DNA from: a virus
Reading direction: 5' to 3' (one strand)
Virus record (IMG/VR): IMGVR_UViG_3300035523_000016
Location: 1 to 31,546 of that record
Length of the DNA stretch: 31,546 nucleotides
Shown here: piece by piece, positions 1-31,546 of the stretch
How the letters are laid out: every line of letters begins with the position of its first letter
How positions within the stretch are numbered: position 1 is the first letter of the stretch
The notes under the pieces: model-generated
Databases searched by the model: none
Told to the model about the DNA's origin: nothing
What the model saw: only the letters and a program-made list of their open reading frames with translations
Made by a program: the position numbers and the translations under genes

Positions 1-33
1 GTCTTGGAGACTTCTCCAGCCTTAAATTAACGG
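1..33. other. left edge of candidate cos region
   Basis: This non-coding stretch lies between the window edge and the stop of the HNH gene. It holds an inverted repeat (TGGAGA, 2 bases, TCTCCA at about 5-18) and an AT-rich patch (TTAAATTAA at 22-30) unusual for this GC-rich DNA. If the molecule is circular or cos-ended, it joins the 56 bases before the small terminase gene at the other edge. HNH gene, cos and terminase is the usual order in cos phages. The cut site itself cannot be read from the sequence, so this is inference from position. Confidence 0.4.
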
Positions 34-726
34 TCATGCCGCGCGACCTGCGTAGAGCTTCGCGGTGATCGGGATGCCAACAGACATGCGGTAGGCCGTC
101 CTCATGCGGCAGCGGTCGCTGCAATAGGCCGCATTGCCCGGGTACCCGGTGCCGCACGCTGGGCACGTGCTGCTGAACAGCGGGACCTGCTCGCCTCGAA
201 TGGCCTGGATCTTGAATGGCTTGGGCTTCGGCGTCCACTCGACTGCCCGGACCATGCGACGCATGCGCCTACCCGAGCGCCACTCGATGATGGTCAGCCC
301 ACCCTTGCGCGAGTTGCACGAGCGGCAGGCCGGGGCGAGGTTGCCCTCCATGTTGGTCCCGCCTCGGACGAGGGGCACGACGTGGTCGACCGTCTCGACA
401 GCAGCCGAGCAGTAGAGGCACCGCTTGCCCTGCCGCCTCCATCGATCGAGGAGGCTGGCACGCCGGGCTGGGTTCAGTCCAGGGGCTGCGGCCTCGCGCC
501 TATGGCGTTCGAGCCGAGCGTCATCCTCAGACCTGATGGTCTGACGGAGGGCTGCGCAGGCTCGGCACGTGCTGGACTCCATCGACTTCAGTGCGCCGCA
601 CTCGCAGGTGCGTCGAGCCTGCCTTGCGATGGATCGGCAGGGACGGCAGGTGGGCATGCCCAGGGTGATGCTGGCGCGGCTGGTCTGCATGATGGTGGGG
701 CACGTCGCGCACTTCGTCCTGATCAT
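34..726 (-). CDS. HNH endonuclease with flanking zinc ribbons, probably packaging-linked
   Basis: This 230-aa protein has three cysteine-rich parts. N-terminal CxxC pairs lie at residues 6-57. An HNH core spans about 103-142: C103/C106, the DH pair at 114-115, then C134/C137 with N138 and KGG. A C-terminal zinc ribbon has C188, C191, C202 and C206. HNH nucleases cut or nick DNA with a metal ion, and in many cos phages one is needed with the terminase for end formation. The ATG at 726 overlaps the stop of the upstream HNH gene (TGATG) and has AAGGA upstream. The frame stays open as far as 1167, but that extension lies over the neighbouring gene and is rejected. The C-terminal ribbon resembles the N-terminus of the small terminase protein encoded across the end junction, which supports a packaging role. 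A homing endonuclease is the alternative. Confidence 0.85.
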   Translation of the reverse strand: MIRTKCATCPTIMQTSRASITLGMPTCRPCRSIARQARRTCECGALKSMESSTCRACAALRQTIRSEDDARLERHRREAAAPGLNPARRASLLDRWRRQGKRCLYCSAAVETVDHVVPLVRGGTNMEGNLAPACRSCNSRKGGLTIIEWRSGRRMRRMVRAVEWTPKPKPFKIQAIRGEQVPLFSSTCPACGTGYPGNAAYCSDRCRMRTAYRMSVGIPITAKLYAGRAA

Positions 727-1025
727 CACCAGTCCTTCATCGTCTTGGGCTGGGATCGCATTGCCTTGATGAGGTTGCCGAGCTGGCCGCCCTTGCTGCG
801 GTTGCAGCGTGCGTGCCTCGGACGCTTGGGTCCCTGCCCGCCGTAGGCGACGGGGGTCTGATGGTCCAGGTCGAACTTGCGGCCGTCCGGGTTGAGGTGA
901 CGGTAGGCATCGCCGTGCACGGGCTCCAGGCAGACGTCGCAGGGTCGGGGTCCGTTGGCTTCGAGGTCGTCGTTCCAGACGGTGCGCTCGTGTTGGTGGG
1001 CTGCGTCGTACGCGCCTCTGGTCAT
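726..1025 (-). CDS. small HNH endonuclease
   Basis: This 99-aa protein consists almost entirely of an HNH fold: C29/C32, the DH pair at 54-55, H71, then C74-N75 followed by SKGG. These match the CxxC, DHxxP and CNxxKG signature of the family. The ATG at 1025 was chosen because a GGAGGGAGGA ribosome site lies 8 bases before it. The frame opens 10 codons further upstream, but those lack such a site. The gene is translationally coupled to the larger HNH gene downstream, and a terminator-like hairpin at 1091-1122 separates it from the early operon. Two HNH genes in tandem before the terminase may divide the work, or one may be a selfish copy. Confidence 0.8.
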   Translation of the reverse strand: MTRGAYDAAHQHERTVWNDDLEANGPRPCDVCLEPVHGDAYRHLNPDGRKFDLDHQTPVAYGGQGPKRPRHARCNRSKGGQLGNLIKAMRSQPKTMKDW

Positions 1026-1090
1026 GCCTCGCGTCCTCCCTCCTGCCACTCCCACAGGGCGGAGGGAGGACGCCGGGGGCAGGACGTGCG

Positions 1091-1122
1091 AGAGCCCCGA
1101 ATCGGTGGTGATTCGGGGCTCT
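1091..1122. terminator. hairpin terminator between early operon and HNH genes
   Basis: A perfect 13-bp stem (AGAGCCCCGAATC with its complement) encloses a 6-base loop. It lies in the 145-bp gap between the stop of the 180-aa gene at 1171 and the start of the small HNH gene at 1025. No clear T-run follows on either strand, so the evidence for termination is stem strength and position. It would separate expression of the HNH and packaging genes from the early operon. Confidence 0.65.
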
Positions 1123-1170
1123 GGGTACAGGTCTGCTTAACGGTGAGACTGGAGCAGTTTTGCCCAATCG

Positions 1171-1713
1171 TCAAGCATCTGGCGGTGATGTCGGCGTGTC
1201 GGGCCAGTCGGCGCGGAAGGCCTCGCCGTTCGGTCCTGCCGTTCTTCCCATCCGCTCGTGACGCGCCTCCTCGTCCGCCTCGTGCTGAGCGAGCAGTTCG
1301 GCCAGCGAGTCGCCTTGGGTCTGCTGCCCACACCTGAGGCAGACGAACTGCTCGTAGGTATCACCCAGCGCAGTGACCTCGCTGAGGTCGTGCTCGCAGT
1401 TCTCGGGGGTCAGCTCGTAGATGACCTCGCCGTCCATGTTCGTCACCTTCCGTACGTCCATCTGTCCGGTGAAGCCGTTCTCGGTCGGGGTGATGTCGTC
1501 AAGGTAGCCCTGATAGGTCAGGTCGCCTTGGGTGTAGGTGCACCACTGCCGCTGCGGCTTGGCGAGGACTGCTGCTCGGAAGTCGGGGTCGACGTAGTCG
1601 ATGGTGATCTCGCCGGAGTACTCAACCGGGCCGGGGGTGAAGCCCTCGAGCATGTAGTCGATCGCGCTGCCGTAGGTCACGTGCGGGTCGGGGGTCAGGC
1701 TGTGGTCAAGCAT
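1171..1713 (-). CDS. hypothetical protein, 180 aa
   Basis: I do not recognise this protein. It is acidic and contains a CLRCG pair in its C-terminal third, preceded by an Asp/Glu-rich stretch; the tail is Pro/Thr/Asp-rich and likely disordered. There is no signal peptide or membrane segment. The ATG at 1713 is supported by AGGAGG 8 bases upstream. The open frame extends to 1815, but that part overlaps the HTH gene. It overlaps the upstream gene by 8 bases and is the last gene before the hairpin at 1091-1122, so it closes the early operon. A role in replication or host takeover is only a guess from position. Confidence 0.7.
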   Translation of the reverse strand: MLDHSLTPDPHVTYGSAIDYMLEGFTPGPVEYSGEITIDYVDPDFRAAVLAKPQRQWCTYTQGDLTYQGYLDDITPTENGFTGQMDVRKVTNMDGEVIYELTPENCEHDLSEVTALGDTYEQFVCLRCGQQTQGDSLAELLAQHEADEEARHERMGRTAGPNGEAFRADWPDTPTSPPDA

Positions 1714-2530
1714 GGGTAGATCCTCCTTCATCTCGTGGTTCGGCGTCGACGCCGAATGTGGTGGTGATCTCGTCGAGCGTGAGCGTCCGGACCTGGCGAT
1801 CCCAAGGCGGCTCATCGATCAGCGCCTTGATCTCGTGCACGACGAACACACGCTTGCGGTCGACCTTGCCAACGTCAGTGAGCCGCCCCTCGTTCCACCA
1901 GCGGTAGACCGTCGCCCGACTCACCGGGTAGGCATCCGCGATCTGCTCGGCGTTCAGGGTCGCGCTGTGGTCAGCCGGTGCGAGGGTGATGCCGAGGCGG
2001 GCCAGCGCGCGCACGATGTCATGCACCTCGTCGCGCAGCTGCTCCACGCCCGGCTGACCGACGATCCACTCAAGGTGGCGACGCAGCCAGCCGGCCGCGG
2101 TGGTGACCGTGCCCGTGCCGTCGAGGACCGGATCGTCGTGTTCGACCATCAGGTCCAGCATCGTGGCCTCGTAGTCGCGCAGCCAGGACTCCAGCGTGGG
2201 CAGGATGCCGAGCCGGCGCTCGCCCATCCTGTGCGCAAGGTCGGCCTCTCCGGCGACGTCGAGCTTCTCCCCGAACGTGGGCTCGGTGCTGGCTGCCGGT
2301 TCGAGCTTGTGCCGGCGGTCGGCCAGGTCGAGCACGTCGAACTTGGTGATGTACCTCACGGCGCTGTCGTCGGGGTTGCGGTCGCCCTTGCTCAGCAGGG
2401 TGAAGTAGTTGCGCTCGAGCAGGTCGACCAGGGCGGGCAGGTCGGCCAGGTCGCGGTCCAGCTGGAGCTGGTCTGCAAGGTCCAGCCACTGCACGAGCTG
2501 GGGTGCCATGGTCGGTTCGAAGGTAGCCAT
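1706..2530 (-). CDS. HTH DNA-binding protein next to the replication initiator
   Basis: This 274-aa protein has a mostly helical N-terminal part and a C-terminal helix-turn-helix at about residues 190-240 (AEQIADAYPVSRATVYRWW, then a basic wing). That HTH is of the excisionase/MerR type. The ATG at 2530 overlaps the stop of the replication initiator (TGATG), so the two are translationally coupled. A job in replication control, such as a second origin-binding protein, is inferred from this coupling. No Walker motifs are present, so it is not a DnaC-like loader of the usual kind. Confidence 0.7.
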   Translation of the reverse strand: MATFEPTMAPQLVQWLDLADQLQLDRDLADLPALVDLLERNYFTLLSKGDRNPDDSAVRYITKFDVLDLADRRHKLEPAASTEPTFGEKLDVAGEADLAHRMGERRLGILPTLESWLRDYEATMLDLMVEHDDPVLDGTGTVTTAAGWLRRHLEWIVGQPGVEQLRDEVHDIVRALARLGITLAPADHSATLNAEQIADAYPVSRATVYRWWNEGRLTDVGKVDRKRVFVVHEIKALIDEPPWDRQVRTLTLDEITTTFGVDAEPRDEGGSTHA

Positions 2531-3201
2531 CAGACCCACGCCTCTGAGGTGTTCCCGGCGGTCGGCCAGAGCACGCTGGACTCGCGGTCTGTAGTTACCT
2601 TTCGGGCTTGAGTCGGCGTCTGGTTTTGCGCAGTAGTCGTGTCGTCTTCGTGAACAAGATTCCGCGCCAGCGGGATCGCGTTAGCAGAGCTCTCTTGGAG
2701 TACTGCGCTCCCTTGGTACCTGTGCTCTCTTGGTGTATCACCAGTGAGGGGTTGGAAGACCCCTTCCTGAGGGGTTGGAAGATGCGTTTCTGAGGGGTTG
2801 GAACCCTCTTCCAACTCATCACCAGTGAGGGGTTGGAAGTCGCTCCATGTCATCACTGGTGAGGGGTTGGAAGGCAGCGCCAGACGCCACACGTTGGCTG
2901 CCTTCTTCGCCGTTTCACCACGACCTCGACGACCCCCTTGAGAGACCTTCTCCAGTAGGCCCAGCTCGTGCAGACGGGTGGTGCAACGCTCCGCCGTGGC
3001 GACCGAGGCGGCCATCATCCCCGCCAGCTCATTGCGGGACAGGTAGAAGTCCCAGCCGCTCACCTGACCGGCGAATCGGCCGGGTTGCGACTTGCCGGGT
3101 GCGCGGCGCGCGATGCCCGCCACGGCGGCCCGCTGGGTGGTCGTGAGGCGGTCGTCGTCGATGGCGGCGCGGAGCCAATCGAGGGGCTTGACGGGGTTCA
3201 T
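2530..3201 (-). CDS. replication initiator protein, winged-helix type, origin inside the gene
   Basis: This 223-aa protein has an N-terminal winged-helix-like domain (about residues 1-105) with the motif NELAGMMAASVATAERC, typical of phage replication initiators and primosomal DnaD/lambda O-like proteins. The rest is a low-complexity, Pro/Thr/Ser-rich linker. The linker DNA at residues 110-153 consists of direct repeats, so the peptide FQPLTGD appears twice. In lambda, the origin iterons lie inside gene O in the same way. The ATG at 3201 overlaps the methylase stop (TGATG). The initiator would bind the iterons and recruit the host replicative helicase. No catalytic motif is seen. Family assignment is by fold impression, and the repeat evidence is the strongest part. 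Confidence 0.7.
   Translation of the reverse strand: MNPVKPLDWLRAAIDDDRLTTTQRAAVAGIARRAPGKSQPGRFAGQVSGWDFYLSRNELAGMMAASVATAERCTTRLHELGLLEKVSQGGRRGRGETAKKAANVWRLALPSNPSPVMTWSDFQPLTGDELEEGSNPSETHLPTPQEGVFQPLTGDTPREHRYQGSAVLQESSANAIPLARNLVHEDDTTTAQNQTPTQARKVTTDRESSVLWPTAGNTSEAWV
2745..2873. repeat. iteron cluster, candidate replication origin
   Basis: Five direct copies of TGAGGGGTTGGAA lie at 2745, 2768, 2791, 2826 and 2860, four of them followed by G. Start-to-start spacing is 23, 23, 35 and 34 bases. An inverted, 3-base-shorter copy (TTCCAACTCA) starts at 2809 and forms a 7-bp stem with the third copy. Copies 1, 4 and 5 are preceded by ATCACCA or ATCACTG, which makes a small palindrome (TCACYRGTGA) with the start of the repeat. 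The cluster lies inside the linker of the replication initiator gene, as expected for an origin bound by its own initiator. Confidence 0.7.
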
Positions 3202-4037
3202 CAGGCTCCCGCCGTGAAGAGGTTCGGATGCGGCTCGAAGTTCGTCCAGACGACCTCGGTGCGCTGCCCACTCGCCGCGGTGGCGTGATTGCCGGTACCT
3301 GTGAAGGCGCTGAACTCAGTGCGATGCCAAGGGCTGAGCCACGCCTCATAGAGCGGGTGCGTGTATCCCGATAGCACGATCGATGCACTGAGCCCACGGA
3401 GTGCCTCAAGTAGCTCCTGGTGCTGGTCGGCGCTCTTCATCTCGTGGGTGTAGGAGGTGGTGGAGTTCTTCCCGCCGCGCACCTCTCCGAGGTAGGGCGG
3501 ATCGAGGTAGAGCAGCACGTCACTCCCGCCATGGCCGTAGGTATCGATGACCTCGAGGGCCGGACGGCATTCGAGGGAGACTCGGTGCATGCGCTCCGCG
3601 GCCGCGGCCATCCTGTTGATATAGCCGTCGAGGTAGCCAGGGACGCCGATGGACGTCCCCGCGGGGTCGACGTAATGACGCCATCCGGTCCGGGTCATCT
3701 GGTTGCTTCGGCCCTGGCTCAGCCTTACCCAGACGCGGCGGGCGCGCTCGAGGTCCTCAGTGGCAGGCTCGTACGACTCCTGCTGCTCGGCGCGCGAGTG
3801 CGGGGTGAGTGCACAGACGCGCATGAGGTCCTCGGGACGGTCGCGCAGCACGCGCCAGAACGTCACCAGGTCCCCGTCGAGGTCGTTGACCGTCTCCAGC
3901 TTCGAGGGCGGCTTGGCAAGCAGCACCGAGAGCGATCCGGCGTAGGGCTCGACGTAGTGCCGGTGTGGCGGGAACAGGGCGACGATCCGCCCCGCGATCC
4001 GCTGCTTGCTGCCGAAGTAGGGCATGGGTGGCTTCAC
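3201..4037 (-). CDS. DNA adenine methyltransferase, D12 (Dam-like) class
   Basis: This protein would transfer a methyl group from S-adenosylmethionine to adenine N6 in DNA. In order it shows the N-terminal PYFGSK motif (FxGxK, motif X), VEPYAG for the cofactor site (motif I), and LDPPYLG (residues about 178-184) for the catalytic DPPY motif. At 278 aa it fits the Dam/D12 family. The GTG at 4037 overlaps the upstream stop (GTGA), which suits the coupling seen elsewhere; a GTG at 4055 is the alternative start. No restriction enzyme lies nearby, so it is an orphan enzyme that could protect phage DNA or time replication. It is coupled directly to the replication initiator. The target sequence cannot be predicted. 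Confidence 0.93.
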   Translation of the reverse strand: MKPPMPYFGSKQRIAGRIVALFPPHRHYVEPYAGSLSVLLAKPPSKLETVNDLDGDLVTFWRVLRDRPEDLMRVCALTPHSRAEQQESYEPATEDLERARRVWVRLSQGRSNQMTRTGWRHYVDPAGTSIGVPGYLDGYINRMAAAAERMHRVSLECRPALEVIDTYGHGGSDVLLYLDPPYLGEVRGGKNSTTSYTHEMKSADQHQELLEALRGLSASIVLSGYTHPLYEAWLSPWHRTEFSAFTGTGNHATAASGQRTEVVWTNFEPHPNLFTAGA

Positions 4038-4357
4038 AGGAGCGACTCTTGCCACTCGGCCTCATCGTCGATCTCGAGGACGCACCAGTCGGAGTCGACT
4101 ATCGACCACGGGAACTCGCCGTGACGGTCCTTCGGGTCAGCTGGCAGGAGTTGCCAGTGCAGGACCGGGTTGCCATGGTCGTCGAGGTGGTCGACCGACG
4201 CGTAGACCACAATCATGCGCCGGCGCGGGCCGTAGGTGATCCCGCCCGCTACCCGCTCCTCGATGGTGGACGACCAGTGCGGCTGTTGCGGTGAGTACAT
4301 CTGTTGCCAGACGTGATCTCCGACCTTCGGCACGTAGCCGGTGAGTGTGCTGGGCAC
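4034..4357 (-). CDS. hypothetical protein, 107 aa
   Basis: I do not recognise this protein. It is soluble, rich in Trp and Asp, and ends in an acidic stretch (EIDDEAEW). An internal part (VPKVGDHVWQQMY) looks like a small beta-barrel of the kind seen in phage regulatory proteins, but this is weak. The GTG at 4357 is chosen because GAAGGA lies just upstream within a start-associated repeat (4361-4385). The open frame extends further but would run into the preceding gene. It overlaps the methylase start by 4 bases. Confidence 0.65.
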   Translation of the reverse strand: MPSTLTGYVPKVGDHVWQQMYSPQQPHWSSTIEERVAGGITYGPRRRMIVVYASVDHLDDHGNPVLHWQLLPADPKDRHGEFPWSIVDSDWCVLEIDDEAEWQESLL

Positions 4358-4360
4358 GGT

Positions 4361-4385
4361 AAGTCCTTCGAGGAGTTGTGGGAGC
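4361..4385 (-). promoter_or_regulatory. start-associated sequence, copy 1
   Basis: On the minus strand this element reads CTCCCACAAC followed by TCCTCGAAGGACTT, just before a GTG start. It is one of four related elements, each with CTCCCAC and then GAAGGAC or GAAAGGAC before an early gene (the others are at 5761, 9952 and 10359). The AAGGA part is the ribosome site. The conserved upstream half is longer than ribosome binding needs. Confidence 0.55.
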
Positions 4386-4404
4386 GCTGGCGGTTCGCGA
4401 AGGG

Positions 4405-4596
4405 TCAGCGGGTCTGATTCGGCCGCGGGTGGGCTTCGCAGAGGTGGACCTGCGCGTCGTAGAAGCGGCTGAAGCCGACGAGGCAGAAGACGCAGACCCA
4501 CGTGGTGGTGTCGTCGGGCTTGCGGATGAGGGTGGCGATGAGGGCGATGACCAGGGCGACGACGAGGGCGACGAGCAGGCCGAAGATGAGGTTCAT
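4405..4596 (-). CDS. small membrane protein, 63 aa
   Basis: Residues 4-23 form one very hydrophobic segment (LIFGLLVALVVALVIALIAT), followed by a basic RK pair. A cytoplasmic tail with cysteines (CVFCLVGF) and a CEAH motif comes next. The charge pattern suggests the N-terminus outside and the tail inside. It overlaps the upstream gene by ATGA. Together with the two upstream genes it forms a run of three small coupled membrane proteins in the early operon. The function is unknown; exclusion of other phages or modification of the host envelope is a guess. Confidence 0.7.
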   Translation of the reverse strand: MNLIFGLLVALVVALVIALIATLIRKPDDTTTWVCVFCLVGFSRFYDAQVHLCEAHPRPNQTR

Positions 4597-5003
4597 TTCG
4601 GCTGCTCCCAGCGGCCCGGCTTCGGGTCCTCGCGTAGAACCATCGGCTCGTCCCGTGCGATCTTCGCTTCGAAGCTCTCGCGGAGCTTCTGCAGTGCCGC
4701 TGCGTCCACCATGTTGTGGTAGGTCAGGAGGCGGCGGCTCTCATCAAGGAGGAGGACGGTGGGCTCTTCGACCTTCCTCGGCCATGCGTCCCGCCAGCAG
4801 TCAGCGAGCCAGCGGCAGAAGCGCGGCAGGTTGCGAATAGCGGCCACCACGATGACCACTGGGTAGACCGGGGACAGCCAAACCATGCGAAGGGGGCGGC
4901 CACGGTCGTGGTAGCCCACGGACACCTCGATTGACCACATGCAAGCCCAGAAGATGAGGCCGCCCGCGTAGAGGACGCCGAGGGCGATCAGTGCATTGCT
5001 CAT
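4593..5003 (-). CDS. membrane protein, 136 aa
   Basis: The protein has two hydrophobic segments, at about residues 4-25 (LIALGVLYAGGLIFWACMW) and 42-56 (WLSPVYPVVIVVAAI), and a soluble, charged C-terminal half of about 70 residues that looks helical. Both ends are coupled to neighbours by ATGA overlaps. I do not recognise a family. The middle member of a three-gene membrane cassette, it is likely to act at the cell membrane during early infection. Confidence 0.7.
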   Translation of the reverse strand: MSNALIALGVLYAGGLIFWACMWSIEVSVGYHDRGRPLRMVWLSPVYPVVIVVAAIRNLPRFCRWLADCWRDAWPRKVEEPTVLLLDESRRLLTYHNMVDAAALQKLRESFEAKIARDEPMVLREDPKPGRWEQPK

Positions 5004-5143
5004 CGCACCTCACCCACCGTCGCCAGCAGGTAGACCCCACCGGACATCGCCCAGCCGAGCGCCATGGCCAGCACGGCCAGCACGATGGCGATCAGGAGGA
5101 CGCTGGCGGCGATCAGGGTGCGCTTGGTGGGCTGAGCGTGCAT
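5000..5143 (-). CDS. small membrane protein, 47 aa
   Basis: This short gene reads MHAQPTKRTLIAASVLL and continues as a hydrophobic helix (about residues 9-32), ending in VGEVR. A basic N-terminus ahead of one membrane span suggests the N-terminus lies inside. The stop overlaps the next ATG (ATGA), and the start lies 2 bases beyond the previous stop. This tight fit between two genes supports it as real despite its size. No family is recognised. Confidence 0.6.
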   Translation of the reverse strand: MHAQPTKRTLIAASVLLIAIVLAVLAMALGWAMSGGVYLLATVGEVR

Positions 5144-5145
5144 GG

Positions 5146-5427
5146 TCACTTGAGTGCCTCCAGCCCAGCAGCGCGGGAACGGAGCGTGAGGCTCACACCG
5201 CAGAAGTCGGCGTCGAAGAGTTCAGCAGCCTCCCGCAGCGCCTCAGCCTTGATCGCTGCCTCACTCCTGCCGGGCAGAAGGGCCAGCGCGGCGTCGGCCA
5301 CATACTCGTCCCAGCCGACCTGAGCGTCCTCACTCCATCCGTCGTGCTCCTCGTTCCATTTGACCGTGGCCTCGGCGAGGGCGTCACGCAGGGCTTCCCG
5401 GCTGGGCTGTGCAGTCGGCTCGCTCAT
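5146..5427 (-). CDS. hypothetical protein, 93 aa
   Basis: This is a small, acidic, mostly helical soluble protein with no recognised domain. It contains KWNEEHDGWSEDAQ and a C-terminal helix rich in Ala and Glu. The ATG at 5427 overlaps the upstream stop (ATGA) and fixes the start within a longer open frame. The small acidic type is common in actinophage early operons, where such proteins often modulate host enzymes, but nothing here shows a target. Confidence 0.65.
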   Translation of the reverse strand: MSEPTAQPSREALRDALAEATVKWNEEHDGWSEDAQVGWDEYVADAALALLPGRSEAAIKAEALREAAELFDADFCGVSLTLRSRAAGLEALK

Positions 5428-5756
5428 GCCGACACCGCACCCGCGAGCACGTGCCGCAGCTGACCCGCACCGTCGACCGCCCACTGAGCGGGGTCGAACT
5501 CGCGCAGGTTGGTGTCCCGGACGAACTTGCCCCAGCCGGTGATCCCGTCATCGCCCCAAAGCTCGGCGATGGTCAGGCGGTCGATGGTGGCCGGGCTACC
5601 GACGCCGACCCTGAGCGCATGACGCTCGGCGCGGGGCAGCTTCGCCCAGGTCTTGCGCGCCGATTCGAGGTGCAGCATCATCTGCCGCACCCGGGCGGGC
5701 GTGATGTCGGGAGCAGGCTTGGGCTCCGGTGGTGTTCCGGTTGGGAGGTCGTGCAT
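5424..5756 (-). CDS. hypothetical protein, 110 aa
   Basis: The protein has a Pro-rich N-terminus followed by a helical region (ARVRQMMLHLESARKTW) and a Trp-containing C-terminal part (ELWGDDGITGWGKFV). I do not recognise a family. The ATG at 5756 was chosen because AAAGGA lies upstream within a start-associated repeat at 5761-5780. It follows RusA after a 91-bp gap, one of the few gaps in the early operon, and is coupled to the next gene. Confidence 0.65.
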   Translation of the reverse strand: MHDLPTGTPPEPKPAPDITPARVRQMMLHLESARKTWAKLPRAERHALRVGVGSPATIDRLTIAELWGDDGITGWGKFVRDTNLREFDPAQWAVDGAGQLRHVLAGAVSA

Positions 5757-5760
5757 GACA

Positions 5761-5780
5761 GGTCCTTTCGTGGGAGTTGG
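5761..5780 (-). promoter_or_regulatory. start-associated sequence, copy 2
   Basis: On the minus strand this reads CCAACTCCCACGAAAGGACC, ending 4 bases before the ATG at 5756. It shares AACTCCCAC and the AAGGAC core with the copies at 4361, 9952 and 10359. It is the most compact of the four, with no bases between the two halves. Confidence 0.55.
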
Positions 5781-5847
5781 AGTCAGTCGTTCGGCCCGAC
5801 CCACCAGCGCCTTCCCCTGCAGCTGATGGGCCAGACCCAGCGACCCC

Positions 5848-6300
5848 TCAGACGCTGGAAATCTCGCTGAGGTCATCAATGCGCAGGCTGGTCTGCGGAC
5901 GGTGGCCCCAGACCTTGGCCGCGATCCACTGCACGATCAGGGCGTCATCGCGCACGACCCCGGCCTGAGTGAGCGCGTCCCCGAGTGCCCGGCAGAGCTT
6001 GTCTGCGTCGGGGGCCGTGGCCTTCCATGAGGGCGCTGCGTCCTTCACTACGGTCGCGTTCCTGCCGGTGCCGTAGTGCCCCTTCGGACGGCCATAGACG
6101 AACGTCACGGAGACGCGCACTGGCCCGACGAACTGCTCCACGCCCTGCGCCTCCATGGCCTGCTGAAGGTGCGCGATCGCGTCGGCCCGCCACGGCTTCA
6201 GCCGCTTGTTGTCATCGAGCATCGGGCGGCCGGGGCCGAGTGAGCGCTTTGACCCCTGCTGCTCGGGCTGGCCGGGCATGGTGCAGGTGAGGATGCTCAT
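5848..6300 (-). CDS. RusA-like Holliday junction resolvase
   Basis: RusA cuts four-way DNA junctions to separate recombined or branched phage DNA before packaging. This 150-aa protein has the family layout: a basic N-terminal GSKR, a central beta strand (VRVSVTFVYGRPKG), then D98 and D100 in APDADKLCRALGDAL and D119 in VVRDDALIV. The spacing of D98, D100 and D119 equals that of the known metal-binding residues D70, D72 and D91 of E. coli RusA. The start overlaps the upstream... downstream neighbour order as ATGA with the 75-aa gene. With RecT and the exonuclease it completes a recombination set. Confidence 0.9.
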   Translation of the reverse strand: MSILTCTMPGQPEQQGSKRSLGPGRPMLDDNKRLKPWRADAIAHLQQAMEAQGVEQFVGPVRVSVTFVYGRPKGHYGTGRNATVVKDAAPSWKATAPDADKLCRALGDALTQAGVVRDDALIVQWIAAKVWGHRPQTSLRIDDLSEISSV

Positions 6301-6524
6301 CGCGAGACCCAGACCGTGTGCGTCTCCATGACCAGGCCGCCAAACTCGTCGTCAGCCCTGATCCGCCCGTCGTCGCCGCGTGACAGTTGGGTCCATGTGA
6401 CGATCGCCGGCTGATTCTCGTAGGAGATCGTCAGCGTCTGAACTCCGCGACCCTCGGCGTCGATCCCGAGAGCCTTGACGGCCTCGACGACCTGCGCGTC
6501 CGTGATCCTCTTCCGGTCGCTCAT
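6297..6524 (-). CDS. hypothetical protein, 75 aa
   Basis: This small beta-rich protein starts at MSDRKRITDAQVVEAVKALG, so a short helix comes first, then strands rich in Thr and Val (VQTLTISYENQPAIVTWTQL). No known domain is recognised. Both ends are coupled by ATGA overlaps, to WhiB upstream and RusA downstream, which fixes the start at 6524. Confidence 0.65.
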   Translation of the reverse strand: MSDRKRITDAQVVEAVKALGIDAEGRGVQTLTISYENQPAIVTWTQLSRGDDGRIRADDEFGGLVMETHTVWVSR

Positions 6525-6865
6525 GCCTCGACCGCCTGGAACCCCTGCGCGTAGGCCCATGCCGCAGCGATGGTCTGCCGAATGCGCTCCTCGCGCGCCC
6601 GTCGACGGTGGTTGTCGAGGTTCGTCACGGCCGGGGGAAGGCCCCGACGCTCACGGGCGAGCTGCACCAGCTTGACCGCAGGTACGCCGCCATAGGTGAC
6701 GGTGTCGGACTCCTTCAGCGAGGGCTGCGAGAGGCCCAGTTCGAGGCACTCGAAGCGGACGGTGCAGACGCGGCAGATCGGGGCCTGCTCGACGAACGGG
6801 CGGTCGGTGAAGGTGACGTCTCGGGCGCAGGCTGCGTTCTCCTGCCATGCCAGCGGGTCAGGCAT
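6521..6865 (-). CDS. WhiB-family iron-sulfur transcription regulator
   Basis: WhiB proteins carry a 4Fe-4S cluster and work with the main sigma factor to change transcription; they occur only in Actinobacteria and their phages. This 114-aa protein has the four cluster cysteines C13, C31, C34 and C40 (C-x17-C-x2-C-x5-C) within AAC, APICRVCTVRFEC. A weak version of the GVWGG turn follows (VTYGGVPA, residues 56-63). A long basic tail (NHRRRAREERIR) could contact DNA. The ATG at 6865 has GGGGGAGG upstream and overlaps the previous gene by 8 bases. In mycobacteriophage TM4 a WhiB homologue blocks host division and superinfection; a similar role here is possible but unproven. Confidence 0.88.
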   Translation of the reverse strand: MPDPLAWQENAACARDVTFTDRPFVEQAPICRVCTVRFECLELGLSQPSLKESDTVTYGGVPAVKLVQLARERRGLPPAVTNLDNHRRRAREERIRQTIAAAWAYAQGFQAVEA

Positions 6866-7190
6866 GGTCGACCTCCCCCACCTCGGCCGAGAGGATGACT
6901 GCGCCCAGCTCGTAGACCGCACCGAGGCGGTAGGGCGCCCACTGCTCGTCGACGCGGCCGAGGTAGCTCCTCAAGTTGTCCTCGCCCGCACTGAGCGGGC
7001 CGTAGACGCCGGAGCGGATCTCGTCGTCCTTGTCGATGACGACCCAGCCGACCGGCTGCGTGGTGTCGAGGCTGACGCTGACTGGCGCCTGAGCCTTGAG
7101 GGTGTTAACCAAGTCCTCGACGGCGTCCGCTATCCGATTGAGCTGGCTCGCTTGGAGGCGACGGAGCGAGTCGGTGTCGTATTCATTCAT
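6858..7190 (-). CDS. hypothetical protein, 110 aa
   Basis: The N-terminal part is a helix (SLRRLQASQLNRIADAVEDL) that could be a coiled coil. The rest is beta-rich and acidic. No family is recognised. The ATG at 7190 overlaps the upstream stop by 8 bases, and the C-terminal end overlaps the WhiB gene by 8 bases, so the DNA of its last codons also carries the WhiB ribosome site. Confidence 0.65.
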   Translation of the reverse strand: MNEYDTDSLRRLQASQLNRIADAVEDLVNTLKAQAPVSVSLDTTQPVGWVVIDKDDEIRSGVYGPLSAGEDNLRSYLGRVDEQWAPYRLGAVYELGAVILSAEVGEVDHA

Positions 7191-7503
7191 CGTTCTTCGC
7201 CACCTCGACGACACCGAAGTCGAGCGGGGTGCGACCGGTGCGCTTCTCCTGCCGGGCGACGAGCGCCTTGCGGATGGCCTCCGGCGTCTCCTCGGTGAGC
7301 CAGCCCTCGGCCCGCCGGATCGCGATCGTCGGGACCGTCGAACCGTCCTTCGCCGAGTAGTGGAAGCCGGGGGTGTCGAAGATCACGATGGCCGTGATCG
7401 TCGTCCCCTCGGGGTTGTCGGCCAGGGCCTTGGCGAAGATGTCGAGACCGTTGATGGCATCGTCTCCGGGGAGTGCGCTGGCGAGCTTGAGGACTTTGGA
7501 CAT
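7183..7503 (-). CDS. hypothetical protein, 106 aa
   Basis: This soluble protein contains GLDIFAKALADNPEGTTITA and a C-terminal helical, basic stretch (RKALVARQEKRTGRTPLDFG). I do not recognise a family. The start is firm: AAGGAG lies 8 bases before the ATG at 7503. The gene overlaps the next one by 8 bases. Confidence 0.65.
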   Translation of the reverse strand: MSKVLKLASALPGDDAINGLDIFAKALADNPEGTTITAIVIFDTPGFHYSAKDGSTVPTIAIRRAEGWLTEETPEAIRKALVARQEKRTGRTPLDFGVVEVAKNDE

Positions 7504-7515
7504 GTCGTGCTCCTT

Positions 7516-7791
7516 CTAGTTGAGGTCGAAGAGTGGGGTGGCTTCGGAGCGGGTGTGCTTCACCTCGTGGGGCTTGCAGTCCGCGTAGTGGGTGCGGAAG
7601 ACCGTGAAGCCCGGCTTGGGCTGCTCACCGGCCTTCAGCACGTAGCCGGCGGCCCAGCGGTAGCCCACGTTGCGGGCGACGATGGTGCCGGTCTTGTCGG
7701 GCAGGGCGTTGACCGGCATGGACTTGCCGGTGTCGGCCATCTGGACGAACTTCAGGGTTGCGCCGCAGCGCTTGCAGGACGGAACGGGCAT
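7516..7791 (-). CDS. zinc-ribbon-like protein, 91 aa
   Basis: The protein opens with a CxxC pair (CKRCGATLKF) and has a second Cys/His group near the middle of the C-terminal half (HYADCKPHEVKH). These could hold one zinc ion. The basic, Gly/Val-rich middle suggests nucleic acid binding. The ATG at 7791 lies 1 base after the stop of the upstream zinc protein (TGACATG). No further assignment can be made. Confidence 0.65.
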   Translation of the reverse strand: MPVPSCKRCGATLKFVQMADTGKSMPVNALPDKTGTIVARNVGYRWAAGYVLKAGEQPKPGFTVFRTHYADCKPHEVKHTRSEATPLFDLN

Positions 7792-7792
7792 G

Positions 7793-8392
7793 TCACTGCT
7801 CCGACCTGAACTGCTCACAGGTGCAGGTGGGCTCGCCATCCAGCGGTGCCAAGCAGCACTCCCCTGTGTCGACGTCATGCAGCGCCCACGGGTGTCCGCA
7901 GGTGCAGAGCGCCAGGTATTCGCTGCACTCGCAGGCGTCCCCGTTCTCGTCCACGTCCTGGCAGACCCCGAGCGAGTCGTGATTGCCGAAGGCGTGCCCG
8001 CAGTCCTCGCAGACGGGGAACCCGAGATCGATGGTGAGGTCGAGCGGGTCGCCCAACGGCCCGGAGGCTGTAACGGATTCTCCAGCGAAGTGGAACGGGC
8101 CGAGAGCAGCAGCGGGCATCCCCTCGGCCAGCATGTCCGGGACCACCAGGCCAGCGGGTGCGGGCTGGAGGACCTTGCCCTGAGCCAGCCGAGCGGAGCC
8201 GATTGCCATGCAGGCCTCACTGCTGACGGCGTCGCAGTCCGGGCACGGCCTCGCGCCGAACGGAGGCCGCTTGGGCTGCCGCTCACCACGAGCCGGGATG
8301 GACTGACCGCAGAGCGCGACCAGGGCACCGGACGCGGCGACGTGCCAGACGCGGCCCTTGGGGAGCCGGAACCAGAGGAGATGGCTAGCCAT
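7793..8392 (-). CDS. protein with repeated Cys/His metal-binding modules, 199 aa
   Basis: The C-terminal half carries two related modules: CGHAFGNHD then CECSEY, and CGHPWALHD then CTCEQF. Each has the form C-G-H-x4-H-D followed by C-x-C-x2-aromatic, a likely zinc site. A separate CPDC pair lies near residues 50-60. The N-terminal part has no recognised fold. The next gene upstream carries a third, single copy of the module. The ATG at 8392 overlaps that gene by 8 bases. A role in binding nucleic acid or protein is likely but not shown. Confidence 0.7.
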   Translation of the reverse strand: MASHLLWFRLPKGRVWHVAASGALVALCGQSIPARGERQPKRPPFGARPCPDCDAVSSEACMAIGSARLAQGKVLQPAPAGLVVPDMLAEGMPAAALGPFHFAGESVTASGPLGDPLDLTIDLGFPVCEDCGHAFGNHDSLGVCQDVDENGDACECSEYLALCTCGHPWALHDVDTGECCLAPLDGEPTCTCEQFRSEQ

Positions 8393-8810
8393 TGTGAGCC
8401 TCGACCACATTCAGTGACGGACGCTCGACCTTGAAGGCTGGGCAGCGGCAGAACATGCAACGGGGAGCAGCCGAGTAGTGCTGGAACTTGGTGTGCTCAC
8501 ACTGGCGGCACTTGGTGTCACCGTCCGCAGCGAGCGCGTCGCGGAACTCGTCATCGTTGTAGAGCGAGGACGTTACGGGCGTGGTGAGGATCACTCCACC
8601 GCTCAGCGAAGCCGCGGCCTCGGTGATGATCGCCTTGCACTCCTCGCAAGCCATCGAAGGGACAAACTCAGCGGCAATGGCGTGCGTGAACTCCTCGACC
8701 GGGCGCGGTCCCTTGCGGGACGGAGCGCCGCAGAGCACCAGCACATCGCCATTGATGACCAGGTGAGCCACGTTCTCGAAGCGCGCACGCTTCCACTCCA
8801 CGTGGGCCAT
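8385..8810 (-). CDS. protein with C-terminal Cys/His metal-binding module, 141 aa
   Basis: A CEEC pair (about residues 55-58) and a C-terminal module (CRQCEHTKFQHY, then CMFCRCPAF) suggest zinc binding. The latter matches the two modules in the downstream gene: C-[GE]-H-x4-H and then C-x-C-x2-aromatic. The ATG at 8810 overlaps the RecT stop (TGATG), so expression is tied to recombination genes. A GTG lies one codon earlier. No enzyme motif is visible. Confidence 0.7.
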   Translation of the reverse strand: MAHVEWKRARFENVAHLVINGDVLVLCGAPSRKGPRPVEEFTHAIAAEFVPSMACEECKAIITEAAASLSGGVILTTPVTSSLYNDDEFRDALAADGDTKCRQCEHTKFQHYSAAPRCMFCRCPAFKVERPSLNVVEAHNG

Positions 8811-9946
8811 CACTCGCCGCCCTCAGCGAGCGAGCCGACGTAGGTCTCCAGCTGGTCGCGGTCGCGGGTGCGCTCGAGCTTCTTCAGCAGCTCGCGCAGC
8901 TCGTCGGAGTCGAGGTCGTTCGTCGAGTCGACGTCGTCCCGGCCCACGAGGAGGCGAGTGAACATGATCCGCTCATCGCGGCTCACTGGCTTGCCGAGGA
9001 TGCGCTCGTAGTGCATCTGCACGATGCCGATGTTCTTCGCGCGGATCTCCGCCTTCGCAGCAGCGAGCGGCGTGACGTTCGGCTGCTCGTCCGGGACGAT
9101 CTCGGCCTCGACGACACCGTCCTCGTCTACGACTTCCGCCGGTGCGGGCTCAGGCTCCGGCTCGTCCGCAGGAGGCGCTGAGGCCTGCCCGCGGGGCTTC
9201 AGTGGTGCGCGCTTGCGACCAGGGGAGGCGGCCGGAGGTCGTTGCTCCGAACCGACCGCCTCGCGGGCGTCCGCCGCAGTTGCCCCTTGGGGTTGCGCGG
9301 ACTCATCCGCCGGCGACAACCCATTGCCTGCCTGGCGGGAAACTGTGGTCGAGACCTGAGCCGGAGGAAGCACGACGCCGTCAGATTCGGCGGTCATGTC
9401 CTGCAGCTCCTCGACGGACCTCATGCCGTGGATCACGTCCGCGAACACCATCCGCGCGAGGCGGGTCGTGCAGCGGGCCAGCAGCATGTCTGAGGGGCGG
9501 GTGCGGTAGTTGGGGTTCTTGTTCGCGTCCCCTGCCGTGACGGCCTCCTGCATCGTGTAGGAGACAGTCGTCCAGTCCGACATGTCCCACGTCGACCGGC
9601 GGCCCTTCATGACGCAGCGGCCGGCGTTCATCTCCGTGATGCGGATGTCGTGGCCGGCCTGCTCGATGAGCGAGCGCATCAGCTCGGCGGAGATCCCGGG
9701 GCGACCGGAGATGACGTGCGAGCCAGCAAGGCCGGTCATGGGCGGGAGGCCCAGCTCGCGGGAGTGCAGGATCGCGGCGACGACCTTGGCGACGTTGCCG
9801 CGCATGTCCTTCGGGACGAAGTCGGTGTTGACGATGTTGGTGGCCAGGGCGACGACGTCGGTGATGACGGCCGTCCAGCTGTCGGTGATGGGGTTGAGCA
9901 GGGCCATGCTCTTCTGAGCAGGCGGGTCGAAACGTTCGACGGTCAT
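8810..9946 (-). CDS. RecT-family single-strand annealing recombinase
   Basis: RecT proteins coat single-stranded DNA and anneal it to a complementary strand during phage recombination. The N-terminal 200 residues of this 378-aa protein match the family, including VVAAILHSRELGLPPMTGLA, PGISAELMRSLI and the NPNYRTRPSDMLLARCTTRL region. After it comes a long, disordered Ala/Pro/Glu linker, then a charged C-terminal segment (about residues 290-378). The ATG at 9946 has AAGGA upstream inside a start-associated repeat. With the nuclease encoded just upstream it forms the usual exonuclease plus annealing-protein pair. Confidence 0.92.
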   Translation of the reverse strand: MTVERFDPPAQKSMALLNPITDSWTAVITDVVALATNIVNTDFVPKDMRGNVAKVVAAILHSRELGLPPMTGLAGSHVISGRPGISAELMRSLIEQAGHDIRITEMNAGRCVMKGRRSTWDMSDWTTVSYTMQEAVTAGDANKNPNYRTRPSDMLLARCTTRLARMVFADVIHGMRSVEELQDMTAESDGVVLPPAQVSTTVSRQAGNGLSPADESAQPQGATAADAREAVGSEQRPPAASPGRKRAPLKPRGQASAPPADEPEPEPAPAEVVDEDGVVEAEIVPDEQPNVTPLAAAKAEIRAKNIGIVQMHYERILGKPVSRDERIMFTRLLVGRDDVDSTNDLDSDELRELLKKLERTRDRDQLETYVGSLAEGGE

Positions 9947-9951
9947 GGTGT

Positions 9952-9977
9952 GGGAGTCCTTCGAGTTGTGGGAGTTG
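9952..9977 (-). promoter_or_regulatory. start-associated sequence, copy 3 (before recT)
   Basis: On the minus strand this reads CAACTCCCACAACTCGAAGG followed by ACTCCC. It shares ACTCCCAC and CGAAGGAC with three other early-gene leaders. In this copy CTCCC recurs after the AAGGA core. Confidence 0.55.
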
Positions 9978-9983
9978 GTGAGG

Positions 9984-10358
9984 TCAGAAGGGCTGGGCGT
10001 CTGGGTCGAGACCCAGCTCGTCGCGGATTGCGGCCGCGGTGACGTCAGTGAGGCGCTTGGCCCGGTAGCTGGGAGTGGCGTACCGACGCCAGTCGCCATG
10101 AGCGGGGACCTCGGGGGCCGGGACTGTCTTGGCCGCCTTGCAGCGCTTGGCCTCGGCGACGACCTCCAGCAGGCGGTCGACGTCGCGCTCCTCGATGCCG
10201 CCAGCCCTCGGCCAGCGGACCTGAACGCCGTCCTCGTCGAGCACCACGCGGGAGCCTTCCGGTCCTTGCCACTCGATGCGGTAGGGAGTGAAGGGTGCCG
10301 GGGTCGATTCGGCGACGCCGACAGATGTGAGCTCGAGCGAATCGGGATTGATGATCAT
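9984..10358 (-). CDS. hypothetical protein, 124 aa
   Basis: The N-terminal part is beta-rich (YRIEWQGPEGSRVVLDEDG) and the middle is a charged helix (ERDVDRLLEVVAEAKRCK). It ends in a helical TDVTAAAIRDELGLD segment. I do not recognise it. It lies between the exonuclease and RecT, where small helper or regulatory genes are common. The ATG at 10358 follows a start-associated repeat containing GAAGGAC. Confidence 0.65.
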   Translation of the reverse strand: MIINPDSLELTSVGVAESTPAPFTPYRIEWQGPEGSRVVLDEDGVQVRWPRAGGIEERDVDRLLEVVAEAKRCKAAKTVPAPEVPAHGDWRRYATPSYRAKRLTDVTAAAIRDELGLDPDAQPF

Positions 10359-10385
10359 GGGAGTGTCCTTCGAGTGGGAGTTGTG
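10359..10385 (-). promoter_or_regulatory. start-associated sequence, copy 4
   Basis: On the minus strand this reads CACAACTCCCACTCGAAGGA followed by CACTCCC, directly before an ATG. It shares ACTCCCAC and CGAAGGAC with the copies at 4361, 5761 (as CGAAAGGAC) and 9952. Confidence 0.55.
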
Positions 10386-10397
10386 ATGCCGGGACGG

Positions 10398-11249
10398 TCA
10401 GACGAGCGCGGGGCTCGTGAGGTCCTCGGGGTAGAGCGGCTTGCCGATGGGCGAGTCGTGGACCGGGTCGTCGCGGTAGTTCCACGAGGTGCGCTTGTGC
10501 CAGGTCTCGAAGATGTCGAGCATGTGGAGGAAGGCCTCGAAGATGGCCGGGTCGAGCTTGACCGGCACCATCTCGACGGTGTCCTCCAGCACGTGCGCAA
10601 CCAGCAGGCAGTCGACGTCCACCATGGGCGCTTCATGCCAGACGGTCTTCACGCCGCCGCGAGGGCCGGTCACCTCCTCGGAGACCAGCCGGAGATCGCA
10701 GTTCGCGTAGGCGTTCAGCTGCAGCGCGACCTCGTCATAGACGCCCTTGCCGGTCTTGATGTCCATCAGGGCGGTACCGAACCGGTCGGACTTGCCGATC
10801 AGGTCGAAGGTTCCGGCGAAGCCCCACTCGGTGTGGCAGACCGGGGTCTCCGTGGCGATCGCCTCGATGCCCCAGTCGTCGAGGAACTTGGCGTAGGCCT
10901 CGACCTGCGAGCGGATGTCGAGCGGGACCTCCACGGCCACACCGTTGGCCAGCTGCTCGCCGAGGTTGTGGATCCGGTTGCCCTTGACAACGGCCTTGCG
11001 GTTCGTGTTGTAGCGGGCCTTCTCCAGCAGGGAGATGCGCTCACCGGAGCGCATGCCGGTCAGCTTCTCCCAGTTCTCGTCGGCGTAGTAGGCCGTCTGC
11101 TGGGCTGCCCAGTTGACCAAGGCGGGCTTGTCGAGGATGCCGATGACGGTGGTGACGCCGGGGACCTTCTGGCCGTCGAGGGTGTACGAGTGCGATGTGC
11201 CGGCGTTCTTGCGCTCGAAGCGGGGCTGGGTGATCAGCGGGGAGGTCAT
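10398..11249 (-). CDS. PD-(D/E)XK exonuclease, RecB/Cas4/RecE-like
   Basis: This 283-aa nuclease would chew back DNA ends to give single strands for RecT. Family motifs appear in order: H94 in VKGNRIHNLGE, then GFAGTFDLIG with D149, then LMDIKTGKG with D163 and K165 (the D-x-K pair), then the QLNAYA helix with Q177. These match the PD-(D/E)XK core of RecB-like nucleases. The ATG at 11249 overlaps the stop of the 53-aa gene (TGATG). No four-cysteine iron-sulfur set as in Cas4 is evident, so it is better described as RecB/RecE-like. No CRISPR is present nearby. Confidence 0.85.
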   Translation of the reverse strand: MTSPLITQPRFERKNAGTSHSYTLDGQKVPGVTTVIGILDKPALVNWAAQQTAYYADENWEKLTGMRSGERISLLEKARYNTNRKAVVKGNRIHNLGEQLANGVAVEVPLDIRSQVEAYAKFLDDWGIEAIATETPVCHTEWGFAGTFDLIGKSDRFGTALMDIKTGKGVYDEVALQLNAYANCDLRLVSEEVTGPRGGVKTVWHEAPMVDVDCLLVAHVLEDTVEMVPVKLDPAIFEAFLHMLDIFETWHKRTSWNYRDDPVHDSPIGKPLYPEDLTSPALV

Positions 11250-11410
11250 CACTTGGCCTGCGCTTCACGGCGGGCCTTAGCGGCAGCGACTGAGGCGCGG
11301 AGGGAGGTGACCAGGTCGACGGTCTGCTGCTCACGGTTGACGGGCTTGGGCTGGCCGTCGATGGCGGACGACTCGACGAACGGGTCACCGGGGTATGGGC
11401 GGTAGGCCAT
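11249..11410 (-). CDS. small hypothetical protein, 53 aa
   Basis: This short gene opens MAYRPYPGDPFVESSAIDG and closes with a basic Ala-rich helix (SVAAAKARREAQAK). It is coupled at both ends by TGATG overlaps, which supports it as real. No domain is recognised. Its place directly before the exonuclease suggests a link with recombination, but this is weak. Confidence 0.6.
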   Translation of the reverse strand: MAYRPYPGDPFVESSAIDGQPKPVNREQQTVDLVTSLRASVAAAKARREAQAK

Positions 11411-11520
11411 CAGATATCGGCCTTCATCACCTGGTGGAAGCCGACGCCGAACACGACGACCGCGGCGGCGATCACGACGATGGCGACGGACGAGCCAAGG
11501 AGCTGCAGGAAGAGGCTCAC
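11410..11520 (-). CDS. very small membrane protein, 36 aa
   Basis: The peptide (VSLFLQLLGSSVAIVVIAAA and onwards) is nearly all one hydrophobic helix, ending in HQVMKADI. The GTG start overlaps the stop of the HTH gene (GTGA), and its stop overlaps the next ATG (TGATG). That tight coupling is the main evidence for the gene. Confidence 0.5.
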   Translation of the reverse strand: MSLFLQLLGSSVAIVVIAAAVVVFGVGFHQVMKADI

Positions 11521-11702
11521 GACGCCACTTCCTCGGTGACGGGGGCCTGAGTCAGGCGGGCGATCTCGTCGGGGCTGACCCGGACGGACCCTGGAGAAAG
11601 CTTGACGACGGCCAGCCGTCCGGACTCAACCCAGCGCTCAAGAGTGCGCCGGGAGATACCCAGGATCTGGGCCGCCTCGTTCTTGGTGAGCATGTTTGCC
11701 AT
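11517..11702 (-). CDS. small HTH protein, Cro-like or excisionase
   Basis: This 61-aa protein is a single winged-helix/HTH_17-type domain (MLTKNEAAQILGISRRTLER, then a wing ending SPDEIARL), as in excisionases and MerR-like regulators. It is the first gene of the early operon and divergent from the repressor. By position it fills the Cro slot, which in integration-dependent immunity phages opposes the repressor. By fold it resembles Xis. The two roles cannot be told apart here. No ribosome site precedes the ATG at 11702, and a possible promoter (TTGACA at 11734-11739) is placed so that this ATG would be at or near the first base of the mRNA. Confidence 0.8.
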   Translation of the reverse strand: MANMLTKNEAAQILGISRRTLERWVESGRLAVVKLSPGSVRVSPDEIARLTQAPVTEEVAS

Positions 11703-11823
11703 GTCGCATACTGTCGCGCCGTGTCGTGCGACATGTCAAACATTGACGCCCTTTGGCGTGTCGTGGAAAGTCCCGTGTCGCAAGGTGTCGCTATTTGGCG
11801 CAAGCGGTGCTAACTTCGTCGCA
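11702..11823. promoter_or_regulatory. divergent early/repressor control region with phased operator boxes
   Basis: Six TGTCGY hexamers lie on the plus strand, at 11702, 11712, 11722, 11759, 11776 and 11786. The first three are spaced exactly 10 bases apart, as are the last two. At 11722-11733 the box meets an inverted CGACA, giving TGTCGTGCGACA. The minus-strand early promoter is read as TTGACA (11739-11734), an 18-base spacer and GACAGT (11715-11710), so boxes cover it. The plus-strand repressor promoter is an extended -10 (TGC TAACTT, 11808-11816) ending 6 bases before the repressor ATG. Both mRNAs would be leaderless. Promoters are inferred from sequence only. Confidence 0.65.
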
Positions 11824-12227
11824 TGACGACGCAACCGTTCGATGGGCAGCAAGCCATTCAGATGTGGGAGCTGGAGTTCACCTTCGGCGACCGGGTCCGC
11901 AAGGCGCGCCGCGTGTTGGGCCTCACCCTCGACCAGCTGGCCGAGGCGCTGAGCGTGAAGAAGCAGGTCGTTTCGCAGTGGGAGACCGGCGTCAGCAACC
12001 CGCGGTCACCTCATGCGATCGCCCGCCGCATCGAGTACGTCTACGGAATCCCGGCGTGGTGGATCCTCGGAAACGACGAAGCCCCCGCCGATATCGACGA
12101 GGGCAAGCCAGCGCGCCTGGAGGGATTCGAACCCCCAACCTTCTGGTCTGGAGTCCAGGACGACTTCGAGGACCTCGGTCCCGACCACCTCGCCCAGGTC
12201 TTCGCCTTCCCCGGAAGCCGCGCGTGA
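11823..12227 (+). CDS. immunity repressor (viral form), Cro/CI-type HTH, contains attP
   Basis: This 134-aa protein has an HTH_3 domain at about residues 21-83, with LTLDQLAEALSVKKQVVSQW as the core. It would repress the early operon across the divergent region. Codons 97-112 are the 3' half of a tRNA gene read backwards (LEGFEPPTFWSG), so attP lies inside the gene. Integration would keep about 110 residues and replace the rest with host-encoded residues. The tail present here (DDFEDLGPDHLAQVFAFPG to the end) is therefore specific to the viral form. In mycobacteriophage BPs the equivalent protein is 136 aa in virus form and shorter in the lysogen. The ATG has no ribosome site and probably begins a leaderless mRNA. 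Confidence 0.85.
   Translation: MTTQPFDGQQAIQMWELEFTFGDRVRKARRVLGLTLDQLAEALSVKKQVVSQWETGVSNPRSPHAIARRIEYVYGIPAWWILGNDEAPADIDEGKPARLEGFEPPTFWSGVQDDFEDLGPDHLAQVFAFPGSRA
12111..12158 (-). other. candidate attP core: 3' half of a tRNA gene
   Basis: The minus strand reads an anticodon loop (CTCCAGA), an intact 3' anticodon strand (CCAGA), a 5-base variable loop, a T-arm (GGGGG TTCGAAT CCCTC) and a 3' acceptor strand (CAGGCGC) with a discriminator G. The 5' half of the tRNA is missing and CCA is not encoded. Tyrosine integrases often use such tRNA halves as attachment cores, and int lies 300 bp downstream. The acceptor and T-arm look like a tRNA-Arg; the loop phase would give anticodon CCA, so the host tRNA is unresolved. 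Confidence 0.8.
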
Positions 12228-12442
12228 TGTACATCGACGAGAGCGACCGGGTCACGATCAAGTCCATCCTGGGCAGCGTCACCCGCAGCAGCCTGAAGAT
12301 CATCGACCCTGAGCTGACCAAGCTCGTGCAGGACGTCCTGGACGTATTCACGACCGACGAGGACCGCGCGCGGCTTGCTGCGATGAAGGCCCGACTCGTC
12401 GAGGTGCGCTCAGGCGCAATTCACCATTCCGAAGATCTCTAA
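12227..12442 (+). CDS. small protein coupled to the repressor, 71 aa
   Basis: This helical, charged protein (MYIDESDRVTIKSILGSV, then FTTDEDRARLAAMKARL) starts at an ATG that overlaps the repressor stop (TGATG). Its translation therefore depends on ribosomes finishing the viral-form repressor. After integration at attP it would be cut away from both repressor and promoter. It lies 21 bp before int. No family is recognised; a helper or antagonist of integrase or repressor is a hypothesis. Confidence 0.7.
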   Translation: MYIDESDRVTIKSILGSVTRSSLKIIDPELTKLVQDVLDVFTTDEDRARLAAMKARLVEVRSGAIHHSEDL

Positions 12443-12463
12443 ATCGGCAGTCGAGGTCCAGCG

Positions 12464-13318
12464 ATGCAGGTGTCAGTGGTGGGTGCCACGGTGCTGCACA
12501 TGGACCCCCGAGCAAAGTCCGTCCCACTGATGTGGCGGACTCCCCTAGCAGCATGGTTGGGCAGCCTCGTCGCTGCCGGCCAGACCCGTCAAACCGTCGA
12601 CTCCCGCCGGCAGCAGCTCAGTACCGCTGCCCGCGCGCTCGGCCCCGACCCATGGCGGGTGACGACTGACGACCTGGCCGACTACACGATGGTGCAGGAC
12701 TGGTCCCGGGAGACCCGCAGGACGAACTACGCAGCGCTCAGGGGCTTCTACCGGTGGGCGGTGCAACAAGGGCACATCGCGGAGTCCCCCGCGGCCTTCC
12801 TGCCCAGCGTGAAGGCCGCGGACCCGTGCCCACGGCCGGCGCCCGAGCTCGTCTACAACACGGCCAAGGCCTACGCCGATCGCCGGACGCTGCTGATCCT
12901 CCGCCTCGCCGGTGAGGCCGGGATGCGGCGGGCTGAAATCTGCCAGGTGCACCGCGACGACCTCACCGACGACCTGCTCGGCTGGTCCCTGATGGTGCAC
13001 GGCAAGGGCGGCAAGCTCCGCATGGTGCCACTGCCCGACGACCTGGCGATCGCCATCCGGGACGCCGGCGGATGGCTGTTCCCCGGAGATGACGCAGGAC
13101 ACCTCTCGCCGCGATGGGTGGGCAAGCTCGCCGCCCAGGCTCTCAGCGGTCGATGGACGCTGCACACCCTGCGCCACCGGTTCGCGACGAAGGCCTACGC
13201 CGGCCATGACCTGCTGGCCGTGCAGCAGCTGCTCGGGCACAGCTCGCCGGCAACGACGCAGCGCTACGTGGCCACCGACAGCCAGCGCCTACGCGCCGCG
13301 GCAGGACTCGCCAGTTGA
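12464..13318 (+). CDS. int: tyrosine integrase lacking an arm-binding domain
   Basis: The integrase inserts the phage into the host tRNA gene through a covalent tyrosine-DNA link. All catalytic residues are visible: R155 (GMRRAE), the beta-hairpin lysine in GKGGKLRMVPL, H234 and R237 (HTLRHRFAT), H259 (LLGHSS) and Y268 (TTQRYVA). A SAM-like core-binding domain spans about residues 23-108. At 284 aa it has no room for the N-terminal arm-type DNA-binding domain of lambda-like integrases, so it resembles XerC/D and the arm-less Brujita integrase. It ends in AGLAS, loosely like an ssrA degradation tag. The ATG at 12464 has GAGG upstream; M13 is the alternative. It shares the repressor mRNA in the virus, but not after integration. 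Confidence 0.95.
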   Translation: MQVSVVGATVLHMDPRAKSVPLMWRTPLAAWLGSLVAAGQTRQTVDSRRQQLSTAARALGPDPWRVTTDDLADYTMVQDWSRETRRTNYAALRGFYRWAVQQGHIAESPAAFLPSVKAADPCPRPAPELVYNTAKAYADRRTLLILRLAGEAGMRRAEICQVHRDDLTDDLLGWSLMVHGKGGKLRMVPLPDDLAIAIRDAGGWLFPGDDAGHLSPRWVGKLAAQALSGRWTLHTLRHRFATKAYAGHDLLAVQQLLGHSSPATTQRYVATDSQRLRAAAGLAS

Positions 13319-13359
13319 CTCGCAGTACCCCGATCTTCCAAACCAGAAAGGTTCGACCC

Positions 13360-13983
13360 ATGAAGCGCCTCACCACCCTCGCCGCAGCGATCGCCGTGGC
13401 CGCTGGCCTCCTCTTCGGTGCCATTCCGTCGCAGGCCGTCGCGGAGGATTCACCGACCCCAACGCCTTCCGCGACGCCCACGCCTACCCCGACCGAAACG
13501 ACAGAGCCGCCGCTGGTGGTGATCCGGACGCCGTGGGTGAAGACCCTCGACCAGTGGTGCGAGGCGAGCGATGCCACGAACTTCTACTTCGGGGACGGGG
13601 CCCTCTTCGCGAAGCGCGTCTCCACCGGCGTGATCCACCGGACGCTGAACGAGTCCGGCAAGGACGTCACCGGCAGCGAGCTCGTCCTCCCGGTCGGCAG
13701 CTACGTGACGACCTTCACCGCACCCGAGGGTTCCGTCTTCGAGTCGGGCGAGGCGACCGCAATATCCCAGTCGATCATCTTCTCGGCCGATCCCTGCGGG
13801 AAGCCTGCGACCAAGGTCAAGCGCGGCGCCTGGCACATCGTCAAGATCACTGCTCATTACGTGAAGATGCGCCGAACGGTGAAGACGACCCGCTACCACG
13901 CGGTCATGAACGATGACGGTATGGCCGGGGAATGGGTCGCGAGGACCTCGGTCGCGCACCAGTCGATGAAGGTCAAGATCTGA
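13360..13983 (+). CDS. secreted protein with Thr/Pro linker, 207 aa
   Basis: A signal peptide (MKRLTTLAAAIAVAAGLLFG onwards) ends near AVAED, about residue 29. A short linker of repeated Thr/Pro/Ser residues follows, then a domain of about 160 residues with two cysteines that could pair. I do not recognise the domain. The ATG at 13360 has AAAGG upstream. It is on the same strand as int and in the lysogeny block, so it may be made in lysogens and act at the cell surface. Superinfection exclusion and lysogenic conversion are possible roles. Confidence 0.75.
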   Translation: MKRLTTLAAAIAVAAGLLFGAIPSQAVAEDSPTPTPSATPTPTPTETTEPPLVVIRTPWVKTLDQWCEASDATNFYFGDGALFAKRVSTGVIHRTLNESGKDVTGSELVLPVGSYVTTFTAPEGSVFESGEATAISQSIIFSADPCGKPATKVKRGAWHIVKITAHYVKMRRTVKTTRYHAVMNDDGMAGEWVARTSVAHQSMKVKI

Positions 13984-14045
13984 CCCGTCACTGACCAGGG
14001 CAGCCCCGGTCCACTAGTCCGGACAACGGGTGAGCTCCCCTGAGC

Positions 14046-14079
14046 ACAGCGCCCCATGCCTTTGGGTGTGGGGCGCTGT
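14046..14079. terminator. hairpin terminator after secreted-protein gene
   Basis: The stem ACAGCGCCCCA pairs with TGGGGCGCTGT (11 bp) around a 12-base loop. It stands 62 bases after the stop of the secreted-protein gene and before the lipoprotein promoter. The downstream CGCATTCTCC is only weakly T-rich. Confidence 0.65.
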
Positions 14080-14088
14080 CGCATTCTC

Positions 14089-14124
14089 CTGCGGATGAAT
14101 AGCGAGGACCGTACGCTCAGCCTC
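14089..14124 (+). promoter_or_regulatory. candidate leaderless promoter of the lipoprotein gene
   Basis: A -10 hexamer TACGCT at 14112-14117 ends 7 bases before the ATG at 14125, so transcription would begin at or beside the start codon. A weak -35 (CTGCGG, 14089-14094) sits 17 bases upstream. No ribosome site precedes the ATG. A terminator stands just upstream, so the gene would have its own promoter. The call rests on spacing alone. Confidence 0.45.
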
Positions 14125-14715
14125 ATGACCCGCCCCGTTCTTGCCCTTGCCCTGCTCGTCGCCCTGGTTGGCTGTGCTGCGCCGGCACCCGCCCCGGTCG
14201 CCACCGTGACAGCCACGACGACGGCAACGGCGATCGCGGATCCGGCGGAGCCCAGCCCAACTGCGACCCCAACGGCCGAGAAGGACGCCGATGGAAACGC
14301 GCTGAAGAAAGTGGGCGAGATGGCGGCCGCGGTCGGCGAGGACGGCGTCACCTACGTGAAGTTCCGGGTGAACCGGATCGAGCCCTTCAAGTGCAACTGG
14401 TCCGGCGCGGACAAGGCGAAGAACGGCCACTACGTCGGGGTGTGGATGGAGTTCTGGACCGACAAGGCCGTCGGCGGGGACAACGTACCGGCAGTCGAGA
14501 CCGACGCTTGGCAGGTCATCGGGGCCGACGGCGTGACCGAGAACGACTCGGACGGGAACAGTGATTTCTGCGCCAACGACGCGACCGCGCTGCCCTACAC
14601 GATCGAGGGCGCCAAGCACGTCAAGGGCGTCGTTGTACTCGACATCAAGGCCAAGCACGGCGGCCTGGTCTTCACGTTCAGCGATGCAGCCACAGGCTGG
14701 CGCTACAACTTCTAG
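14125..14715 (+). CDS. lipoprotein with Ig-like (DUF4352-like) domain, 196 aa
   Basis: The N-terminus is a lipoprotein signal (MTRPVLALALLVALVGC) with lipobox LVGC, so the cysteine at residue 17 would be acylated and anchored outside the membrane. An Ala/Thr/Pro linker follows, then a beta-rich domain with paired cysteines (FKCNW and DFCAND). Its run of hydrophobic strands and closing VVVLDIKAKHGGLVFTFSD resemble DUF4352-type Ig-like domains. Phage lipoproteins in this position often block DNA entry by related phages. An alternative start at 14095 adds 10 residues before the signal. Function is inferred. Confidence 0.8.
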   Translation: MTRPVLALALLVALVGCAAPAPAPVATVTATTTATAIADPAEPSPTATPTAEKDADGNALKKVGEMAAAVGEDGVTYVKFRVNRIEPFKCNWSGADKAKNGHYVGVWMEFWTDKAVGGDNVPAVETDAWQVIGADGVTENDSDGNSDFCANDATALPYTIEGAKHVKGVVVLDIKAKHGGLVFTFSDAATGWRYNF

Positions 14716-14731
14716 CCCAGAACGCACGAAG

Positions 14732-14760
14732 AGCCCCACCTCCGAAGAGGTGGGGCTTTT
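14732..14760. terminator. strong bidirectional terminator between converging operons
   Basis: An 11-bp perfect stem (AGCCCCACCTC with GAGGTGGGGCT) encloses a CGAA tetraloop and is followed by TTT on the plus strand. It lies between the lipoprotein stop (14715) and the stop of the last late gene (14764), which read toward each other, so it can end both transcripts. Confidence 0.9.
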
Positions 14761-14763
14761 CGC

Positions 14764-14913
14764 TTATCTGGGGTTGGGCCACTCGTGGAGCTGGTTGCCG
14801 AAGTAGCACTGATGTGTGCCGTCGTGGCCAGCGTTGATCGAGCAGATGAGGCGGGGGTCGTGCGGGTGCTGCGCCGAGCAGCTATGCGCCAACGTCGTCA
14901 GCGGGGAGTCCAT
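14764..14913 (-). CDS. small Cys/His protein at the end of the late operon, 49 aa
   Basis: This short protein has the spacing CSAQHPHDPRLICSINAGHD then GTHQCYFGNQLHEW, so three cysteines and several histidines could bind a metal ion. The ATG at 14913 has AAGG upstream and the gene overlaps the holin gene by 32 bases. A similar type of small protein often ends actinophage lysis cassettes. Function unknown. Confidence 0.6.
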   Translation of the reverse strand: MDSPLTTLAHSCSAQHPHDPRLICSINAGHDGTHQCYFGNQLHEWPNPR

Positions 14914-15130
14914 CGGTGCCTTCGGTGGGCGGGGCGTCGTCCTCGGTGGCCGGCGCATTGTTCGGCACGAGGTAGACGCCGAGCGAGGTTGCGAGTGCAG
15001 TGCCGAGAGCGATCAGCCACTCAGCCTGCGTGGGGATGCGTCCGGCGAGCAGCGGGTTGCACAGCATGATGATGCCGGGACCGAAGAAGCCGACGACGGC
15101 CTTCCAGTAGGGAGCGATCTTGTCGAGCAT
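14882..15130 (-). CDS. probable holin, 82 aa
   Basis: Holins make holes in the membrane so that lysis can occur on time. The protein has two hydrophobic segments, at about residues 11-29 (AVVGFFGPGIIMLCNPLLA) and 37-55 (EWLIALGTALATSLGVYLV), and an acidic Pro-rich tail. The MLDKIAPYWKAVVGFFGPG start matches a common actinophage holin type. The ATG at 15130 has AAAGG upstream. It lies 12 bp after the endolysin. Confidence 0.75.
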   Translation of the reverse strand: MLDKIAPYWKAVVGFFGPGIIMLCNPLLAGRIPTQAEWLIALGTALATSLGVYLVPNNAPATEDDAPPTEGTDGLPADDVGA

Positions 15131-15141
15131 GCTTCTGCCTT

Positions 15142-16302
15142 TCAGTTGATGGTGACCGTGGGCCGGTCGTGGTCGGATGTGGTGGCGGGCACCAGCTCGC
15201 CATTGATTGCGGTGACGCGGCCCTTCTGCGCGTAGATCGCGTCCATGTGCCCGGGGCCGTCGTGGTAGCTGTCGGCGTCGGGCGTGATGCGGACGAAGGC
15301 TCGGGTTGCGAGGATCTCGTCGGGGTCCATCGCCCAGTCGCCCATCGCGATGGCTGGCCAGCGTCCGACGAGACTCACGGCACGCAGCACGTCTTCGCGC
15401 TTTCCCTTGGCAACGGCCGCATCGGTCGCGTGCTTCCCGAAGGCGTCGCGCGGACGGGTGTGGTTGACGATGAAGTCGCGGCCCTTGCCGGCCCGATCTC
15501 GCAGCGGGACGCAGATCGCGCCGTGGTAGTGGTCTCCGTGCGACTTCTGCCGGATGCCGCTCGAGGCGAACAGCGCACTGTCGTAGGCCAGCGCGACCGC
15601 ACCATCGACGTGCACGAACATGCGCCACGAGGCGCCGAGGGCGGCAAGGATCGCCTTGCGCATCTCGGGTGTGGTCTCGGTCAGGCCGATGACCCCAGCG
15701 CCCGTGGTGGCCAGCTCTGTGCCCCGTGCCGCGTAGTTGGTCGATCCGCCGAAGCGCGGGGACTCCTGCGATGCCATGACGACCTTGATGGGCTCCACGA
15801 TCGCCGGGGGCTTCGGTTCGGCAGGCGGGAGGAGCAGCGAGACCCACCCGCGAGGACGCATGTAGAGATCGCGGATCCGGCCCTCGTTGCCGGTCTGGTC
15901 GCCGGGCTTCCCGCCAGACTCCTTGCCGCGCTCGTCGGACTCGAAGCTGACGATCTTGCCGCCACCGATACCGACGACGACATGACCAGGCCCGACGAGA
16001 GCTGAGCCTGCGACGACATTCTTGGTGAGCCAGGCGAGTGACTTCCCGGAGGCCCTGACCAGAGTGAAGCCGGCGGCCACGAGACGGCTCGCGATGTTGC
16101 CGGTGTAGAAGGTGCCGGTGAGGTCCACCGGGTAGCCGGCCATCTTGAAGATGACGCCGGTGGAGCTCGAGCAATCGAAGGCTCCGGGCTGGTGCAGGCG
16201 GCCGTTCTGGTAGCCGCTCCAGCGGTCACCCTGCGAATAGCCGAAGTCCCCGTTGGCGATGGTCTTGGCGATGGCGACTGCTGTGGCGATGGTTCCGGGC
16301 AT
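15142..16302 (-). CDS. endolysin with C-terminal EEP-fold domain
   Basis: The N-terminal half (about residues 1-155) is an NlpC/P60- or CHAP-like cysteine peptidase, with C44 in AFDCSSSTGVIF and H107 in GPGHVVVGIGG. It would cut peptidoglycan peptides. After a Pro-rich linker (160-170), residues 172-386 look like an endonuclease/exonuclease/phosphatase domain. Its motifs appear in order: IGLTET (E209), IVNHTRP (H281), IAMGDWAMDP (D322), GHMDAIYA and TTSDHDRPTV (D377, H378). The usual GDxN asparagine is an alanine here. Phage lysins normally carry a wall-binding domain in this position. The ATG at 16302 lies just upstream of the holin gene, giving a lysis cassette. Confidence 0.85.
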   Translation of the reverse strand: MPGTIATAVAIAKTIANGDFGYSQGDRWSGYQNGRLHQPGAFDCSSSTGVIFKMAGYPVDLTGTFYTGNIASRLVAAGFTLVRASGKSLAWLTKNVVAGSALVGPGHVVVGIGGGKIVSFESDERGKESGGKPGDQTGNEGRIRDLYMRPRGWVSLLLPPAEPKPPAIVEPIKVVMASQESPRFGGSTNYAARGTELATTGAGVIGLTETTPEMRKAILAALGASWRMFVHVDGAVALAYDSALFASSGIRQKSHGDHYHGAICVPLRDRAGKGRDFIVNHTRPRDAFGKHATDAAVAKGKREDVLRAVSLVGRWPAIAMGDWAMDPDEILATRAFVRITPDADSYHDGPGHMDAIYAQKGRVTAINGELVPATTSDHDRPTVTIN

Positions 16303-16344
16303 GGCGAAGTGCCCCTCTCTCAGGGGTTGGTGGTGCGGATGGAG

Positions 16345-16770
16345 TTACTCGGGCTTGGGCTTGAGGTGGTCCTCGAAGCGCTGCGTGAGTGCGGCGAGGC
16401 CGGCGATGATGCCCTGGACGTCCTCGGCCAGCTTGGATGTGCTGCCGTGGTTCGGGGTGACCTGCGCCTTGATCTCAGCGAGCTCGGCGTTCTGTGCGTC
16501 GAGACGCTGGGTGTTGGCCTTGCCTAGGTCGGCGATCTTCTGGTCGACGCCATCGAAGCGTTCGGTGAGAGAGGGCTTTGCCGGCCCCAGCTCATCCTTC
16601 GGTCTGCCGAGGATCAACTCGGCGATGCGCCCGAACTTGACCATGATCGGATACACCACCTGAACCACCTTCACGATCGAGAACGTCAGGACGATGAGCA
16701 GCAGGATGACCAGGCAGGCGACGGCGATCCCGGTGGGGCCAAGGTGGTCCAGCCACCAGTCGAGGTCCAT
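16345..16770 (-). CDS. membrane-anchored coiled-coil protein (DUF2746-like), 141 aa
   Basis: One hydrophobic helix (GIAVACLVILLLIVLTFSIV, about residues 13-32) is followed by a long charged helical part with heptad spacing (LDAQNAELAEIKAQ, KLAEDVQGIIAGLAAL). The NHGSTSKL segment resembles DUF2746-type proteins found near actinophage lysins. The ATG at 16770 overlaps the spike stop (TAATG). It may act as a second holin or spanin-like helper, or in the tail; nothing decides this. Confidence 0.7.
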   Translation of the reverse strand: MDLDWWLDHLGPTGIAVACLVILLLIVLTFSIVKVVQVVYPIMVKFGRIAELILGRPKDELGPAKPSLTERFDGVDQKIADLGKANTQRLDAQNAELAEIKAQVTPNHGSTSKLAEDVQGIIAGLAALTQRFEDHLKPKPE

Positions 16771-18173
16771 TACTTCGCCAGCCCTGCATTGTTGATGAGC
16801 AGCGTGCGGATCTGGTTGGTGAGTGCAATCACCGTCGCCAGGTCGGTCGATGCGGCGTTCAGGGTCGTCACCGTGGCGCCGACTGCAGGGATCTGGATCG
16901 TGTCGGTCGGCGCGACCAGGATGACCCCGGACGTTCCGGCAGATCCTCGGCAGCCGATGAGCTGCGTCCCGGTTGCCGCGCTGCGGACGTTGAATGCGTA
17001 GATCGCGCGGTTGCCGCTGGTTGCCGGCGTCGAGATGACTCCGGTGAGGATGCACCCAACCCCGAAGATGTCCACCTCGTAGTAGGTGGTCGCCGCAGCC
17101 GTGCAGTTGCCAGACAGCCTCGTGCCGGTGACCGTCGTCCCGTCGCTTCCGGTACTGAAGTTGAACCCCGGCTTCCCATTGTTTTCAACGTTCCCGCCAT
17201 TGATCACAACCTTGGCGGTGGCGCTGACGCCCTGCTCAGTGTTGTTGACGATATGTGCGCCGTTGATCGTGACCCCCGGGGCACCCACGAAGATACCTGC
17301 GTTGGTGCTGCCTGAACATGTGACGCCATTCAGTTCACCGATCAGGGTTCCCGCACTGCCGGCGATCAGGATTCCATGTGAACCATTGCTGATGCACCGA
17401 GTGCTTGAGACGGTCGCGGTGGTGGTCTGTGCAGTTGCGCGGACCAGCTGGAGACCGGGGCCCACATTCCCTGAGCAGACGGCGCCCTCGATGATGCAGT
17501 CCTTTACGTCGATACCCGAGGATGGGTTCGGCTCAACGTCGATCCCAGCGCTTGGTGCGGTGGCTGTGATCGTGCCGGTGTTGATGTAGCTGCCGCCAAT
17601 GATCCGCGTGCGGGTTCCGCCGATGATGGAGGCCCCCTGACGTCGGTTGGCGTCCGCCGTGCAGCTGAGCAGGGTCACATCGGTGGGTCCGCCGGTGACG
17701 TTGAAGCCGTCACCCCAGGCGTGCTTCGCGACGACGCCTTCCGCCCTGAATCGGTGCCCTCCGGCGTTGACCTGGACGCAGTGACCCCACTCGCCAGTGC
17801 TGCCCGTGTGGGTCTGCACATCACCCTGCACGGCGCCGCCCGTGACCGAGCAGTCGGCGGCGGTGACGTTGACGATGGCGTAGGTGGTGAGGTTGTTCGT
17901 GATCGCCTTGAGGACGGCTGCAGGGTGGAGCTCCAGCCGCATGCCGGCCGTGCCCATCTGGATCCCGACCGAGGCGTCGATCATGTAGGGACCAGTGCTG
18001 GCGGGGACGTAGGCGGTCAAGCCGTACGTCACCGCCGCCGCAAGGCATGCCTGGATCTCGGCGGTGTCGTCGGTCACCCCATCGCCGAGCGCTCCGAACC
18101 CGACCACGGACAACCGGCCCGATATCGAGTTCATCTTGTCCCGAGTCACTGTCTCGTGGGTCGTGAAGTACAT
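16770..18173 (-). CDS. pectate-lyase-like beta-helix tail spike
   Basis: The N-terminus carries the hallmark FGALGDGVTDDTAEIQACL found before right-handed parallel beta-helices of phage tail spikes. The body (about residues 90-400) has many short Gly/Asn/Val strands and turns typical of such helices. The C-terminal end is hydrophobic. Spikes of this kind bind and often degrade surface polysaccharide, so it probably sets host range. No specific active site is clear. The ATG at 18173 has AAAGGA upstream. It follows the minor tail gene, as expected. Confidence 0.85.
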   Translation of the reverse strand: MYFTTHETVTRDKMNSISGRLSVVGFGALGDGVTDDTAEIQACLAAAVTYGLTAYVPASTGPYMIDASVGIQMGTAGMRLELHPAAVLKAITNNLTTYAIVNVTAADCSVTGGAVQGDVQTHTGSTGEWGHCVQVNAGGHRFRAEGVVAKHAWGDGFNVTGGPTDVTLLSCTADANRRQGASIIGGTRTRIIGGSYINTGTITATAPSAGIDVEPNPSSGIDVKDCIIEGAVCSGNVGPGLQLVRATAQTTTATVSSTRCISNGSHGILIAGSAGTLIGELNGVTCSGSTNAGIFVGAPGVTINGAHIVNNTEQGVSATAKVVINGGNVENNGKPGFNFSTGSDGTTVTGTRLSGNCTAAATTYYEVDIFGVGCILTGVISTPATSGNRAIYAFNVRSAATGTQLIGCRGSAGTSGVILVAPTDTIQIPAVGATVTTLNAASTDLATVIALTNQIRTLLINNAGLAK

Positions 18174-18194
18174 TCAGGGGTTCCTTTCGGAGGT

Positions 18195-19991
18195 TCAGGC
18201 GGCGACGAAGTTGCCGGCGTCGAGGACGCCGTAGGTAGCGTCATCGAGGGTGAAGGCGTAGGAGTCGATATCGGGGCTGAGCTTGAAGGTGATCACCCAT
18301 TGCGTGTGATCGATCGTCACGTCACGACCCTCGACGAACTCCAGCAGTGAGGCCGGCATGAAGGCGAGGCCCGGTGTCAGGGTCAGCCTCGTCCCAGGGA
18401 TCGCCGCACACAGCGCCGCCCTCTGCGCATCTGTCAGGAGTGGATGCAGCAGGTTCACCGAGGCCGTCGGGCACCTGGCGCCGCCGAAAGCGTGAGTCAC
18501 CTTCCAGTCGGCGAACGCGCGATCGAGCGCCCTGCTGGCATGGACCCCCTCGAGGGCCAGCGTCTTGCGATCGCCATCAGGGCGGGTCGCGGTGTAGCCG
18601 GTCCCATCTGCCCACGTGGTTGTGGCATCCGAGCACCAGCCGGCAGAGTCGTTCCGCCAGCCGAGGTCGTTGAGCAGCGTCCCTGCCGGCACCGGCACCG
18701 GGGTCGTGGTCGGCGCGAACGGAATCCATGCGAGCGTTCCATCGTGCTTGTCGACCAGACGGGCACCCATGCCATCGACGAGCGCGCTCATCGCCTCGGC
18801 AGCATCCCGGCCTTCGAGCAGCGGGAGCGTTGTTTCCCCCGCGGTCAGCCCGGAGATTGCCGGAGCGCCGGCGAAGTCCGCAAGCATCACCACGGCCGAA
18901 CTGGCAACCGGGGTGCGCGGACCGAGGAGGGCGATTGCTGCCGCGGTGGTGTCCGTGGCGTCGGCGTACCGGTCGGTGATCACCTGGAGATTGCCGAGGC
19001 TGAACTGTGCGCCGCCCGTCAGGGTCGGGTTCACCACGAGATTCAGTGGCGGCTCAGGGAAGGGGCCGACCGAGGCCGGTTCGATATAGAAGCCGGCGCC
19101 CGTGCCGTCCCCGAACGTGATTCGCTCGTAGTAGAGGCTCAGGTTGAGGCGGAAGGAGATCTCGACCAGGACGGGCCAGACGGTTGGCTTGAACACCGTC
19201 GAGCTTCCGAATGCATACAGCCCGATCGTGGGGTCCCAGGAGAGCGTGAATGCGCTGCAGGACAGCAGCACGCACGCCGCGGTGGGCTGGGAGTAGAGGA
19301 CGAAGCGCACCATCCACTTCTTCTGCACGCCGGCGGGGAGCCCCAGTGCGCCCGTGGTGAGCTTGAGCCCACCGACTGCCGACTTGAACAGCGGATGCTG
19401 GTCCGTGCCCTCCTCCATCGGCAGCAGCGTGGATGTCCCGCCAGCCCAGCCGGCAGCGCCGTTGTCGGTGATCCCGACGCTTCCTACCTGCTGCTTGGCA
19501 GGGCTTTGGGTGTCGCGCAGCGGCCAGTAGTTGGCGATCCCGGCCGTGTTCCGCACGACCTCGTCAGCAGCCTGCCGAAGCGTGTAGGCCGGGAATGCCC
19601 CGAGGGTGTCGCTGGCGCTTACCCGGCAGACCGCAGCCTTGCCGGTCGGGTCATTGACGGAGTCGGCGGACCAGGACTGGATCTTGCCCTGAAACAGCAC
19701 CTGCCATGCGCTGTTGACCCATCCCGAGACCCGCAGGCCTGCACCGGGGTTGACGTTCGGGTAGTAGACCGAGGTGGACAGGTTCGGGCTGAACCGGCCA
19801 TCCGAGTTGTCGAGGACAAGGCTGCAGGTTCCAACCGAGATGGCGTCGCCGGTCTCGTTCTCCTTGCCCTCGCTGATGCTGACGCCCTGGGCAAGCCGAA
19901 GGTAGTCCTTCACCCCACCAGTGCCAGCGGAGTTCGTAACCTCCACCCATGCACCGGTGAAGTTGATCTCTACCTTCAGCTTCGGACTCAT
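18195..19991 (-). CDS. minor tail protein, 598 aa
   Basis: The first 100 residues (CSLVLDNSDGRFSPN, SVYYPNVNPGAGLRVSG) match the start of actinophage tail-tip proteins that combine distal-tail and baseplate-hub functions. The middle has a Trp/Gly-rich segment that could be a concanavalin-like fold, and the C-terminal part (LLEGRDAAEAMSALVDGMGA, VTIDHTQWVITFKLSP) resembles the hub. It is the only large tail-tip gene between tape measure and spike, so the tip is simple. ATGA overlap with the tape measure. Confidence 0.85.
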   Translation of the reverse strand: MSPKLKVEINFTGAWVEVTNSAGTGGVKDYLRLAQGVSISEGKENETGDAISVGTCSLVLDNSDGRFSPNLSTSVYYPNVNPGAGLRVSGWVNSAWQVLFQGKIQSWSADSVNDPTGKAAVCRVSASDTLGAFPAYTLRQAADEVVRNTAGIANYWPLRDTQSPAKQQVGSVGITDNGAAGWAGGTSTLLPMEEGTDQHPLFKSAVGGLKLTTGALGLPAGVQKKWMVRFVLYSQPTAACVLLSCSAFTLSWDPTIGLYAFGSSTVFKPTVWPVLVEISFRLNLSLYYERITFGDGTGAGFYIEPASVGPFPEPPLNLVVNPTLTGGAQFSLGNLQVITDRYADATDTTAAAIALLGPRTPVASSAVVMLADFAGAPAISGLTAGETTLPLLEGRDAAEAMSALVDGMGARLVDKHDGTLAWIPFAPTTTPVPVPAGTLLNDLGWRNDSAGWCSDATTTWADGTGYTATRPDGDRKTLALEGVHASRALDRAFADWKVTHAFGGARCPTASVNLLHPLLTDAQRAALCAAIPGTRLTLTPGLAFMPASLLEFVEGRDVTIDHTQWVITFKLSPDIDSYAFTLDDATYGVLDAGNFVAA

Positions 19992-21775
19992 CCCAGACCC
20001 ATGCCCTTTCCGTTACGCGCGACGCGCCACCTATGTGCAGCCGCGACCCACTTGTTCATCAGGTCATCGGTGTTCGTCAGCGGGTCAATGTGCGGGGCGA
20101 AGACGAGGGTGACCCCGCCGCCACTGCCTGCCCCGGCCGATGCCATCGCCATCCCGGCGCGGGCACCTTCGAGCATCCGGCTCGACTGCGCTGCGGTCGC
20201 GATGTAGGTGGCGTGACTGAGGAAGCCCATCTCGGGGCCGTACTCGTTGTAGCGAGTCATGCCGCTGCGCCATCCGCCCGTGGCGGCTGCGGAGAACTTC
20301 ATCGTGCCGGACTTGCCGACCTTGTACTTGATCTCGTCGGCGCTCTTGAGCATGTAGGCCCCGACCGGGATCGGGATCGTGTTCTTCTTCGCCTGCAGGA
20401 CCCGGATCGCGTCGTCGATCTTCTTCACGCCAGCGGTGTCGCCGTGGCTCCTGAGGGTGATCCTCTCCTTGTTGAGCCGCTGGATATTGCTGTCGATGGC
20501 CTTCGTCTTGGCCTCGGCCTGTGAGGTGTCAGCCATGATCTTCGGCTTGACTGCCTTCGGGATGCCCTTCAGCCCGTTGGCGAAGCCGATCGCGTCGTCG
20601 GTCGCCTTCTCCAGCCCCTTGCCGAGGTTCTCCATGTCCTTGTTGCCGGAGATCACGCCCATCATGCGAATGGTTGAGGCGAGGGGCTTGTTCATCATCG
20701 CGAAGCCGATGATCCCGGCCTTGACCAGCGGCAGGAGGATGCCGTTCCAGACCTGACGCATGACCTCACCCATGGCGTCGAAGGTGCCCTGGTTCTCCTT
20801 GATGTAGGTCGTGACCCCCTGAATGGCCGGGATCAGGACCGAGTTCATCAGCTGCGCGCCCTGCGTCATGATCGGCAGGAGCATCGACCCGAGGGTGATC
20901 TGAGCGCCCTGCATTGCAGCGTCCAGCTTCTTCTGCTCGAGCGCGTTCTCCTTCGCGGCGTCGAGCATCTTGCCGCTCATGGTGTTGCCGGTCTTGTCCG
21001 ACTCGATGCCGAGCTCGCGGAGACCGGCAGCGCCCTTGTTCAGGAAGGGCAACATGGCCAGCCCGCCCTTGCCGAAGAGCTTCATGGCGGCCGCGCTCTT
21101 CTCGGCGCCGTCCGGCATCTTGGCGAACTTGTCAGCTACCTGAGGCAGGAGCGTCGACATCGGCAGCATCTTGCCGTGGGCATCGGTGTAGGTGATGCCG
21201 AGAGCGCCGAGGGCCGAGGCGTTCATGTGAGAGGCAGCCGTCGCCGTGGCCAGCTTGTCCTTGAGGTAGGACATCTTGTCCGCGTAGCCCTTCGAGGAGG
21301 GGCCCGCGGACTCAAGTGCCTTGATCTGCTGCTTGATGGCGTCAGCATGCGCCTGGGCCTTGAGCTTCGCGGCCGCATCCTTCTGGGACATCGCGACGAC
21401 GTTCTTGGCGAAGATGCCCATCGACTTCGAGCCGGTGGCCGCATCGATCCCGGTCCGCTTGAAGGCGAACCCGAGCCGGGAGGACTCCTCGGCGGTCATG
21501 CCCGTGATGCGCGACAGGGAGCGGGTCTCCCCCGCAACCCGCTTGAAGGTGTTGACCGAGTCCTTGCCGAACTTCACGGCGATCGCTGCGCCGGCGGCGA
21601 CGGCCGCGACGCCGATGCCGAGCAGGGCCCCACCGATCAGCTTGCTCTTGCCGGCGAAGCCCTTGGCGTCCTTGAAGGCGTTGCGGAAGCCGGCGCCGAC
21701 GTTCTTCAGGGACTTGGTCGCGGTCTTGTCGTCGCCCAGCAGGACAAACCGGAGAGTCTTCGAGATTCCACCCAT
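19988..21775 (-). CDS. tape measure protein, 595 aa
   Basis: The tape measure sets tail length and helps DNA exit. The protein has an N-terminal GISKTLRFVLLGDDKTATKS motif typical of siphophages, a hydrophobic segment (about 48-68, LIGGALLGIGVAAVAAGAAI), long Ala/Lys helical stretches, and a hydrophobic middle (VKAGIIGFAMM). At 595 aa it implies a short tail, near 90 nm if about 1.5 angstrom per residue applies. The ATG at 21775 overlaps the chaperone stop (TGATG). Earlier in-frame codons are rejected because they lie in the chaperone gene. Confidence 0.9.
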   Translation of the reverse strand: MGGISKTLRFVLLGDDKTATKSLKNVGAGFRNAFKDAKGFAGKSKLIGGALLGIGVAAVAAGAAIAVKFGKDSVNTFKRVAGETRSLSRITGMTAEESSRLGFAFKRTGIDAATGSKSMGIFAKNVVAMSQKDAAAKLKAQAHADAIKQQIKALESAGPSSKGYADKMSYLKDKLATATAASHMNASALGALGITYTDAHGKMLPMSTLLPQVADKFAKMPDGAEKSAAAMKLFGKGGLAMLPFLNKGAAGLRELGIESDKTGNTMSGKMLDAAKENALEQKKLDAAMQGAQITLGSMLLPIMTQGAQLMNSVLIPAIQGVTTYIKENQGTFDAMGEVMRQVWNGILLPLVKAGIIGFAMMNKPLASTIRMMGVISGNKDMENLGKGLEKATDDAIGFANGLKGIPKAVKPKIMADTSQAEAKTKAIDSNIQRLNKERITLRSHGDTAGVKKIDDAIRVLQAKKNTIPIPVGAYMLKSADEIKYKVGKSGTMKFSAAATGGWRSGMTRYNEYGPEMGFLSHATYIATAAQSSRMLEGARAGMAMASAGAGSGGGVTLVFAPHIDPLTNTDDLMNKWVAAAHRWRVARNGKGMGLG

Positions 21776-22517
21776 CAGCGCGCACCCTTCTCGATCCAGT
21801 CGTCGACCGCGTACATGGCCTGCTCGAACTGCCACCAGGCAAGATCGGTGACCTGGTCGGGGAGGTAGCCGAACCGCTCACAGATCGGCATCTGATAGCG
21901 GCGCAGCAGGACGCGCACAGGCTCGAAGGAGACCGGCGCCGGGCGGTGGGCGGCGCTCGGGGGCTCGGCGCTGGAGACGAACCCCCCTACGCTTTTCCCG
22001 CAAGGTCCTCGATGTCGTCGGGGATGTCGCCGTTCGGGATGTACTCCGGCAGGTCGTCCATGTCCTCGTCGATGTCCTCGTCGGAGATCGCGAGGACGTC
22101 GGCCAAGGTCGCCCGCTCGCCGGCCATGTTGATCGCCAGCCAGACCCCGACCGTCTGCGACAGGAAGAGGCTGGGGTGCCCCGACTGCCACTCGCCATAG
22201 GAGATGGTGATCTCCTCGCACGCCTTGGTGTAGACCTCGACCTGCTCGTCGGTGGCATCCTCAGGCGGTGGGGCGATCTCGGCAAGGTCGCGGTCCATCT
22301 GGTTGAGCTTCTCCAGCACCTCAGCGCCGAACCGGTCCATCTTGAAGACGACCTCGGTCCAACGTTTCACCCCAAGGGTGATGCCCTGCTGCTTGAGTGC
22401 CATCAGCTCCGAGTCGAAGCGCAGGGCCAACAGGCCGTTCGCCTCGCTGCGGTGCCGGGTCTGATACTCAGTGAAGGTGACGGTGTCGTCCTCGAGGTGG
22501 CGTGCGATTCGGTACAT
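21775..22517 (-). CDS. tail assembly chaperone fusion (G-T), made by -1 frameshift
   Basis: Ribosomes reading the 176-aa chaperone can slip back one base at GGGAAAA (21999-21993) and continue in the second frame, giving SVGGFVSSAEPP and ending in YAVDDWIEKGAR at 21775. The longer product (about 247 aa) and the short one form the standard siphophage pair that coats the tape measure before tail assembly. The extended frame contains AWWQFEQAMYAVDDW, typical of the T part. No separate start is needed for it. Confidence 0.88.
21987..22517 (-). CDS. tail assembly chaperone, short form (G)
   Basis: This 176-aa acidic protein lies between the tail-tube region and the tape measure, where siphophages place their chaperones. 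Its C-terminal part is strongly acidic (ISDEDIDEDMDDLPEY). It ends LAGKA two codons after the slippery heptamer. The ATG at 22517 has AAGGAG upstream; the frame opens further but that part overlaps the preceding gene. Confidence 0.88.
   Translation of the reverse strand: MYRIARHLEDDTVTFTEYQTRHRSEANGLLALRFDSELMALKQQGITLGVKRWTEVVFKMDRFGAEVLEKLNQMDRDLAEIAPPPEDATDEQVEVYTKACEEITISYGEWQSGHPSLFLSQTVGVWLAINMAGERATLADVLAISDEDIDEDMDDLPEYIPNGDIPDDIEDLAGKA
21993..21999 (-). other. programmed -1 frameshift slippery site GGGAAAA
   Basis: The zero frame reads GCG GGA AAA GCG TAG, so the heptamer is in the correct G-GGA-AAA phase, with the zero-frame stop two codons on. In the -1 frame the next codon is AGC and the reading stays open to 21775. 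Confidence 0.85.
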
Positions 22518-22519
22518 GG

Positions 22520-22993
22520 CTAGGTGTTCTCCTTGATGGTTTGGGTGAGCGTTTCCAGGACGCGCTTCCGCAGGCTCTCTGCCTGCGCTTGGAACGACTT
22601 CATGCCGACCCCCTTGGGGACGGACTGCGGACGCCAGGGATGCTTGACGTTCGGGTTGCCCCGCTTCGGGATCCACGGGATCGGCTTGCGGATGCTGCCG
22701 TCCTCGAACTGCTCCATGAACATGCCGTCCGAGTTGGACAGCTGGACACGGACGCCCCGCTTGAGGTCGGTGAGGATCGAGACGCGGCCGCGGTTGAGGA
22801 TGCGGGCAGCCAGACCACCCTTGTGCGGCATGTCGTGCCCGTAGGCCTCCAGAATCTGAAGACCTACGGGCTTTCCGATTGCGCGCAGCTCACGCCGAAG
22901 TGCCAGCTGGATCGGCTTGTCGACACCGAGCAGGTGCGCGCCCTCTTCGCGCCACCGCTCGGTGCCCGTGACGGTGACGACCTCGCCGGCCAT
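22520..22993 (-). CDS. putative HK97 gp10-like connector or tail-completion protein, 157 aa
   Basis: The basic protein, with an N-terminal GTERWREEG followed by helical and strand segments (LALRRELRAIGKPVGLQILE, GRVSILTDLKRGVRVQLSNS), resembles HK97 gp10-type neck proteins. Such genes usually lie before the tail tube gene; here it lies after it. The ATG at 22993 follows the tail tube stop by 3 bases. Assignment is tentative. Confidence 0.55.
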   Translation of the reverse strand: MAGEVVTVTGTERWREEGAHLLGVDKPIQLALRRELRAIGKPVGLQILEAYGHDMPHKGGLAARILNRGRVSILTDLKRGVRVQLSNSDGMFMEQFEDGSIRKPIPWIPKRGNPNVKHPWRPQSVPKGVGMKSFQAQAESLRKRVLETLTQTIKENT

Positions 22994-22996
22994 CGG

Positions 22997-23995
22997 CTAG
23001 ACCAGCGTGTCGGCCGTGCGAGCGGACAGGAACAGCGCCTGCGATGCGGTCGACAGCTTGCGAACCTCGTAGGCCAGCGTGACGGTCGGGAACTGGCCGT
23101 CCGCGTTCGGGGTGGGCGCGGAGGTCAGCCGGCAGTAGGGGGCGAGGAAGTTCATCTGGTCGGTGCCGTTGATGAAGTTCCAGTTGAACGCGATGCCGGT
23201 GTTCGCCTTCCAGTTGGCCCGCAGGGCGGCGATGGCCGGGGTGTTGTCGGCCTCCATCGTCCCGGTGATCTTGCGCTGCTGGATCGGAGGCTGCGCCTTC
23301 AGGCCGGTGCCGTCGCCGCGGTAGTCGTCGGCGTTGATGTTGTTGTCGATCTTCAGCGACCAGGACTTGATGCCGGAGATCGGCGTCGCGCAACCGCCGA
23401 CCAGGACGGTGGTCGGCTCGGTCACGACACCGGTCGACACACTGAAGCCGGCGAACGGGAACCGGTTCGGATAGATGACCGTGGGCGTCCCGATCGCGAT
23501 CGCGGTCGACATCGTGCGGCCGTCGAACTCGATGGTCTCGGTCAGGGTGCCCTGGTTGTCCATCTTCCATTCGATGGTGTTGATCACGCACCCGAGATAG
23601 GTGTGCACGTCGAACGTGCCATCGGTCATCAGTCGGGCGAGCTGCATCGTCAGCGCGTCGAGGTACGGGCCATCGGAGAGGGTGAAGTTGTGCTGGTAGA
23701 GGCCAGCACTCACCAGGGTGACGACGGCGTTCCCGAACGCTGCCTTGTGGAACCGGCCGAAGCCCTTGGCCTTGGTCTCGAAGTCGATCGAGCCGACAGC
23801 GGCTTCGGTGGCCCGGTAGGAGCCAGAGTCCATCGCGACCGGGCCGGGGTAGATCGCCTCGGACTCCTCGTCGTTCGGCGCCCAGTCGACCGAGGGATTG
23901 CCCTGGTAGGGCAGCCAGCGATCGACGGCCGCGGCCGTGCCGTAGGGCGACTCGGGCGCGCTGATCATCAGCTGCGCCTTGCGGTAGACGGTCAT
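22997..23995 (-). CDS. major tail (tube) protein, 332 aa
   Basis: This protein lies directly before the tail chaperone region and has the tube-protein style: an N-terminal MTVYRKAQLMISAPESPYGT, an acidic DWAPNDEESEAI stretch, and long beta-rich segments (FDVHTYLGCVINTIEWKMDN, GIKSWSLKIDNNINADD). It would stack into the tail tube. It is coupled to the 126-aa gene by an ATGA overlap. At 332 aa it is on the longer side for a tube protein, perhaps with an extra C-terminal domain. Confidence 0.85.
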   Translation of the reverse strand: MTVYRKAQLMISAPESPYGTAAAVDRWLPYQGNPSVDWAPNDEESEAIYPGPVAMDSGSYRATEAAVGSIDFETKAKGFGRFHKAAFGNAVVTLVSAGLYQHNFTLSDGPYLDALTMQLARLMTDGTFDVHTYLGCVINTIEWKMDNQGTLTETIEFDGRTMSTAIAIGTPTVIYPNRFPFAGFSVSTGVVTEPTTVLVGGCATPISGIKSWSLKIDNNINADDYRGDGTGLKAQPPIQQRKITGTMEADNTPAIAALRANWKANTGIAFNWNFINGTDQMNFLAPYCRLTSAPTPNADGQFPTVTLAYEVRKLSTASQALFLSARTADTLV

Positions 23996-24372
23996 GCCTT
24001 GACTCCGTTCTTGCGGCCCTTGGGGGCGTCGTCAGCGGTCGGGGGTACCTCAGGTGCGTCCGGGGTGCTCGCGAAGTCCTCAGCGGGCTCCTGCGCTGCG
24101 CTGGGCACGTCGGGGACGAATCCCTCGGTGGCGCGGGAGGCGGCTTCGAGGTGCTCAAGGTGGGCAGGGATGGCGACCTCGGCGACGGCCTTGGCATCGT
24201 CGTCGACCGGCTCCCAGTTCAGGGTCTGGGTCAGCAGGAGTCCGGCGACCGCGGCCGCGTTCTCCTCGCCGACGATCGCGACGACGTCGACTTCCTCGTC
24301 ACGCGTGACGAGCTTCCCCCCGAGCGCAGCAGGAGCGCCGTCGCCCAGAGGGTTGATGTTCTTGATGATCAC
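23992..24372 (-). CDS. hypothetical protein before the tail tube gene, 126 aa
   Basis: The N-terminus (VIIKNINPLGDGAPAALGGK) looks like a short beta segment, and the C-terminal half is Ala/Pro/Glu-rich and likely disordered, ending in a basic GRKNGVKA. The GTG at 24372 has AAAGG upstream. It may be a small neck or tail assembly factor, but nothing specific is seen. Confidence 0.65.
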   Translation of the reverse strand: MIIKNINPLGDGAPAALGGKLVTRDEEVDVVAIVGEENAAAVAGLLLTQTLNWEPVDDDAKAVAEVAIPAHLEHLEAASRATEGFVPDVPSAAQEPAEDFASTPDAPEVPPTADDAPKGRKNGVKA

Positions 24373-24382
24373 GGCAGGCCTT

Positions 24383-24883
24383 TCAGATAACCGCTCGGAA
24401 TGGGATGGAGAACCGGAGGACCGCGGTCGCTCCGTTGGCGTTGCTGGCCTGGTTGAAGCCATCGACGCCGCCGACCCGGATGTCCCACAAGCCGGGGACT
24501 CCGAGCGCGTCAGATTGCGCCGCGGCGAGGGCGGCGATGATGAGTGCCTTGAAGGCGGAGTGGATCGCGAAGACCTTGTCCCGGACGACCTTGACCTGAC
24601 CGGTTCCGCCGGCGTTCGACCAGGCGACGATGGTGATCGCGCCGGCCTCGTCGGAGTTGCCGCCGGCCATGGTGTCCGACCAGGTCATGGTCGAGTTGGC
24701 CGAGTCGGCGGGCTTGTCGAGCTCCCAGTCATCGACACCGATCGCGACGTAGTCCCCGGAGTTCAGCGTCTCCGGGACGGAGTCGGTGATGTTCACACCG
24801 GTCAGGCCCGGGTAGGCCTGAGCCGCGGCGAAGAGCGCATCGAGGATCAGCGGGATGCGCGAGCCGTTGATGCCGTCGCTCAT
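24383..24883 (-). CDS. putative tail terminator protein, 166 aa
   Basis: The N-terminal helix (SRIPLILDALFAAAQAYPGL) followed by beta strands (YVAIGVDDWELD) and the end RFSIPFRAVI match tail-terminator proteins of actinophages, which cap the tube and bind the head. ATGA overlap with the adaptor gene upstream. Position between the connector and tube genes fits. No catalytic motif is expected. Confidence 0.65.
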   Translation of the reverse strand: MSDGINGSRIPLILDALFAAAQAYPGLTGVNITDSVPETLNSGDYVAIGVDDWELDKPADSANSTMTWSDTMAGGNSDEAGAITIVAWSNAGGTGQVKVVRDKVFAIHSAFKALIIAALAAAQSDALGVPGLWDIRVGGVDGFNQASNANGATAVLRFSIPFRAVI

Positions 24884-25389
24884 GCGAACCCCGCAGACGC
24901 GAGCAGGTAGTCCTCCATGAGTTCCTTGGCCTGATTGGGCACGAGGAAGCCGGCCATGGTGCTGGGGTCAGCGAGGCTCGGGCGGAGGCGGCTCTTGAAG
25001 TACTGGTTGCCGATCAGGCAGGCGGCACCGATGGCCCAGTCGGGCGCGGTCGCGGCGCCGGCGTTGTAGCCGACAGTGAGGTCGGCCACGATGAACAGGC
25101 CGTCCTTGCGCGAGATCAACTGACCCTCGGGGACGAAGATGTTCGGGTCGAGCGCCTCACCCCAGGGCCACGTCGCGAGCGAGGTGATCGAGGCGGCGCG
25201 GTAGGCCAGGGCGAGGCTGAAGCCGTTGCCCTTGACGTGCTCACTGCAGGCGGTCGTGATGGTCGGCCCGCACAGCTTGTCGACCTTCCCGCACGCGAGG
25301 TTGATGGCCACCTGGAGGACCGCGTCATCGTTGCTGCTCGCGTTGCCGACGAAGGCCCGGAAGGTGGGCAGGTCTACCCAGGCGGCCAT
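24880..25389 (-). CDS. head-tail connector (adaptor) protein, 169 aa
   Basis: The helical start (PTFRAFVGNASSNDDAVLQV) and internal CGKVDKLCG resemble gp6-type adaptors, which attach below the portal. A C-terminal helix (NQAKELMEDYLLAS) is typical of that group. The gene lies just after the capsid and a small gene. ATG at 25389. Confidence 0.7.
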   Translation of the reverse strand: MAAWVDLPTFRAFVGNASSNDDAVLQVAINLACGKVDKLCGPTITTACSEHVKGNGFSLALAYRAASITSLATWPWGEALDPNIFVPEGQLISRKDGLFIVADLTVGYNAGAATAPDWAIGAACLIGNQYFKSRLRPSLADPSTMAGFLVPNQAKELMEDYLLASAGFA

Positions 25390-25392
25390 CGC

Positions 25393-25629
25393 TCAGGCCT
25401 CGGTCTCTGCCGGAGCAGCTTCGGCGGTCACCTTGTCGGCGGCGGCGCGTCGGCCCTTGGGCTTCTCGGTGCGCGCTTCGGGGGCGTCGCCGGCGGCCTG
25501 CTCGCGCATCCATGCGGCAAGGCCCGGGGAGTGCTCTTCGTACTCGGCGGCCATCGCCGGCAGTGACGTGCCGCGCTCGGCGGCCAGACCCCGGTAGTTG
25601 TCGGCCAGGGTGGGATCGATCTCGCTCAT
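25393..25629 (-). CDS. small head-region protein, 78 aa
   Basis: This acidic then basic, Ala-rich protein (MSEIDPTLADNYRGLAAERG, ending KVTAEAAPAETEA) has no recognised fold and is probably disordered at its C-terminus. It lies between the capsid and the connector. The ATG at 25629 has AAAGGA upstream. Confidence 0.65.
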   Translation of the reverse strand: MSEIDPTLADNYRGLAAERGTSLPAMAAEYEEHSPGLAAWMREQAAGDAPEARTEKPKGRRAAADKVTAEAAPAETEA

Positions 25630-25759
25630 GCTGGGTTCCTTTCAGGTGTCATGTGGGGCGCTGCCGGCGCGCAGGCGGGGTCTCCGGTCGAGTAGGAGGC
25701 GCGACCTCTCCCGCCTTACGTGCGGTCCATGCGCTGCGCTCAACGCGCCAGCAGCCAGA

Positions 25760-25794
25760 AGCCGGAGCGGCCCTCGATTGGGTCCGCTCCGGCT
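25760..25794. terminator. hairpin after the capsid gene
   Basis: An 11-bp stem (AGCCGGAGCGG with CCGCTCCGGCT) encloses a 13-base loop that itself holds a CCC/GGG pair. It lies 18 bases after the capsid stop on the minus strand and could reduce transcription into the connector and tail genes while leaving capsid mRNA abundant. The remaining 130 bases to the next gene hold nothing clear. Confidence 0.7.
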
Positions 25795-25811
25795 CCGTCA
25801 GGGGTTGCCGA

Positions 25812-27221
25812 TCAGAAGGTCGGCGCGATCAGGCCGAAGCCAGCCGCGGAGTTGCCGCCGATCTTGGAGACCGCGGTCGGGTAGCGACCGGCCGTGAAGG
25901 CCGCGTAGCCGTAGACCACGAGCTTGATGGTCAGCTGGTTGCCGAGGGTCTGCTCGAAGCGCAGCTCCTTGGGCATCCCGTCGCCGTCCTCCCAGAGCAG
26001 GAGGTCCTCCTTGCGGGCCGCGACGACCTGGTCCTCAGGACCCGAGCCGACCGCGGTGGGGACGTTGCTGTCCGTGATGATCGGCACCGTGGAGAGCGTG
26101 CCGACGACGGTCCCGTAGTCCGGGTTGTCGTAGACGCCGTAGCCGTTCATCGGGCCGTTGGCGTTCGGCACGACGAGCGGGCGGTTCTGCGAGTCGAGCA
26201 GCTGCTCGAGCCAGCCCCAACGGTTCGGGTGCATGAAGCCGAACGTGACCGGCCGCTTGCGGTTGGTCGCGACGGCGGCCTTGGCGCCGGCCCACTTGGT
26301 CCAGAAGGTCTGGGCCGTCGCAGCCGCCACGAAGGCGGTCGCCTGGTTGGTGCCGGACGTCTGCAGGATGCCGAGCATCTGGTTCGATGCGCCGGAACCG
26401 TTCACGACCTGCCGGTCGATCTCCTCGAAGTACGCGCCTGCGAGGTCGGTGTAGACGATCAGGTCCGTGCCGGGGGCGCCGCGCTCGAGCATCTGGCGGG
26501 ACAGGTCCTGCTGGCCGGAGACCGTGACGACCGGCGGCTGCAGGGCTGCCGACCAGACCTCGTCGGTGTTGGACACCGAGGAGTTCTCAGTCGCCTGAGA
26601 GGCCGCGGTTGCGCCGGTCGTCCCGCGGGGGATGACCAGTGCCATGCCCTGATCGGGCAGGGGCAGGTGGGTGACCGCGTTGGCGACCGGGCGACCGGAG
26701 CGGACCACGGGGGCCGCGAGGTCGACGAGGTACTGCGGGATCACCAGGCCGGCGGCGCCACCGGTGGAGACGGCGCGGGAGCTGAGCTCGCCCTCTGCGC
26801 GGACCTCGACCATGTGCTGCTGCAGGCGGGCCTGCGCAGTGAAGTCGTTGCCGGTCTGCATCCGGTAGAAGTCGGCGAAGAAGCTGGCCTCGCCCCGGCG
26901 GTCCTTCTCCTGCGAGTACGTCCGCGGCTCGACGGTGCGAGCGTTGGTCGTCTGCGCGGTGGAGCCGAGCTGGGTGATCTGGCCCTGGAGTGCCGCGACG
27001 GCGTCCTCCTTGACCTTCTCGGCCCGGTACGTCTCGAGGGTCTGCTCGAGCTGGGCGCGCTGGGCCTCGTTGGCGGCACGCTTATCGAGGATCGCCGTCT
27101 CCTGTTCCGGCGTGAACTCGCCACCGCGCAGGGTGTTGAGTTCGGTGGTCATGCCGTTCCATACGGCGATGTTCGCGTTCAGGTTGTCCATCGCGCGCTT
27201 GATCAGCTGCTCGAGGTTCAT
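25812..27221 (-). CDS. major capsid protein, HK97 fold, with N-terminal scaffold domain
   Basis: This 469-aa protein has a coiled-coil N-terminal part (about residues 1-105, NLEQLIKRAMDNLNANIAVW onwards), which acts as a scaffold and is cut off by the prohead protease. The HK97-fold part follows, with GGAAGLVIPQYLVDLAAPVV, the long E-loop region, and the C-terminal KEDLLLWEDGDGMPKELRFE. The ATG at 27221 has AAAGG upstream; codons further upstream are in frame but unlikely. Confidence 0.93.
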   Translation of the reverse strand: MNLEQLIKRAMDNLNANIAVWNGMTTELNTLRGGEFTPEQETAILDKRAANEAQRAQLEQTLETYRAEKVKEDAVAALQGQITQLGSTAQTTNARTVEPRTYSQEKDRRGEASFFADFYRMQTGNDFTAQARLQQHMVEVRAEGELSSRAVSTGGAAGLVIPQYLVDLAAPVVRSGRPVANAVTHLPLPDQGMALVIPRGTTGATAASQATENSSVSNTDEVWSAALQPPVVTVSGQQDLSRQMLERGAPGTDLIVYTDLAGAYFEEIDRQVVNGSGASNQMLGILQTSGTNQATAFVAAATAQTFWTKWAGAKAAVATNRKRPVTFGFMHPNRWGWLEQLLDSQNRPLVVPNANGPMNGYGVYDNPDYGTVVGTLSTVPIITDSNVPTAVGSGPEDQVVAARKEDLLLWEDGDGMPKELRFEQTLGNQLTIKLVVYGYAAFTAGRYPTAVSKIGGNSAAGFGLIAPTF

Positions 27222-27282
27222 CTCGAAGCCTTTCTGTTGTGCTGGGTGTTGGGTCGTGCGGAGAGATGCCGGGCATGCCAAA

Positions 27283-27310
27283 CACCCGACGAGCCGCAGC
27301 AGGTCGGGTG
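27283..27310. other. hairpin between protease and capsid genes
   Basis: CACCCGAC (27283-27290) and GTCGGGTG (27303-27310) form an 8-bp stem with a 12-base loop in the 116-bp gap between the protease stop and the capsid start. It may be a weak terminator or an RNA-processing site; no T-run follows. Confidence 0.4.
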
Positions 27311-27337
27311 ATGGGTGCGTCGACGGACGCCGGTGCG

Positions 27338-28216
27338 CTACAGGGAGCGCATCGGCAACAGCGGCTCATCGGCAGCGCGCTTGCGCTTGGCCGGGAACCG
27401 CTGCAGGAGCTCGCCCAGGACTGAGCGAGCCTCGTCCTCGGGGGCATCCCTCAGGAGCGCCCGAAGATCCCGTTCAGCCCGCAGGCTGCCGGTCGTGTAG
27501 GGGTTGGCACCGAAGCCAACGATCGAGACGTCACCGCGGTGGATGTCGTAGGAGTTGATCCGGTACTGGGTGTAGTCCGGGGACCAGACGCCCTTGTCGA
27601 TCCGGAACGCGAAGCTCATCTCGTTGTAGAGACCGGCCCGCATCTTCGGCGCCATGTAGGCGACGTCGTAGTCCTCGGGGTCCAGATGGGGGGCGTTGAC
27701 GATCAGGCCGATGTCACTCTCGCTGAGGAACAGCGTGTCGTTCCACGTGCTCGCGATGCGGCGCATCTGGTCGTGGCCGAGGACGAACGGGACCTCGAGG
27801 TCGACCCGGTTCAGCGAGGCAGCGCCGGCGCCGGCCGTCACGATCTCGTCGTAGGGGCCGAAGTAGTCCCACATCGTGTAGGCCTGCTCGTAGGCCGAGG
27901 CGACCCCGTCGAAGACGAGGAAGCTGCTGCCGTCGCCGGTGTCACCGATGCACTCGCAGCCGGCGTCGGTGCACGCGACGCAGGAGCCGGTCGCGTCGCA
28001 CTTGCACTGGTCGCCGCAGCCGGCAGCGCAGTCGAGGCAGCCGGTCGGGCACGCCTTCAGCGAGGCGGCCCGCAGCTTCATGTCCGAGTGGTAGGTGACT
28101 CGCGGCTTCGAGTCGATGGCCTCGGCACACCGCCGGGACGCCGGCGCCAGGCCGCGGGTTGCGACTGATGCGAGGCGTGCCGCAGCAGCCTCCTCGCGGG
28201 TCAGGATCGGCTTCAT
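27338..28216 (-). CDS. prohead protease, with a Cys-rich insertion
   Basis: This S78-type serine protease cuts the capsid scaffold during maturation. H148 in VPFVLGHDQMRR and S201 in YNEMSFAFRIDKG are the likely catalytic residues. Between the first strands (LRAASLK) and FLVFDGVASAYE lies an insert with ten cysteines (C56, C60, C63, C67, C71, C73, C79, C82, C87, C89), which is unusual in this family. The C-terminal tail is helical and basic. It overlaps the portal stop by ATGA. Confidence 0.88.
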   Translation of the reverse strand: MKPILTREEAAAARLASVATRGLAPASRRCAEAIDSKPRVTYHSDMKLRAASLKACPTGCLDCAAGCGDQCKCDATGSCVACTDAGCECIGDTGDGSSFLVFDGVASAYEQAYTMWDYFGPYDEIVTAGAGAASLNRVDLEVPFVLGHDQMRRIASTWNDTLFLSESDIGLIVNAPHLDPEDYDVAYMAPKMRAGLYNEMSFAFRIDKGVWSPDYTQYRINSYDIHRGDVSIVGFGANPYTTGSLRAERDLRALLRDAPEDEARSVLGELLQRFPAKRKRAADEPLLPMRSL

Positions 28217-29403
28217 GCTGGTATTCCCTTCGGGGCTGGGGTCTGGTTCTTGGAGCCGTACAGGCGGTCGAACTCCTGGAGCTGCTCCTCGGTGAACGGG
28301 GCGCGGTCATCGATGTGACGGGCCTCGGTCGGGGTGAGTGTGCGGCTGTCGATCTTGGTCTTCAGCAGCTCAGCCCGGGTGACCGGATCCATCGCGAGGA
28401 CCGCTTCACGGGTGAGCTTCACGAACCGCGGTGACGGGGTGAGTGACGTCAGGGCGTCATCGGTCCGCTTCAGGCTCGGGCCCATGCGGGTGACGAGGAA
28501 GTCCGTGATCCGCTGCGTGATGTTCTGGTAGACGATCGAGGCCGAGCCGGTCACCGAGACGTCGATCAGGCTGGCCGGCGTGTTCTGGAACTGGCACAGC
28601 TGAATGGCCGAGACGTTCATCACGTCGAGCCAGCCGGACTCTGCTGCCTTCGCCTGGATCGCGGTGTAGGTCCAGTCGTTGCCGGTGACGAACAGGTCGC
28701 CGTTCAGCATCGAGTTCTTGAACTTCTCCTTGATGACGTCGGCCTCGGCGCGCTCGGTCGGCGTCGCCTTCTTCAGCACCTTCGCGACGTTCTTCAGGTG
28801 GGCGCCGGGAACTGCGCCGTTGCCGAACCAGTCGGCCATGAACTCGCCGGCCGACGACCCGGTCTGGATGGTGAACATCGCGTGCGCGATCGGGGAGAGG
28901 CCGACCGGGTTGCCGGGCAGCAGGTTCTCCCGGTCATGCCAGACGCGGCGGGAGTCCATCACCGTGTTGCCGAACTTGTACTCCACGATGCGCCGGTTGA
29001 CGATCGTGCAGCGGACGTCCTCCGGCGCCACCAGCTGGATCTGCGCGGGCTTGCCCAGGGCGTCGACGGCGGTGATCTCACCGAAGCAGTTGCCCCAGCC
29101 CTTGAGCGACATCCGCCGCGCGTACAGCCAGTCGGAGATCGAATCGGAGTGACCGTCCGCGAAGCTCGACGGACTCACCAGCACCTGAGGCGCAGCGACC
29201 GGGACCTTGATCCCGTCAATGACCCGGAAGACGTCGACGGGCATCATCGACTCCAGCGCCGCCCAGAGGTTCATCGCAGCCCAGTTGACCGACTGCTGCA
29301 TCGCGACCTGCGTCGTGACGAACGGCCGGCCGCGACGGCCACCCATGCGGGGCGGGATCAGCGGCTGGCTCAGCAGCGTCGAGGCATCGCGGGTGAAGAT
29401 CAT
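28213..29403 (-). CDS. portal protein, HK97 type, 396 aa
   Basis: The portal ring sits at one head vertex and is the DNA channel. The protein has SVNWAAMNLWAALESMMPVD near the N-terminus, the typical LYARRMSLKGWGNCFGEI segment, a central VGLSPIAHAMFTIQTG, and a helical C-terminal part ending in FTEEQLQEFDRLYG. At 396 aa it is a usual length for the family. The ATG at 29403 overlaps the stop of the small membrane gene (TGATG). Confidence 0.93.
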   Translation of the reverse strand: MIFTRDASTLLSQPLIPPRMGGRRGRPFVTTQVAMQQSVNWAAMNLWAALESMMPVDVFRVIDGIKVPVAAPQVLVSPSSFADGHSDSISDWLYARRMSLKGWGNCFGEITAVDALGKPAQIQLVAPEDVRCTIVNRRIVEYKFGNTVMDSRRVWHDRENLLPGNPVGLSPIAHAMFTIQTGSSAGEFMADWFGNGAVPGAHLKNVAKVLKKATPTERAEADVIKEKFKNSMLNGDLFVTGNDWTYTAIQAKAAESGWLDVMNVSAIQLCQFQNTPASLIDVSVTGSASIVYQNITQRITDFLVTRMGPSLKRTDDALTSLTPSPRFVKLTREAVLAMDPVTRAELLKTKIDSRTLTPTEARHIDDRAPFTEEQLQEFDRLYGSKNQTPAPKGIPA

Positions 29404-29579
29404 CAGACTCCCTTCGTGCGCTCGACGACGAGCGCGATCGCGAACCACTGGATGGCGATTGCGCCCATGACGATCGGGCCACCGAAGCCGGTCGGGGTCG
29501 CCCAGACGCCGAGGGCCCAGGCGATCGCGACGGCGAGAACGAGCAGAGCTACCGCCTGCGCATATTCCGAGAAGGTCAT
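29403..29579 (-). CDS. small two-span membrane protein between terminase and portal, 58 aa
   Basis: Two hydrophobic segments (VALLVLAVAIAWALGVW, about residues 10-26, and IVMGAIAIQWFAIALV, about 35-51) suggest a hairpin in the membrane. It is coupled to terminase (ATGA) and portal (TGATG) on its two sides, so it is made late. A membrane protein in the packaging block is unusual; function unknown. Confidence 0.7.
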   Translation of the reverse strand: MTFSEYAQAVALLVLAVAIAWALGVWATPTGFGGPIVMGAIAIQWFAIALVVERTKGV

Positions 29580-31117
29580 CCGACCGAGTCCTCCGTGTTG
29601 TAGTCCGCGTCCTGGGCACGCCAGAGCGCGAGGGTCATGGCGACCGCCGGCGTGATGTCGGCGGCCGGGTTGATGCGCATCCACGTGAAGGTGCCCTTGA
29701 CCTCGGCGCTCTTCATCCGGAGCGCGGCGACTGCCGAACTCAGTTCGGGCTGGCCGGTGTGCCGCAGCTGGCCGGCACGCTTGCCCGGCTCGGCCTTGGC
29801 GTTGGCCTGCGAGTGAACCCAGACGCAGGCCCGGGCGAACTCGGCGGCGGGCACCAGGTCGACCGCGATGCCCTTGTTGCGGATCGCGGGGACCATCGCC
29901 TCAGCGGAAGACCCGGCGAGGACGGTGATGACGAAGCCGGGCCACTTCTGGTCCAGCTCCTCGAGGCGCGGGATGACCCAGCCGATGCCGGCCCGGTAGT
30001 CGAGTACTCCGCGGCTTCCTGAAATCTCGACGACCGGAAGGCCGTCCAGCCCTGCGCCGGCGACGGCGATGCAGGCGATCGTCGACTTGGGCGAAACGTC
30101 CAGGGCGAAGGTGGGGATGCCGGGGATGTCGGCATCGAGGTCCAGCAGCTCGCCCCATGTCGGGAACGGCAGCTCGTCGTCCTCGGCTTCGGGGTCGTCC
30201 CACCAGACGAGGAACTGTGAGGCGAAGTCGATCGGCTTCGCGGCGAAGGCCTTCCGGATGCTCTCGATCACCTCGAGCGTCTTGCGGCCGCGGGTGATCG
30301 CGACGTTCGCCTGGAGCCACAGCTCGTGGTCATCCATCGCGCACCCTTCGGTGCCCGGCTTGTGGATGCACATCTCGGAGGCGCAGGGTCGGAACTTCGC
30401 AGCCCACTCGGTGTAGCTCAGGCGGACATCGCCGGCGCGCCCACGTTTGCGGACCGCGCGCAGCGGCGCGGAGTGCTTCAGGCCGGCGGACGAGCCCCAG
30501 AGGACCTGGGGATCAGGGCGGGCGGCGAGGATCGGGAGGAGCGCGAGCAGGTGCTCGGTCTTCACCATGTAGCCCTCATCGAGGATGACCGTGTCGCCGG
30601 CGAGTGACTGGACGTTGTCGTTCGTCCGGATCTTGAAGATGATCCGGCGGCCGTTCGTGAACTCCAGCTCCTGCTTGCCGGGGGAGTCGTGGAAGTCGAT
30701 CAGCTCGTCGGCCATGTCCGGGTTGGACTCGATCAGGGCCTTGATCTCGAGGTAGGCCTCAGCGACCGCGGTGCCGGTGTGTGCCGTCCACACCACCAGC
30801 CGCTGCTCGCAGATGAAGATCTTGCCGAGCGCCGCAGCCTTCAGCGCTCCGGTCTTCAGGTCCTGCCGAGCGGCGATGACGACGCCCTCGAAGTGCGCCA
30901 GGCGATCGGTGTCGCGGGTCAGGTCGACGCGGTAGGCGAACCAGTCGTCCAGCAGCAGGCACTGCTCCGGGTCCATGACGAACGGGCCCTTGTCGTCGGA
31001 GCAGTGCGAGATGAGCTCAGCAACCTCGGGCCCGAGGGTGTAGTCACTCGGGGACCACGTGTGCCAGAGCGGTTCAACCAGCGCCGGCGCGACTGCGAGC
31101 TTTGCTGCGCTTCCCAT
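29576..31117 (-). CDS. terminase large subunit, 513 aa
   Basis: The protein packages DNA with an ATPase and cuts it with a nuclease. The Walker A site is the variant AARQDLKTG (residues 82-90), the Walker B site is TVILDEG (D180, E181), and TFALDVSPKSTIACIAVAG begins the RNase-H-like nuclease domain, with its first aspartate. The ATG at 31117 has GAAGGAG upstream. The gene overlaps the small terminase gene by 44 bases. Confidence 0.95.
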   Translation of the reverse strand: MGSAAKLAVAPALVEPLWHTWSPSDYTLGPEVAELISHCSDDKGPFVMDPEQCLLLDDWFAYRVDLTRDTDRLAHFEGVVIAARQDLKTGALKAAALGKIFICEQRLVVWTAHTGTAVAEAYLEIKALIESNPDMADELIDFHDSPGKQELEFTNGRRIIFKIRTNDNVQSLAGDTVILDEGYMVKTEHLLALLPILAARPDPQVLWGSSAGLKHSAPLRAVRKRGRAGDVRLSYTEWAAKFRPCASEMCIHKPGTEGCAMDDHELWLQANVAITRGRKTLEVIESIRKAFAAKPIDFASQFLVWWDDPEAEDDELPFPTWGELLDLDADIPGIPTFALDVSPKSTIACIAVAGAGLDGLPVVEISGSRGVLDYRAGIGWVIPRLEELDQKWPGFVITVLAGSSAEAMVPAIRNKGIAVDLVPAAEFARACVWVHSQANAKAEPGKRAGQLRHTGQPELSSAVAALRMKSAEVKGTFTWMRINPAADITPAVAMTLALWRAQDADYNTEDSVG

Positions 31118-31490
31118 CCCGACGCTCCTTCAGCTCGTCGACCCCCGTGCGCTTCTTCACGCCGGCGAGGGCCTGCTCAAGGACGGCGCCGAGGCTCTTC
31201 GCCACGGACGCGCGCTGCACGGGCGGCAACTCGGGATCAGCCAGGGCGCCGGCGAGGTCGAGTGCGACGAGGCCGAGTGAAGTGCTCTCCCTCTTCGCCT
31301 CCTTGAGCTCGCTCAGGACCTGCCGGCGGATGCGGTAGTCGAGCGGCCGGCGGCGACGCTTCGAGACCGCGGCCGCGGCAGCCTTGCCCTCGTGATGCCG
31401 GACGCGGCAGGTGGTGCCGCAGTAGACCTTGCGGGAGCTGGGAGGGACGTCGAAGGGGTTGCCGCACTGGGGGCAGGCGCGCTCAGCCAT
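31074..31490 (-). CDS. putative terminase small subunit with N-terminal zinc ribbon
   Basis: This 138-aa basic protein lies directly before the large subunit and overlaps it by 44 bases. It begins with a zinc ribbon (C6, C9, C24 and C28; CPQCG ... VYCGTTCRVR), followed by a basic helical part (KRRRRPLDYRIRRQVLSELK) and a longer coiled region. Small terminase subunits bind the packaging start site. The zinc ribbon resembles the C-terminus of the HNH protein encoded across the end junction. An alternative is that it is a separate DNA-binding helper protein. Confidence 0.7.
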   Translation of the reverse strand: MAERACPQCGNPFDVPPSSRKVYCGTTCRVRHHEGKAAAAAVSKRRRRPLDYRIRRQVLSELKEAKRESTSLGLVALDLAGALADPELPPVQRASVAKSLGAVLEQALAGVKKRTGVDELKERRDGKRSKARSRAGAG

Positions 31491-31546
31491 CGGGGGACCT
31501 CCCTCGCGAACGTTGGGCGGAATTCCCGGCGAGAATTATTCGGGGC
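31491..31546. other. right edge of candidate cos region
   Basis: The 56 bases upstream of the small terminase ATG hold its ribosome site (GGGAGGT) and two AT-rich patches (GGAATTCC and GAATTATTC). Together with bases 1-33 they form a gap of about 90 bases between the HNH and terminase genes if the ends join. That is the expected place for cos, but no cut site can be proved. Confidence 0.4.

Follow-up and report, generated by a model that had tools for sequence, protein, structure and literature searches.

A probable BPs-type integration-dependent immunity module at tRNA-Arg(ACG) in an uncultured phage

Organization of the immunity region

The window analysed here is the whole 31,546-nucleotide stretch of the virus record IMGVR_UViG_3300035523_000016. 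Its immunity region (Table 1) comprises a repressor gene, a 71-aa ORF and a tyrosine integrase gene, which lie on one strand and either overlap or are 21 bp apart, and a divergent excisionase-like gene. Between 11400 and 14200 nothing resembling a terminator was detected, and the three genes may be co-transcribed.

Table 1. Features of the immunity region, in positions of the window.
Feature	Position	Strand	Basis
Divergent HTH_17 / excisionase-like gene, 61 aa, Cro/Xis position	11517-11702	-	Domain/family matches
Candidate operator region with seven half-sites of sequence TGTCG and, at 11722, one perfect palindrome, TGTCGTGCGACA	11700-11800	.	Motif count
Repressor gene, viral form, 134 aa	11823-12227	+	HTH_3 and phrog_2328 matches
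35-bp attP common core, covering in antisense the T-arm, acceptor 3' strand and discriminator (3' half) of tRNA-Arg(ACG)	12111-12145	-	Identity to intact tRNAs
Virus-only repressor tail, 27 aa (residues 108-134), WSGVQDDFEDLGPDHLAQVFAFPGSRA, presumed degradation signal	12144-12224	+	Tail survey
Switch codon 108, TGG (Trp) in the virus, predicted TGA (stop) after integration	12144-12146	+	In-silico attL
71-aa ORF, start overlapping the repressor stop (TGATG)	12227-12442	+	Between repressor and integrase
Tyrosine integrase, 284 aa, ends -GLAS	12464-13318	+	Phage_integrase, E 1e-18

The N-terminal HTH of the repressor spans residues ~21-70 (HTH_3, E 6.4e-8 in a domain search), and residues 11-112, which take in the HTH and the core region, match the 'transcriptional repressor' family phrog_2328 (E 1.1e-19). 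The same family includes the repressors of the mycobacteriophages Angel, of the BPs group (E 3e-41), and Typha (E 1e-34), so that homologues are found in the phages bearing this type of switch, where the original prediction had proposed to look for them. These matches, together with that of the integrase to Phage_integrase, also bear out its description of a 134-aa repressor followed by a tyrosine integrase on the same strand. The integrase gene is intact, with the catalytic R, K, H, R, H and Y conserved across eight aligned relatives; the match of its product to Phage_int_SAM_1 starts at about residue 41, the N-terminal ~20 residues are poorly conserved, and an arm-type domain is probably absent. 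Integrases of members using the same tRNA-Arg core are 45-56% identical, and the protein may, like the viral repressor, be unstable. The original prediction does not include the 71-aa ORF, for which searches of Pfam, PHROGs and phage genomes gave no relatives; genes interposed between the repressor and the integrase have already been described in such systems (PMC8092301; PMC5559632).

The intergenic region holds seven TGTCG half-sites in 130 bp, whereas the window as a whole has 94 (Poisson p ~2e-7, or ~4e-5 once the number of such intervals is allowed for). Angel has CGACA-TG-TGTCG at the position equivalent to the candidate operator, and the predicted BPs operator site is CGACATATGTCG (PMC4557955), which, as a consensus observation only, points to an operator type common to the window, Angel and BPs.

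Genes for a RecT-like annealing protein and a phage exonuclease (8810-11252) adjoin the immunity region. Downstream of the integrase, on the + strand, lie secreted-protein-like and lipoprotein-like genes with signal-like N-termini (13360-13983 and ~14125-14715), which could be expressed by the prophage, for example in exclusion, and the protein encoded at 15142-16302 combines an endolysin-like domain (ELLD, E 8e-20) with a C-terminal half that weakly resembles endonuclease/exonuclease/phosphatase proteins. A tRNA-Ser(GCT) called by ARAGORN at 19367-19456, inside the tail-region ORF 18195-19991, is probably a false positive because Rfam does not report it.

The attP core and its counterpart in bacterial genomes

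The tRNA-derived stretch in the repressor gene is real and far beyond chance. A search confined to the bases that attP and attB have in common found, in two genomes of the order of Tessaracoccus (G601 and G624; loci L119 and L120), an intact tRNA-Arg(ACG) whose 3' end agrees with the core in all 35 bp, the uncommon acceptor strand CAGGCGC included. Rfam and ARAGORN report no half tRNA in the repressor, as expected for a fragment. The agreement breaks off after position 12145, where the next base is G in attP and A in attB and the following ones match only partially (CCAGAAGG in attP only, TCAGAAGG in the host). The core, first given as 48 bases, is therefore 35 bp long, a length shared with the published core of BPs (PMC9262239), and the tRNA part runs from codon 97 to the second base of codon 108 rather than over codons 97-112. 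Patterns extending beyond the core into attP-only bases had no exact match (40 bp in viral contigs, 34 bp in genome contigs), and the core pattern itself had none in the class of Mycetocola (395 genomes) or in its family (300 genomes). The proposal to look in genomes for the core and for a lysogen has thus yielded an exact attB in G601 and G624, but no lysogen of the window's phage. The host is placed only through the tRNA match, which points to the order of Tessaracoccus. In a genus mate of G601, a sibling prophage sits at tRNA-Lys, which does not identify the host of the window's phage.

The same tRNA-derived element is present in the repressors of seven further loci (L002, L005, L006, L010, L013, L014 and L015). 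Such cores, set in the same frame of the repressor, occur in at least nine related phages, among them Angel, Typha, UmaThurman and the uncultured phages L005, L006, L010 and L013, and more diverged versions occur in Barebow and Brevibacterium AGM1. The repressor, integrase and core have homologues in BPs-group mycobacteriophages and in Gordonia, Curtobacterium and uncultured phages, and throughout these the core is read in one frame, [VA]R.[EK]G[FL]EP.TF, which in the window gives ARLEGFEPPTF (residues 97-107). Repressors of described members are 28-36% identical to that of the window; nevertheless, G101, E103, P104 and T106 are invariant in an alignment of ten such repressors, and the reading frame of the core is therefore conserved. 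In Arcanobacterium ihumii (L030/L102), the core inside the repressor lies at a tRNA-Met gene, not tRNA-Arg, and the G-F-E-P-x-T frame through the antisense T-arm is kept despite the different tRNA; the peptide encoded by the T-arm thus seems to mark these repressors generally, whichever tRNA is used.

That the resemblance arose by chance, or that an assembly artefact joined a tRNA fragment to the repressor ORF, has a negligible probability: no point was found in its favour, and it is refuted by homologues, the same junction and frame being present in Angel, Typha, UmaThurman and Barebow, independent phages that have been isolated and sequenced. The stretch might also be the relic of an ancestral att site in a phage that integrates elsewhere or not at all, its repressor being of an ordinary CI type. 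Such a history would fit with the lack of a recovered lysogen of the window's phage, with the many relatives in the integrase survey that use tRNAs other than tRNA-Arg, and with the Brevibacterium AGM phages, which retain the repressor with an integrase remnant of only 65 aa. We consider it very improbable, since the integrase is intact with all catalytic residues present, the viral switch codon avoids TGA, and the 35/35 identity to an extant tRNA, including its unusual CAGGCGC acceptor, argues for current selection or recent exchange.

Predicted effect of integration on the repressor

The reading preferred here is a BPs-type integration-dependent switch. In the free virus, the repressor would carry the 27-residue virus-only tail and would presumably be unstable or inactive, until the integrase, expressed from the same operon, recombines the attP core with the 3' end of the host tRNA-Arg(ACG). 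In G601 and G624, attB overlaps the 3' end of this tRNA, which the core would restore in the prophage, where the repressor frame would read through the core into the antisense tRNA. Since the host contributes an A directly after the core, in place of the G of attP, codon 108 would become a stop and translation would end at once. Joining attP and attB in silico gives a 107-aa repressor, MTTQ...ARLEGFEPPTF, in place of the roughly 110 residues expected at first, and the viral tail is removed rather than replaced, since the TGA follows the core immediately. The stable 107-aa form would then shut the divergent early promoter, and the tail, the 71-aa ORF and the integrase would have moved to the opposite prophage end, separated from the promoter of the repressor.

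This prediction agrees with the published prophage form of the Angel repressor, gp33-103. The Angel codon equivalent to codon 108 is the stop point of gp33-103 (PMC9262239), and the Angel repressor through EPPTF is exactly 103 aa long (PMC4557955, PMC9262239), the equivalent in the window being 107 aa. In BPs, the host base converts a Cys codon to a stop (PMC9262239).

Lysogens of related phages

Scanning with an integrase profile gave 80 loci, almost all of them from Actinobacteria; when members of the repressor family were sought in twelve of the genomes concerned, the other att half was found in several. In Mycetocola reblochoni, the attL repressor ends VVRPEGLEPPTF before its stop (EGLEPPTF, stop), and attR, on the same contig, encodes CSVVRTVADCQVIWAAADAAQGTYA and a stop, followed by the integrase. 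Gulosibacter hominis has a truncated repressor ending ARPKGLEPLTF and a virus-only tail ending CSGVSQLRRVA, each followed by a stop, with the two halves on two contigs. In both lysogens the repressor is truncated as predicted, and the virus-only tail and then the integrase stand at attR; truncated repressors of related lysogens are overlapped in antisense by an intact tRNA-Arg(ACG). At several attR sites, host DNA just before the core can fold into a terminator-like hairpin, and the integrase would therefore be cut off from upstream transcription, including that from the repressor promoter. The position of the integrase in these lysogens and the hairpins support the original suggestion that integration separates int from this promoter. 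Three loci (L018, L022 and L024) were not counted as support, as their attR copy already has TTCTGA and a simple BPs-type tail is not visible.

The virus-only tail

The viral tails of members with a tRNA-Arg-type core share the nature of their last residues. A or S is last in 20 of 20, compared with 25% of background ORFs (p ~1e-12), and 16 of the 20 end in AA, VA or AS, compared with 7% (p ~5e-16), these p values treating as independent tails that, being related sequences, are not. The window's tail, ending -FAFPGSRA, follows the first rule and departs from the second, and it alone among the 20 has R before the last residue. Many of the tails also have a V-I/L-x-L/F-P-type motif before the A/S end (AEVIQLMPRR, ADVIPLAGRRA, AQVFAFPGSRA), which may be a second conserved tail element.

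The original prediction had pointed out that the tail has no clear LAA tag. This holds, as the tail ends -SRA, but it does not amount to a real departure from BPs-type systems: given the A/S ends in all 20 tails and the -KAS end of Angel, a close relative of BPs, -SRA falls within the known range of variation. BPs itself is described as lacking a typical ssrA-like tag, and the M. abscessus MabC/N/O/H prophages have non-AA tails, for which other proteolysis signals are presumed (PMC8092301). Because the window's tail ends -SRA and not AA, VA or AS, its degradation signal is nonetheless uncertain. An unlikely variant is that the tail is not ssrA-like and that the viral repressor is kept inactive through another protease or adaptor, or through the 71-aa protein, lost on integration, in a two-part switch.

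It is about as doubtful that the tail, though removed by integration, does not serve as a degradation signal at all, the 134-aa form being stable and its tail acting otherwise, for example by blocking oligomerisation or altering promoter activation. The -SRA rather than -AA end is compatible with such a role, as is the possible contribution of the 33-residue BPs tail to Prep activation (PMC4557955). Its probability is lowered by the A/S end common to the 20 homologous tails, by the conserved loss of the tail on integration and by the non-AA tails of BPs and M. abscessus mentioned above.

Comparison with known systems

The closest described counterpart is the integration-dependent immunity cassette of the cluster G phages BPs and Angel (Broussard et al. 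2013; PMC4557955; PMC9262239). As in those phages, attP lies inside the repressor ORF with a 35-bp tRNA-Arg core in the same frame, the integrase follows downstream on the same strand, an HTH/RDF gene is divergent, the candidate operator half-sites are of the TGTCG type, and the host base would create a stop right after EPPTF. The viral and prophage repressors are 136 and 103 aa long in BPs/Angel, against 134 and a predicted 107 aa in the window. The window differs in that its repressor is 28% identical, its switch codon is TGG (Trp) instead of TGT (Cys), its tail ends -SRA instead of -KAS, an extra 71-aa ORF stands between repressor and integrase, and the attP/attB core is perfect where that of BPs has two mismatches.

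Mycobacterium phage Typha (75.7 kb; repressor gp53, integrase gp52), the top-scoring DNA match among the matches listed, over core plus integrase, has the same core, frame and order of repressor then integrase, but its tail ends -GAVA, the 71-aa ORF is absent and its genome is of another size. For the Gordonia phages UmaThurman, Twister6 and Wizard (attB-2, tRNA-Arg), integration-dependent immunity at tRNA-Arg has likewise been predicted (PMC5559632); the UmaThurman repressor is the best-scoring one among isolated phages (tblastn, 40% over 97 aa), although the tail ends -QIPA and host and genome differ. The closest integrase found (56%) belongs to IMGVR_UViG_3300027985_000382 (L006), which at 31.2 kb is similar in size and agrees in core and frame, whereas its repressor is 32% identical, its tail ends -GIVA and its integrase -GSAA. 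Brevibacterium phage AGM1 resembles the window in its repressor (33-35%), an overlapping 71-aa ORF, an integrase remnant and a divergent excisionase, and differs in the length of the integrase, only 65 aa, a different tRNA core and a tail ending -DAK; its 71-aa ORF (L016 2965-3180) has the same length and position as that of the window but is not recognisably homologous. The AGM1 region (L016, 2501-3416), with a tRNA core embedded in the repressor and the remnant of the integrase, looks as if the switch had been broken in a change to virulence.

Standing and significance

We put the probability that the window encodes a BPs-type integration-dependent immunity module at tRNA-Arg(ACG), switching the repressor from 134 to 107 aa, at about 0.93. 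This reading, which upholds the central claim of the original prediction, is drawn from sequence comparison: the layout and gene order, the homology, the conserved frame, the perfect 35-bp attB, the predicted stop and the same rearrangement, with truncated repressors, in related lysogens all argue for it. Degradation of the viral form and the activity of the 107-aa form in immunity would follow the pattern of the described systems.

The mechanism is already known and has been published for mycobacteriophages, Gordonia phages, Bifidobacterium prophages and M. abscessus prophages, and the understanding of phage immunity is unchanged by the window's module. What it offers is an exact prediction, from 134 to 107 aa by a change of TGG to TGA, together with a compact module for integration that might be used as a genetic tool in the order of Tessaracoccus. 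It extends a known lysogeny switch to an uncultured phage matching a tRNA gene of that order, and the survey, across which the core frame and the A/S tail end are conserved, suggests that the switch is widespread in Actinobacteria, including Mycetocola, Gulosibacter, Cryobacterium, Nakamurella, Nocardia, Rhodococcoides and others.
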